Shown one piece after another: positions 1 through 64,000 of a stretch of DNA of 64,000 nucleotides. Every line of letters starts with the position of its first letter. Within the stretch, counting starts at the first letter, position 1. Origin of the DNA: Limnephilus marmoratus (Eukaryota > Arthropoda > Insecta > Trichoptera > Limnephilidae); assembly GCA_917880885.1 (NCBI GenBank), contig OU862923.1, forward strand, positions 22,542,770-22,606,769, in the 5' to 3' direction. The translations under genes were made by a program, and so were the position numbers. Below the pieces are notes generated by a model. That model saw only the letters and a program-made list of their open reading frames with translations, did no database searches and was not told the DNA's origin.

Positions 1-396
1 TTTAATAACATCGGTTCGAGTGCACTTGAGGCTAGAGAGGTTAAGTGAGCCGCCCACTGGAAGCCATCTCTGCATACATTATAAATTATAATATATATAT
101 TCCCCCTCGGTTCTATCGACTATGGTATGAAAGTATGGAGTCACGGAGTGGGTAATGCACTCAACCAATTGAGTTTTTGGACGAGAAATTCTTAAGAGGA
201 ACGGCTGCGCGGCCTTTTTCGTACAAAACTTAAATTTGGATTTGAGGCTTGGACATTAGAATTCCTAACCAAATTTTATAATTAGTCAAAATGTATAACA
301 AATATATGGTAGGTACGGATGTGAGATATTTTATTTGTTTGTGTTTTAAATTATAAGATAAATGTCATTAAAGAATTAAGTAGATTTTTCAAAGTT

Positions 397-942
397 TTAT
401 TTATTTATTTATTTATTTATTTACACATATACGGCACAAATCGTGCCATTAACATAATTGACATACTTATAATAGTACAACAACATGAAGAATAACAATA
501 TAAATGTTAGTCAAATTTAAGAAAAAAGGTAAAAAGTAAGGTAATAAGTAGTGTATAAAAACAATAATATATAAAAGTAAATTATAAAGTGAATAGTTTA
601 AGATATAAAGTATTAAGTACAAACTATAAATTAAAGTACAAAACTAAATTAATTAAAGTACAAACTATAAATAGTTTAAAATATAAAGTATTAAAGTACA
701 AACTATAAATTATTAGGTAAAAGTAAAAATAAAAATTTAAAGAGAGAAATAAAACAATAAAATGTACAAATAAGATACCTATCTCAAGGTACCTACAAAG
801 ATTTAAATATAAAAATAAATATAAAAAGTAATAAATCCTGGATTATGTTAACTGATATGATAAATTTTACAAGTACCTATGATTTCTAGTGCATTAATAG
901 TTTTAGAAGTACTGGTAGGCATATTATGTTTACATGAAGTAT
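397..942 (-). repeat. LINE-B 3' untranslated region with (AAAT)n tail
   Basis: This very AT-rich stretch lies downstream of the LINE-B stop codon on the minus strand. It ends in about six ATTT/AAAT units at 397-422, a simple-repeat tail of the kind left by target-primed reverse transcription of several LINE clades. It contains short degenerate internal repeats (AAAGTACAAACTATAAA-like). Confidence 0.6.
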
Positions 943-1790
943 TTACGTGGTACTAGCAAACAAATTTAGTTTAACGCATCTTTTGTATGAAGCCAGATTA
1001 CCGGCAGCGTTATCGATATTAGCATACTCATTGCCTAAAATATGCAAGCGATTTATGGTTGAGTTTTGTTCTGCGTTCGTCATAGTATTGTCACAGTGGA
1101 AAGGTGTTTTGAGTCGAGTCGGTCTACAAGGTACGTGGTAATTTATTAATGAGAAAAGTTCAGGGGAGTCAAACCAGTTATTGTTTATTTTAAATAAAAA
1201 AATAAGGTCATTGAGTATTCTTCTATCTTTTAACGATAAGAGTCGCATTTTTTGTAATAAAGATTCATAGTTTATGTCAACCGCGGGAATACCTAATTTG
1301 AAATTAATTGATCTGAGAAATTTGCGTTGGATTCTTTCAATGGAGTTTGCATGGCTTTTGTAGAAAGGGTTCCATATGGGGGAATTGTATTCTAAATGAC
1401 TCCTAACCAGAGTTGTATATAGTATTTTGAATGTGTGGATATTTTTGAAATCTCTACAAATTCTTACAATGAAGCCCAGCATTTTCATTGCTTTACCAGT
1501 TATTATATCAATGTGGTTGGTAAATAGTAGCTTAGAGTCGAAGGTTATTCCAAGGTCCCTTATTACAGGTACTGACAATAAACTGTGATTGTTAAAAGAG
1601 TAACTATATTTGATAGGGTTTTTAATTCTAAAGAAACTCATGATTTGACATTTTTTAATGTTAAGTGTAAGTTTGTTAATGGTACACCATTCTACGAATT
1701 TTATAAAATTGGATTGGAGGGACAAGCAGTCGTATATATTTTTTATGATTTTATATATTTTCATGTCATCAGCAAATAATAATATGTTAA
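943..1790 (-). pseudogene. LINE-B reverse transcriptase, C-terminal fragment (Jockey/CR1-like)
   Basis: This is the C-terminal part of a non-LTR retrotransposon reverse transcriptase. Just upstream of the first Met codon (1764) the frame reads NILLFADDMKIYK, which holds the catalytic F/YADD box. Downstream come the typical RDLGITFDSKLLFTNHI and VRSHLEYNSPIWNP segments and the thumb region. About 280 codons are open to the stop at 943. The catalytic palm upstream of the FADD box and the endonuclease are missing, because the frame is cut exactly at a TTAA (1787-1790) where another transposon has inserted. The element is dead by truncation. Clade assignment is from motif resemblance only. Confidence 0.85.
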
Positions 1791-2503
1791 GAGGGCATTA
1801 CCAGAGAAAGCCGGAAATACGTAATTTTCAAAAAAGTTTTTAGACGTATTGACTCTTTTCCACAAAAAATTATAAATGGATTTCGAAAGATTGTTCTTTT
1901 ATCTAGCATAGTTATGTAATAAATTTTTAGAATTTTTTTTAATTTTTAGTATAATAAGGTTATTCCATAGGTCGTTGGCAGATTTGTTAAATTTTCAAAA
2001 AAGTTTTTGTTTTATACCACACCCATTTCAAATAATGTAATCATGCAGTAAAATAAATCAATACATTATCTAGCAAAGTTATGTATTAGAATTTTAATTT
2101 TAGTTTCAATAAAATCATTAAAAAATATGTACGTACATGTGTTTCTTGACGAAAATTGGTCCATTTTTGTATTTATTTGCGCACTTACAAACTAATATAT
2201 TTCAGATTTTTTTAACATTCTTATTAAATTTAGACATTATTGAAAAATGATAAATTCTTATAATCAAAAAATAACTACAAAAAGTACACTATTTTAATAG
2301 TTTTATCATCACGCCTTTCAGCATTTTTGGATGAAGGTATAAATTAAAGCTAATTTGGATTGAAATAAATTCGATATTGAGTTATAATTTAAAAAAGCTG
2401 GTACGGAGAATAATCAATCTTTCTCATTGTAACCGCCCTGCACGATCGGAAGAACAACTTTCGACGAAATGTGGATTTTCGTCCGCTGGCTGGTTAAACG
2501 CTC
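1791..2503. mobile_element. Short TTAA-flanked DNA element, copy 1
   Basis: It is bounded by TTAA on both sides (1787-1790 and 2504-2507). The ends are inverted relatives: GAGGGCATTACCAGAG on the left, and GAGCGTTTAACCAGCC reading inward from the right. A second copy lies inverted at 45447-46614, so the limits are supported by comparison. No coding frame is seen. It interrupts the LINE-B reverse transcriptase. A piggyBac/Kolobok-like non-autonomous element is the likeliest class. Confidence 0.75.
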
Positions 2504-2724
2504 TTAACATCAGTGAATATGGAGGTGACAGTGTGTTTTAGATTCAACTTGGAAATTATTAACAGAATACATTTTTGGCATTTTCACCAGCATTTGGTTC
2601 ATGATAACACTTTTATGTATTTTTAAATATTTTCACTTATGCAATATTATTACTATGTTATTTTTGCTATATAAATGTATATATGTAATGTAATAAATAA
2701 ATAAATACATGTATCAGTTAATGA

Positions 2725-3770
2725 CGGACTTCCCGCATCCTTGTGTACGTTCTTGAGGGAGAGGTCGATTCAGACCGGTAGTCGATGGTTTCACCTCTTC
2801 CTCACACTCGATAAATGCTGGCGTCCCGCAGGGATCGGTTCTGTCTCCGACTTTGTTTTTGTTGCACATCAACGACCTTTTGTCATGTGCACCAATTCAC
2901 TGTTACGCGGATGACAGTACAGTTCATGATAGCTTTTTGTTTGACAAGCCCCCAAAGGGCTCACAAACTCCAACAGCTTGTATGGCTTTGAAGCAAAGAA
3001 TGGACGGTTACCTCGAGAGTGTTTTCTCTTGGGGTAAAAATAATCTCGTTGAATTTAATGTTTCAAAGACCCAATCTTGTCTGATTACGTCTAAAAGGGA
3101 TCGAAATGAAAATCTAGTCTCTTTCAACGGAAGCAATCTTCCGAACAGGCCCTCCATCGAAATGCTTGGTGTAACCCTAAGTGACCAGCTCAGGTATGTG
3201 GGCTCCATCGAAGCCAGAGTAAAGTTAGCCTCACAGAAACTGGGCGTACTGTACAGGGCCCGCAGATACTTTAATAGTACACAACTGCTAACCCTGTACA
3301 AATCACAAGTGCGCCCCACGGTTGAATTTGGCAGCCACCTCTGGTCTGGAGCTCCAAAATACCTGAAAAATACCCTCGACTCTGTGCAGAAACAGGCGGT
3401 CCGTTCGATAGATTCTCCCATCTTAACAGACGGATTGCAATCTTTAGAGCACAGGCATCGGGTGGGAATGCTATCCTTGTTCTACCGGTATTACAATGGA
3501 AGATGCTTCGAGGAACTAGCATCATTGATCCCTTCGGCACCGGTGCATAGTCGGGAAACACGCCAAACGCGTGCCCAACATTTGTACACGGTTGACATTT
3601 GCCACATGAGAACGGGTGGTTTCTTCGACTCGTTCTTGTGTTCAACAGCTCGGCTGTGGAATGATTTGCCGGCCTCTGTGTTTCCTCCTTCCTACAACAT
3701 GGCTATCTTCAAGACCAATGTTCATTCCTTCCTCTCCTCAAAAAGACCCTCCACACAGCATCCCAGATGA
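2725..3770 (+). pseudogene. LINE-A reverse transcriptase, C-terminal half (CR1/Jockey-like)
   Basis: The reverse transcriptase core is partly present. NAGVPQGSVLSPTLFLLHIND (2815-2877) is motif B/finger-palm, HCYADDSTVHDS (2899-2934) holds the catalytic YADD, and MLGVTLSDQLRY, VRPTVEFGSHLWSG and STARLWNDLPASVFP follow to the stop at 3770. From the YADD region on the frame is intact for about 300 codons. Upstream, FLRERSIQTG sits in another frame than VVDGFTSS, which shows a frameshift near 2790, and the element is 5'-truncated near 2725. The 3' untranslated region with its stem-loop follows directly. Truncated relatives lie at 18665-19390 (minus) and 26325-26541. Confidence 0.88.
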
Positions 3771-3835
3771 CATAGGCCCTGAGGGAAATTATTTTCCTCA
3801 GGGCCTCCTGCGTGGAGTTAACGTAAAAAAAATGA
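3771..3835 (+). other. LINE-A 3' terminal stem-loop and A-rich tail
   Basis: Just after the stop, GGCCCTGAGG (3775-3784) pairs perfectly with CCTCAGGGCC (3796-3805) across an 11-nt AT-rich loop. CTCCTGCGTGGAGTTAACGT and an A-run follow. The same hairpin recurs at the 3' end of SINE-1 copies, so it is probably the RNA structure recognised by the LINE-A reverse transcriptase. Confidence 0.75.
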
Positions 3836-4009
3836 CAATTATTTTTCTTTATTCCCTACGTACTATATAAATATTATGATTTCTATAACCATGGAAGTAT
3901 GTATTAACTCACAAAACATTGCCAAAGCTGCCTCTAAAATCATGAAAACACATTTGATGGTCTACTATATTTTAAAACACAAATAAATAAAATAGCTCAT
4001 TATTGTGAT

Positions 4010-4340
4010 TTATTTTACGTAGCCCTGATGAAAGCAAATTTCCCTTGGGGCCTATGTCATCTTTGGGGATGCGGTAAGTCTTTTTTAGGTAAAGAAGGAG
4101 GGGAATTTCGGATAAAGAAAAAGGTACTAGGGGTAGGTGGGAATCTAGGGTGTCTAGGACTGACGGACAATCGAGATAGTCCGGCTGGAGATTCTCCAGC
4201 CGGACTATTTCGACCCCCCACGCAGTAGGTGGGCAAACGCACCCGCCGCTAATACCTAGAAAAATCTCACTCATAAACACAGGGGCCCCTGCTAAGCCAC
4301 CAGACGTAGCGAACCACTTGGGGTGACCTATGGCAGCCCT
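4010..4340 (-). mobile_element. SINE-1 copy (LINE-A-tailed), 5'-truncated
   Basis: Read on the minus strand it runs from CACCCCAAGTGGTTCGCTAC-like head sequence (4310-4330) to the GACATAGGCCCC...ACGTAAAATAAA 3' end (4010-4050) shared with LINE-A. The stem of the 3' hairpin is degenerate. It contains a 16-bp-arm palindrome at 4176-4208 that other copies do not share. Confidence 0.75.
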
Positions 4341-4344
4341 ATCT

Positions 4345-4480
4345 GCACTGATTACACATCTGCCCTGATGATGTAAATTGTAACTCTGTCCGATAAGTTG
4401 GTTAAAGAAGGAGGTAAGCACAACACGACAAAATTCCCTAAAAATAAATCACAATCATTATGCCGTGAAAATCTCAAATC
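4345..4480 (+). repeat. Penelope-like terminal repeat fragment with degenerate hammerhead-like core
   Basis: It matches 60520-60650 (the right terminal repeat of the Penelope-like element): ACACATCTGcCCTGATGATG, TTAAAGAAGGAGGTA and CCGTGAAAATCT occur in the same order. The CTGATGA (4365-4371) and a GATAA in place of GAAAC (4392-4396) are the remains of the hammerhead-like core. The stem II partners are eroded. Confidence 0.6.
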
Positions 4481-4621
4481 TTGACAAAATAGCTCATATC
4501 CTTGCTAGATATTTTCTTAATATTTTTATTAAAAAATAAATTGTTCAGTTTGTTGGATATTTTGGCCTGAAATCCAACCTTAAGTTTTATATGATAACGG
4601 CCCCGCAGCCGTTCCTCTTAA

Positions 4622-5039
4622 TTTCGCCTTATCAAAGGTGCTCTCGGCTTGACGGCCGGTAAAATAGAGTTTATAGAGCACCATAATGTTGTAGTGTTTA
4701 CGTTGAAATTTGTACGTAAGATAGAATGTTCCTAATAAATTAAGTTGGTGGATTGTTATCAGTTATCTCTATTTTTATGGTGCTTGAGTTGTAAGGATCG
4801 GAATTTTTAACATTTTTCTCTCTATCTGTTCTGTCGTGATAATAATAAATAATATGTTTACTCTTTTTTTTAACTAATTATGAGTTAACTACTCGTAAGC
4901 TTTCTTTATATTATTAAACGAGGCTCGATAATTTTCATGTATACGGTAGTCACGATAATGATAGGTATAAACTGTCAAGACTTTAGAAAAACAGCTACAG
5001 GGCGTTTGTCCACCGGCACCGTCACCGAGAAACCTCTCT
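4622..5039. other. Unassigned AT-rich stretch
   Basis: No coding frame, inverted ends or similarity to the other repeats of the window was seen here. Confidence 0.4.
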
Positions 5040-5260
5040 CTTTCTTTTTCCTCTCCTCTATTCAATTTTTTTCTTTAGTCGTAGATGAAGAAGAAGAATA
5101 ATATTACCCCAGCTCCTTCCCGGGGAAAGAAAGGAGAGGAAGTTCTGGGAATGAAAATTTTTCTTCCTTTTCATCTTCAGTATCTCCTTCCCTTCTCTCC
5201 TTCCTTTCCTCCTCTCCTTTCTTTGAAAGGAAGGAGAGGAAGGAAAATCTCAGGAGGAGG
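5040..5260. repeat. Polypurine/polypyrimidine tract with inverted symmetry
   Basis: Blocks of GGAAAGAAAGGAGAGGAAG (5119-5139) and the opposite-strand counterpart (5185-5225), followed by GAAAGGAAGGAGAGGAAGG, create strong strand asymmetry and a potential hairpin. It is low-complexity and the frame through it is not a gene. Confidence 0.5.
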
Positions 5261-5269
5261 TTGGGCAAT

Positions 5270-5867
5270 GGAAGGACGTCTTATTATTTCGGACCGAGTT
5301 CGGAACGAAGTGACCGCGAGCGTAGTCCACCGCGACCTATCTCGGTGATTTCGACGTATACGGTTAATTTCTGGGCATAAATCTCAGGCGTAGTTGACGT
5401 GGTCGAGTTCAGACGTATTTAGTATTGCCGGTATTTCGGCCTTTCACGATCTTGGGCCGAGTTCATGCGGTAACGCCGAAATTATAATCTCGGCGGCCGA
5501 GATGACTGCGCTCGGATGACGGACATGCCGTGGACAACCGGCAACAGTAATGTATAATATACATTACATATATCGCTTCTTCGGCAACATCTTCGGCGGC
5601 GCCATGAGTCCGACAAAAAGGGCCGAACTTTGAAAACCGTTTTCTCCAGCACCGTAGCGCCGAACCGACTGAAATATTGGATTCTTACTAAAAATAATGG
5701 ACTGAAGAGGAATCACTGACAAAATCTGCAAAAAGTTGCATTTGTGGAAAAATCATCATTCTTATGGGGCCAAATGCAAGGTCGAACTTTAAAAGTCGCT
5801 TTCTCACGCTCTATGGTGCCGCCGAAATCGAATCGGGACAGCGGCGGTGGACAATCGCCCTTTTTTT
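5270..5867. other. CpG-rich block with degenerate internal repeats, unassigned
   Basis: This stretch is unusually rich in CG dinucleotides for the window, with CCGAGAT, CGGCCGAG and TTCGGC words repeated. Two diverged tandem copies are visible (GGGCCGAACTTTGAAAACCG at 5620 and AAGGTCGAACTTTAAAAGTCG at 5768, each followed by TTTCTCCAGC/TTTCTCACGC-like and GCGCCG-like words). No coding frame of note. It may be a transposon fragment of a family not otherwise in this window. Confidence 0.35.
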
Positions 5868-5945
5868 ATTTATTTCATAAAATTTTAATTAGTTACAGAT
5901 ATTTGTTTTTTTTTTGCTACCACACTAGCAATAACTTAAGTTGGC
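5868..5945 (-). repeat. LINE 3' UTR fragment (family of 62586-63822)
   Basis: The minus strand resembles the 3' end of the LINE at 62586: TTTCATAAA-like words and CTACCACACTAG beside GACTACCATACTAGG, with an A-rich terminal stretch (5863-5880). Only the tail is present. Confidence 0.4.
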
Positions 5946-6659
5946 TATGGTCCTGCAGATGAGAACTACAGTGTTAGCTCTATTTCTTTTACATGTGTCG
6001 TTCATGGGATGGATGGAAAGTTTGAAATGCTATTCCTATAAAAAGTACCTATATCTTTATTATAACTTATACCTAAAATCGTTGTAAATAACATTTAAGC
6101 GACATTTTAATCGACTTTTCAAGCGGTATGTCTATAAATATTTATTATTACCATGAAAGCCAATTCAGGCAACATTGTTTGATTTCTTTAGGTTTTGAAT
6201 CGGTGACTGCGAGACTCGAAGCCAGTTTTTAACTCCAGGCAGGCACTTTCATATTATTTACACTTAGATATGGTTTCAAATATATTCACATAGGTACAAA
6301 ATCGTCCATTGTAAGTTGGCAGTTTGTAAAATGTATCTAACCATAAATGTTATAAAATACACCATGCGAGCGATGCATTGATGTCATGATCATAATATGC
6401 AATTGTGTGTCATAAATAAATGCAATCACGTAATGAAAAAGCACACATGAGCGCCTGCAGTAAACTGCAGCCTCCGACCACTGGTTGTGTTGAGTTGAAT
6501 ACAGCCTGGCCGCTCGCGCTTGTTCCGCTCCGCTAGCTCGTCGCACTCGGAATGGGTCCAATGTTGTCGCCACTATAATGCATCACATCACATTATTATG
6601 GATAGTATTTCTGCTATCGTGGTACGAGAACACAACAGAATGGAGTTGGCAGGAAAACA
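5946..6659. other. Unassigned stretch
   Basis: Moderately AT-rich sequence with a GC-richer patch around 6450-6570. No gene, repeat boundary or structure could be supported. Confidence 0.35.
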
Positions 6660-7090
6660 CTTCTTTTTCTTCTTCTTCAGCACACTTTATTTAATGTAAT
6701 AAATACAGTATTACAAGAGGGTCTATCTACCCTCACTCGGGTGGTCCACGACCACACCACACTGACAAATATCGAAGTCTCTACTTCGATCTCTCTATTG
6801 TCAGTTTTCCAATACTGAACCGTAGGTATAACTCGTACCTACCAGCTTCAGTATAATTACACAATTGAAGGCACACAGCATGTACCTTCTAGTTTTACCC
6901 TACTAGCAAAACTAACGCAAAGGGCCTATCTTCCCTCTGCGCAACTGAAGATACACTTCGTGTATCTTCCAGTTCAACTGCAATAACAAGACTCCTTCAC
7001 TCTCACAGCAAGACTAACTCTCTGTTCTAAAATTCACCATATTTAAAGCAAAAATACACTAATACAAAAAGGTATAACAATGTTGGGACA
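6660..7090 (-). repeat. Chain of short hairpins, possibly LTR or structured RNA of an element
   Basis: At least three consecutive stem-loops are visible: 6762-6804 (CTGACAA/TTGTCAG and TCGAAGT/ACTTCGA), 6813-6853 (TACTGAA/TTCAGTA enclosing GTAGGTA/TACCTAC), and 6943-6974 (AACT+GAAGATACAC / GTGTATCTTC+AGTT with one bulge). A looser one joins GAAGG/CCTTC at 6867-6890. Read on the minus strand, the block starts after AGTGTCCCAACA (near 7090) and ends with an AATAAA near 6680, so an LTR with R-region hairpins is one option. Confidence 0.4.
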
Positions 7091-7340
7091 CTATTTGAGC
7101 GGCTCCTAAACTGAATTTTAAAATCCCGCAATAAAACAATTACCCGAGAGTCGGCAAAAAGGGCCACCAATAAAATTAAGTACATCATACAATACTGAAA
7201 TGGAGAAATGGGGAAACTAACATTAAAAATTCCCAGATCTCAAATTCTTAAATTTAACCCACAATAAAACCGTAAAATTACTTTTAAAAGTTCGCCAAAA
7301 AGGGCACATCAATAAAGGTACCTACAACTTAAACCTAAGG
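7091..7340. repeat. Diverged tandem duplication
   Basis: GAGTCGGCAAAAAGGGCCACCAATAAA (around 7150-7175) and AAGTTCGCCAAAAAGGGCACATCAATAAA (around 7290-7316) are related units about 140 bp apart, each preceded by CAATAAAACnnTnAnAATTAC-like sequence. No product can be assigned. Confidence 0.45.
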
Positions 7341-8400
7341 TACAGCTAAGGGATTAAGTTCCTTCAGTTCGGGTCATAAAAGAACCGCCAGAAAACCCTT
7401 TGTATTTTGGCGGCTGCAACAAATATTTATGCATTCTATTTGAACTGTACAGATATAAAACTACTTAAAAATAAACTATTTGAGAAATTAACCCTTTGTT
7501 CCTTATCGGTAAAGGTATGCCCCCATATAATATCAGGCCGAATACATTTATTTCTATAGGTTGGGAGCTTACTTGAAAAACCCAAGGAAGAATTTTATTT
7601 GCAAAGGTGAAAATACGTTTAATTAAAATGACTAAAATAACACGAATGATACGACTAATTTTTATTACTTAAAGCGAAATGGATAAATCGCATTCTGGAA
7701 CAACAGATAGTGTACCGCATATTTCTGTTTTTACAATGCGCATACGATGCATAAAATACACTGTTCAAATTTTACATGCTCAGTAAAAAATATATCAGAT
7801 ACGTGTTTAATTGTTTTAAATTCATTTTAAGTTTTGTATTCACCAGACACATTTTTGAAATTGTCGTTAACAATACGTTACGTTTACGCACCAGATTTAA
7901 ATGTCCGGGTTAAATTTTCCCCACAGGAAAACTAAACCCTTTCACACACTTCCCAAATGTTCATCTAGTCAATCCACGCTATGCAATTGTACTATATGTA
8001 TAAGTATTATAAATACAAAACAATATAAGAACAACATGTCAACCTACCAGAGACCAAATGGGAAAAAAATTCACCGACTCCAGATATTTTCATATCAGAG
8101 GGTTCGGCTCTGTGGAACTCCTAATTGAACCTATTAATCCTACTGATCCCTCAATATAAATATTTAAAAAATCTTTTGTAATCCTACATGTATTTAAAAT
8201 GACTGATTTTTGCATTTTTATATATAAATTCTTTGACAAATCTAATATGCCTAAATTTTGAATGAGAGACCTAGGTATTATGCCAGTAGCCGAAATAACA
8301 AATCGTAATATTTTTATAGTCTGAGAATGCCAAATTCTTTTAATCTCATAAATAATATATTAATACTAATTATTATTATCATTAATATACCCGTCTACGG
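7341..8400. other. Unassigned AT-rich stretch
   Basis: Open frames here are short and have no recognisable motif. Nothing structural was noticed. Confidence 0.35.
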
Positions 8401-8475
8401 GTCAGAAGAGGATGTGCTCATTGTAACACATTTTTTTCAAACTGATTCGTGGTTGGTTCTAAAACTCGGCTGTCA

Positions 8476-8856
8476 TGGCGAGCATAAGGCGGAATTACAT
8501 TTGTCTTTCGTGTTGTGTCATGACGCGTCAGAACGGTATCGGTTTCACACATTTAGTATGGTGACATTTATATTAGTGTGTTGCTATCTGTCGTGATGCG
8601 TTCTGTTGTGTCGCAACAGATGCTATTTCCATTTTCGTGAGAGCGGCGAAGGTGGGGGGCGCGGGGGCGGCCGCGTCATGACAGATCAGACAAGTATGCA
8701 CGGGCCAGTACTGTGTTGTGATGACTGTTTTGATTCAAAATATCATCAGAAAGCGTCAGAACACGACTTATAGATGTGAACGCTAGCCATCACGACAGAG
8801 CACATCATGACACAACACGCCTGACAAATGTAATCTCACCATTATGCTCCCGATGG
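8476..8856. mobile_element. Inverted-repeat (MITE-like) element
   Basis: ATTACATTTGTCTTTCGTG followed by TTGTGTCATGACG on the left is matched in inverse orientation by CATCATGACACAAC and ACGCCTGACAAATGTAAT on the right. Weaker inverted similarity (GAGCATAA / TTATGCTC) extends a little outside. The centre is GC-rich with GGGGGCGCGGGGGCGG (8653-8668). Inner words such as GTCATGACG and TCGTGATG recur. No clear target duplication was found, so the superfamily stays open. Confidence 0.6.
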
Positions 8857-8899
8857 TTATCTCCGTTACCGACAGCGTAAACTGTTTTATCTCCCGGTT

Positions 8900-10155
8900 C
8901 GCAGAACTAACTTGCCAATGGTTGTGCCAGTTGGGAGAGCTTTCTTGTTGTTAAATAGAATCACTTCGGATATCAATATGTTTAACATCAATGAAGCAAA
9001 ATTCAAACAGCAAGCTTCGTTGCTATTAGTGTAAATCTGTTTATCTCATTTAAAATATTTTTCTCTTTTAAAAATGCCTTGAAATTGTAATTTTTTAAAT
9101 GAATAAATTAAATTGAATTAATACTAGCTTCCGTTTGTTTTATAAGATTTTTTACCCCAAGTACGCTTTTTTAATGTCTTCACCTACATATAAATAAGAG
9201 GTACATATTTACTTAGGCTATCTATACGAGAGAACTATTATTACACTAAATTACGCGCACAATGGTATTTACATAATAATAATATAAACAATTTATAGCA
9301 ACGTTATTAACGTTAATCGACCCAAGCAATATATGTATAATGTTCTAGATCTTGTATTTATTTTAAGACGCCAGATAAAAATACGGATACACGAAAGACA
9401 TCATTATTGTATTAATCCCCTTATTACAACATTTTTTTTACAACATCAGGTATTTGAACCAACACATATACTGCAACCCATTAAAAATTGTTAAACAGAC
9501 AACTCAACAATGTGCAACTAGAAAAGTTAATAGGAGTGATGAAAAAAAACAGAGTGTGCAATTCACACGCGGTAGAAGTGAAACCTTTAGAAAACTAAAG
9601 TAGACAAGAGTAGGGAGGTTACGAAGCACCGCACAAACAGGAGACCGATTATACTATATCACTCTCTCGCAGGCTGTATGTGTTTGCCTCTTTTTAGTGT
9701 CGCTATTTTTCGTTTCATCGAGTTTCAAATCACAACGGTGCTGAAGAAGTTTTCACTTCAAAACATGATTAAAAAGGTTACTTTGCATTAGGATACTTTA
9801 AATATATTTTTTCATCATTTTCAATGACTTTTCAAAGGGGTTTGCAATATTGCAATACCACTTTGTTGTGTTGTCATGGAACCTAATAATGAAAACATAT
9901 CAAAGAACGAAATAATAATATACAAGACAACACCAGACAGTTAATAAAAATAATTTTCTGCGCTTTTGTAAGTATAATTGTCTGTAGAAAGAATATGGCA
10001 TTGATAAAAAGCGAAAATTAGCAATCCACGGAGACTTGAAAAGTATGCCTTATTATATACATATTGCGTGCTACTCCGCTAGGAGACTACATACACGGTG
10101 TCCGGAAACTCATGGTACCAGCGGGAAACAGTTGAATCTACTTCACATCTATTTT
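8900..10155. other. Unassigned AT-rich stretch
   Basis: No gene-like frame. The word CAATTCACACGCGGTAGAAGTG near 9560 looks like repeat sequence but no boundaries could be set. Confidence 0.35.
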
Positions 10156-10159
10156 TTTT

Positions 10160-10765
10160 TATATTCTTCATAAAAACGGTTATACACCAATATCACTGAG
10201 AAGATCACAAATTAAAAAGGTACAGGGGCAGTTTTACTATTTTGTAACATGCGCCAAAAGATAGTTGCTGAACTGTCTGTAAATGACATTGAAAATATCG
10301 ATTGTCAATGCAGAATCGTTGAGTAGTTGAGTCGCTCTGTTTATTGGCGCTTCCTGATAGGCAGATCGCTTTCGGAGCATAAAAAAGTGCTTGGTGTGAT
10401 CTCCCACGAGTATACTTGTTAGGGACATAATGTAAGATAACCGCTTTCAACATTCTCTTGTTGAGGATTGGTTTGTACTACGTCCACAAAAAACTCGTTT
10501 TGGGAAAACAAGGTTTAAAGTAATTTTTTTTTCCTTTATTTCAAACTAATTGTTATAAATATATTTTTTTTAAGACAAAGCTATCTATCTATAAGCAAAA
10601 GAACAACATATTTGGTTGAATTTTAACGTACTAATATTACTGCATTCTGCACAAAAAACCCAAAAATAGAGTTATGTATAAACCAATCCTCAGCAAGCGG
10701 GATTGAGTATAGTTCCAGAGATTAACTTAAAAAATATTTTTCGGCGGGCTTTAAGGTGTTGAAAT
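10160..10765 (-). pseudogene. LINE-C reverse transcriptase C-terminus, interrupted (Jockey/CR1-like)
   Basis: The minus strand encodes YTRGRSHQALFYAPKA (10340-10415 region) and, in a second frame, INRATQLLNDSALTIDIFN, so a frameshift lies near 10370. These match the better preserved LINE-C copy at 47261-47638. The upstream segment (KARRKIFF) continues at 10695-10765 beyond a MITE that splits the copy. Only the extreme C-terminus of the reverse transcriptase ORF is left. Confidence 0.75.
10457..10697. mobile_element. MITE inserted in LINE-C
   Basis: The ends are inverted repeats: CTTGTTGAGGATTGGTTTGT on the left against CTTGCTGAGGATTGGTTTAT reading inward from the right. It lies inside the LINE-C sequence, whose two halves continue on either side when compared with 47450-47560. 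I could not identify a target duplication, so the superfamily is undetermined. Confidence 0.65.
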
Positions 10766-11498
10766 CGAAACAAAAAATTTGTTATCGATTTTGTGGTTCT
10801 TTCATTTTATTTGAGTTTTCTTTTCCTAGTAAATCAAGTCCGAAGTTGGAATTTTTCAGGTCAAATTTGAAAAAAAAATAGGTCGCGGGGGTGTTAATAT
10901 TAACTGTTCAATGTCTTTTAAAATGCGTAGACCAGGCTCCAAAAGTTATTTTTTTTTACCGTTTGATTGCCGAAAAAGGTACAAAAAATCGAAATGCTCA
11001 GTTCGAAAAAACAAAGTTGATGTGATATAGGATCAGCAGATTCCTTCTTGTACGACGAGTTTTCAATTTTTTCAACAATTTGAAGGGAACTTTGGCACTA
11101 GTAGCTAGTAGTGAGTAGTGACATTGACGCGACATGCTTACGATAGTGCATAAAAATACCTTTGCTTTTACCTACCTCTACGAATATTGTAAACGTAATC
11201 TATTCGAACACGAAAGGCATCAGGGTGTTCTTGGAATAATGATTACACCAAGAAGAGATTATTACGCAGAAAATAACATCAGATACATTGGAATTCAATG
11301 CGCCTTCAACAGTAAACCATCTGTGAACATTAAGGCCCGATAGTGAGCATTCAAAAAGATGCTGAAGATGGTTTGGAAGAGAGATATGTGAATACGCAAG
11401 TTAGAGTTAGAATGTTTAAAAACTTTTATAATTAAGCGAAAATTGTGAAAATATTTAATAAAACACGGCTCGTTTAAAATAGATGACAAAGTTGAAAG
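10766..11498. other. Unassigned stretch with a 69-codon frame of unknown value
   Basis: The plus-strand frame 11134-11343 (69 codons) has no recognised motif, no evident promoter and no neighbours to support it. I do not call it a gene. The rest is AT-rich without visible repeats. Confidence 0.3.
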
Positions 11499-12334
11499 CA
11501 GTGGCGGCGTAGGGTAGATTGGCACCCGGGGCGGTTTTGTATTGAGCACCCCTAGTTAAAATAAAACACCAAATACTAAACATGCTTACGAGACTTAATT
11601 TTACTAATATATTCGATCACATTATCCTAATTTATTACCTGTCTCTTTCAGTTCATAAAAATAGAAAGATTGGTTAGTCGCGCTTGGCTCATTGTGGACC
11701 TTAAGTACGATTTTAATAATTTTAACTCTGAAAAGCTCCTTTCACACGCAGCCACCAAAACACATATTGTTAAAAAAAACTCAAGCCTCGATTACATTGA
11801 GCAAGTTTACAAGCTACCAGCCGGCGTATTCACTATCTGCTAGTGAACTCGCTTAGTGTAATCATATAATTAGCTAACTAGCAGATTTTTGCACTGAAGC
11901 AGTTTACTAGCAGATAGTGAATACTCCAGCTAGTAGCTTGTGAACTCGCTTAGTGTAATCGAGGCTTAAGACATAGCGCTAAACTTGGAACAGACTCAAA
12001 ATAGCCCCATTTTACGATGAAGACTATGTCATCGGAGACTATGTCATCTTAGGGAATGAATGCAACATGAATTCATTCTTTTAGGGAATTAAAAATTATA
12101 TTCGAAAAAATAAAAATATAGTTGCGATGCGTTTCAAAATATGTATTAGTATCTATGCAGGTATGTAGCTAGGTACAAGAGTAGGTAGTTATTTATTGAT
12201 ATGTCTTTATAGAGGGAGATTTTGTACATTCCTTGACTGTATGAGTTACTGTTAAGCACCGAGGGGTGACAACGACAACTCGTTGTCACTCGTTGTACCC
12301 GGGGCGGACCGCCCCCCCCCTTCCGCCGCCACTG
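11499..12334. mobile_element. Non-autonomous hAT element with perfect 8-bp target duplication
   Basis: The ends are CAGTGGCGGC on the left and GCCGCCACTG on the right, followed inward by ACCCGGGGCGG on both sides in inverse orientation. The 8-bp duplication GTTGAAAG flanks it exactly (11491-11498 and 12335-12342). hAT transposons create 8-bp duplications and often start CAG. No transposase reading is visible, and a foldback element is nested at 11783-11966. Confidence 0.85.
11783..11966. mobile_element. Foldback element nested in the hAT
   Basis: Arms begin AAGCCTCGATTACA at both ends in inverse orientation, and continue through GAGCAAGTTTACAAGCTAC (left) against the GTAGCTTGTGAACTCGCTTA counterpart (right). 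Further in, TATTCACTATCTGCTAGT pairs with ACTAGCAGATAGTGAATA. Its centre repeats pieces of the arms (CTCGCTTAGTGTAATC occurs twice). No clear target duplication. Confidence 0.7.
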
Positions 12335-12800
12335 GTTGAAAGTAGCATTTAAAGATGCTCTGTGATTTTTTTTATACCTATAACACGTTAAAGATCATAA
12401 CAAAATGTGTTTAAATCATTTCGGCTCGGCAAATGTATAGATATTACTTTTGCAAACTTCTTTCAGACATTATCTTGTGTAGGTAGGTACCATCACATTG
12501 AAAAAAATAACGATTTCACATTTGAAAAAATAAGCTTTACGGAACCATTATGAATAATATAAAAAATAATGTCCACCATTATGAACTGTTGACGGAACGT
12601 ACACACAAATTTACATCCCAAACGGTCAAGTTGAAACTCGGTCAAATAATTAATGTTTTATTCCGCATTTCAAGTTGTTTTTGATTTTTTTTACTTTTGG
12701 AAATCTATTCCTGCTTTTTTAAATGTGATCGCCGTACTGTCCGGAACATATGGAACTATGGCATCCATACCATATATTTTTGTTAACTATTCAGATCTGG
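12335..12800. other. Unassigned AT-rich stretch
   Basis: No coding frame or repeat structure noticed. Confidence 0.35.
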
Positions 12801-12976
12801 GGGCCTAGTCACTAATTTTTGTAAACCTCCGTTTCATGAAGTTACGGGTTTAGCTACGTCACATACCCGTATTTTGACAGATTCGCCAACTTAAATAACA
12901 ACAACAACGGGTATGTGACGTAGCTAAACCCGTAACTTCATGAAACGGAGGTTTACAAAAATTAGTGACTAGGCCC
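12801..12976. mobile_element. Foldback MITE with perfectly matching 70-bp arms
   Basis: 12801-12870 and 12907-12976 are exact reverse complements (GGGCCTAGTCAC... to ...CACATACCCGT) around a 36-nt centre. Identity over the full arm suggests either a recent insertion or arm correction by gene conversion. No target duplication could be defined with confidence. Confidence 0.8.
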
Positions 12977-13234
12977 ACAGGTTACCAAACATGGAAAAGT
13001 AATTTCAATCAATGTTTTTATTCAGGATCATGCGAACAATACTGATGGTATCACTTTCAATTTATTATACCTACCTTTTTAGTTCGTGTAATGTAAAATC
13101 CTGTGTTTTTGATTTGAAATTTTGATCGCTTGGAAATATTATGAATGCTTTATTTAATTAAATACCGCGAGTAGAACATATCCTGGCCTTTGCTGTAATC
13201 AAGTATTTTTATAAACCTAACTAACTAAAACTAA

Positions 13235-14312
13235 CTAACCATCACGCCGTTTCCCCGCAGGGGTAGGCAGGGAGGACGGACCGCCAAACAACACAGTCTT
13301 GGCACACACTGCCTCGTTCACATTAATACATCGTCTTATACATGCTCTTCCATTATTCTGACTCTTGACATGGCCCGACTCAAGTATCTGATTCACTTGG
13401 TCGTGCCATGTCTTTCTCGGGCGTCCCCGACTTCTTCTACCATTCACATTTGCGTCATATATTCTCCTTACACTCCTTTCCTCGTTAATTTGCTCTACAT
13501 GCCCAAACCATCGGAGCGTTCCTTTCTTAATCTTAATCATTAAGCTTACATCAGCCTTGCATTCTTTGCGGATCTCCACGTTTCTCACACTTTATCTTAC
13601 ATGGTTTTACCACACGCACGCCTCAGAGATCTCATTTCTACAGCATTGTCTTTTCATCCTTCCTCTGCCAGTTCCATGCCTCACTGCCATACATCAGGGT
13701 AGGTACCAGTACTCCATTCAGTCGTCAGGCGGTTCAGTCCTCCATTAATAGAGTTACCTGCATTCACCCTTCTTTCAATATCCCTATCAGCCTTCCCATC
13801 TCTCGTAAACATACTTACCAAATGAACAAACTCATCCACCTGCTCCAAGAATTCATCATTCACAACTATGTTGCACATTGTTTTCGTACTCTCTCTTTCA
13901 AATACCATGACTTTAGACTTACTTACGTTCATTAACTCATTCTTCATACAAACTTCGTTCATCCTAGACACGAGAGACTGTAGATCTTCCATACTGTTAG
14001 ATATCAGCACTGCATCATCAGCGTACAATAGGCAACATACTTTCAGATTACTAAATTTCGCGCCCAATTCCATCTCTTTCGATTCTTGCATAGATTGAAT
14101 AACCACGGTGACATTACGCAGCCTTGTTTAACACCTTTTGTGATGTCAAATCACCCCGTAAAATCGCCGTTCTCCCTAATATATGCAACGCTTCCCTCAT
14201 ATAGAGACGCAATTGCCTTTATGAGATTCGTATTCACTCCGTACTTGGACAACACCTTCCATAGCTTTTTCCTTCAACTCGGTCGTATGCTTTTTGTAGA
14301 TCTGCGTTTATA
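13235..14312 (-). pseudogene. RTE-like LINE reverse transcriptase and C-terminal domain, frameshifted
   Basis: Read from 14312 downward, the order is ADLQKAYDRVE (motif A), LIKAIASLYEG, an in-frame stop, GVKQGCVMSPWLFN, a frameshift, then LLYADDAVLISNSMEDLQ (catalytic YADD), a DGKADRDIERRVNAG thumb segment, and finally LRWFGHVEQ and RSRGRPRKTWHDQV. This order and the RWFGHV/GRPRKTW end are typical of RTE/BovB-type elements. The 3' tail near 13210-13235 is a short GTTA-like repeat on the minus strand. Several frameshifts and at least one stop make it inactive. Confidence 0.85.
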
Positions 14313-14402
14313 AACCCAGAATAAATAAATTATCAGGCCCATAAAAATATTTTTAATTCTAAAGTCTTTGATATAGTTTTATTTCATAATGTGGCAGATT
14401 AA

Positions 14403-14785
14403 GGGAGTATTTCACCATCCAGGAGGATGAGGACATAAATTATCCATAGGGGGCATACATTAATTATGTGATCAGTTTTTCTTACAATCTAGACCCTCCC
14501 CCCCTTGGTGAGATAAATTTGGGCCACTTCGTATATTCTTTTCAAGTAACGTGAGATTTTGCTGGACCCCCTCCCCCCCTTTTTGAGCTCACGTAATGTG
14601 TATGCCCCGTTTTATTTATTTAAAAAGTCCGAGTTTACTATTCGGTACTTGAACCTATGAATAGTGGCTACATATTAAGATAAGTTAACCTAGTTTTTTT
14701 TACCTGTTGCGAGTATTAATAAATTTGTATATTTATTAATATTCGATATCGCATGAATGAACTAGGAGGATGGTAAAATACCCCC
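14403..14785. mobile_element. PIF/Harbinger-like MITE with TAA target duplication
   Basis: The ends GGGAGTATTTCACCATCC and, inverted, GGGGGTATTTTACCATCC are flanked by TAA (14400-14402 and 14786-14788). A TWA target and G-rich termini fit PIF/Harbinger. Parts of the same family lie at 41135-41215 and 44438-44525. It holds a second MITE at 14449-14608. Confidence 0.65.
14449..14608. mobile_element. Nested MITE with C-rich core
   Basis: GGGGCATACATTAATTATGTGA on the left is matched by the inverse of CACGTAATGTGTATGCCCC on the right, enclosing CCCTCCCCCCC runs. It resembles the polyC-core MITEs at 27125, 49811 and 58993. A clean TWA duplication is not visible here. Confidence 0.6.
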
Positions 14786-15048
14786 TAAGTTCTTTAGAAT
14801 TATCGGAAAAAAATTAACGCGAACGTCACAAAATAAAATAAAACTTTTATTATCGCGATGTTCATATCAAAACAGGCAGTTGGTGAATTGGGAATTCAAC
14901 TTTATCGCCATCTGCAAAAGAATCTGCAAACTTAATCGACATCTCCATCCGCCTCATCAAACTAGGAGTGCTTGATATCGCCCGATTCCTAATGCTACAC
15001 GTTGAGGTGCATCGACAAACGATCTGTCCTATCAACGGATGTTATCTT

Positions 15049-16061
15049 TAGAGATGCCACGAATATTCGGCTGCTATTAAGTATTCGGCCTAATCGACTA
15101 CTTTTTTAACTATTCAGTATTCGGCCGAATATACCAAACCATGAAAAATAAACGCCCAGTATTATCTACTCACAATTTTTTTTAATTTAACAAAATATCA
15201 GCATATTTAACACTTAAAATCTATCAGTGTTAGGTTATGATGAATGAAAACATTTTTTCAGCATTTGTTGATAGCAAACGATTGCACTTTTCATCGTAAA
15301 TTATACCTACTTCTGAAAAAAGCCGCTCGTATACACTGCTCGCGGGAGATGATAAATAAATCTTTGCAAATTCTGCTAATTTAGTGTTTTGCGTTTGCTG
15401 ACCACCACTTGTAAGGGTCTTCTATCCGATTTAGGCGACCAGTTTTCATGTATTTTTAAGATATACACACTAAAAGTATCAATGTATTTTTTAAGATATA
15501 CACACTATAAGTAACACAATTTGATGTACCAATCAACAAATAATGCGTGTTGTGGTATGACCTACTCGCAAATGAAAAAAATACGCCCACGGCGTGATTA
15601 CCGCACGCACTTCAATGATGCACTTGAGGTTTCCACCGCATACCCGCCCCGGTATAAGTAACTTATGGTTACTCCTTCAGGGCTCTCACAAGGAAGCTAA
15701 TTGTTTTTATTTGAACGTCTCTACATTTAATTAAACGAAGCTAGACCCTCAATGTCCCCGCATACGGTGTTAACGAGCAGTATGCAAGTGCTTTATATGT
15801 ACAGGTTAGTATTAAATAATTAAATAAATATACATTACCTCTTTCTTTGGGGAAAAGCAGAGGGGATAAATAAAATTTTCAAGTGTAGGCGGGATGCCTA
15901 CCCTGCCAGTTTCAAAACTTCAATGATGCAGGTCGGAAATCTGTGACCCGCAAAATGTACTAAGTGTCACCGAATATTCGGCCGCCGAATATTTGTCGCT
16001 TCGGCCGAGAGCCTAGCCGAATATTCGGTATTCGGCAAAATCACTATTCGTGGCATCTCTA
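15049..16061 (-). mobile_element. Decayed hAT transposon with 8-bp target duplication
   Basis: The termini TAGAGATGCCACGAATA (15049) and TATTCGTGGCATCTCTA (..16061) are inverse copies. The flanks GTTATCTT (15041-15048) and GTTATCTC (16062-16069) are an 8-bp target duplication with one difference. Subterminal regions are rich in the palindromic word CGAATATTCG and variants such as TATTCGGCC. A transposase remnant lies on the minus strand at 15230-15440. Confidence 0.85.
15230..15440 (-). pseudogene. hAT transposase C-terminal dimerisation domain remnant
   Basis: The minus strand reads DPYKWWSANAKH, then after a frameshift LAEFAKIYLSSPASSVYERL and LFSEVGIIYDEKCNRLLS, to a stop at 15230-15232. 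This is the WW...LA..YLS.PASSV.ERLFS pattern of the hATC dimerisation domain. The catalytic core of the transposase is missing, so only the C-terminal ~65 residues survive. Confidence 0.8.
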
Positions 16062-16069
16062 GTTATCTC

Positions 16070-17040
16070 TACTAATAAACCCCCTTTTTAAAATTTCCAA
16101 TCCCGCCTGACCAGTGACCAGGCCATTGCATTGTGATGGCCTGATGGTGTATTGTTAAATTTACGTGTGCCCGCTGCTATCAAAGTGGTCAGTCTGTCCG
16201 ATGGACCACTCCCAGCTTCCCATTCATTCTGCCGTGATTCAATCTCCCTGTCTGTGGCCGGCAGACCGTTATTGGGTTATTATTCGCTTTATTTGCAATG
16301 CATTACTTCCGGCGGTTCCCGGCCGAAAAAAAACATGTAAAAATACTTCCCAAATACAGATATAATTAGATTGTTTATTCCCGGTTTTGTTGTGTGGTAT
16401 TTTTAATTCTGTTTGAAAATTTAAAAAACGTGGCGATCAATGTCGGAGTACCATTGCATTTAGGTCCCACCCAGGCGTCATGAGATCAAACCCTCGGCTG
16501 ACTAAGTCCTCCATCACGACCCAAGCAACATTTTCCGCTTATTGTGATGGTAATAGGAAGATATTCAAATTATTATCGGGTTATTCATAACCCGGGAAAG
16601 AAAGACCGGGCGGGGGTCGTGGGTTTGATTTGTACAGTTTTAATCTGATTTTACACAATTTTACGCATTTGTGCTTCTAAAGAAGAAGAATTGTATTGTA
16701 CCTTGTACCCAGTGCAGTACCTACGCCAATTCCTTTTTTTGCCTTTACCTACAAACATACTCTAAATCTTGTATTTATAATATGTATATCTATTGAAACT
16801 ATCATAAGATCAATAACAATAACATCACCTAATTATGTGATTCCCTAACAATGCATTCCCTGAATCGATGAATGAGCGAACCTTATGACTTGAAATTATA
16901 TGATTGTAAAATTATTATTGTATAATTTAAAGACAAAGGCATATATGCATTGTCTGCATATATGCCTTAACGTGAATACACATAAGTTCTTTTTTGATAC
17001 CGCTCTAGTCACAACTCTCGAAGCCATTGGAATTATAGGA
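16070..17040. other. Unassigned stretch
   Basis: Moderate GC content up to about 16640 (CGGGAAAGAAAGACCGGGCGGGGGTCG), then AT-rich. Nothing could be matched to a known family from inspection. It may be the flank of an older element into which the hAT inserted. Confidence 0.3.
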
Positions 17041-17095
17041 TCCCCAATTTTTATTTTTTAAACGACTTCGAAAAGGAGGAGGTTCTCAATTCGAC

Positions 17096-17132
<37 letters not shown>

Positions 17133-17860
17133 GTTTTTATGTTTGTTTTCAGAACTTTCGACTGGGTGAACCGATATTGATGATTCTTTTTTTATTTGAA
17201 AGCTGGTGCTTCCCGTGTGGTCCCATTTTAATTTGGTTCAGTTCTGACAATGGCATCCATGAGAAAATCATATAGGTCTTAAATTTGCATCAAGTATGTG
17301 CGCGACAAATGGACGAATAACTCAATATCACGCCAACCGATTTCGATGATTCTTTTTTTATTGGAAAGGATGTACTTCAAGGGTAGTTTGATGAGAGTTT
17401 GGTTAGGTTCTGATTATGGGATCCATGACAAAGTAACGGAACTCTCCAATTCTGAAGAACAAATTTACGATACTCGGCCGAATCTTAATCGAATTAGTTA
17501 GTGTACTTCAGATTCACTAAAAATCAAAAAATAAACAAAAATTTTAACGAAACAAAAAGTAAAAAAATAATTTCGTATTCTTCTACAACTTTATAACCAG
17601 TATTATAGTTATTTTTGGAGTCGGTGTCAACCAAGGTACCCGTGGCCCGGCGTGTTCACTTGACAGCTCCTCTCCCGCCGACACCGACTCCAAAAATAAC
17701 AATCGTACGTACATATTGATGAGTAGAAAAGGTAAGTTGATTATAAAGTTGTAGAAGAATACGAAATTATTTTTTTTACTTTTTAGTGCATTTTTTGAAG
17801 TCGTTTTTTTGTTTTGTTAAAATTTTTGTTTATTATTATTTAGTAACTGTATATTTTTTA
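17041..17860. repeat. Lepidopteran-type interspersed repeat with long inverted repeat
   Basis: It starts with TTTAAACGACTTCGAAAAGG and GGAGGAGGTTCTCAATTCG, a word I associate with dispersed repeats in moth and butterfly genomes. A run of 27 T lies at 17100-17126. CCGATnTnGATGATTCTTTTT units recur at 17172 and 17338. The distal part is a palindrome: 17530-17600 and 17735-17833 are inverse copies (TTTCGTATTCTTCTACAAC / GTTGTAGAAGAATACGAAA), with GTTATTTTTGGAGTCGGTGTC and its inverse inside. Confidence 0.55.
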
Positions 17861-17899
17861 TTTTTTACATTTTTATATCAAACATGTTAGGTATACATA

Positions 17900-18660
17900 T
17901 ATAAAATAGAAAATATATTCGTAGTCCTCCTCACTAGGAGACCCTGTGCTGAGGGGGACTATGCTTTGGATAAGTTTTCAGCGACTTCTATGGTTTAACT
18001 TCATTGTTTGGATAAGGTTTTCGAGAAACTTCTATGACGATGTTTTAAGTATAGTAGTAAGTCCATTTTCCGATAGTTCCTTCAGCCAACATTGAATGTC
18101 CTTAATGTAGCTATTTTTTGTTTTAATTTGTTTGACATAAGTGGGAGTTTGTTATATAATTTTACTGCTAAAAATTCAGAAATTCTTTGTCCGAATGAAG
18201 AGTTGCACTTTGGTATGTCTGTTTGTTTGGCTCTGGTTTTATGAGCATGTGAGGTGAATCATTCATTCAGCCTCTGAATCATTTTTGTGGTGATGTACTA
18301 GAATGTTTTTGGCATAGATTTTCTGTATGCTGGGAACATCAAACTGTTTAAAAATTTTTGTTGTTGACGTCCTTATGGGGACCTTTTGGTATGGTCTTTA
18401 TGATGCAATTCTGAGTTACCTTAAGGTTTTTTATGTGATTAGATGCTGCTGAGCCCCATTCTATTACTCCATATTCCAAGCGAGAGTGGCATAAAGCATA
18501 ATATACTCTCTTTGAATCCCTCATTGACAAGATGTTTCGTAATTTTTTGAAGAAGTAGATGAGTTTTGTTAGCTTTTTTGAGGTAAGATCAATGTGTGAA
18601 TTCCACTGTAGTTTTTCATCAATTTCCATCTCAAGATATTTAATACTTTTTGTTTGGGTT
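17900..18660 (-). pseudogene. LINE-D reverse transcriptase C-terminal fragment
   Basis: The minus strand carries YLEMEIDEKLQWNSHID, KKLTKLIYFFKKLRNILS and YYALCHSRLEYGVIEWGSA, the thumb/C-terminal region of a non-LTR reverse transcriptase related to the LINE at 63069-63822 (EAHIDNTVQKLRKLCHIF, YFALFQSIATYGIVGWGGC). The frame stops at 18348 and an AT-rich 3' region follows. The 5' side meets the 3' tail of a LINE-A copy at about 18665. Confidence 0.8.
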
Positions 18661-18664
18661 ATGG

Positions 18665-19392
18665 TTTTTTTTTGCATTAACTCCACACAGGAGGCCCTGA
18701 GGGAAATTATTTTCCTCAGGGATTATTTTCCTATGTCATCTGGGATGCTGTGTGGAGGGTCTTTTTGAGGAGAGGAAGGAATGAACATTTGTCTTGAAGA
18801 GACCCATGTTGTAGGAAGGAGGAAACACAGAGGCCGGCAAATCATTCCACAGCCGAGCTGTTGAACACAAGAACGAGTCGAAGAAACGACCCGTTCTCAT
18901 GTGACAAATGTCAACCATGTACAAATGTTGGGCACGCGTTTGCGTGTTTCCCGATTATGCACCGGTGCCGAAGGGATCAATGATGCTAGTTCCTCGGAGC
19001 ATCTTCCATTGTAATACCGGTAGAACAAGGATAGCATTCCCACCCGACGCCTGTGCTCTAAAGATTGCAATCCGTCTGTTAAGATGGGAGAATCTATCAA
19101 TCGGACCGCCCGTTTCTGCACAGAGTCGAGGGTATTTTTCAGGTAGGTATTTTGGAGCTCCAGACCAGAGATGGCTGCCGAATTCAACCGTGGGGCGTAC
19201 TTGTGATTTGTACAAGGTTAGCAGTTGTGTACTATTAAAGTATCTGCGGGCCCTGTACAGTGCGCCCAGTTTTTGGGAGGCTAACTTTACTCTGGCTTCG
19301 ATGGAGCCCCCATACCTGAGCTGGTCACTTAGGGTTACACCAAGCATATCAATGGAGGGCCTGTTCGGAAGATTGCTTGGCAGGAACATTGT
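18665..19392 (-). pseudogene. LINE-A copy, 5'-truncated and frameshifted
   Basis: On the minus strand the LINE-A protein runs through three frames: NLPNRPSIDMLGVTLSDQLR to SGAPKYL, then KNTLDSVQKRAVRLIDSPIL, then VDICHMRTGRFFDSFLCSTA to SKRPSTQHPR (stop 18736). It is closely similar to 2853-3770. The 3' hairpin is present at 18693-18720 with a short local duplication of TTATTTTCC. A run of A joins it to LINE-D. Confidence 0.88.
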
Positions 19393-19394
19393 AG

Positions 19395-19850
19395 AAAAGT
19401 ATTTTGGGCAGGCTGTGTAGGTTAAAGGTAATGGGTAGAGGAAGGAGATGGAAATACGGAGGTTGGTAGTACCCAGCTATTTAGAAATTGTCACCATTTA
19501 GTCAATTCGGATTTGTTTTGAGGCTGAAGGTAGCGGAGAGTAGAAGGAGATGGAGAAGAAGAAAATGGGAAAGTATGGGCTATTCGGGTCTGGTCGCAAA
19601 ACGCAGCTAAAGCAATTTCAAGCAACGTTTTAATTCTGAATGTTAGTCTTTCACCAGCGCTGTACTGAGAATCTTCCACTCTGGAACGTGCCGCAAATGT
19701 ACAAAATGTTTTTTAATGAATAAAATGTTGTTTTAATCATTCCAGTAATCCTAAAATACGGTTAAACAACACAAACAAAAATATTATTTGAACACGCGAC
19801 TACCAGATTCATGGTCGAGAGCCTCACCCCTCTACCACGGAGGCCGTGAA
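19395..19850 (-). mobile_element. SINE-2 copy with eroded tRNA-like head
   Basis: Body words GAGGCTGAAGGTAG, GCAACGTTTnAATTCTGAATG and CTTCCACTCTGGAACGTGCCGC match the other SINE-2 copies in the same orientation. The head lies at 19790-19848 (minus strand: ACGGCCTCCGTGGTAGAGG and GAATCTGGTAGTCGCG). Part of the body is duplicated (19425-19460 and 19515-19560). Confidence 0.7.
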
Positions 19851-20479
19851 ATAATTTAAGACGCTTTTCGCTAGGCACTAAACACTTAGCGTAGTTACTT
19901 TTCATGTGGGTATGTGTTTTTATGGCCCATAAGCCTATCAAAGTTTTTTGCTCCCGCTATCATTGCTCTTTGTCACTGTGACAGAATAAATAATGAAAAC
20001 GGGAAATATCCCTCTTGAAAAAAATAAATAATAAGAGATACAAGATTTTATGATCCTCTCTTATCGCTATTTGATCGAGTTTATCCCGACGTCGACATAA
20101 CGAAGACACCATCCGGCGTGCAATATTGAAGGAAATAATAATAATAATACTTAAAGACAAAATTTACGATCGATAAATTTGGCCCAAATTTTTGCAAAAT
20201 TCGGCAAATACAGCCTGGTAACTTGTAACTCGATCGGACGCCCAAATACGAAGTAATTTGCTCCGGAGTGTTTTTTCGATATTGATACGAATTTTTGTTT
20301 ATCGAGTTTGGTACGTTCCATTGATGGGTTGGAATTTATATTATAAATATCTGTTTTCGCGTGGTGCGCGAGTTTTTGTAGCATTTTTATTTTAAAATAT
20401 TACCTATTGTTTAGAATAAACAAAATACGTACAAAAATGAATGATATCAGATATACTTTCCAGCTTTAAGCTTCTAATA
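19851..20479. other. Unassigned AT-rich stretch
   Basis: Short frames only, and no repeat boundaries recognised. Confidence 0.35.
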
Positions 20480-20930
20480 TGTCCAGCAACACCCCTGCCA
20501 TAGGTCACCCTAAGTGGTTCGCTACACTTGGTGATTTAGCAGGGGTGAAGTTTTGGGTGGCGTGCTTCTTAGGGTGAAGTTTTTCTAGGTCTTGGTGGCG
20601 AAAGCATTTGCTCTCCTACTGCGTGGCGAGCCGGATCGGGAGAGACTGCTTGAGGCAGACACAATCTAGGCCTCTCCATCCGGACTCTTGCGACCCATCG
20701 GCTTGCGCCGCAGTGGGATGGATGGATTCATACATCTATCACTCCTGGACACATTGACTCACTCCTGGACCAGATTCCTACACACCCCTAATACCTTTTT
20801 TCATCCCGGAACTTCCTTTCCTCCGTTTCCCTAAAAAGACCTTCCAAAAATCATCCCTAAAGATGATATAGGCCCTGAGGGTTTTTTTCCTCAGGGCCTC
20901 CTGTATGGAGCTACTGCAAAAAAAGCCTTC
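20480..20930 (+). mobile_element. SINE-1 copy (LINE-A-tailed)
   Basis: It runs from ACACCCCTGCCATAGGTCACC through AAGTGGTTCGCTACACTTGG to CCCTAAAAAGACCTTCC and the 3' hairpin GGCCCTGAGG/CCTCAGGGCC (20871-20898), ending CTACTGCAAAAAAA. The last ~100 bp match the end of the LINE-A coding region and its 3' untranslated region. Confidence 0.8.
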
Positions 20931-21974
20931 GTTTACGATTGATTGCCAACGTTCTGGCAGTTTTTCGATTCCAAGCCTGAATAAATCAAATTGTTTAAAG
21001 GTGAAGAAGTCGTGTACATGAACGTGATTCTTTGGAGGTTTTTTTATGAGTAAGTAAATATACCTATAAAATAAAATAGATAGTGGAAAGTGTGAAAATC
21101 TGATGAAATAAGATCAGAAGAAAGCGGTGGTCTGGAAATTATCTGCAGTCAGCTCTTTGATAGCTGCTTTATAAATCCAGCAGTATGATGACATTCTCCC
21201 TGTTAAAGGCACCAAGTATGTATTCTAGAGTCTTGGGTTCCCCGATGCTGAACTCCTCGGTCAGATTCGAACGAATAGAAATGTCAGAAGTGTTTTTTGT
21301 CAATTTAATTAAACACGAATTTACTGTAAAAAATATTTTATTATAATTATCAAAGCTCAATTCTTCTGAAATCAACGACATATTCGTTTAAGAATTTCTT
21401 TGAGACGAAATAATACGTTATATTCTTTTTTTATTACATGAAAAGGGAAACTCCAGTTAATTAACGAGAGTTATACAGAAAATAAAATGCCTCATTATTT
21501 TTCTCGTATACATATTTTGTCGGATATCCGAGAAGATTTTAATGTTGTAATAAGACATAAGCTACTTTTTTCACTGTGATTTCCTGAGGTATAAAAATAC
21601 AGGCTGTATAAGGACTTTGCCTTTTAAGTAAATACGAAGGTTGCGCTCGTGCTGCGAAAGCGGAGGTTCGGAGTTCGACACTCAATGCCATACAAAAAAT
21701 ACCGACGGTTATAATTATAATTTAAAGTTTTCTATTTGGAAACAAGCATGAAACATGTTAGTTTCAGAATTTTACCAGGTGCAAACTGATAATTATTTTG
21801 TACTGGCTTTTTTCTGTGGCTTCGCTCGCGTGGTATTAGAGAGAAATTTTTGTACAAAGAAATTTCCCACGGGAATGAAATGTTTTTTTCAGGATGAAAA
21901 GTAGGCTATGTCACTTTGCAGTCATCTATCTATCCCTGTGCTAGTTTCGGTACATTTCTTTTTTCATATTTAAT
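20931..21974. other. Unassigned stretch with one small minus-strand frame
   Basis: The frame 21381-21169 (70 codons, ending in ENVIILLDL) has a balanced composition but no motif I recognise and no supporting neighbours, so it is left uncalled. A 5' or last exon of a host gene cannot be excluded. Confidence 0.25.
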
Positions 21975-22385
21975 CACATTAGCTGCACACAGGAGGCAAT
22001 AATAATTTAACAGCTGAAAAATAATTTTCCTTAGGGGATGGTGTGTAGTTCTGGGAAGGTAAAAGGTGTGAGGGGTGGGTAGGATTCTATGGGTCAGTGT
22101 GTCCAGGAAGGACGTACGAATCCGTCCCTTCCACTGCGGTGCAAGGCGAGGTTCCGAAAGATTCCTGCAGGAGAGGTCAAAAGGTCTTCCCCAACCGGTC
22201 TCTGCCGATCTTGCCTGAACGCAATGACGAATAGTTGACAAACTTCATCCCGATGAACCCGGGCACCCCTGCTAAGTTACCAAACATGGCGAACTAATTG
22301 GGGTGTCATATGGCAGAGGTGTTAATTATCCAATAAATGGTTCCCCGGGCGGCGGTGCCCATATCCCCCTGCCAAATTGAAAAAA
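21975..22385 (-). mobile_element. SINE-1 copy, near full length
   Basis: On the minus strand it runs from CAATTTGGCAGGGGGATATG with a CCGCCCGGGGAACCATTTAT head (around 22340-22385), through AACTTAGCAGGGGTGCCCGG, to a CTCCTGTGTGCAGCTAAT 3' end (21975). The 3' hairpin is broken by a substituted segment around 21997-22035. Confidence 0.75.
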
Positions 22386-22389
22386 AAAA

Positions 22390-23105
22390 TATTTCCCGAA
22401 ACCATTTTGTGTGTTCTTATAAATTAAAAGATTTACACAAAATTCCCCTCTGATGATGTTTTATCACAAGATAATTAATTATAAGTTCTACAAACAACGC
22501 AGAATTATAAGTTGTTCTAATACATATAGTGCTAAACTTAGAAGTAGAATAGAGCCTTGGAAAGAATCGTGTTTGCACAGAACACTTTAGGTGAATTTTC
22601 ACAATAACCGGCGCTATACAAATCATCCAAATATTTTTATTATTGTCAATTTTTTTTATCTTCAGCAAACATTTTTTCGTATGTCATTTCTTCTCAAAAC
22701 CTCAGCAGCTCTTCTGTATTGAAATGTATTTTTCCAGAAACGTTCAAGGAATAAAAATTCCTTCGCATTGAAAGCCAGACGTGCAATTTATAAATACATT
22801 ATAAACATGATTGTGTAGCATAAATTATAATAGTTTGATCTGATACTTTGCGATTCGACGGTTTTTATAGACGGTCTTGAAAACTTTTTCAGTTTTACAT
22901 CTCTTTTATTGTTTCTTCAACGTAACCGTCATACCACACCGCAAATAACTTAATATTTTGTGGATTGTGATGTCGCAATATTATGATCTACTTTAAATCT
23001 GGTTCAATTTATTGTTGCTTTGGTGTTTTTAGTTTTATAGGTATACATACTTTATATACCTACATATTATACAATGTTATAATCTTTGACGACCTATAGA
23101 CCTGT
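22390..23105. other. Unassigned AT-rich stretch
   Basis: No supported gene or element. Confidence 0.35.
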
Positions 23106-23179
23106 ACTTGTAAGTTGACGTGAGATTTTTATTTACCCCCCTCCCCCTCTCAGTTTAAATGAGATTTGATGAGATTTCA

Positions 23180-23590
23180 CTTTTTTTTTTACATGAATAC
23201 CGCACAAGAGCCCCAACTGCTCCCGTCTGGAGCCAGTGGGACTATGGCATCCCCAATTGGGGTATGTTGTGAGGCTGAAGGTAATGGGAAAGGGAAGGAG
23301 ATGGGGAAGAGGGAGGTGGGGAAATACCTGGCTATTCAGATCTGGTCACCAAACACGGCTAACGCCATTTCGAGCAACGTTTCAATTCTGAATGGTGGTC
23401 TTACACCAGGGCGATACTGAGAGTAACTTTCACTCTGGAACGTGCCGCAAATATACTATATATTATTTGAAATGAATAAATAACACAAATTAATCAAATA
23501 AAATTTATTTGCCACGCCGGGATTCGATCCCGCGACCTTCGAAGTGCTAGTCAAGAGCCTTACCACTGGACTACGCCGGCCGTCACTGGA
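23180..23590 (-). mobile_element. SINE-2, full-length tRNA-derived SINE
   Basis: The minus-strand 5' head (23585-23513) looks like a tRNA: GGCGTAGTCCAGTGGTAAGG is A-box-like and GGGATCGAATCCCGG is B-box-like, spaced as in a Pol III internal promoter. The body follows (GGAACGTGCCGC... to ...CCTCACAACATACCC), and the 3' end is GGTATTCATGT plus A10. It sits between two halves of a MITE-like sequence (TGACGTGAGAT with C-runs at 23120, CTCACGTAATTAATGTATGCC at 23610). The cloverleaf is degraded, so this is not a tRNA gene. Confidence 0.85.
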
Positions 23591-23594
23591 CTCA

Positions 23595-26220
23595 TCCCCC
23601 CAATTTTGAGCTCACGTAATTAATGTATGCCTCTTACGGGTTTAAAATTACTTAAGCAAGATGTGATTGATTATTAGGTAAAATAGCTTTGAGATTATCT
23701 TTATAATACTTTGTCTAGTTTTTAAAGCATCATTGTTATAAAATATCGCCCCAAGGGTACTACTAATCAAAAGCTTGAGATCAACTTTAAATTATATATT
23801 AAGTTTTCTAGAAATACTTGGGCCGTTCTTCCACAGGGATACGCAAATATTTGATACTCGACGATTCAAGTACTTTGGCGACTGCGCGGAGGTTTTTACA
23901 GAGGCACACGTTGCCAATATTTTTAAAGTCGTCGTTGACGTCAGTCTCCCGCGATGAGCCGGTCAAGGTATTTACCGTTTACGTCGTTGAAACTTTAAAC
24001 ATGGCAGAAAAAATAATAATACGTTAATCTAGCAAAAATTATAGTCTCATCGTCACTACCTGCGTCGGACGCCATAAAAATGCGTGTAATCTTCGGATAT
24101 CATTCGTCAATGCTTGTAATCAATGCTATTGACCAAAACAGTCAACAAAAAATGACAGCTACAACAATTGAGGAGGGTTTTTGCGGAGCGAAATATCTAC
24201 CCAAAACGAGTTTTTTTTAGTCATATTCTCTATGTTGATATCTATGAAATGGCTAATTCAGATTTCGTGAAAACGTTCCTCAGTTATGAAAGCTAGTTTT
24301 GACATTTCGAGAGGCGATGGCGCCGCGTGTCTCTAGATTTCAGTGGCCAAGTGTGCTGTGCGCGACAAGTTGTTTGCGACGTACACAATATCAACAAATA
24401 TGGAAAAACCCGTATACATTGAATAAAATCCTTGTAAACCCCTCTCCCTCTCCCCCTTGTGCTATATCTATAAACTGTATGTTAAGAAACATATATATCG
24501 GTCTGAAGATGGCCTTAACAGGCTTGGATACGCGCCATAAAATATATTTAAATACATTTGGGCATTAGTCTCATTTAAATTAATAATTTATGCTATGGGA
24601 CTATGGGGGCTCCATCTATGGTGGTTGTATTATATTGAATTTACCTATGTGACATTGAAATTCAGTATATTCATGCATTTTCTTACCTCTGTGGAGCAAG
24701 CAATTACTTCCGACGTGAGTGTTGGTGAAAGCCAATAGATGTCAGTAATAATCAAATCATTAACCCATAATTGAATTATTGTTGTGAAGTTTTGGCACGT
24801 ACGATTAATGTGCAAAATTCATATTTTTTGTGTGAACTTTCTTCCTGTGATAAACATCTCTGAATTATACAATACCGCCTTGGCAAAATTCAATATTTGA
24901 AAGAAACTAGTGTCGTTTGTCTGGACATCGTGTGGAGAGCTGCATTCTCTGAGTGAGTATTGTTTTGTTTTCACTGAGGATTTTGGAATTGCTGTATGAT
25001 CTGTTTTGTGTCACATAGGGAAGAGTTCATCTTTCATTAATTTATATAGGGTAGTATTTCCCTCGTGTCTGGGGCTATTTACACGCCCCTACAAGGCTGA
25101 AACCGGTTACGATCACGATAAATTAAATGGGAATATTAAATTAAGGTTTGCTTCATTATATTTTATTTATTTATTTATTTAATACATGAATTATCGAAAG
25201 TACATATAGTTTTTTTGTGATATTTCACTCTCCATGCTAGGGATGACCCTGTGTTATGGCGGGTGAAGTTTACAGTTTGTGGATAAACATTCATTAGTAT
25301 AGGTTGAAATTTTTCACTAATTGATACTATGCACACAAATTCTTCTACAGTAAGAGAGTTTATGTAGTTATATTGGATTACAAGAATAAGGTGAAGAAGT
25401 TAAAGAATATTGGAATATTATCATGGGTTTTGGTTTTCGCTCTGAATCTGTTGCTTCTTTTATTGGCATTACTTCATGCACTAGTCCATTATTAGCTTTA
25501 GGGCCTGTTACGCCGAAAGCATGATGATCTCGGAGCTTATTTGTTATCTATCTCATCACCCGAGTTCAATAATTTTACAATGCATTTGGTGTTTGGCATT
25601 TTTCACAGGTGCGGCGCTCATTAATACGCTGCTCAGGAGCAACGTCGTGTTTTCATGAATAATGTCGCAAGTATTTATCGATGCGAAAATTAAAAATATC
25701 TGACTGGCTTAACCGCAACGACCGCAGTGGCTGGTAAGTAAGACAATATCGGAAACACAATCGCTTTTGTAAGATCAATTATCACTATAACGTACAACTA
25801 TAACCGGATCATATACATAATTATAATATGTATGATATCGAGTTGAATGGAGGTGAAAATAATACCCAGAAGACAATGGATAATATTGAGAGTTTTTTTT
25901 AGCCTTGATTTGGACATAAAATGTGCAATAGTTATAGTTAGGTGGCATAGATGGCTCTAGTATAAATATATCATATAGGTTTTAGAGTTATCCGATAGAT
26001 GTCGGTAGTGTATAGGCCGCCCCTCGATGGTGAGTGCCAAGGTACGGAGAGCCGTGAGGTTTCGAGAAATTGAAATTTTGAGAGCCGTTGTAAATAAAGA
26101 GGACGTTGGCCTCCAGGCTGTCTTACACACCCATTCCTTATTATGTGCAGTGTTTTGTTGTGAAGGAGTTTTTATTAAAATACTTACACACCAAAATGCG
26201 CCATGTTATGCATAATACCG
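23595..26220. other. Long unassigned stretch
   Basis: About 2.6 kb without a supported gene. Notable words are CTGAAGATGGCCTTAACAGG at 24505 and GGCTGAAACCGGTTACG at 25091, both of the kind found near retroelement ends, and a (TTTA)n tract at 25160-25180 that may be a LINE tail on the minus strand. Boundaries could not be set. Confidence 0.35.
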
Positions 26221-26227
26221 CCATGGT

Positions 26228-26700
26228 GAAAGAACGCCATTCGGAATCGAAACATTGCTTGAAATAGCTTTAGCCGTGTTTGGTGACAAGTTCTTCCCTA
26301 CCTTCCTCTTCTCACCTATTTCCACCTGTTTCTTCGACTCGTTCTTGTGTTCAACAGCACGGCTGTGGAATTATTTGCCGGCCTCTGTGTTTCCTCCTTC
26401 CTATAACATAGGTCTCTTCAAGACCAATTGTTCTTCCTTCCTCTCCTCAAAAAGACCCACCACACAGTATCCCAGACGACATAGGCCCTGACGGAAATTA
26501 TTTTTCTCAGGGCCTCCTGTGTGGAGTTAATGTAAAAAAAAATCCTCTCCCCACTACCTTCGGCCTTGCACCATACCCTAATTGTGGATGCCATATTATC
26601 ACTGGCTCAAGACGGTTGGGAGCAGTTCGGACTCTTGTGCGGTACCCACATAAAAAAGGCCAATATGCTGTTTGGGAATCTGTGTTTTATCATAACGGTT
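26228..26700 (+). mobile_element. SINE-2 copy interrupted by a LINE-A fragment
   Basis: SINE-2 body (CATTCGGAATCGAAACATTGC, AGCTTTAGCCGTGTTTGGTG) stops at about 26325 in the CTTCCTCTTCTCACC tract. It resumes at about 26542 with CTCTCCCCACTACCTTCGGC and ends CTTGTGCGGTACCCACAT plus A-run. The intervening 217 bp is LINE-A. Confidence 0.8.
26325..26541 (+). pseudogene. LINE-A 3' end inserted in SINE-2
   Basis: It encodes only the C-terminal residues CFFDSFLCSTARLWNYLPAS to the end of the LINE-A frame, then the 3' untranslated region with hairpin GGCCCTGACG/TCTCAGGGCC (26483-26513) and a 9-A tail. Extreme 5' truncation is normal for LINE insertions. The polypyrimidine target lies inside SINE-2. 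Confidence 0.85.
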
Positions 26701-27121
26701 AGTTTCATTGGTTGAAATACGAAAAGTTGTATTGAAAGTTGTGAGATAAGGTAAATGTGCAAAGGGCATATAATTGTAATATCTGATCAAAGCACCCCTT
26801 TCATTAGTGAGGTTTATTCAAATTTTAAGATCCCCCTTTCCGTCATTTCACTTCCGTGGCTTATTTCTTTCTCCATAGAAACGCGTGTTAGACCGACGTC
26901 AAAGTTCATGAAAGGTCATTCAAAGAGCAGCGTTATTCAATATTTGGTGTTCCGTTTTCCAGATCTTTTTAAATAGAACATCGAATGATTAGGTATTAAA
27001 TCTTACTACATGCTGGTTAACCTTTACAAACACGAAGCTATGAATTATAACCATATTAGAACTACAAACGAAAGGTGTGTAAACGCTGTTATTACTATTA
27101 CTGTTTGTTGTTAATTGTTAA
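26701..27121. other. Unassigned stretch
   Basis: No gene or repeat could be supported. Confidence 0.35.
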
Positions 27122-27124
27122 TTA

Positions 27125-27285
27125 GGGAACGTACCCAAACTACGTGACCAACTTTTTGCAATTTTTAACCCCCCCCCCCCCCCGGTGACCAAAATCCTAA
27201 GCAACCCGCCGCTCATTTGTATGGAGCGTGACCTTTTGAAGACCCCCCCCCCCCTAAAAGTGTCACGTAGTATGGGTACGTTCCC
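27125..27285. mobile_element. PIF/Harbinger-like MITE with polyC core
   Basis: The termini GGGAACGTACCC...ACTACGTGA and the inverse TCACGTAGTATGGGTACGTTCCC are flanked by TTA (27122-27124 and 27286-27288). Two C-runs of 12-15 lie inside. It is closely related to 49811-49969 (flanked by TAA). Confidence 0.85.
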
Positions 27286-27292
27286 TTAACTA

Positions 27293-27641
27293 ATGCGCAA
27301 ATAAATTTTATTTGATTAATTTGTGTTATTTCACAATTAATTCATTAAAAATAATATATAGTATATTTGCGGCATGTTCCAGAGTGGAAGATACTATTAG
27401 TATCGCCCTGGTGTAAGACCACCATTCAGAATTGAAACGTTGCTTGAAAATGGCTTTAGCCGTGTTTAGTGACCAGATCTGAATAGCCAGGTACTTCCCA
27501 ACCTTCCTCTTCCCCACCTCCTTCCCCTCCCCACTACCTTCAGCCTCACAACATACCCCAATTGGGGATGCCATAGTCTCACTGGCTCCAGACGGGAGCA
27601 GTTGAGATTCTTGTGCGGTATTCACTGTAAAAAAAAAAAAA
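27293..27641 (+). mobile_element. SINE-2 copy lacking the tRNA head
   Basis: It starts within the AAATAAATTTTATTTGATTAA linker that follows the tRNA-like head in the 23180-23590 copy, continues through the whole body, and ends TTGTGCGGTATTCACTGT plus A13 (27628-27640). It abuts the MITE on its left. Confidence 0.8.
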
Positions 27642-27644
27642 TCG

Positions 27645-28250
27645 TTATAATGCATGTTTTATTTTGTGAAGTTCAGGCTCAAATATTCAAATATTTCAGG
27701 CTCAAATTTTTTCCGTTTGTAATCTAAAGAATTTAATTTTTAACATTATACAATAAAACTGCATCCGAAAAGGAGTTTGCCAGTAGGAGATTTTTTGTGG
27801 GCCTGACACTTTGTGTTTTTTTAGGCTTGTGTAAAAGCTCGATTGCAGCAAAGGCCAATATTTGGTCTACTCGCAGTATTTAATCAAAGCATCTTTAATA
27901 TTTCCGAACCATCAAATTATCAAACCAAAAACAAAAGATTTTGCATTACTTCGCAGTACATCGCCTCCATGTAATAGCAATGACTTATTACTCTTAGGAT
28001 AGGTTGTTTCAAAAAATTTGAACAATTCATTAATTATACAGTTAATTTTCACGTTCTGTGTAAGTTCTATTCAAGTTTCCGAATTTTTAAAAATAGTTAA
28101 TAATAGTAAATTAAAGTTTTGTTGTTTTTCTTGGTTCCTACCATAGAGGGATATATAAAGAAAATTCATGCCAAATTTCAAGATAATCGGTCAATTAGAA
28201 TGTGAGATTTCGTGACAAACGTTCCAAAGCATTTTTCAGTCCATTTACTT
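27645..28250. other. Unassigned AT-rich stretch
   Basis: No supported feature. Confidence 0.35.
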
Positions 28251-28255
28251 GATAG

Positions 28256-28699
28256 CTGAGAATACTCCTCATCAAGACCTATGTATGGAGTATCTTGATG
28301 TACGGCTGCGAAACATGGTGCCTATCCGAAAGAGATAAACGGAGACTAGAGGCTTTTGAGATGTGGTCCTATAGAAGACTATTAGGAATTTCCTGGAGAG
28401 ACCACACTACAAATGAAGAGGTTCTCCAAAGAATCGAAGGAGGAAGGCACCTGCTCAGGACCTTGTCCGAAAGGCGCGCAAGATGGATCGGCCATGTAAT
28501 AAGACAAGAAGGCCTCTTGCATGCCATAATGGAGGGTATGACCGAGGGGACAAACGCTAGGGGACGCCCACGCCGAGAGTACCTGGAGGAACTGCTGGTG
28601 GACGTGCGCTGCTCATCATATGCAGATTTCAAAAGAGCCGCACAAGACAGGGAAGAGTGGAAGAAACGAATAGATGACATTGCTGCAAACCAATCCTAG
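28256..28699 (+). pseudogene. RTE-like LINE C-terminal fragment
   Basis: The open frame reads LLIKTYVWSILMYGCETWCL, then RLEAFEMWSYRRLLGISWRD, RRARWIGHVIRQEGLLHAIM and GRPRREYLEEL to a stop at 28699. The YGCETW...RRLL.I.W.DH..N...L.R...RW.GHV...GRPR order is the C-terminal domain of RTE/BovB-like reverse transcriptase proteins. The reverse transcriptase palm and the endonuclease are missing. The frame is clean for 147 codons, so this is a younger truncation than the copy at 13235-14312, with which it shares domain type but not close sequence. Confidence 0.88.
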
Positions 28700-29224
28700 G
28701 ATTGAAACCAGAGAGAGAGACTTGATAGCTAAGGGGATGGGTTGTAAAAAAAAAACTGGACCAATAAACCTCCTGGCAAGATCCAGAATCATAATCTGCA
28801 AGCTTTTCTGAGTTCAAAACTATGCACGGAATGCGGCACTCATACGAGTATTTTGCACACTCAACTCCGTCTAGCGCCTGCACTATTAGTTGAGTAACGC
28901 TCTCCTAAGGGATGATCTTAGAAGGTTAATTGTTAAAGACGACAGAAAAGAACGTACGTGAATCCCTTGTAATTTAAATTAATTCAATTAATTATTTGTT
29001 AATATTTAATAAACTTTTAGAATTCGTTTCATCTGGGCCATGCTCTCAGTGTTTCCGTTAAGCCTGAATAAACCAAAGCGATGCATTAAAGCATATTACA
29101 CTGTAGTTTACATATCATAATCTATGTGTGTACATTTTGTTTACTTTGGTACAATATTTATTTATCCGGTAACTGGAGCGTTCCCTGGCAACACGTGCCC
29201 TGTGGATGTAAGCAGCCGGACCCA
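28700..29224. other. Unassigned stretch
   Basis: Contains AGAGAGAGAG near 28713 and an AT-rich remainder. No gene supported. Confidence 0.35.
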
Positions 29225-30016
29225 TTACAATGTACTATTTTTAATTCTTTCAAGCCCGGTATTGAAAATATCCAGACGCTTTTGTGGTGCCGCCGCGCTC
29301 GAAAATGCCGAGAATTCTACTATTTTATTGGATTGACCAAGATCATCTATGATTGAATACAGACAAATGAGAATGAACAAAGATTTGTCTGATATATCTA
29401 ATATTTCATAGTTAATTATTTTCTTTATTATTTCAGTTGAAATTTTGCTTTGTATGCTGTGTTTGGAACTCATTGTGAATGAGGTGGCGTATTGATCTGT
29501 AATTGATGACATGTGGATTTCTGAGGTGTATTGGTTGGATGATTTAACCATAATTTGGTCGATGAAGGAGGAAGAGTATGGTGTATATCGTATTGGTGAA
29601 TTTATTACGCTTTCTATTCCGTGAAACATGGTTGTACGATACAACCATGTTATACAACTTGTATTTAAGTAGTCTTGACACTGGGGATGTTCATTGTTTT
29701 TTAGAATGTTAATGTTGAAGTCTCCAATTAAAACTAGGTTCTTTGTTTCGTTTAGCTCAGTAAGATAACAGTTTAAGTCATGCAAAAAGGGGGAGATAGG
29801 TTTAGTAGAGCGGTAAAGTGCAATGATACATGTGTTGATTCTGTGAGTTATTTGAAGACAGTTTGAGTTTTTAGTGGTAATTTCTTTGACGTTATATGTG
29901 TTGGGAGTGTTGTTGTCGTTTTGTCTGTAGTGATTTGAGGTTTGATGGTTGGTATAATTGGGGATGTTTTTGGGAGTATTTTAAGGTGTTAACCAACATT
30001 CTGTCGGGATAATTAG
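29225..30016 (-). pseudogene. LINE endonuclease domain, downstream part
   Basis: The minus strand carries DLIIPTECWL at its upstream edge (30016), later KPISPFLHDLNCYLTEL and NLVLIGDFNINILKN, then SSFIDQIMVKS. These are the endonuclease/exonuclease/phosphatase-fold motifs of an apurinic-type LINE endonuclease (GDFN box, D-I/H region). Several stretches between 29790 and 29990 are out of frame. The amino-terminal part lies at 32756-32889, separated by the transposon 30020-32752. Confidence 0.8.
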
Positions 30017-30019
30017 GTC

Positions 30020-32752
30020 TAGTCCAGTAAAATAAGAATTTCACTCCTAAATGAAACATAATAAGCTGAAAATTTGTTTACACCTTTATTTTGGTATTCT
30101 ACATGTTGTCTCAAAAGTCTCATACGGTAACATGTGAGCGTCTTTGGATATTCAAGGTCAAAGGTCACGAAAATCAGTTTTTTGGAAATATCTCGCTTCC
30201 TTTGCCTCGATTTGTATTTGCGTTCAATACAAAAGTTGTAGAGTATAAAATTCTCTACAAATTTTGTATGAAATAATTTTTTGTACGCCTTACCGTTTTT
30301 AAGATTGAGCGTGAAGAGTCCGGAGCACTTAGCGTACATCCTATGGCGCAAGGTTAATGGCGAATCCCAGTTCGTAGTACGGTTTTTTAACTTAATTTTT
30401 CGTTAAATATTAGTTAATTAGTTATTTATATATTTTATAGATATTACCTATATATCAAAAAGTCATTTGACATTACTTACCTTTTAATACATAATTACTA
30501 AAGTTATTAAGTGAATTATTTTGTAATATATTTTAATTATAACAAATGAAATCAATGTTACTTTGTTTGAACCACTTATATGTTTGTTTAAAGCCGACCG
30601 GTTTCGGAACGACCGATTAAATATAACAATTTAACTTCTATGAATGTTCATACCGAGTGTCGAAAAGTGTACATTAGTAAAAATTCAATCAGAGCATCGA
30701 AACAACGCCTCGAAGAGAATGAACCTTCAACATCATCAAGCGTACCTCGCAATAAAAGAAATCAAGTGTTTGATTTTAAAAAATTATGCTTATTTCGTGG
30801 TGAAGCAGCGCACGACTAATAAAGTAAGCAGTCTCGAATTCAAAGACAATGTTATGCAAAGAGCAGAAGAATAAAACGATTTTTTAGGAGAGTTAGTAAA
30901 ATATCATGTTTCCTATGATCATGACTTGATACCTGCTGAAGAAAAATAGGTACAACGCCGTTTGCTACAGTATTTTTTTAAAGCTAGTACCAGCTCTAAT
31001 AAGAAAGCCTCGCCAAGATGGTCAAATCACATAATCAATGAAAAAGATTTTTTTATTAGAATATCATAAAAATTCCCAATTTTCATTGTCAGAGCTTAAA
31101 GATATCCCTACGGAGTATGACCAAGTGATCAGAACCAGAACATCAAAGGACTGCCGTCATAATAGGAAAAGATAATGATTTGTTAATTGTTTTAAACATA
31201 ACTCACTAAAAGTTTTGATAAATATCCCCGTTGTAAGGAAAACATTTTATTCTTACCTATATGCGTTTAGTGGCTGTGACACGACTTCCGCTCTTTTTAG
31301 GAAAGGAAAAAAATCTGTCTTCAAAACGTTAGAGAAACAACCCGATTTGGATAGACTTTAGTGACTGTGAAAGACTTCTGCTCTGTTAAGAAAGAAAAAA
31401 AATCTGTCTTCAAAACGTTAGAGAAACTACCCGATTTGGATAGACTCAAATATTTCAACAAGAAAACTGTCCTGTGCAAATATTACTCGAAAATAGGTCA
31501 CACATTTTTTTAGCAGTATACAATGCTGCATAATCTGAGAACAGTACCGATCATCATCGCTACATACAGTTCATTAAGTCAAGAAAATTAAATAAACCTG
31601 TACAGTTTTCAACTCTTCCATCAACGAGTGCGGCAGTTCACCAACATATCAATCGTGTCTACTACCAAATTTAAACTTGGTTAGGCAATGGTTTTGAACC
31701 CCAGGGGTGGGGTTGGGTGCTGCAAAATGAAGCCCTGGAACCGATAAAAATATTATTACCACCTGCACCAGATGAACTGCATAGTACAATGTTCTGTAAC
31801 TGCACGAATTGGTTCTTGCCGTGGATGCTGTAAACCAGGGTTGCAATATTCGTTAGCTTGTGGTCAATGTAATGGACATGAATGTCTCAACGCTTCATCG
31901 TATCAACATGATCTCGACGAAGAAATCGCATATGACCCAGAAGTTTTGGAAGGTTTGGAGATGGATGTCATTGATAACCAGGAGGATGATGATAATAACT
32001 ATTAAATTGTTGAGTAATCGTAAGAAGACGGCGATGAAGAAGAAGAAAACTAACTCCCATACTGGCTAACTAATAACTAAAGGAAAAAAAAATTTGACCC
32101 AAACTTCAGCTTAGATCTTAGATTGTACAAATTTAATTATATGTATATGATTGCAAAATAAAAATATTTAAAAAAAAATGTTTTCTTAATTTCTTTCCTA
32201 CTCAAACTGCAATTATCTTTAATGCGATATATTTAAAAAAATCACTTAATTACTTTATTATTTATATGAAAAAAGCAAGTAGTATTAAATGACTCTTTGA
32301 TTTATAAGTAATACTTATAAATAAAATGTATCAAATAGTTAATTGACTAATACTTAACGAATAATTAAGTTAAAAAACCGTCCTATGAACTAGAATAATT
32401 TGCCATTGACTGCGCCATGGCATGTACGGCTGAGCGCTCCGCACTCTTCGCGCTCAATCTTAAAAACGGTTAAGCGTACAAAAAATTATTTCACACAAAA
32501 TTTGTAGAGAATTTTATACTTTACAACTTTTATATTGAACGCAAATACGAATCGAGGCAAATGAAGCGAGATATTTCCAAAAAACTGATTTTCGTGACCT
32601 TTGACCTTGAATATCCAAAGACGCTCACATGTTACCGTATGAGACTTTTGAGACAACATGTAGAATACCTAAATAAAGGTTTACACAAATTTTCAGCTTA
32701 TTATGTTTCATTTAGCGGATATACCCTATTTTTAGCTTAAGTGACTGGACTA
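30020..32752 (+). mobile_element. DNA transposon with very long terminal inverted repeats
   Basis: Both ends read TAGTCCAGT inward. The arms are inverse copies for at least ~330 bp (30050-30345 against 32440-32715), with weaker similarity to about 30560/32210. The trinucleotide GTC flanks both sides (30017-30019, 32753-32755), and removing the element plus one copy restores a LINE endonuclease frame (KYD then LIIPTECW). The interior keeps a protein remnant. The superfamily is not certain: a 3-bp duplication would suit EnSpm/CACTA-like or Academ-like elements. Confidence 0.8.
31240..32005 (+). pseudogene. Remnant of a GCDTTS-motif transposon protein with cysteine-rich end
   Basis: One frame reads YLYAFSGCDTTSALFRKGKK followed by SVFKTLEKQPDLDRL and a stop (31250-31363). 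A diverged tandem copy of the same segment (31364-31445) follows. At 31772-32005 a 77-codon frame reads RIGSCRGCCKPGLQYSLACG and CNGHECLN, a cysteine cluster, with an acidic C-terminus. I recall GCDTTS and C-rich tails together in uncharacterised, probably transposon-encoded animal proteins, but cannot name the family. The internal duplication, stops and missing N-terminus show it is dead. A further open stretch, 30644-30874, may be an upstream piece. Confidence 0.55.
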
Positions 32753-32755
32753 GTC

Positions 32756-32889
32756 ATATTTGATTTTAGTAAGGTCGAGTTGGATGAGATAATGTTCAAA
32801 GTTTTTGTTTATCGATCTAATATTTTGATGGTAGATTGATAGGTCTGATTTGTTAGACGTTATATTAGTGGTTACAGGATCCATTTTCT
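32756..32889 (-). pseudogene. LINE endonuclease, amino-terminal piece
   Basis: The minus strand starts MDPVTTNITSNKSDLSIYHQ (from 32889) and continues NIRSINKNFEHYLIQLDLTK, ending IKYD at the transposon edge. DLSIYHQNIRSI is the usual start of LINE endonuclease domains. It continues at 30016 as LIIPTECWL once the 30020-32752 insertion is taken out, so both pieces are one gene. Confidence 0.82.
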
Positions 32890-35101
32890 TTTTTTTAGAA
32901 TCTTTCAGCGTTATTTATTATTTTTTTACCAATGTGTAGTTTTATTTTTAAGCATAACGATATGCCTTTTTAAGAGAAAATCAACTTTAAAAAATTTTAC
33001 CTCAAGCCTAAATCCATAAAACTAAAAACTTTCTCTCACTTTTACTTATTTTGCAACAAATAAATTTTAAGTGCTTTTACAGGTTTGAATAAAAATCTGG
33101 ATCTTTTATGCTTTTTAAATGGTTATGATATAAATCTTTTACAATTTGTGATATAAAAAACGTTTTAGCTGATCTCTTGGCAATAAAACGAACGAACGAA
33201 ATAACATTTCTTTGTTTTTGTTGGCGAAATATCTGAGAAATGTTATTGCATTACTGTTTACTGTGACTTATAATAGCGGTCTTTACAAATGCTAGAATCT
33301 AAAATCACAGATTCCACATTAGGTTGATCTATGAAAATACGTGCTAGATAAAATTAGATACACAGATATTCTTTTAGACGCGAGGTTTGCTGTTCACGGA
33401 ACTACTAGTTACTAGGTGCTATACTTAATTTTAATTAATCCAAAGTTAAAAATTTTAAATTTAAATCAAATAGCTTTGAAATTTATATGCGGATTAACCC
33501 TGACGAATGAAAAATTATTATTACAGAACAAAGTTATTGCAAAATGAAGGCCGATTTTTTTCGATAATTTTCATTTTATGTCCGCCATTTTTACAATCAA
33601 CACCTTTTTTTTGCAAACTGTGGTTCACGCGCATCTTACATAATGAATTTTGACGTACTATGACGATTTTTTTTGGATTTCATGTTTCATCAATTTCGTA
33701 GGACTCCAGAATTCCAATCGATTTGGCCAGACCCTCCATTTGCGGCTGCTATATCTAAATATATAGATATTCAAATCAAATTTTCAAATGTTTTTTTTTT
33801 CTTCTCGTTTTACCTTTACATGTAACAAAAGTTTCTTGAACTAAAATAAATTTTATCTTAAAAAAAACGCATTGAAAAAAGTACTCGGCTGGACCAGACT
33901 CCCGCCTTAATTTAACTCCATTTAATTTTTAATACATCACAGTTTGAAAACGGCCTTGAAAGCCAGCTTGTAACAGTTTTAACTCGTTACCCCGTTTATT
34001 TGAATGTTGACTCGTATCTGGATTCTAGCACACATTGGTGACTAGCGTTGTACATACTGGAGATAGTGGCGACACTTAGCGGGGAACGGAAGGAGGAATC
34101 ACTCGACGGATTTTACGTGTAGCAGGAGGGTGCAGAAAACCTGGTCTCCGGCTGGCATGGTGGCATCGATTGGCGTTAGTTTCCTATATACTGGTTTTCA
34201 AATAGTTTATATCTTATTTAATGGTCATGTCATTGAGACTGGCCTTGGTGCCCGGCATACTGGTTAAAGGTTAGTTCTGACAATTATGTTAATACATCGC
34301 TGAACCTGATTTCTATGGAAGTGACTTACATATTTTATTATCACAGGAGATTCCTCTTCAAGGAACCCTGGATCACATCCTGAGTTTCAATAAATAATTA
34401 TAAATATATTCCTTGAATGGTTAATTGTCTCATGCTCACAAACTGTTGATTACAATAAATGTTAAACTTGAATTTCTGTTTCATTCAGATATCCCCTTTT
34501 TCATTGATCACATGGTTGTCGCTGGGATTGAACTGAGTGTTTATATTGCTAAAAGAATTAAAAAAGTTACAAGCTGTCGGAATAATAATATACTAAAATA
34601 CTTGAAGAACTTAATAATAACATTATTAAATTTAATTTCCAATAAATTTTTAAAAAAATCGTGTGTAATCTGATATAAGCCACTCGAAGTTTAAAGTTAT
34701 GAGTGAAAGACTGTATACAGGGCGTTAAGGGACGTACCTACGATTCCTGAATTTATGTCTTTTTTTTCTTCAATATCATACAAAACCACTTTCTCCCAAG
34801 ATTATCGTAACTGGTCGTTCATTTTTTTTCTTTTATTTTTTCTCATTATATCTTGATACACTTCAAAAGTAATTTTTACATAATTTCTAAATATATATAA
34901 CATATCACAAGATAAAAATAATGTAAAAATATATATGTAAGAAAAAAGTAGACAATAAGAACCCACTAAGGCACTGCCTGCGCGTGGGTAATATTAACTA
35001 AAATGCTAAATTACACCAATAGGTTGGTGGTACAAGTAAGAAATGGAAATTTCAAAGTGAAAGTTTAAAAATATAGGTAATGTATCTTTGAAAATATTGT
35101 A
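32890..35101. other. Long unassigned AT-rich stretch
   Basis: About 2.2 kb of AT-rich sequence with a somewhat GC-richer patch at 34020-34270. The 82-codon frame at 34425 has no recognisable motif. No repeat boundaries were found. Confidence 0.35.
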
Positions 35102-35110
35102 GTAACAAAG

Positions 35111-35811
35111 GACTCCAGATACTAATATCTACAGCCTGTATGTCGGACGAATTTCTACAGCTCATATATTGGACTAATATCTACGAACTTCAGAATGTTG
35201 ACTAATATCTACATAGCTAAGGTCGGACGAATATCTATAACGGTCCCAGTGTTGACTAATATCTACAGAGCGTAGGTTGAACTAATATCTTCAGAGCGTA
35301 GGTTGGACTAATATCTACAGAGAGCAGCTGAGCAAGAGGTTGTACGGAAAAGCATAAATTACTTCAATTACGTAATTACTAATTACGTAAAGGCTTAAAC
35401 GTTTAAAGTACTACATGAAGTTTTTGCATAATATTACGTATTTTGCTGTTTACGAGGACAATAATTTATTGAACAAACATGGAGGTCATAATACAAAAAT
35501 ATTTATTTATTTCGAAATACACGGCACCACAACCTAACCTAACTGACATAGAAATGGTCATGGTAACAGACTAAATAATTTAGAAGCACTCGAAATAAAG
35601 AAAGCTGTTAAAACAAAAACCCAAATCCTTAATATTCAGCTAAATGTGTCCAATAGTCCGATATTAGGGTTTTTTATATACATAAATTAAGTTTTTTTAA
35701 ACTGCATAGCAAATCCAACCTCTGCCAGTGCTGTAGATATTCGTCATCACTTTGGTTCTCATAGATATTAGTCCGATTTTTTCAGTTTTTGGAATTCCTG
35801 TAGACGCCTCC
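35111..35811. mobile_element. MITE-S copy 1: iterated subterminal motifs, 9-bp target duplication
   Basis: The 5' end repeats ACTAATATCTACAG-like words about eight times within 220 bp (from 35120 to 35325), in direct orientation. The 3' end has the inverse form (TGTAGATATTCGTC, ATAGATATTAGTCC, CTGTAGACG). The outer ends are GACTCC...GCCTCC. GTAACAAAG occurs on both sides (35102-35110, 35812-35820). Copy 2 lies at 45924-46353. No coding frame. Confidence 0.82.
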
Positions 35812-35819
35812 GTAACAAA

Positions 35820-36166
35820 GTGACAATACTTATTCTAAAGTTCAATACAATTATTCTAAAGAAGCAATTAGACTATCCAACCCAAAAATTATTCGATGAA
35901 TTCAAAGTATTACCACTAAATAAAATTTATCAAAAAAATGCATTACTTCAAATCCACAAAGATAAACTAACAACAAAGTCATTTAGCACTAGGCCGAGAA
36001 CCTTAGGACAAATAATAATCCCTAAACTTAATACAACAACAGCTCAATATCATTACACATACTCAGCCATAAAATTCTTTAACTAACTCCCTAAAGATAT
36101 ACAATCCGAAAGGAATTATGAATTTTTTAAACAAAAACTTAAAAAACATTTTACTTTTAACTAGAT
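35820..36166 (+). pseudogene. LINE reverse transcriptase, extreme C-terminus
   Basis: The frame reads FDEFKVLPLNKIYQKNALLQ, then RPRTLGQIIIPKLNTTTAQY, SAIKFFN, an in-frame stop at 36084-36086, then LPKDIQSERNYEFFKQKLKK and a final stop at about 36164. The FN.LP.DI.....FK..LKK ending is typical of CR1/Jockey-group C-termini. The MITE-S copy inserted at its 5' edge. Confidence 0.72.
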
Positions 36167-36169
36167 TTA

Positions 36170-36545
36170 AGTATGTGTTACGATGTGCCAACTTATATTT
36201 CTATTATGAACAAAAAATGCCAACTAATATTTTCTATATGTATGAAAATTCACATTATGTTTCATTATGTACAAAAAAAAGGCTAACTTATATTTTCATT
36301 ATGTATAAAAATTTTCCATTATGTACAAAAATGCCAACTTATTCATTATGTATAAAAAAAAATTATCTACATACATTCAATTTGTAACAACTGTTAAGTA
36401 TGTATAGTACTGTCAATATGATAGTGCTCCCTCTCTAAACACGAGAATTTCTCAATTAGGGAGGTATTGTTACCACTAATATTATATATTATATATATTT
36501 TGGTTAATTGTATATTATATGTATTGGTTAATAAAAAAAAAAAAA
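36170..36545 (+). repeat. LINE 3' UTR with ~40-bp tandem repeats and A-tail
   Basis: Units containing GCCAACTTAT, TTTCATTATGTA and a run of A recur four to five times between 36187 and 36360. The stretch ends GTATTGGTTAATAAAA with a 16-A run near 36533-36548, which marks the 3' end of the LINE fragment above. Confidence 0.6.
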
Positions 36546-36548
36546 AAA

Positions 36549-37426
36549 TAAAAAAATAAAAATACAAGTTGATTTTTTGTTACGGTTTCAAAAAGATAAA
36601 TAAAGTTAGTCTTGAAGTTACAGTAGAATTGTAAAAAAGAAGCATGAAGGTTTACATAGAGTTTATAAAAAGGGAGTATCTTTCCAAACCAATGGAGTAT
36701 CTTTCAGGCGAGTATCTTTCCAAACCAATGGCTAATGATTGTTTTAATGTTTTTTGAGGAAAAATATGAAACCTGCGCAGGAGACCAAAATTTTATTTAC
36801 ATTTTATACTCCAAATAATTTCAGCTATCACTTTCAGAAAGTACGTCAACTACGTCGTGTATATCGTTTTGTGTGTGAATCTGACGCCAAACCCGTCCGC
36901 TTGACGTAGGTGGGTACCTACTTTTGATACGCGTTTGAACTTCAAACAAGCTTTTGTTAATGAATAAGTTGGCAGACTTGAAAATAAATAAATAAAATTA
37001 ATATATGTGTTAGCCGTTTGTCTTATTACTTATTTGCACCGTGTTTATTACTCGTAACATCGCATAGAAAAATTTAATTAATTTGCAAAATGATTAAATA
37101 TCCCTCGGGGCTCGAAGCTCTTTTAGCTCTCGATCCCTTTGGTTCTGCGGAGTAACTCGGGTGAATTATTAATTGCATCACGTCTCGAGTCTCGACCTAG
37201 CGTTGACTTTAAAGTCTCAACAAGTATATTTTATATTGCTCCCGGGAAGAATGTCCATTAAAGATTAAAAGTGTGCAGTGCTTTGTAGTCGAACTCTGTG
37301 ATAAACCAAGCATGTCTCGAAAACTGAGAAAATATTTACTAAATTGTTTTGTTGATGAAAATTACGCTCCAATTCTTCCAATAAAGTTAATACATTTACT
37401 TATTTCTCGGTAAGAATTTCTAATAA
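36549..37426. other. Unassigned stretch
   Basis: A local duplication GAGTATCTTTCCAAACCAAT occurs at 36676 and 36712. The region 37095-37220 is richer in CTCG words. No gene was supported. Confidence 0.35.
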
Positions 37427-37639
37427 TCAATATATATTATAAAAGAAAGTCCAAAAAAACGTGCGGATCGCAAAAACTCAGAAACGAGTGCCGGTACGAC
37501 CAAGAGATTTATATGGTATGGTAGATCTCTATCCCCCCTAGGGAATAAGGGTATTCGTTTTTACCTAAAGGGTTTGCTTTTGAAGATATAAGGGCTGAAA
37601 GTTCTAAGAAATTTCAAGAAAAGTCTGGAAGATTCCGGA

Positions 37640-39850
37640 AACTTCTAGAAAATTCGATAAAACTCTGGAATGTTCTAGAAGAAACGGAGGAGTACGTCAG
37701 CGAGTCTAGAAGGTTCCGGAAAGTTCAAGAAGGTTTGATAAAGCTGTAGAAAGTTTTGAAAGGAGTGGTGGTGTGTGTCTAGAAGGTTCCGGAAAATTCT
37801 AGAAGGTTTCATAAAGCTGTAGGAAGTCCTAGAAGGTTCGATAGGGCTGTACAAAGTTCTGGAAGGAGTGGCGGAGTATGTCGATAAGTCTAGATGGTTC
37901 CGGAAAGTTCTAGAAGGTACGAAAAAGCCGTGAAAGTTCTGGAAGGAGTGGCGGAGTAGGTCGGTGAGTCTAGAAGGATCTGATGGTTCACAAATGCTTA
38001 GAAAATTGTGGATGGAGAAAGTTCTAGAAGCTTTCAAAAATAAATGACGGTAAGTCTAGAAGATTCGGAAAGTTCTAGAAGGTTCGATAGAGCTATACAA
38101 AGTTCTGAAAGGAGTGGAGGAGTGTGTCGGTGTGTCTAGAAGGTTCCGGAAAATTCTAGAAGGTTCCATAAAGCTGTGGAAGTTCTAGAAGGTTCTATAG
38201 AGCTGTACAAAGTTCAGGAAGTAGTGGCGGAGTATGTCGGTGAGTCTAGATTATTCCGGAAAGTTCTAGAAGGTTTGATAAAACTGTAAAAAGTTGTAGA
38301 AGGTTACATAAGGCTGTATAAAGTTCTGAAAGGAGTGGAGGAGTGAGTCGGTGTGTGTAGAAGGTTCCGGAAAATTCTTGAGGATTTCACAAAGCTGTAG
38401 AAAGTTCTAGAAAGTTCGATAAAGCTATACAAAGTTCTGGAAGGAGTGGCGGAGTAAGTCGGTAAGTCTAGAAGGTTCCGGTAAGTTCTAGAAGGTTCGA
38501 TAAAGTTGTACAAAGTTCTGAAATGAATGTTGGAATATGTCAGTGGGTTTAGAAGTTTCCAGAAAGTTCTAGAAGGTTCGATAAAACTGTAGAAAGTTCT
38601 GGAAGGTTCCGTAAAGCTTTACAAAGTTCTGGAAGGAGTGGCGGAGTATGTCGGTAAGTCTAGATGGTTCCGGAAAGTTCTAGAAGGTTCGATAAAGCTG
38701 TACAAAGTTCTGGAAGGAATGGTGGAATATGTCAGTGAGTTTAGAAGTTTCCGGAAAGTTCTAAAAGGTTCGATAAAACTGTAGAAAGTTCTGGAAGGTT
38801 CCGTAAAGCTTTACAAAGTTCTGGAAGGAGTGGCGGAGTAATTCGGTGAGTCTAGAAGGTTCCGGAAAGTTCTAGAATAATGGTTAATAAAAGGTTCGAT
38901 AAAGTTGTACAAAGTTCTGAAAGGAATGGTGGAATATATCGGTGGGTTTAGAAGTTTCCGGAAAGTACTAGAAGGTTCCGTAATGCTGTAGAAAGTTCTG
39001 ATAGGAGTGGAGGAGTGTGTCGGTGTATCTAGAAGGTACCGAAAAATTCTAGAAGGTTCCATAAAGCTGAAGGAAGTCCTAGAAGGTTCGATAGGGCTGT
39101 ACAAAGTTCTGAAAGGAGTGGCGGAGTATGCCGGTGACTATAGAAGGTTACGAAAAGATCTATAAGGTTCGATAGGGCTATAGAAAATTCCGGTAGGAGT
39201 GGCGGAGAATGTCGGTGAGCCTAGAAGGTTCCGAAAAGTTCTACAAGGTTCGAAAAAGCTGTAGAAAGTTCTAGAAGGAGTAGCGGAGTATGTCGGTGAG
39301 TCTAGAAGATTCCGGAAAATTCCAGAGGATTCCATAAAGTTTCATAAGGTACGATAAAGCTGCAAAAAGTTCTGAAAGGAGTGGTAGAATATGTCGGTGG
39401 ATCTAGAAGGTTCCGGAAAGCTCTAAAACGTTCGATAAAGCTGCAAAAAGTTCTGGAAGGAGTGGCGTGAGTCTAGAAGTTTCCGAAAAGTTCTACAAGG
39501 TTCGATAAAGCTATAGAAAAATCTATAAGGAGTGGTGAAGTATGTCGGTGAGTCTAGAAGATTCCTAAAACTTCTAGAAATTTCAATAAAGCTGTAGAAA
39601 GTTCGGGAAGGAGTGGCGGAGTACGTCGGTGAGTCTAGAAGGTTCCGAAAAGTTCTAGAAGGTTCTATAAGGCTCCAGAAAGTTCTGGAAGGAGCGATGG
39701 AGTATGTCGGTGAGTCTAGATGGTTCTAGATAGTTCTGGAAGATTCCCTTATGCTCTAGGATGTTATGGAAGGAGAAAGTTCAAGAAGCTTTCAGAAATG
39801 AGTGGCGGAGAGTGTCAGTGAGTCTAGAAGGTTCTGGAAAGTTCTAGAAG
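37640..39850 (+). repeat. ~80-bp tandem array made of heat-shock elements
   Basis: A unit of about 80 bp (GTTCTGGAAGGAGTGGCGGA - GTATGTCGGTGAGTCTAGAA - GGTTCCGGAAAGTTCTAGAA - GGTTCGATAAAGCTGTACAA, lightly variable) recurs roughly two dozen times, with some compound units. Its second half is alternating TTC/GAA at 5-bp spacing. Examples are six perfect consecutive units at 38139-38166 and five at 38668-38690. Nearly every unit has at least three in register. Confidence 0.88.
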
Positions 39851-40169
39851 TTTGGATTATATTATTAAATAAACAATTTGCATGCCGCTAAAACTCAAAG
39901 ACGAGTCCCGGTACGATAACGGGGGTATATTGTGTGGTAGCCCTCTATCCTCAGTCCATGAAGATAGTTCCTGTTCTTACCTGAAGGGCGTGCTTTTAAA
40001 GATATAAGAGCTGGAAGTTTCACTCCGTTGAAATTTCTAGAACAGTTCAAAAAATTCTAGAGTATTCTTGAGCATTCCACCACATTCCAGAACATCTCGG
40101 AACATTCTGTAATGTTCGGGAATAGGATGGAACGTTCAGGAACATACCGGAACAGTTCAGATCATTGTG

Positions 40170-40300
40170 GAACATTCCAGAACACTTCTGAATGTTGTGG
40201 AATGATCTGGAACCTTATTCTGGAACATTTGAATTTTTTTTATATGGGACTACCCATATGGGGTATATAAAGCAAGATCCGTCGTGAATTCGAACGTCAA
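40170..40300 (+). promoter_or_regulatory. hsp-like promoter inside Helitron-H copy 1
   Basis: A perfect nGAAnnTTCnnGAAn site lies at 40170-40182, and TTCTGGAACATTT at 40218-40230 is a second, weaker one. TATATAAA follows at 40264-40271. A TCAATTC initiator-like site starts at 40297, 30-35 bp downstream of the TATA box, and continues into an A/C-rich leader. This spacing is that of insect heat-shock gene promoters. The first downstream ATG (40320) opens only a short frame. Activity is inferred. Confidence 0.6.
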
Positions 40301-40633
40301 TTCAATCTCACATCAACTCCATGAGCGATGCCGGACACCCCAGTCAGAGTATTTGAGAGCATTCCACAACGTTCCAGAACATTCCGGAACCTTCTGGAAA
40401 ATTGTGAAATGTTCGAGAATAGAGAATTGGGAACATCAATGTGAAACATTCCAGAACATTCTCGAATGTTTTCCTGAGCGAAGCCGGGTAACCCAGCTAG
40501 TAATAATGATAATGTTTGGATGATTTCTATAGCGATCTTCGTGAGAAAATCACCCCACAAATTTTACAAATTCATTTATAAGAATAACATTCCGATAAGA
40601 ATAAGAATAGGTATCATTTAGATTTCTCAATTT

Positions 40634-41128
40634 GGGAGGTAGGTATGGGTACGGCCGCCCCGGGAACCATTTATTGGATAACAAACACCTCTGCCATACT
40701 TCACCCCAAGTGGTTCGCTACGTTTGGTGACTTAGCAGGTGTACCCGGATACCCGGGGTGAAGTTTTTCCAGTTCTTGGCGGTGGATGTGTCTGCCCACC
40801 AGCTGCAAGGCATGCCGGAAGAGACTGGTTGAGGGAGACCTGGTGACCTCTTAAGCAGAACTCTTTTGGAACATAGCATTAAACCCCAGTGGGAGGGATG
40901 GATTCATTTCATTCACAGACGTGCGTCACTCCTGGACTCACTGTCCTGTCCTGTCCTGTCCTGTCCTGTCCTGTCCTGTCCTGTCCTGTCCTGTCCACCC
41001 TTCATACCGTATCCTTCCCAGAATTTGAAACCCTGGCGATTTCTACACGGCATCCCTAAAGATGACATAGGCTCTGAGGGAAAATATTTTCCTCAGAGCC
41101 TTCTGTGTGGAGCTATTGTAAAAAAAAG
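40634..41128 (+). mobile_element. SINE-1 copy, full length, with CTGTC microsatellite
   Basis: It starts TTTGGGAGGTAGGTATGGGT, passes GCCCCGGGAACCATTTATTGG and CCCCAAGTGGTTCGCTACG, and ends with the LINE-A-like tail: hairpin GGCTCTGAGG/CCTCAGAGCC (41070-41100) and AGCTATTGTAAAAAAA. Compared with LINE-A, both sides of the stem carry a matching change. Eleven CTGTC units (40941-40995) sit in the middle. Confidence 0.82.
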
Positions 41129-41134
41129 TTAGTT

Positions 41135-41215
41135 TTTACCTGTTGCGAGTATTAATTTGTTTGTTAATATTCGTTATCGTATAGATGTGAAATCAGGAGG
41201 ATAGTTAAATACCCC
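41135..41215 (-). repeat. Fragment of the 14403-type PIF-like MITE
   Basis: TTTTTACCTGTTGCGAGTATT, ATTCGTTATCGTAT and GGAGGATAGTTAAATACCCC match 14700-14785. Only the distal half is present. It directly follows the SINE-1 tail. Confidence 0.55.
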
Positions 41216-41219
41216 CTTA

Positions 41220-44130
41220 TAGTTTACTATAATTGTTTCTAGTTTAGCCTACTATAAGTAGGCACGCTAAGGGTAATAGCGTAATTAGTTTTTACTATTG
41301 TATTAATTAGCTGGTTACGCCAAGTTTTAAGTTGGTGTCGGGTTCTAATGGCCGCCACTGCGGTTAACCTAATTTGTAAAACCCACCAGTTACTGTAATA
41401 ATATCTCTGTTTAAGTAAACCTAGTTGATACTTTAAATATGCATTCCTGGCGTGTAGATCCTCATTTAACTAGAGTTCTATGGCTTCCGAGCAGAACGTG
41501 CAAATATGTCGCTAACTGCTGCATTGTTTCGCAGAATTCCAGAAAAAGTCTTTGTTGGTTTTGTGATATTTTTTATCACGATCAGCAGTCATCCGAGTTT
41601 CCTTTGTTTGCTATGATAGTAGATTTCCAAGGAATAATTCTTACGCCAAATAACATGTTTTTTATATCATCTACCAGTCTCTAGACCAGTGGTTCACAAA
41701 GTGGTTCTTACGGACCCCCTGAGGTCCTCGTGATCGCTGAAGTGGTCCGTGGCAAAATAAACTTAATGTGGGCGAGTGGAAAACTTCAGGGGGGCCGTGA
41801 AAGATAAAGTAACATATTGATATTACAAAGATTTTGTATGTTGTCCTCCACACGGGATCACCTGTGCTGTGGAGCACAATCTTCAATTTTTTTAAATCAT
41901 ATAGTGTGTACTTTAGTTTTAAAATATCAGTTTTATTGTAAATTTTTGTGGTTTTGTAATGTTTTACGTATAAATCAATCGTATGTTTATTTTCAGGATA
42001 AGTGCGTGTTTAGGGGTCTATGATTGTTATGATGGATTATGGATTGGTATGAAGTTTTTGTTTTTAACTTACGGTTAATGTACGTGTGGGCGGGTAACAA
42101 GTTATTTTGGTTAATGTTTATTCTCAGTGCCTTTACGGTGCTAATGTGAACGTGAAACAACGTTACTTTGTGGTTGCTTTTTATTTGATGGATTTGATAT
42201 ATTCCTTTGAGATTTTAAAACAAATGACAATAACAACATTATTATTTTGGTACCCATTTTAAGCTCTAAAGTATTAGATAGTTAATTGAAAACAAATCAC
42301 TTTGTAAAATACCACTTATTTAATCAAATCGAAATAATTAATTTTAATCTTATCCTGACGAAGAAATCATTGGTTATGTAACGTGTAAATAATTTTGATT
42401 AAATGAGTGTTGTTTTTCGAAGTGTTTTGTTTTCATTTAATTAAAATGACGCCACGCAATTTGCGAAGATTGAAGAAGTAATTATTGATAGATTCATAAA
42501 ATACGAGTAATGACTAATAAATGATAATGGAAAATTTCGAAAATTATAATCGTTTAATATAGAAGTTCGTTGGTTATCTAAAGGTGCATGTGTGGATGGA
42601 TTTCTTGCGCTCTTTGATTCAGTGTTGGAATTCCTGGAAAGCAAAAACAATGATTTGCTGCTCAATTTTACGATTAAAAAAATACAGCTCATATGCCTGA
42701 ATTAATTGCCAAATTTCACGTACGAATTTGAAGTTACAATGTTATCACATAAATTTTCAAAACGTAAAGTATAACATCTGTGTTTGTTGCAAACCTTTTT
42801 TTCTTTTTTAGTTTACAAATCTTTAAAAATGTCAAAACAATATGAAAATTTTCTCGCTTATTATCAACACTTTAGGTCTAGTTTTTCGGTTTTTTGAACA
42901 ACTCATACATGTCTGTCTCTCTTATTTTCATAGTAAAAAATCTGATTAAAACGGTGTTGGAGAAAATACTACACTTTATAGTTAAATATATAAAAATAGT
43001 CACAAAAGAAGTAAAATGTAAACCAAAAGAAGTAAAATGTAAACCCCTAGTGAAATCAAAGTTTCGAATCGCAATTTGAAATAAATTTATGAAACCTTGC
43101 GAATTTTTTATTAACTTTTTTTACATAGAATGACAAAATAGTGGGATAACAATAACGTTTGTAATAAATTTGTTTAATAAAATGTGTTTTTGTTTTTTTT
43201 TCGTTATCAGTAATTTTAGTTATAAAAAAACGTAAAGTGGGCTATTTTTAAAGCTTTTTTTTTTGCAGCAAAATTTTGTATTTAAAAAAATATATCTTTA
43301 TTCTGATTTATAAAATTTTAGAGTGTATTTTATTATTTTTATTTATTATAACATATTTTATCATCTGTCAATATTCGAGTTATATGGATTTTATTGTAAA
43401 GCGGAAATATTTTGAACCTCTGACAAATCGTAGAGGCCTGAGGGCTTAAAATCTCCTCATTCTGACCTTAGCTAAATATTAGACGTTCTTCACTTGGGGC
43501 ATCCCCTGTCAAGTAAACCAAGATACTCAGGTGAATCCATAACAATACAGGAGTAAATTATTTTATTATTCACAAATGAGAAACTGAAACCAATGTTTGA
43601 ACAAGGATACCATATATTCTGGTTTTAAAAACAGGTACCAAATTTATACCCTGCATTATGAGTCACTGTACATGCTGCTCGTGGAGACTTAGGAATCCTA
43701 CTCACAAACATCCAACCTAACATACCTACTAGTAAATGAGCTCTTATCATCTCATCAGGTTCACCCATCCCATTGAAAAACAATTCGTTTTTATATGTCA
43801 AAATCAAAGTTATATAAATTTCAATAAATACTGGATTCTTTAAATATCAAAATAATTTATTTTCTCCGCCATTCACTATTTAGGTGACATCAAAGATAAA
43901 TTTATAATTTTGCTGTAATGCAGTTGTGTAGAGTTATTTAATTTTTTTTTAGATTAAAACATAGACAGACAGTAATTAAGGATCCATGTATACTAACATG
44001 CCTAAACCACTAACCGATTTTAAAAATTCTATCACCAATAGAAAACTACATTATACCTATGCTACTAAAATGATTTTTGCTGTGAGAACGGGTCTATGGA
44101 CATAATCTGTTTGGGAACTACCACTGGTCT
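41220..44130. other. Long unassigned AT-rich stretch
   Basis: Nearly 3 kb, very AT-rich between 42200 and 43950. The frames seen are short and of low complexity. No repeat boundary or gene could be supported. A local AGAAGTAAAATGTAAACC duplication is at 43008 and 43028. Confidence 0.35.
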
Positions 44131-44137
44131 AGATTAA

Positions 44138-44280
44138 GACGGGTGCCACACACAGCTATAAAAGATAAGGCTTGGCCTATTTCAGCATATCGCTCGCCAT
44201 ATATACCCATTGAGAAAGTACGGCGAGAGGTATGCCGAAATACTCCAAGTCACATCTTTGATAGCCGCGTGTGGCACAGG
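44138..44280. mobile_element. Foldback (MITE-like) hairpin
   Basis: GTGCCACAC (left) and GTGTGGCAC (right) begin arms that pair with interruptions through CTAT/ATAG, AAAGAT/ATCTTT, CTTGG/CCAAG, TATTTC/GAAATA and GCTCGCC/GGCGAG, about 60 bp per arm. No product. Confidence 0.6.
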
Positions 44281-44437
44281 TCTGTGTTTCAAGTGTTTCT
44301 TGTATTGCGATTCTCTCTCATGTACCTTTTTATTTTCCTTATTTTTGATTCCTACTGAAATGCTTTTCCTGAAAGCTTTCGCAAACGTTACTTAGTATGA
44401 ATATGATAGGAATTTAAATACGTATTATTATAACACA

Positions 44438-44525
44438 TGGGGTATTTCACCATCCTCTTGATATCTTATCCACATTAATAACGTAATTAAACAAATAAAT
44501 ACTCGCAATAGGTTGAAAACTCTGC
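44438..44525 (+). repeat. Fragment of the 14403-type PIF-like MITE
   Basis: GGGGTATTTCACCATCCTC and AATACTCGCAATAGGTTG match the terminal and internal parts of 14403-14785 and of 41135-41215. One end only. Confidence 0.5.
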
Positions 44526-44529
44526 TAAC

Positions 44530-45440
44530 TTTTCCGAAATACAGCCTATAATCGGGAACTAGAAGCTGGAAACTTGCATATAAAAAAATATCCAATTTTT
44601 AAACCAGGTTTGTAGCATTTCGTTCACAGACCACCAGTGTTTAAGTGAGCGATGAAACCATGTATTATTCGGTTGTTCCGCTTCCGGTCCGGCCCGGAAC
44701 TTCGGTTACGGTCCTGCTACTGAGAGCTCCGTTGTAACATCGTTTTCAGTTATTTATACGCGTCGTTTACGAAAAGAAGGGAGACAGCTACAACGGATCT
44801 ATCAGCGGTACGGAACTATTGTGTCTCTGGCAGCCTGCAGCCATTCACCTCCTCCCCTCGCTTTACGTTCATTTAAACCGCTGAAAAATCGCCTCACTTT
44901 GTTTTAAAGGCTAATTAATTGCTACACGATGTTTTTGGTCGAATAACATTTTAATTCTTTGATTGTTACCATTTTTTTTAAATGCTTTTCAGAGCGGGTG
45001 GTCCGACCAGTCAACCATCCAACCGTCATAATTCATATTTAACGATGTGGAAGAGTTAAATATAAAAGTATTTTTTTCAAAGATTTGACCTACGACTGAA
45101 AAAAAACAGTTCTTACGTATTCCATAATCAATTACGAAAAATACGTATTTACCAGGGCAGACGGGATAGTCTGAATTCTTGATACATCAATTCGAAATTT
45201 GAAAATGACAATTGATATAATTGTAAGTATTATTATTATAGGAAGGTATTTTATCCCTTGTCTGCGTTATTATTGACACAATCTATTCAATTTTTAAAAA
45301 TTACACTTAAATTCAAAAGAAATCCGATTTCATTAAACCAGAGTTACACGGACAGACATAAAGAGTTACAACCGAAATTATTATCTTCATGAAATACACT
45401 ATTTTTACCATTGTTTTATATACCTCAATGATCTTTACGC
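44530..45440. other. Unassigned stretch
   Basis: A GC-richer patch with CCGGTCCGGCCCGG lies at 44680-44700. No gene or repeat was supported. Confidence 0.35.
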
Positions 45441-45446
45441 CCTTAA

Positions 45447-46614
45447 GAGAGTTTAACCAGCCGGCGGCCGAAAATCCACATTTCGTCGAAAGTTGTTCTT
45501 ACGATCGTGCAGGGCGGTTACAATGAAAAAGATTAATTATTCTCCGTACCAGCTTTATAACTAGTTATCGATTTTATTTCATTCCAAATTTGCTTTAATT
45601 TATACCTACATCCAAAAATGATGAAAGGCGTGATCATAAAACTATTAAAAATAATGTACTGGTTGTAATTATTTTTTGATTATAAGTGTTTATCATTTTT
45701 CAATAATGTCTAAGTTAATTAAGAATGTTAAAAAAATCTGAAATATATTAGTTTGGAAGTGAGCAAATAAATACACAAACGGACCAATTTTCGTCAAGAA
45801 ACACATGTAGGTACGTATATATTTTTTAATGATTTTATTTGAACTAAAATTAAAATTCTAAAACATGCGATACCCAGATAATGTATTATTTTATTTTACT
45901 GCGTGATTATATGAATTGAAATGACTCTAGATACTAATATCTACAGCCTGTATGTCGGACGAATATCTACATCTCATATGTTGAACTAATATCTACGAAC
46001 TTCAGAGTGTTGACTAATATCTACAGAGCGTAGGTTGAACTAATATCTACAGAGCGTAGGTTGGATTAATCAGCTAAATGTATCCAATAGTTCGATATTA
46101 GGGATTTTTACATACGTACTTACATAAATTGAGTTTTTTAAACTGCATACGCAATATTACATTATTCCAATATGCTATACATAAATGCAAATCCAACCTC
46201 TGCCAGTGCTGTAGATATTCGTCAACAGTTTGGTTCTCATAGATATTCGTCAACAGTTTGAGCAGTAGATATTCGTCAACACTTTGGTTCTCATAGATAT
46301 TAGTTCGATTTTTTCAGTTTTTTGAATTCCTGTAGATATTAGTAGACGCCTCCATTGAAATGGGTGTGGTATTATTATACCATAACGTTTTGTATTCAAA
46401 ATCTTTTTTGAAAATTTAACAAATCTGCCAACGACCTATGGTATAACCTTATTATACTAAAAATATTTTTTTTTCTCAAAATTTAAAACATGCGAATGCT
46501 AGATAAAAGAACAATCTTTCGAAATCCATTTATAATTTTTTGTGGAAAAGAGTCATTACGTTTAAAATCTGATATAAAAATGACATATTTCTGGTTTACT
46601 CTGGTAATACCCTC
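45447..46614. mobile_element. Short TTAA-flanked DNA element, copy 2 (inverted), with nested MITE-S
   Basis: TTAA flanks both ends (45443-45446, 46615-46618). The ends are GAGAGTTTAACCAGCC and, inverted, GAGGGTATTACCAGAG. The whole element matches 1791-2503 in reverse, for example CATTTCGTCGAAAGTTGTTC and GATCGTGCAGGGCGGTTACA. The extra length is the MITE-S copy at 45924-46353. Confidence 0.8.
45924..46353. mobile_element. MITE-S copy 2, 9-bp target duplication with paralogous empty site
   Basis: It starts ACTCTAGATACTAATATC and ends GTAGACGCCTCC. ATTGAAATG flanks both sides (45915-45923, 46354-46362), and the other copy of the host element has a single TTTGAAATG at the matching place (minus strand, about 2028-2037). 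Five direct and several inverse TAATATCTAC-type motifs lie near the ends. Confidence 0.85.
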
Positions 46615-46749
46615 TTAACTTTTGACACATTTTAGAAGTCGGACGGGTTTTGAGTTTTGACTACCCTCAAGCTTAATAAATGATTTACATTAATTATCTT
46701 TTCATAGAAATCAATTAATTTTAGGTGTGATATTACATAAACCTGATTA

Positions 46750-47118
46750 TGAATACCGCACAAGAGTCTCAAATGCTCCCAAACGCTTGGTGTCAGTGAG
46801 ACTATGGCACCCCCAATTGGGATTTGTTGTGAGACTGAATGGATTGTGACTTGATGGTGGGGAGGGGAAGGAGATGGGAGAGATGAAGGAGGAAACCTGA
46901 CTACTATTAAAATCTGGTCACCAAACACGTCATTTCAAGTCATTTCAAACAACGTTTCAGTTCTGAATGGTGGTCTTACACCAGGGCGATGCTGAGAGTA
47001 TCTTCCACTCTGGAACATACCGCAAATACACCTTATATTATTTTTAATTATTAAATTGTGAACGCACGCTGGGATTTGAACCCGCGACCTACGGATTACT
47101 AGTAGCCTTACCCATTTT
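46750..47118 (-). mobile_element. SINE-2 copy with tRNA-like head
   Basis: The minus-strand head at 47118-47062 keeps a GGTTCAAATCCCAGCGTGCG B-box region and a degraded A box. The body contains GGAAGATACTCTCAGCATCG and AACTGAAACGTTGTTTG, and the 3' end is TTGTGCGGTATTCATAATC. It lacks a clear A-tail. Confidence 0.78.
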
Positions 47119-47134
47119 GATCACGGAACCTGTC

Positions 47135-47640
47135 TAAAATTTTTTTTTCGATTATTTATTTATTTATTTTTTCAGGTTCTCCATAAAACAGTTATACACC
47201 AAATTATTACGGAGAATATTACAAAATACAAGAGAAAAAAAGGCCAAGGGGGCATTTTCACTATGTTGAGACATATGTCAAAAGATAGTTACTGAACTCT
47301 CTATAGGTAACATTGAAGATGTCAATGTTCAATGCAGAATCGTTAAGCAGTTGATTTGCTCTATTTAATGGGGCATTCTGAAAGGAAGAAGTTCTCGCTT
47401 TCGGAGCATAAAAAAGTATGTGGGATCTCCCACGAGTATACGCGTTAGGGACATATAGGTTGATCTCCTTCAACATAGGTGGATTCAGTACGGTACCGGA
47501 GATCAGTTTAAAAAAATGTTTCCCCAAAAATATTTTTCGGCGGGCTTCTAACGTATTAAGATCGAGCATTCCTGTTAAGAACAAGGATGGATACAGGAAT
47601 GGGTAGTATGTATATTCCCTCATATACAGGTAACGCATAA
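47135..47640 (-). pseudogene. LINE-C reverse transcriptase C-terminus (Jockey/CR1-like)
   Basis: The minus-strand frame reads FLTGMLDLNTLEARRKIFLG, KHFFKLISGTVLNPPML, KEINLYVPNAYTRGRSHILF, then LNRANQLLNDSALNIDIFN and a stop at 47261. This is the extreme C-terminus of a Jockey-group reverse transcriptase. The 3' end (47150-47175) is an (AAAT)n run on the minus strand. It is truncated at about 47640. A decayed second copy is at 10160-10765. Confidence 0.82.
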
Positions 47641-48225
47641 ACCTTTTTTTTACTTATTATATAGTATTGTGATTATAATTTAGTACGTACATTTCTTGAT
47701 GTAAATTTTCACTGCGATCTACAGAATGTTAACAACGCCCCGATATCAAATCGCACAAAGAACTGGCGGGTTAGTCAGTTTAGATAATCTCTATGAATTC
47801 TGAGTAGGTATAGGGTATAGGTAACCCTTTGAAGTATAGTTATCTTCGATCTGTTGAGATATTATCATTCTCCTACGAAATGGTAAACTCTGCAGTATTT
47901 TAATTGAAATCCTAGCTCGTGGACTCTTCTCAGAATTGAGATCTCAATCGTGCCATTTCTACGCCTTTGACCTAGCACTATTCCTTTGCATTAAATTGAC
48001 AATGCTTCCTGGTTTCGTATAACCAATTATTGTGAATGTATATAGGTAGTTGAAGAGAAAACTGCAAACTTGTAATTGAATTTCCTTTTAGGTTCCTAGA
48101 AAAGCAGTCTCGTTTTTCTGAGTATTCCAATGAAATGTCGATTGTGAAATGACAGAACGGAACAATATTTTAGAAGAAAAGAAGTTGTTAGTAAAAATTT
48201 AAATATGTCATTCCGTCACTTTTGT
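47641..48225. other. Unassigned stretch
   Basis: No gene or repeat could be supported. Confidence 0.35.
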
Positions 48226-48229
48226 TTTT

Positions 48230-48655
48230 TTTTTTCATCATCTCCACACAGGAGGTCCTGCTTCTGTCACGGCCTAGGTCTTCTTTGGGGATGCTATGTA
48301 AATAAGGAGAGGAAGATCTGGAAAGGAAAAAGATACGAAGGACAGGTAGGAATCTGTGAGGCAGTGTGTCCAGGAGTGACGGACGGTTTTCGGAATTCAT
48401 CCCTTCCACTTCGGTGCTAGGGGAGGGGTCAAAAGAGTCCTCGTGAAAAGGTAGAAAGGTCTCCCTCAACCATTCTCTCCAAATCCTGCCCGCCACACAG
48501 TTGGTGAGCAGTCGCATCCGCGCGGGCACCCCTTCTAATTCACCAAACGTAGCGAACCACTTGGGGTTACCCAAAAATTTCAGAGGGCTTGGTTATCCAA
48601 TGAATGGTTCCCGTGGCGGCGGTAACCAAACCCGCCTCCCAAATTGAACCTCAGA
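48230..48655 (-). mobile_element. SINE-1 copy
   Basis: On the minus strand it starts CAATTTGGGAGGCGGGTTTG (48655) and passes GAACCATTCATTGGATAACC and AAGTGGTTCGCTACGTTTGG, to CCTGTGTGGAGATGATG (48235). The 3' hairpin region is altered (GACCTAGGCCGTGACAG). Confidence 0.8.
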
Positions 48656-48867
48656 TTACCTAACCATAATAATATAATAATAGTTTTTGATTAATTTTAG
48701 AGTTATTAGATATTCCCTTTCTTAATCTGATAATTCCTGAGATATGCACGTTACCTCCTATCCTGCCTTGAAGTAAAGGACAGAACACGTTTAACAATAA
48801 AAAAAATCATAGTTTTTTGGGCACTGACTTAACTTTGTACTTATCTTTTTTTATGTGTAGCACTATA

Positions 48868-48930
48868 CTTATTTTCCTCAAGGCCTCCTCTGTGGAGCTA
48901 ATGTAAAAGAAAATAATAAAAAAAATGTGT
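48868..48930 (+). repeat. LINE-A/SINE-1 3' tail fragment
   Basis: ATTTTCCTCAAGGCCTCCTC, TGTGGAGCTAATGT and an A-rich run match the common 3' end. Nothing upstream is recognisable. Confidence 0.6.
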
Positions 48931-49807
48931 TCGTACACCTCTTTTATAATTTCCACAATTTAAAAATTTAAAAAAGAGTCACAAATAAATATAAATACGC
49001 AATTTACTTGCAATATTTGAAAACGATGGAAGGCATACTTTTTATGTCTAAAGCTTCCTAAAGCGGCGATTACCAATATTTGAAGTCGACTGTAAGCCGT
49101 TATGAGCTTTTTATCGTTTTTCCTTGTTTGGTGCGTTATGTCACAGGGTATGATGTTTTAAAAATATTAATATCGCACACCAATGATACATTTTAACTGT
49201 ATAAATAGATATTTATATCTAAATTAAAATGTAGACATATTTCCATATATATGTCAAAATTATTTGTAATTTTAATTAGCTATTTGACTCTTGATTTTTT
49301 TTTCTATTTTAAAGATTAATTTAACCATTTTAAGGAAAAAATATTTTATTTGTAAATAATTGTTGGCGAGTAAAAGCTCCATCGCGAACGGCTGCCACGC
49401 CGAGACTAAGCGTCACAGAGGGTGCATCGTGGTGGGGATTTGGCAAGAGGAAACCAGGCTACACGCCAACGTTAAAAGATTGCGCATAAAATCGTTTTTC
49501 GCGACTGCTGCACCTTGTAGACCTTATTTTACTGATAGCCCTCGTATATTATATTGTAACTTTCCTCAGTGATCATAATATTATGAAATCATATTAACTA
49601 GGTATAAAGGTAGGAAGCCGTAAAATGTACTACTATTTATGTGCACCGACGACCGTCAATATAGTAGATAAGGCCGTAAGTTTTTAACCATATTTCAAGT
49701 TTAATAATTTGAAACGTTCAATATTTTCAAATGGCAAAAGAGTTTTATACTTTGTTTAATTTCAGGTGAAGTTAAAAGGTATAAAATGTTTTAAATACCT
49801 ATGCAGG
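48931..49807. other. Unassigned stretch
   Basis: AT-rich, with a GC-richer patch at 49365-49470 that shows no motif. Confidence 0.35.
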
Positions 49808-49810
49808 TAA

Positions 49811-49969
49811 GGGAACGTACCCATACTACGTGAACCACCTTTTTGTAATTTTTAACCCCCTCCCCCTGTGACCAAAAACCTAAGCAACCCGTCGCTCATT
49901 TGTACCAAGCGTGGTATTTTGAAGACCCCCCCCCCCCCTAAACAGGTCACGGTGTATGAGTACGTTCCC
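49811..49969. mobile_element. PIF/Harbinger-like MITE with polyC core
   Basis: Ends GGGAACGTACCCATACTACG and the inverse CGTGATGAGTACGTTCCC-like right end, flanked by TAA (49808-49810, 49970-49972). Two C-runs lie inside. Sister of 27125-27285. Confidence 0.85.
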
Positions 49970-49972
49970 TAA

Positions 49973-50329
49973 GTACAGTGGCGGTCCGTGAGTTTTCAGT
50001 GAGCTAGAGTGCTAAGATTGAAAAATACAACGTTATTTATTTATTTATTGTGAAAAACAGTTAACATGTATGTCCAATTACATTTCACAATTTTTAGTTA
50101 ATAGTGTAAAACATTAATTATATAGGTACATTAATAATGACAGGTGCTAAAGAATACCTTTATTTCGCTCTTGAAATGATTGTAGTTCATTCGAAAAATG
50201 TCAATTTCAGAAGAAAGGTTTAATAGTGAGGTCATTCTCCATTAGTTATTGATGTTGTTGTAGCTGAAAATGATTTTTTTTAAATTTTAGAAGATTTTCA
50301 GGATATACTGAAATTAATTTCATTTGTAT
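49973..50329. other. Unassigned, with possible LINE tail
   Basis: A TTTA tract at 50034-50050 followed by GTGAAAAACAGTTAACATG resembles a minus-strand LINE 3' end with an (AAAT)n tail. No coding portion is present. Confidence 0.35.
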
Positions 50330-50608
50330 GTATGTTCGCGATAAACTCAAAAACTACTGAACGAATTTTCAAGCGGTTTTCACCAATGGATAGAGTGATT
50401 AATGAGGAAGGTTTTGTGTAAATTGGTTGAAGTATATAATTAAAGGAGAATGTCTGTATGTGGTGGACGAGAGGGCTGGCAAGCGGGCGGTGTGGATTTG
50501 ATTTGTATGCAAATTAATAGATGGCGGTGTGAGTGAAAAGTTAGGTCACTATCTAGTAGATGGCGTTGTGTTTCGTTAGCCACAGCAACGCGTGTACGGG
50601 TCAACTAG
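50330..50608 (+). mobile_element. Helitron-2 copy, 3' part
   Basis: Contains CGCGATAAACTCAAAAACTA, AAGCGGTTTTCACCAATGG and GGCGGTGTGGATTTGATTTG, and ends GCCACAGCAACGCGTGTACG, GGTCAA, then CTAG followed by T (50609). Shared with 59782-60909 and 61703-61985. The 5' end was not found. Non-autonomous. Confidence 0.7.
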
Positions 50609-50609
50609 T

Positions 50610-51530
50610 TCGTATTATTTAATTTTCTCGGCGACCGTGTTTCCTCTTAAGCCGCCGCTACCCGAATTTCTACCGATTTCATACATATCTCCCTTAAACA
50701 CGTTAAAAAGCTTTAAAGCTCTTAAAAAAATATATGTTATTCTTGAAGGTAATATATAAACATTCCCCGCGCCGAAACGCAAATTATATAAAAATCCCTC
50801 GATAGAAAAAAATCGCAAAGTATGCTCCAAAAATTATTATAAACACGTTTGTTTCAGTTATTTTACAAGTTATTTGTATGAAAAAATTCACAGTGTCTCT
50901 TTAAATGCTGTTTCAGACAACCCCCGCGAGATTTTTGCTCTATTTTAAACGAGTCGTGTTTTATTAAACATTTTAACAATTTTCGCATCGATTTTGTCGC
51001 TTTAAACACTAGCGCGTTCCTCTAACATTCGTAATTTCATATCTCTCCATCTTCTTCTTTTTGAGCCCGGTTGCGGCGCCTTAAAGAGAGACCTGTTAGC
51101 ATATTCCCGCAACTACCAATTAGCAGTCAAGTTAAGTAAACTTGTATGAAAACTAATCCTTATCCAGCAGATTACTTTATCCGGCCGATATCGCTTCCAT
51201 AGGCAACCCGTCATTTAGGTAATATTTCATACGGCGAGGTTAGGCCGTAAACTCAATGGCGGCGTGTGAATTCATCACGCGCCGGTTCCCACAAATAGCT
51301 TTATTCCCCGTTTATGAGTGCAGGCCGATTAAGCTATCGAAATAGATTGATAATAATACAAGTATTTCGAGCGATTTATTGTGCAATGGAAATGGCTATC
51401 GAATCCGGAATGACGATAATCAACTGCCTCGCGCAAATCGATTACTCGCTTTGCTGTAAAATATTTTCGTTTCTAACGAATGTGTTATGTGATTTCCCTG
51501 TTATTTCGGGGACATTCTAGTATCAACCTA
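50610..51530. other. Non-repetitive stretch, candidate ancestral sequence
   Basis: This ~900-bp block lacks matches to any repeat family of the window and has more even composition (CGGTTCCCACAAATAGC, CGGCGAGGTTAGGCCG). Frames are short (68 codons at 51314). It might be a conserved non-coding or regulatory stretch, or an intron remnant. No function can be read from it. Confidence 0.3.
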
Positions 51531-51534
51531 CAAA

Positions 51535-51835
51535 CGTCCGTCCCAAAGGTATTGAAATATAAGGAGATGGGCTATCGGCAGTTTTTACTGGGCGGGACTG
51601 TGCTTCCTGGTGTCGCCTATATTTTTTTAACCAATACTACTGCACACCTCACAAAAATCAACTAAATGAACGAATTATTTTCGTATTCAAACTATAATGT
51701 TAACCAATACTACTACACACCTTCGAAAAATCAACTAAATTCCGTATTCAAACTATGACCAGACCTTAATTCCGCTGACAATCGGGCGGAAATCATGGCA
51801 TATCTCCTTATATTTCAATAGCTGTAATCCGTCCC
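51535..51835. mobile_element. Inverted-repeat element (MITE-like)
   Basis: TATTGAAATATAAGGAGAT followed by GGGC at 51550 is matched by the inverse GCCATGATTT-side copy at 51798-51820 (ATATCTCCTTATATTTCAATA). Inside, ACCAATACTACTGCACACCT and ACCAATACTACTACACACCT are tandem. No target duplication seen. Confidence 0.6.
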
Positions 51836-51839
51836 CTAC

Positions 51840-52705
51840 GTATTCGAAAGATGTGTAACCGTGAATGTATTCAAATGTATATTACCCTGCTTTTGGTTTG
51901 TAGTGTTGGACGTTTTTCGACTGGAAAAAAGTCCAACCTGTGAGCCAGCTAATTGTGAAAACCAAACAGTAATCAATTCGTTATTCTCTATCAGCCTTAC
52001 TAAAAAAAACCTTTCACGGCCGATAACCTGTGTTGCTGCAAAAAATTAATAAACCCCGTATACGCTAAAACACGAACTGTTACTAATAAGCTTTCTTCCG
52101 CTGTCACGCTTTAAAATGCATTTTACATCTGGCAACATTGTAAATGGCCATAATTTATTTGTATAAATGCTTTTCCGCCAGGGGCGTTATTGGCGCGCCT
52201 GCGCATTTTTACTCAGCGGACCGCGCAGAAAAAAACAGTAAAACAAAAAAAAATGGTAAATAGTGCGATTTTAATGAATGATTTCTATTATAGTGACCAA
52301 TTCACTATTCTATTCATATAATTGATATATTTACCGTGTTTTTTTGTGGTTTTTCATAAGTTTTAGTCAAGTTATAAGCACATTAATCCTTTGAAAGTTG
52401 AATTGTCAGAAAATTATTTTATATACATGAAAATTCAAATTTACATTAAAGGATCTTTATTTTTTGAGAATTTTTTGAAAGTGGTATTTTTTTTAAAAAT
52501 TAATTTCTAATACTTACATGTGTTCGTAAACGTATCAAAGAAATTAACGTCTTTAGAGACGCAAGAAATCCGTTTTAAATGTCGGTTTATTTTTAAGTTT
52601 TTTTTTTTCATTTAAGCAAACTTCGATAATTTTTATTATTTTTTTATTGTATGCTTGAGGAAATAGTGAAGTGACAGTTTCCTTCCAAATTTATTACATA
52701 AAACC
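51840..52705. other. Unassigned stretch
   Basis: A GC-richer patch at 52165-52230 (GGCGCGCCTGCGC) sits in otherwise AT-rich sequence. No supported gene. Confidence 0.35.
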
Positions 52706-52709
52706 CAAT

Positions 52710-53032
52710 TTGGGAGGCAAGAATGGGTACCGCCACCCCGGGAACCCTTATTGGATAACCAACACCTCTGCCATAGGTCACCCCAAGTGGTTCGCTACGT
52801 TTGGTGATTTAGCAGGGGTGTCCGGGTACATGGGGTGAGGTCTGTCTAGGTCTTAGAGGTGGATGACACACTGAACCCAAGATTCCTACCCACCCCTTAA
52901 ACCCTTTTCCTTCCCAGAACTCTCCTCTCATTCCTTTCCCTAAAAAAGACCCTCCACACAGCATCCCCAAGGATGACATAGGCCCTCAGGGAAATTATTT
53001 TCCTCAAGGCCTCCTGTGTGGAGCTCACGTAA
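52710..53032 (+). mobile_element. SINE-1 copy, short form
   Basis: It runs from TTTGGGAGGCAAGAATGGGT, through CTGCCATAGGTCACCCCAAG and TGGTTCGCTACGTTTGG, to CCCTAAAAAAGACCCTCC and GGCCCTCAGG...CCTCAAGGCC (52981-53011), then GTGGAGCTCACGTAAAAAAA. The middle segment present in 40634-41128 is shorter here. Confidence 0.82.
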
Positions 53033-53264
53033 AAAAATAAATAAGATAAAAGGACTGTGTTTTATAAATTTTGATGTTTTTTTAAATTTCTCTACATTTT
53101 GGTAAGAATTTTTTTTTCCATTTTCAGTTTTTATAAATGGCATTTGTTTTTAAGACACCTTCAAAAATAAGAAATATATACCTAGAACATTCAAAATACT
53201 TTTGAAAAATTCCAAATTTCGTTCAGGCATCAAACAAAACAGTCGTACACATGAGATAAACTAC

Positions 53265-53345
53265 CTATTTTGTGAGGCTAATGAAGCGAAAAAGGTGGGG
53301 AAGAGGAAAGTGGGGAACTATCTGGCTATCCAGATCTAGTGTAAA
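53265..53345 (-). repeat. SINE-2 body fragment
   Basis: AAAAGGTGGGGAAGAGGAAA and TGGCTATCCAGATCTAG match the SINE-2 body in the orientation of 23180-23590. Confidence 0.55.
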
Positions 53346-53394
53346 CCACAACTACCCTACTGGGCAAAGAGAAGCACAAATGTTTATTATTAAT

Positions 53395-53545
53395 TATTTA
53401 TCTCAAAATGTTTACGGTGATAGAACCAAAAGGCATTAAATTCCGGAAATATTTAACGCATTATCTGAAAATATTAAAAATGAGACATTTTATTCAAAAA
53501 TCAAAACAAAAGTTAAATCATTCTACCTCCGTAGAACATGAAAAG
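53395..53545 (+). pseudogene. LINE reverse transcriptase C-terminal scrap
   Basis: One frame reads IFNALSENIKNETFYSKIKT then KVKSFYLRRT and a stop at about 53540. The FN.LSENI......K.KVKSF pattern is the usual end of CR1/Jockey-type proteins. Only about 30 residues survive. Confidence 0.55.
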
Positions 53546-53937
53546 AAGTAATACATATTGTGGACAAATACCTAGATCTATGAAAAACAAATAATATTGT
53601 GAACGAATACCTACTAGATCTTTTAACCATTGTTAATAATAATAAATACATTAAATTACTATCTTACATTATGTTCATAAGCATTATAATAATCAGTTAA
53701 GTATTATTTTAATATTAAGTATTATATTATTAAGTAACTAGCTGGGTTACCCGGCTTCGCTCAGGAAAACATTCGAGAATGTTCTGGAATGTTTCACATT
53801 GATGTTCCCAATTCTCTATTCTCGAACATTTCACAATTTTCCAGAAGGTTCCGGAATGTTCTGGAACGTTGTGGAATGCTCTCAAATACTCTGACTGGGG
53901 TGTCCGGCATCGCTCATGGAGTTGATGTGAGATTGAA

Positions 53938-54068
53938 TTGACGTTCGAATTCACGACGGATCTTGCTTTATATACCCCATATGGGTAGTCCCATATAAAA
54001 AAAATTCAAATGTTCCAGAATAAGGTTCCAGATCATTCCACAACATTCAGAAGTGTTCTGGAATGTTC
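53938..54068 (-). promoter_or_regulatory. hsp-like promoter inside Helitron-H copy 2
   Basis: The minus-strand order is perfect three-unit HSE (54056-54068), second HSE (54008-54020), TATA box TATATAAA (53967-53974) and an initiator-like TCAATTC at 53935-53941. The arrangement equals copy 1. It would direct transcription toward lower coordinates and out of the element's CTAG end. Confidence 0.58.
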
Positions 54069-54387
54069 CACAATGATCTGAACTGTTCCGGTATGTTCCT
54101 GAACGTTCCATCCTATTCCCGAACATTACAGAATGTTCCGAGATGTTCTGGAATGTGGTGGAATGCTCAAGAATACTCTAGAATTTTTTGAACTGTTCTA
54201 GAAATTTCAACGGAGTGAAACTTCCAGCTCTTATATCTTTAAAAGCACGCCCTTCAGGTAAGAACAGGAACTATCTTCATGGACTGAGGATAGAGGGCTA
54301 CCACACAATATACCCCCGTTATCGTACCGGGACTCGTCTTTGAGTTTTAGCGGCATGCAAATTGTTTATTTAATAATATAATCCAAA

Positions 54388-56598
54388 CTTCTAGAACTTT
54401 CCAGAACCTTCTAGACTCACTGACACTCTCCGCCACTCATTTCTGAAAGCTTCTTGAACTTTCTCCTTCCATAACATCCTAGAGCATAAGGGAATCTTCC
54501 AGAACTATCTAGAACCATCTAGACTCACCGACATACTCCATCGCTCCTTCCAGAACTTTCTGGAGCCTTATAGAACCTTCTAGAACTTTTCGGAACCTTC
54601 TAGACTCACCGACGTACTCCGCCACTCCTTCCCGAACTTTCTACAGCTTTATTGAAATTTCTAGAAGTTTTAGGAATCTTCTAGACTCACCGACATACTT
54701 CACCACTCCTTATAGATTTTTCTATAGCTTTATCGAACCTTGAAGAACTTTTCGGAAACTTCTAGACTCACGCCACTCCTTCCAGAACTTTTTGCAGCTT
54801 TATCGAACGTTTTAGAGCTTTCCGGAACCTTCTAGATCCACCGACATATTCTACCACTCCTTTCAGAACTTTTTGCAGCTTTATCGTACCTTATGAAACT
54901 TTATGGAATCCTCTGGAATTTTCCGGAATCTTCTAGACTCACCGACATACTCCGCTACTCCTTCTAGAACTTTCTACAGCTTTTTCGAACCTTGTAGAAC
55001 TTTTCGGAACCTTCTAGGCTCACCGACATTCTCCGCCACTCCTACCGGAATTTTCTATAGCCCTATCGAACCTTATAGATCTTTTCGTAACCTTCTATAG
55101 TCACCGGCATACTCCGCCACTCCTTTCAGAACTTTGTACAGCCCTATCGAACCTTCTAGGACTTCCTTCAGCTTTATGGAACCTTCTAGAATTTTTCGGT
55201 ACCTTCTAGATACACCGACACACTCCTCCACTCCTATCAGAACTTTCTACAGCATTACGGAACCTTCTAGTACTTTCCGGAAACTTCTAAACCCACCGAT
55301 ATATTCCACCATTCCTTTCAGAACTTTGTACAACTTTATCGAACCTTTTATTAACCATTATTCTAGAACTTTCCGGAACCTTCTAGACTCACCGAATTAC
55401 TCCGCCACTCCTTCCAGAACTTTGTAAAGCTTTACGGAACCTTCCAGAACTTTCTACAGTTTTATCGAACCTTTTAGAACTTTCCGGAAACTTCTAAACT
55501 CACTGACATATTCCACCATTCCTTCCAGAACTTTGTACAGCTTTATCGAACCTTCTAGAACTTTCCGGAACCATCTAGACTTACCGACATACTCCGCCAC
55601 TCCTTCCAGAACTTTGTAAAGCTTTACGGAACCTTCCAGAACTTTCTACAGTTTTATCGAACCTTCTAGAACTTTCCGGAAACTTCTAAACCCACTGACA
55701 TATTCCAACATTCATTTCAGAACTTTGTACAACTTTATCGAACCTTCTAGAACTTACCGGAACCTTCTAGACTTACCGACTTACTCCGCCACTCCTTCCA
55801 GAACTTTGTATAGCTTTATCGAACTTTCTAGAACTTTCTACAGCTTTGTGAAATCCTCAAGAATTTTCCGGAACCTTCTACACACACCGACTCACTCCTC
55901 CACTCCTTTCAGAACTTTATACAGCCTTATGTAACCTTCTACAACTTTTTACAGTTTTATCAAACCTTCTAGAACTTTCCGGAATAATCTAGACTCACCG
56001 ACATACTCCGCCACTACTTCCTGAACTTTGTACAGCTCTATAGAACCTTCTAGAACTTCCACAGCTTTATGGAACCTTCTAGAATTTTCCGGAACCTTCT
56101 AGACACACCGACACACTCCTCCACTCCTTTCAGAACTTTGTATAGCTCTATCGAACCTTCTAGAACTTTCCGAATCTTCTAGACTTACCGTCATTTATTT
56201 TTGAAAGCTTCTAGAACTTTCTCCATCCACAATTTTCTAAGCATTTGTGAACCATCAGATCCTTCTAGACTCACCGACCTACTCCGCCACTCCTTCCAGA
56301 ACTTTCACGGCTTTTTCGTACCTTCTAGAACTTTCCGGAACCATCTAGACTTATCGACATACTCCGCCACTCCTTCCAGAACTTTGTACAGCCCTATCGA
56401 ACCTTCTAGGACTTCCTACAGCTTTATGAAACCTTCTAGAATTTTCCGGAACCTTCTAGACACACACCACCACTCCTTTCAAAACTTTCTACAGCTTTAT
56501 CAAACCTTCTTGAACTTTCCGGAACCTTCTAGACTCGCTGACGTACTCCTCCGTTTCTTCTAGAACATTCCAGAGTTTTATCGAATTTTCTAGAAGTT
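54388..56598 (-). repeat. ~80-bp heat-shock-element array, copy 2
   Basis: Mirror of 37640-39850. The six-unit perfect GAA/TTC run falls at 56072-56099 and the five-unit run at 55548-55570. Frames through it on the plus strand are repeat products. Confidence 0.88.
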
Positions 56599-56811
56599 TC
56601 CGGAATCTTCCAGACTTTTCTTGAAATTTCTTAGAACTTTCAGCCCTTATATCTTCAAAAGCAAACCCTTTAGGTAAAAACGAATACCCTTATTCCCTAG
56701 GGGGGATAGAGATCTACCATACCATATAAATCTCTTGGTCGTACCGGCACTCGTTTCTGAGTTTTTGCGATCCGCACGTTTTTTTGGACTTTCTTTTATA
56801 ATATATATTGA

Positions 56812-57639
56812 TTATTGTGTATTACGCACCAAAATATTTTTTCAATTTTTTTTTATTTTTGATTATTTATTTTAGTACTTATCTTAAACATTTAATTTAA
56901 TTTAATTTAAATGAGAAATTTCTTACAATCAAACTGATTAATCAGTTTTGTAAGATTTAAGTAAGATAAAATATTGTACAATTAACAACTGAATAAACAT
57001 ATTTTTTTTAAAAGTCATCAAACGTAGCTGAAGCTATTTCAAGCAACGTTTCAATTCTGAATGGTGGGCTATCTAAGTGTATCTTCCACTCTTATATGTC
57101 AATTATAGTAATTTTGTTCTACATAGTTACACAGTTTCGCAATACCGTACTGGATAAGAGATCCATTTAGAATCGGAATTTTACTTGTAATAGGGTTTTT
57201 TAATAATTCATTTCTTTCTCCGCAGAGACCCTTTCAAGTGGGATTATTTTCTGTTTCTCAACTCTTTTGATTTGTGACCTCCGATGTTTGAGAGCGTAAT
57301 CCCTTATCATAATAACATGAAACCCCATTCTGTGGATTTTAATTTGATGCTTACGTCAACCCTCGAGATTTCTGGCCTACTCGTTTCTTACAGGAATATA
57401 GAATGCACAGGTTCTCAAGGTTTTTCAAGATCGACCCCTATAGATGTTAAATATATTTATAATTTGTCTTTTTTTTTTTGTTTGTTAACCAATATATTGA
57501 AAATTTATTTGTCGGGGAATCATTCTATCTTGGACATATTTATGCGAGGATTGAAGTTATATCTCGGTAACTACCATGGATGTTTCTAAAAGGAAAATTT
57601 ATGGATTATATTCGACAGTCCTAAATTATTATTTTTTTT
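56812..57639 (-). other. Mostly unassigned; SINE-2 scrap at 57010-57100
   Basis: AGCAACGTTTCAATTCTGAA and GTATCTTCCACTCTTA at 57038-57095 are SINE-2 body. The 101-codon plus-strand frame at 57284-57589 has no motif I recognise, so it is not called as a gene. Confidence 0.4.
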
Positions 57640-57905
57640 TACATTAGCTCCATCAGCTACAGGAGGCCCTGAGGAAAAAATATTCTTGGAAGGAAAAAGG
57701 TATGAGGGGTTGGAAACTGGGGGTTAATGTTAATCAGGAGTGACAGACGTGCGAATCCCAGTGCGGTTCAAGGCGATGAGTCCGGCTGGAGAGTTCAAAA
57801 GTGTCTCTATTCAACCAGTCTTTCACGATACGCACTTGGTGGGTAAACGCATCCACCGCCAAGACCTAGACAAACCTCACCCCATGAACCCGATTCCACG
57901 AATTC
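57640..57905 (-). mobile_element. SINE-1 copy
   Basis: The minus strand passes TGGGGTGAGGTTTGTCTAGG, TCTTGGCGGTGGATGCG and GACTCATCGCCTTGAACCG, to GGGCCTCCTGTAGCTGATGG, then AGCTAATGTAAAAAAAAAAT. The hairpin stem is partly lost (CCCTGAGG without its partner). Confidence 0.75.
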
Positions 57906-57974
57906 ATGTATACCATATTTTAACAATCTTATTATTGAAAATAAATATCAAAATATGGAGCAAACAATAATGCC

Positions 57975-58862
57975 TACAATACACGACATCTTTTTTCATC
58001 CCGATTCCAATTAGAGACCAGAGTCCACATTTTTCGCTTTACGCGATCGCTATTTTCATCTTTATTTTTATATCTACGATTTCAGTTGGCATCACAGCAA
58101 ACAGCATGGTTCATGTGTTGTTTCGAATTGAAATCGTAGATATATTTTTTTATGAATTTTTATTTTAGTAATTTTTACATTTAAGTTTACAAAATTTCTA
58201 ATCAATTATAATATTTCATATTGCAAACTAAATTTTATGTAGCTCCTACAATACATCTTGAACTTACCAATTGGTGTGAACTTTAATGTTTCTAGTAGCG
58301 TGTTATATAACTTCATTCCTTTGTACAGTAAACTGTTCTGCGTATTCGCCTTGTCTTTTTTTTGAAGCCTGATTTCCTTGCACGTCCTTGTGTTATGTCT
58401 GTGAATGTCCTTGTTGAATATAATTTTATTTGAGAAGTATTTTGGTAAAATGTTGTTTATTATTTTATGGATAAATATCATCGTACTCAAGGTCAGCATC
58501 TGTTTCACGGTTAACCAATTCAGTTCCTTTAACATTTTGTTTACTTTTGTAAATTTATTTCGCCGAACTATTATTCTCATTGCCCTGTTTTGGAGAATTT
58601 GAAATTTATTTTGTTCTCGTTCGTTACACAGGAAAAGGATCGTTGAGCAATAGTTAAAATGTTGAGCAATAATTGATTTGTAGTTAGTGATTGCAGTTTT
58701 ACTAGATAGTTTTTGCCGAATTCTTCCCAAAAAAGATATTTTTTTCCCTATGATAGATATGAAAATAGCGACCGCATAAAGCGAAAAATGTTGACTTTGG
58801 TCTCTAATTGGAATCGGGCTGAAAAAAGATATCATGTATTGTAGGCATACCATGTTCTCTTA
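57975..58862. mobile_element. Inverted-repeat element split by a LINE
   Basis: 57975-58075 and 58760-58862 are inverse copies (CCCGATTCCAATTAGAGACC, ACATTTTTCGCTTTACGCG, CGCTATTTTCAT). A hairpin core TATCTACGATTTCA...TGAAATCGTAGATA lies at 58072-58143. A partial relative is at 60960-61110. TAGATAT at 58137-58143 and 58754-58760 is the probable duplication made by the LINE insertion. Confidence 0.65.
58147..58750 (-). pseudogene. LINE reverse transcriptase C-terminal fragment (CR1/Jockey-like)
   Basis: The minus-strand frame reads GKKISFLGRIRQKLSSKTAI, NYKSIIAQHFNYCSTILFLC, FQILQNRAMRIIVRRNK, MLKELNWLTVKQMLTLSTMI and HNTRTCKEIRL, ending near 58206. This is the thumb and C-terminal connection of a non-LTR reverse transcriptase. 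The open frame extends about 35 codons further upstream into the host element, so that N-terminal part is not LINE-derived. The 3' end is A-rich (58147-58165). It is 5'-truncated. Confidence 0.82.
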
Positions 58863-58992
58863 TTTTTGAAATTGAGTTTCGGGGGGAAAATAATTATGTT
58901 GACCTCGGATTTTATAAATCGGAAATTACAAACAAAAAAAGCTGTGTCCATAACTCTTACGTTAGTGAGTTTTTAGTACAAAAAACAGATTA

Positions 58993-59271
58993 GGGGTCGT
59001 CCATTAATCACATGATATTTTTTTAGCAACTTTTTAACCCCCCCCCCCCCCCCCGTGGTGATTTGTGGTGAGGTTTTAGACTAACCCCCCCCCCCCCAAA
59101 ATCACGTGTATTTTTTTTAGTACAAAGTATTTTGAAATTTTCTGAATATTATCACGAAAAATAAATACACGTGATATTTCATTACACCCCCCCCCCCCCC
59201 GGGGGTGATATTTCGTGATTTTTTCCGAACCCCCCCCCCTTTCGAGCCTCACGTGATTAATGGACGACCCC
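58993..59271. mobile_element. PIF/Harbinger-like MITE with four polyC tracts
   Basis: GGGGTCGTCCATTAATCAC and the inverse GTGATTAATGGACGACCCC are flanked by TTA (58990-58992, 59272-59274). Four C-runs of 9-15 and repeated CACGTGAT or ATCACGTG words lie inside. Longer than its relatives. Confidence 0.82.
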
Positions 59272-59274
59272 TTA

Positions 59275-59781
59275 TCACTGAAATTTGATTTAGTATCTAG
59301 TAAGCGACCCCCAGATCACATCTATGAGATTGCGACCCACGGGTTGTGAACCTGTTATTCATACGAATAACCTTTAAGTTCACTTCCTTTTAACCCATTG
59401 AAATGAGCAGGAATTTTGAGTGTGCTTATAAATAAAGCACTTCATTCAACTCGGCATAAACCCCTGGTATCCGCCTCGCGTGGCCTAGTAGATGTTGTAC
59501 CGCGTAGAATTATGTAAAGGGTTATGACCGCTTATTCCTGATATGTTTACGGCGGGCGAGTCGTTACCCCTTCTAGTACAAATAAATAACACTCCCCATC
59601 CTCCCAGTCTGCATCCGTCGCAACCGACCTACCAACCAACAGTTGGCAGCCGGGAAAAACAATCGCTTTACCTCGCATCATAGATGTTATGTGTTGAGTG
59701 TGATTTTACAAACAGTAGTAGTTGTATTGAAAGTTAGTTGGGTATACAGTTATGTTCTAATTGGGGTTTGCAATCCTATTA
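59275..59781. other. Unassigned stretch
   Basis: No supported feature, and composition is moderate. Confidence 0.35.
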
Positions 59782-59919
59782 TCTTTACAGCTTTACATAG
59801 TATAAAATGAAGTCGCTCCCTCTGTCTGTGCGCTTAGATCTTTTAAACTACGCAACTGATTTTTGTTATTAGTTTTTGGGGTATTATGCCGTGTTGCGCT
59901 ACCTCCTTCTTTAGCCAAC

Positions 59920-59949
59920 ATTTCGCACAGCGTTGCAGTGTCCATCATC
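59920..59949 (-). ncRNA. Hammerhead-ribozyme-like core, left inverted repeat
   Basis: The minus strand reads GATGATGGACACTGCAACGC then TGTGCGAAAT, matching the right-hand core with the first CT of CTGATGA changed to CA and a stem II base altered. A decayed sister. Confidence 0.4.
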
Positions 59950-59964
59950 TGCACCAAACGAAGA

Positions 59965-60495
59965 CAGAATTGAACAAGAGTCAAAGGGCTGTGCTTTCCT
60001 GCCTTACGTTCACAATGTGACAGACATAATTGCCAGGCTATTGAAAAAAGAAAGCATCAAGACTGTCTTCGAAACCACGACAAAAATACGAGACTTTTTG
60101 AGGCCTGCCAAGATCAAGTTTCCTCTGGAAACAGATGGAGTGTACAAACTCAGCTGTTCTGGATGTGACAAGGTTTATGTAGGCCAAACAGAGCGGACGA
60201 TCTCCAAAAGGATATCAGAACACTTTCGTGCCTGTAAACTTGGCCACCCTGACAAATCGTTGTCCCTGAGGTCCTTTGAAGACCCAAAACTCATAGAGCA
60301 CGCCTGATTACGGAGGCAATTGAAATTCACAAAAATCCTATAAATATTAATAAAGACGACGGAGCTAAGCTCAATAGTTCATGGTATCCGGTAATTGACG
60401 GTTACATCAAGGCTAAACTCAAAAAAAATAAACATGTTGAAGTATATTGTAGTACACGTAGAAGAGTGGAGCTGGCGACACGGTATCGCTCCTAA
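59965..60495 (+). pseudogene. Penelope-like GIY-YIG endonuclease domain, frameshifted
   Basis: The frame holds KGCAFLPYVHNVTDIIARLL, then DGVYKLSCSGCDKVYVGQTE and RTISKRISEHFRACK. This is the GVY(K)..C..C...Y(V/I)GQT.R....R..EH pattern of the GIY-YIG nuclease of Penelope-like elements. A stop follows at 60305. Beyond it, after a frameshift, LITEAIEIHKNPININKDDG and LNSSWYPVIDGYIKAK continue the C-terminus to 60495. The reverse transcriptase part is missing, so it cannot act alone. Confidence 0.88.
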
Positions 60496-60538
60496 GTAGA
60501 TAAGTACAAACATCACCCCTAACTATTACACATCTGTC

Positions 60539-60570
60539 CTGATGATGGACACTGCAACGCTGTCCGAAAC
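60539..60570 (+). ncRNA. Hammerhead-ribozyme-like core, right terminal repeat
   Basis: CTGATGA (60539-60545), a stem II candidate GGACA/TGTCC around CTGCAACGC, then GAAAC (60566-60570). This is the conserved hammerhead order, and Penelope-like elements are known to carry such motifs. Stems I and III and the cleavage site are not clear, so activity is doubtful. Confidence 0.5.
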
Positions 60571-60959
60571 GTTGGCTAAAGAAGGAGGTAGCGCAACACG
60601 GCATAATACCCCAAAAACTAATAACAAAATTACTTTTGGCCGTGAAAATCTAACATCGTATCCTACGCAACAGATTTTCATGCGGTTTTCACCTACAGAG
60701 AGTGATGCATGAGGAAGGTTTTTAGATTTGTAATTTTCCAAGGTTTTGTGAAAATCGGTTAAAATATATAAATGAAGGGAACAGGCGGGCAGCGTGCTGG
60801 CAAGCGGACGGTGTGGATTTGATTTAACAGATGGCGTTTGTTATAAAGGTGGGTAATGGCGTGGCGTTGTGTTTCGTTTGCCACAGCAACATGTGTCCGG
60901 GTCTGCTAGTTAGTTATAATCTTATATATTAGTTGTATAAAGTTACGCAGGTTTTACAC

Positions 60960-61110
60960 CATCCCTTTTTCAGCCCGATTCCAATCAGAGACCAAAGTCA
61001 ACATTTTTCGCTTTACGCGATCGCTATTTTCATCTCTATTTTCATATCTACGATTTCAATTGTCATCACTGCAAACAACACATGAACCATGCTGTTTGCT
61101 GTGATTCTTT
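60960..61110 (+). repeat. Partial copy of the 57975-58862 inverted-repeat element
   Basis: CCCGATTCCAATCAGAGACC, AAGTCAACATTTTTCGC, ATATCTACGATTTCAATTG and CATGCTGTTTGCTGTGATT match the left arm and the core in inverse. Confidence 0.6.
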
Positions 61111-61434
61111 TTTCAAACTTGATTCAAGCAACTAGTCACCATAATATCGATTATTCCGATTTGATAGCTCGTTTTCCAATCCACGCTCATGCGAACCCTG
61201 GCGGTATAAAAAGGTGGTATCCAACACGGCCACCATCTTGAACCGGAAACGGAACGTAAGAAACAAATTTACAGACCGAGGAAATGCCAAACGGTCGAGT
61301 TAAAATAGGGCTTCGCTACGCTCAGTCAATTATATTACTGACTGGGCGTAGCGTAAGCGTATTATTGACGCTGCGTTTTTTCGTGAATATTTTTTTAATC
61401 AAGCTGCTAAAATTTTTCGTCAATATTTTTTTAT
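61111..61434. other. Unassigned, with a CGCTACGC hairpin
   Basis: CTTCGCTACGCTCAGTCAAT and ACTGACTGGGCGTAGCG (61310-61355) can pair. Otherwise nothing was recognised. Confidence 0.35.
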
Positions 61435-62105
61435 GTGAATACGGAACAAGAGTCTCATCTGCTCCCAGCTGTCTGGAGATAGTGATAATTAAGGCATCCC
61501 CATTTAAGGGATGTTGTGAGGCTGAAGGTAGTGGAGAGGGAAAGGAGACGGTGAAGAGGAAGGTAGAGAAGTACCTGACACCAAACACGGTTAAAGCCAT
61601 TTCAAGCAACGTTTCAATTCTGAATGGCGGTCTTGTACCAGGGCGATACTGAAAGTATCTTCCACTCTGGAACGTGCCCCAAATATACCTTATATTATTT
61701 TACTAGCTGAAGTCCCTGGCGATGCCCGACTTTACACAGAGTTTTCGAAATCAAATGTAGACAGTGACCTTCCTTTGCCTACAAATCAAATCCACACCGC
61801 CCGCTTACTATCCCGCTCGTCCAACACATACAGAAATTCTCCTAGACAAATTATTTACCCAAACCTTCCTCATGAATCACTCTATTGGTGAAAACCGCAT
61901 GAAAATCCGTTCAGTAGTTTTTGAGTTTATCGCGAACAGACAGACAGACGGACGCTGCGGAGGACTTTAATTTATAAGATGTAGAGAAATGATATATTTT
62001 TTTGTGAATTAACACAATTTAATCAATAAAATTTACTTGTGCGAGCTGGGATTTGAACCCGTGACCTTCGGGTTGCTAGTCGAGAGCCTTATTTCTAGAC
62101 CACGG
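61435..62105 (-). mobile_element. SINE-2 copy split by a Helitron-2 fragment
   Basis: The tRNA-like head is at 62105-62036 (minus strand GGTTCAAATCCCAGCTCGC B-box region and GTGGTCTAGAAATAAGGC). The linker TTATTGATTAAATTGTG reaches 61990, the body resumes at 61700 and ends ATTCACATAAAAAAATATTG at 61425. The 61703-61985 segment is foreign. Confidence 0.8.
61703..61985 (-). mobile_element. Helitron-2 copy nested in SINE-2
   Basis: The minus strand starts TCTACATCTTATAAATTAAA, contains CGCGATAAACTCAAAAACTA and GCGGTTTTCACCAATAGAG, and ends CCAGGGACTTCAGCTAG followed by T (61702 complement). The target base at the 5' side is not the expected A, so that end is approximate. Confidence 0.7.
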
Positions 62106-62585
62106 AGGCCGTCATCCTAATAATTGTCGCCATTGTTTCCCATTCTTTGAAGTAAAATAGTTTCCTTTGATGTTCATTACTTCGTGCACGGACGCGTCAA
62201 ATCTATCACTGATTATTATTTCTCGAGAGCTTCGAGAGGCATTGTTGTTCCTTTTTGTATCTTGATGGCTTCTTCACATCCACAGCGTGTTGTGCCCACT
62301 CAAAGCCTGGAACAATGGAGCCTTAGTTCGAGGAGCCACAATCCACAATCTCGAAGCTTCAAGTGCCAGTGCGGTGTCAACAGCGCTCCACCGTGCAAGG
62401 TGTTGGGTGCTGGCCCTGTACTCGTGCTGTAAGACTACGTGTCACTTGGCAGGCCAATTACTTACATTTCCTCTGCTTGTTCCTGGATCCTAAGTCCTCT
62501 TCAGGGCAATGCGTCCTCGAGATGCGACAAAGGAGGACCAAGGGCTTTGGCAAATATCGCTACGGCATTTCTAAGCCGTGGTGAT
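62106..62585. other. GC-richer unassigned stretch with overlapping open frames
   Basis: 62280-62580 is open on several frames of both strands and has coding-like composition, but no motif identifies it. It may be part of an element that the LINE 3' end at 62586 inserted into. Confidence 0.35.
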
Positions 62586-63068
62586 TTTTTTTTATTATTT
62601 CATAAATGATTAAATGTTACATTTTTGGCCATTTTTGACTACCATACTAGGCTATTGCCCGTGTTGTGGTAGTCATACATGTAATATAATTTTATATAAA
62701 CAGATAATAAAATATAAGAAGAGAAAAGAAAAAAATAACATATTTAGGGATAAATAAAACTAAAAACAGATAAAAATATAAGAATTGCAAGTTATCTAAG
62801 AAATAAAGAAAATTTAAAGAAGATGAAATAAACATTGGTGAGCATTATTCTTCTTGAAATAAAATTTGGTAAGTAATCTTCTGCACGAGAGTACATGTTT
62901 GTAGTCATATTTGATATTCGTTCTATGAAAGAAATTGGAAAGAGTGTTAGAGAAAGTAATTTTTTGTTTGATTTTTTTAAAATGCAATATTAAGTTAAAG
63001 TAATTGATTAATTAAATTTGTAATATTTTTTCAATTAATATTAATATTATTTGTTTTTTATTGTAATA
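62586..63068 (-). repeat. LINE-D-type 3' UTR with A-rich tail
   Basis: AT-rich sequence downstream of the minus-strand stop at 63069, ending ATGAAATAATAAAAAAAA at 62587. A diverged copy of the tail is at 5868-5945. Confidence 0.6.
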
Positions 63069-63822
63069 TTAAGCTCTCATGTGTTGTTTGAAGAAATCTC
63101 TTCCCTTTTCAAATATCCAATGATTGATACGGGATTTAAAGAGAGATTTAGAATTATGTGACTTTATATCGACACTCAAAGCATTATACATTTGAGGAGC
63201 GATATACCAGAATTGTCGTTGAGCGAAAGAAGTTTGAGTTTTAGGGACCACGCAAACCAGGTTTGCTAAGAAGCGTGTGTGTGCTTGATGTTGTGGGGCC
63301 ACCAGTAGATTATTTTGGCATATATAACATATGCTTATCTTAGTAAATAGCTGTCGAATATCTAAGACTCTGATTTTTGCAAAGAGTTCATTTGACGGGT
63401 GGGTAGGTTGACATTTAAATATAATTCTCAGAATTAGTTTTTGAACTAAAATAATTGGTCTAATAATGGATTCAGCACAACCACCCCATCCCACTATACC
63501 GTATGTTGCTATGGATTGGAAAAGGGCAAAGTATACGCTTCTTAGAGTTTGTAAATCTAAGATAGACCTAAGGGAGCAGAAAATATGGCAGAGTTTACGA
63601 AGTTTTTGTACTGTGTTATCGATGTGAGCTTCCCAACGTAGTTGGTTGTCTATGATTATTCCCAAATATTTAACTACTTTTGATGATTTGGGGGTCGAAC
63701 ATGTACAATTAATATTAGATGTGGTTTCTGGATTTTCTAAATTGAGTTGACACGAGTGGATGATTGGTTTAGGACAGTTGTTGGGTATATTGTATTGTAT
63801 TTTTACGTCAGAAACTTCTTAT
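63069..63822 (-). pseudogene. LINE reverse transcriptase C-terminal fragment (LINE-D type)
   Basis: The open frame starts after a stop at about 63823 and reads CPKPIIHSCQLNLENPE, SKVVKYLGIIIDNQLRWEAH, LRKLCHIFCSLRSILDLQTL, YFALFQSIATYGIVGWGGC and FAQRQFWYIAPQMYNALSVD, to the stop at 63069, about 250 codons in one frame. It covers the post-palm and C-terminal region of a non-LTR reverse transcriptase. The YADD box is upstream of the intact part and not seen before the window ends. It is the best preserved LINE frame near this end. Confidence 0.86.
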
Positions 63823-64000
63823 ATTAGTACTCTTACGATTTAAACAAAAAGTTCCAAATTAAAATTCTGTGTGTATGATGTGTATGATCTCCTAAGATAC
63901 TCTGTTATATACGTTTCTGGGTTGTAGGGTTACATAAGGATGAATTTATTAATTAACAAATTTTTTTAAATGTGGTTATTATTCGAATGAACGCGGGGGA
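63823..64000. other. Unassigned window end
   Basis: AT-rich. It may hold decayed upstream LINE sequence, but no motif is readable. Confidence 0.3.

What the first reader, a model, noticed from the sequence alone, without database searches (positions are those of the whole stretch)
37427..40500. Helitron-type element built from dozens of heat-shock elements
Seen: a TC...CTAG element at an A|T site carries about 2.2 kb of ~80-bp repeats whose core is alternating TTC/GAA every 5 bp. Runs reach six perfect units (38139-38166) and five (38668-38690), where a minimal HSE needs three. Known: HSF trimers bind nGAAnnTTCnnGAAn, and Helitrons with HSEs have been reported to rewire the heat-shock response in nematodes. 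Inferred: this insect element is an HSF sponge or a mobile heat-shock enhancer, possibly undescribed in this lineage.
Basis: partly seen in the sequence, partly recalled or inferred. Interest (0 to 1): 0.92.

Follow-up and report, generated by a model that had tools for sequence, protein, structure and literature searches.

The report
Helitron packed with heat-shock sites
A recently moved jumping gene in a caddisfly genome carries dozens of copies of the DNA switch that normally turns genes on during heat stress, and related copies are spread in large numbers through the genome, so it may be a heat-driven transposon that scatters heat switches; whether it really responds to heat is not yet tested.

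Summary
Window 37427-40500 (+) and 56811-53738 (-) are two copies of one 3,074-bp Helitron-type element (2 differences, unrelated flanks, A|TC...CTAG|T). Each carries 38 perfect runs of three or more alternating GAA/TTC units at 5-bp spacing; 500 shuffles averaged 0.1 (maximum 3). Genome-wide, the five-unit motif occurs 10,755 times against 16 for the reversed pattern, and the 3' terminus (up to 3 mismatches) 2,916 times against 3. Assembly statistics identify the host as the caddisfly Limnephilus marmoratus.

The window element looks like an internal-deletion derivative of a Rep/PIF1-helicase Helitron (L067) with the same termini. That partner, itself broken, has the array directly upstream of a TATA-containing promoter and the Rep gene. 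The derivative kept array, TATA region and 3' end and lost the stretch with the gene. A host Hsp70 promoter has the same order (four-unit HSE, TATATAAA, TCAGTT).

Most likely this is a Helitron with a heat-shock-type promoter whose derivatives spread HSF sites. HSF binding and heat response are inferred. The closest precedent, HSE-rich Helitrons of Caenorhabditis, was reported as not found in other animals then examined. Core-specific selection inside the array is inconclusive.

The parts
37427..40500 (+). copy A of the non-autonomous Helitron-type element
   Evidence: Identical to copy B but for 2 bases over 3,074 bp, different flanks, A|TC...CTAG|T
53738..56811 (-). copy B of the same element
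   Evidence: same HSE run counts as copy A
37427..37449 (+). 5' terminus TCAATATATATTATAAAAGAAAG
   Evidence: Found with 0-1 errors, preceded by A, in 19 of 20 other genomic copies read, also in L067 and L068
37600..39855 (+). main HSE array: 81/111-bp units, the typical unit with a block of up to six alternating GAA/TTC units at 5-bp spacing
   Evidence: 33 runs of three or more units, shuffles mean 0.08; unit structure
39888..40015 (+). degenerate second copy of the 5' flank of the array (compare 37480-37600)
   Evidence: read by eye from the sequence; similar internal matches in several other copies
40030..40185 (+). promoter-proximal HSE-like repeats (GGAACATTCC type); three-unit runs at 40030, 40130 and 40170
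   Evidence: 40061-40302 aligns to the promoter of partner L067, 69% over 250 columns
40264..40271 (+). TATA box TATATAAA, about 80 bp downstream of the nearest three-unit HSE
   Evidence: sequence; also upstream of the Rep gene in L067 and L068
40300..40302 (+). inferred junction of the internal deletion: promoter side aligns to L067 up to 4739, 3' side from 9286; the Rep/helicase gene lies between
40318..40350 (+). degenerate upstream copy of the 3' end (GAGCGATGCCGGACACCCCAGTCAG); the partner has GAGCGAAGCCGGGTATCCCAGCTAG at the aligned place
40372..40470 (+). 3' HSE-like block (six-unit run at 40372, four-unit run at 40449), itself similar to the promoter-proximal block
   Evidence: 3' 200 bp are 87% identical to L067, and 40358-40461 also matches the L067 promoter block at 77%
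40480..40500 (+). 3' terminus GAAGCCGGGTAACCCAGCTAG with a weak hairpin 40482-40498
   Evidence: 1471+1445 genomic matches at up to 3 mismatches, reversed control 1+2; fold

Best explanation
The element is a non-autonomous, recently mobile Helitron that arose by internal deletion from a Rep/PIF1-helicase Helitron of the same genome. In that partner the HSE array, promoter-proximal HSEs and a TATA box sit directly upstream of the Rep gene. Shown by sequence: termini, insertion pattern, recency, three-piece alignment to the partner, partner anatomy, HSE density, copy number. Inferred: on heat or proteotoxic stress, HSF trimers bind the array cooperatively and switch on Rep/helicase transcription from the partner. 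Rep mobilises both partner and derivatives through the shared termini. Derivatives keep the array and TATA region because they are deletions of such elements and perhaps because transcription at the ends helps mobilisation. As a by-product, thousands of copies seed HSF sites around the genome, where they can act as heat-responsive promoters or enhancers or, collectively, compete for HSF.
For: Two copies 99.93% identical with A|TC...CTAG|T. 19 of 20 other copies have the same 5' end, 20 of 20 have T after CTAG, and 20 of 20 have HSE runs of three or more. 3' end 2,916 vs reversed control 3. Five-unit HSE 10,755 vs 16; three-unit HSE 98,790 vs 16,849. Partner L067: same 5' end, array, TATA, Rep and PIF1 domains, same 3' end; second partner locus L068, read on its upstream side only, with the same upstream arrangement. 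The window element aligns to L067 as 5' part + promoter + 3' part with the gene missing. One host Hsp70 promoter has a four-unit HSE, TATATAAA and TCAGTT in the same order. The motif and its exact 5-bp alternation are the HSF site (established knowledge). In C. [quoted passage not shown] sections of PMC6927752).
Against: No binding or expression data. L067 is broken in frame and L068 was read only in part, so no full-length open partner was shown. The best-scoring intact Rep group shows no HSE run of three or more in the eight stretches read (L059-L066), and the flanks of the one copy read (L065, L066) hold neither terminus, so Helitrons here do not need such arrays. Within the HSE blocks, core bases are hardly better conserved than spacer bases of the same kind, so HSF-specific selection on the array is not demonstrated. 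The promoter and 3' HSE blocks resemble each other and cross-match, which makes the finer alignment of that part less certain. The HSF gene search (PF00447) did not complete.
Confidence: 0.72

Rival explanations
1. Minisatellite by-product: a 10-bp repeat (nnGAAnnTTC) happened to expand inside a Helitron by slippage or rolling-circle replication, as central tandem repeats do in other Helitrons, and the HSE match has no function.
For: Unit periods 30, 81 and 111 bp and element lengths varying from about 1.4 to 3.9 kb among copies; core and spacer bases of the same kind equally conserved in the register units (G/C 0.81 vs 0.805, A/T 0.943 vs 0.943).
Against: Two arrays with different spacer letters both keep the alternation. 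The array sits at the promoter of the Rep gene in 2 of 2 partner loci read. Blocks keep more three-unit HSEs than random placement of their changes gives (1.14 vs 0.80, 0 of 500; relatedness not controlled).
Confidence: 0.2
2. Replication or Rep-binding sites: the palindromic repeats (TTCTAGAA, TTCCGGAA) serve as hairpins or Rep-binding sites in transposition, not as HSF sites.
For: Palindromes abundant in the units; an HSE-derived hairpin lies at 40444-40471 near the 3' end.
Against: The 5-bp alternation of half-sites in both orders is characteristic of HSF sites (established knowledge). The main array lies next to the promoter rather than at the termini in the partner. The other Rep group lacks runs of three or more in the stretches read.
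Confidence: 0.06
3. Host-selected HSF sponge or buffered heat-shock control, the copies being kept for the host.
For: Large excess of HSEs (about 82,000 three-unit sites over the reversed pattern).
Against: Near-identical recent copies and multiple subfamilies are explained by selfish spread; no host use was tested.
Confidence: 0.02

Closest known systems
HSE-rich Helitrons of Caenorhabditis (Helitron1_CE, HelitronY1/Y1A/Y4_CE, Helitron2_CE; Garrigues et al. 2019, PMC6927752; Schreiner et al. 2019, PMC6765114)
   Same: Helitrons, autonomous and non-autonomous, with many HSEs in dense clusters; HSEs at the promoter of Helitron1_CE (passages), as at the Rep promoter here.
   Different: Insect host; 81/111-bp array with six-unit runs; only sequence evidence here. 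Garrigues et al. report enrichment only in Caenorhabditis among the animal genomes they examined (section 9). Homology of the HSE part or termini with the nematode elements was not tested.
Rep/PIF1 Helitrons of other animals (e.g. Araneus ventricosus, Anastrepha obliqua proteins)
   Same: 638-aa Rep piece of the partner is 64% and 62% identical to these.
   Different: Their flanks were not available, so whether they carry HSEs is unknown.
Human satellite III, HSF1-bound (GGAAT)n (recalled; a review, PMC9032817, seen only in a search listing)
   Same: Tandem repeat with HSF half-sites.
   Different: Pericentromeric satellite, not a dispersed mobile promoter.
ONSEN heat-activated retrotransposon of Arabidopsis (recalled; seen only in a search listing)
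   Same: Transposon activated by heat.
   Different: LTR retrotransposon of plants.

Membership tests
Helitron | 5' TC and 3' CTRR | tested here: met
   TC...CTAG in both window copies and in 19 of 20 others; the twentieth has only the 3' end
Helitron | insertion between A and T without target-site duplication | tested here: met
   Both window copies A|T; T after CTAG in 20 of 20, A before the outermost TC in 19 of 19; the empty site was not seen
Helitron | hairpin about 10-12 nt upstream of CTRR (position recalled) | tested here: inconclusive
   Weak hairpin 40482-40498 reaches into CTAG; stronger one at 40444-40471
Helitron | autonomous partner with Rep (HUH) and PIF1 helicase and the same termini | tested here: met
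   L067: Helitron_like_N 5.8e-53, PIF1 2.5e-63, same ends; frames broken in this copy, no intact partner seen
HSE-carrying Helitron (as in Caenorhabditis) | HSE density far above chance inside Helitrons | tested here: met
   6.7-22.8 three-unit HSEs per kb in 20 elements
HSE-carrying Helitron (as in Caenorhabditis) | Helitrons hold a large share of the genome's HSEs | tested here: inconclusive
   Strong genomic excess; 58 of the first 100 listed five-unit sites lie within 6.5 kb upstream of a listed exact 3' end, the other 42 unassigned
HSE-carrying Helitron (as in Caenorhabditis) | HSEs at the Rep-helicase promoter | tested here: met
   2 of 2 partner loci read
HSE-carrying Helitron (as in Caenorhabditis) | HSF binding and heat induction | not testable with these tools
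   no ChIP or RNA-seq available

The most novel reading that the evidence does not exclude
Helitrons captured or evolved a heat-shock promoter independently in an insect lineage. In this caddisfly they have supplied most of the strong HSEs of the genome (tens of thousands), so that heat both mobilises the element and rewires which genes respond to heat: a second, arthropod instance of what was thought possibly restricted to Caenorhabditis.
Probability: 0.5. Interest if true: 0.86.

Novelty: new member of a known kind. Interest (0 to 1): 0.74.

Why it matters
The published survey (Garrigues et al. 2019, section 9) concluded that the Helitron-HSE association may be restricted to Caenorhabditis. 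A caddisfly with about 2,900 matches to the 3' end and 10,755 five-unit HSEs would make it a repeated outcome. It allows a direct comparative test of whether heat-shock promoters are a favoured strategy for rolling-circle transposons and whether such transposons rewire heat responses in freshwater insects exposed to warming.

Tried and rejected
Copies or relatives outside the genome: viral-contig scans with the 3' end, the array and the Rep piece gave nothing usable. Coding potential of the 81-bp unit: the unit is open in one frame, but no frame of 130 aa or more lies in the element; rejected. An hsp70-like initiator TCAATTC in copy A was my first thought; the alignment puts this stretch at the deletion junction, so I dropped it. 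Best-scoring intact Rep group as partner: the flanks of the one copy read (L065, L066) lack these termini, and L059-L066 have no run of three or more; not the partner as far as seen, though its own ends were not located. Purifying selection on GAA/TTC cores: entropy 0.62 vs 0.91 at first sight, but no difference from spacers after matching base kind in register units; a block-level test favours retention without control for relatedness; left inconclusive. COX1 for species identification never ran; I used assembly statistics instead.

Full report
What is there. Two copies of one element lie in the window, 37427-40500 (+) and 56811-53738 (-). They differ at 2 of 3,074 bases, have unrelated flanks, begin with TC after A and end with CTAG before T. 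This fixes the ends and shows recent movement. The middle 2.25 kb is an array of 81- and 111-bp units with 30-bp sub-repeats. The typical unit carries a block GAAGGTTCCGGAAAGTTCTAGAAGGTTC, six alternating half-sites at exact 5-bp spacing.

Chance. Both copies have 38 runs of three or more units, 19 of four or more, 9 of five or more and 4 of six. In 500 dinucleotide shuffles of copy A, runs of three or more averaged 0.10 (maximum 3) and five or more never occurred. The other 57,852 bases of the window hold one run of three. Shuffling one 81-bp unit 20,000 times never gave more than three, against six in the unit. Spacings of 4 and 6-12 bp gave 0 runs of three, 3 bp gave 1 and 5 bp gave 38. TTCnnnGAA (the STAT spacing, recalled) occurs once.

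Genome. The window lies in G000:C17, 1,629,871,801 bases in 67 contigs. The total, the scaffold number and the lengths of C1, C5, C15 and C24 agree with the Limnephilus marmoratus assembly iiLimMarm1.1: 1,630 Mb, 67 scaffolds, chromosomes of 77.25, 62.56, 54.71 and 44.8 Mb (passages of PMC10509604). The identification is inference from these figures, not from a marker gene. The five-unit pattern occurs 5,403+5,352 times against 8+8 for the same pattern read backwards (a six-unit run counts on both strands). The three-unit pattern occurs 49,327+49,463 times against 8,448+8,401. The 3' end with up to three mismatches occurs 1,471+1,445 times against 1+2.

Other copies. Of these 20, 19 have the 5' end with 0-1 errors, at the outermost match always after A; 20 of 20 have T after CTAG; 20 of 20 have runs of three or more (5 to 52, counted over up to 6.5 kb, so some include neighbouring elements); 19 of 20 have runs of five or more. 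L039 lacks the 5' end and was dropped from the later unit analyses. Those analyses cut each element at the innermost 5' match, which makes L050 only 598 bp long instead of 3,677 and also shortens L052 and L056. The best local alignment to another of the 20 analysed elements (19 plus the window copy) has 75% to 99.8% identity, so several subfamilies of different age all keep the array. Densities of three-unit HSEs are 6.7-22.8 per kb over these 20. Of the first 100 listed five-unit sites, 58 lie within 6.5 kb upstream of one of the listed exact 3' ends. The other 42 could not be assigned; diverged 3' ends are not in that listing.

Partner. The genome has 146 matches to Helitron_like_N among 150 scored candidates, many with frames above 1,400 aa. 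The best-scoring group shows no run of three or more in L059-L066, and the flanks of the one copy read further (L065, L066) hold neither terminus; its own ends were not located. C1:25392358 lies 3 kb from an exact 3' end on the same strand. Its locus L067 has, in order: the 5' end, an HSE array (runs from 3317 to 4276), promoter-proximal HSEs (4546, 4631), TATATAAA at 4700 with TCAGTT at 4733, Rep and helicase pieces (first ATG of the leader at 4900, helicase frame ending at 9212), and two 3' ends. Pfam finds Helitron_like_N at 5.8e-53 in the 638-aa piece and PIF1 at 2.5e-63 in the 486-aa piece. The reading frames are broken in this copy. L068 (upstream side only) repeats 5' end, array, proximal HSEs and TATA, followed by a frame of 350 aa open to the end of the stretch. 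No full-length open copy of this group was seen. The best hit of the Rep piece by score is an Araneus ventricosus protein (64% identical); flies, planthoppers, hookworms and frogs are also among the best 120 of 2,109 hits, which range from 54% to 66% identity.

Derivation. Copy A aligns to L067 in three pieces: 37427-38761 with 3127-4441 (77%), 40061-40302 with 4518-4739 (69%), 40300-40500 with 9286-9485 (87%). The Rep and helicase pieces lie between 4739 and 9286. The window element thus reads as an internal deletion that kept array, promoter region and both ends and lost the leader, the gene and a little 3' sequence. Two further alignments (40358-40461 with 4518-4621, 77%; 40057-40198 with 9330-9457, 72%) show that the promoter and 3' HSE blocks are related to each other; the TATA stretch is what ties 40061-40302 to the promoter.

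Host promoter. In one uninterrupted Hsp70 frame (C15:3339511) the 890 bp upstream hold a four-unit HSE GAAATTTCTCGAATATTC, then TATATAAA starting 53 bp after it, then TCAGTT 29 bp from the start of the TATA box (33 bp in L067). The transposon promoter has the same order. This shows that a heat-gene homologue of the host carries the motif; it does not show binding.

Selection. Results are mixed. Core positions are more conserved than all non-core positions matched by base (9 of 5,000 permutations reach the difference), but units were anchored on the block. Inside the block, core and spacer are equal by base kind in the register set of 176 distinct units (G/C 0.81 vs 0.805, A/T 0.943 vs 0.943) and differ slightly in a wider set of 401 blocks (changes: G/C 0.288 vs 0.338, A/T 0.103 vs 0.185). 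Blocks keep more three-unit HSEs than if their changes were placed at random (1.14 vs 0.80, 0 of 500), without control for common descent. I do not claim demonstrated selection on the array.

Mechanism. The most likely working is a heat-shock-type promoter for Rep/helicase in the partner, with derivatives mobilised in trans through the shared ends. Precedent: in C. elegans, Helitron1_CE RNA is heat-induced dependent on HSF-1 and its HSEs are bound (passages of PMC6765114; sections 5, 8, 9 and 12 of PMC6927752). Everything about HSF in the caddisfly is inferred.

Novelty. Garrigues et al. found the association only in Caenorhabditis among UCSC animal genomes with annotated repeats (section 9). 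Searches of the held library for Helitron with heat shock element or factor, with insects, lepidopterans or beetles, Trichoptera or caddisflies showed no insect case in the titles and abstract beginnings listed. Two of these lists were cut (20 of 46, 20 of 40). Besides the three papers above I saw passages of three listed ones (PMC13104882, PMC11431837, PMC12062965), which point back to Caenorhabditis or to satellites; the rest were not opened, and subscription journals are not held. I rate it a new member of a known kind in a new phylum.

Noticed in passing
G000:C9:1.9-5.2 Mb and G000:C23:39.68-40.07 Mb: Apparent large expansion of HSP70-family genes, many with separate first exons covering residues 1-63 of the family, in two clusters, besides three uninterrupted full-length Hsp70 frames on C15 (74 PF00012 matches in all).
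   Followed up: no
G000 (L059-L066): Another, apparently intact Helitron group with many long Rep frames (up to 1,884 aa), without HSE runs of three or more in the stretches read and without these termini in the flanks of the one copy read.
   Followed up: partly
window 3131-3832 and 19378-18666: Pair of inverted 94%-identical copies; the first overlaps an open frame matching reverse transcriptase RVT_1.
   Followed up: no
window 40941-40996: Perfect CTGTC pentanucleotide repeat, 11.2 copies, shortly after the element.
   Followed up: no
G000:C1:1-2500000: The listing of five-unit HSEs, in order of position, starts only at 2.5 Mb of C1 and is then dense.
   Followed up: no
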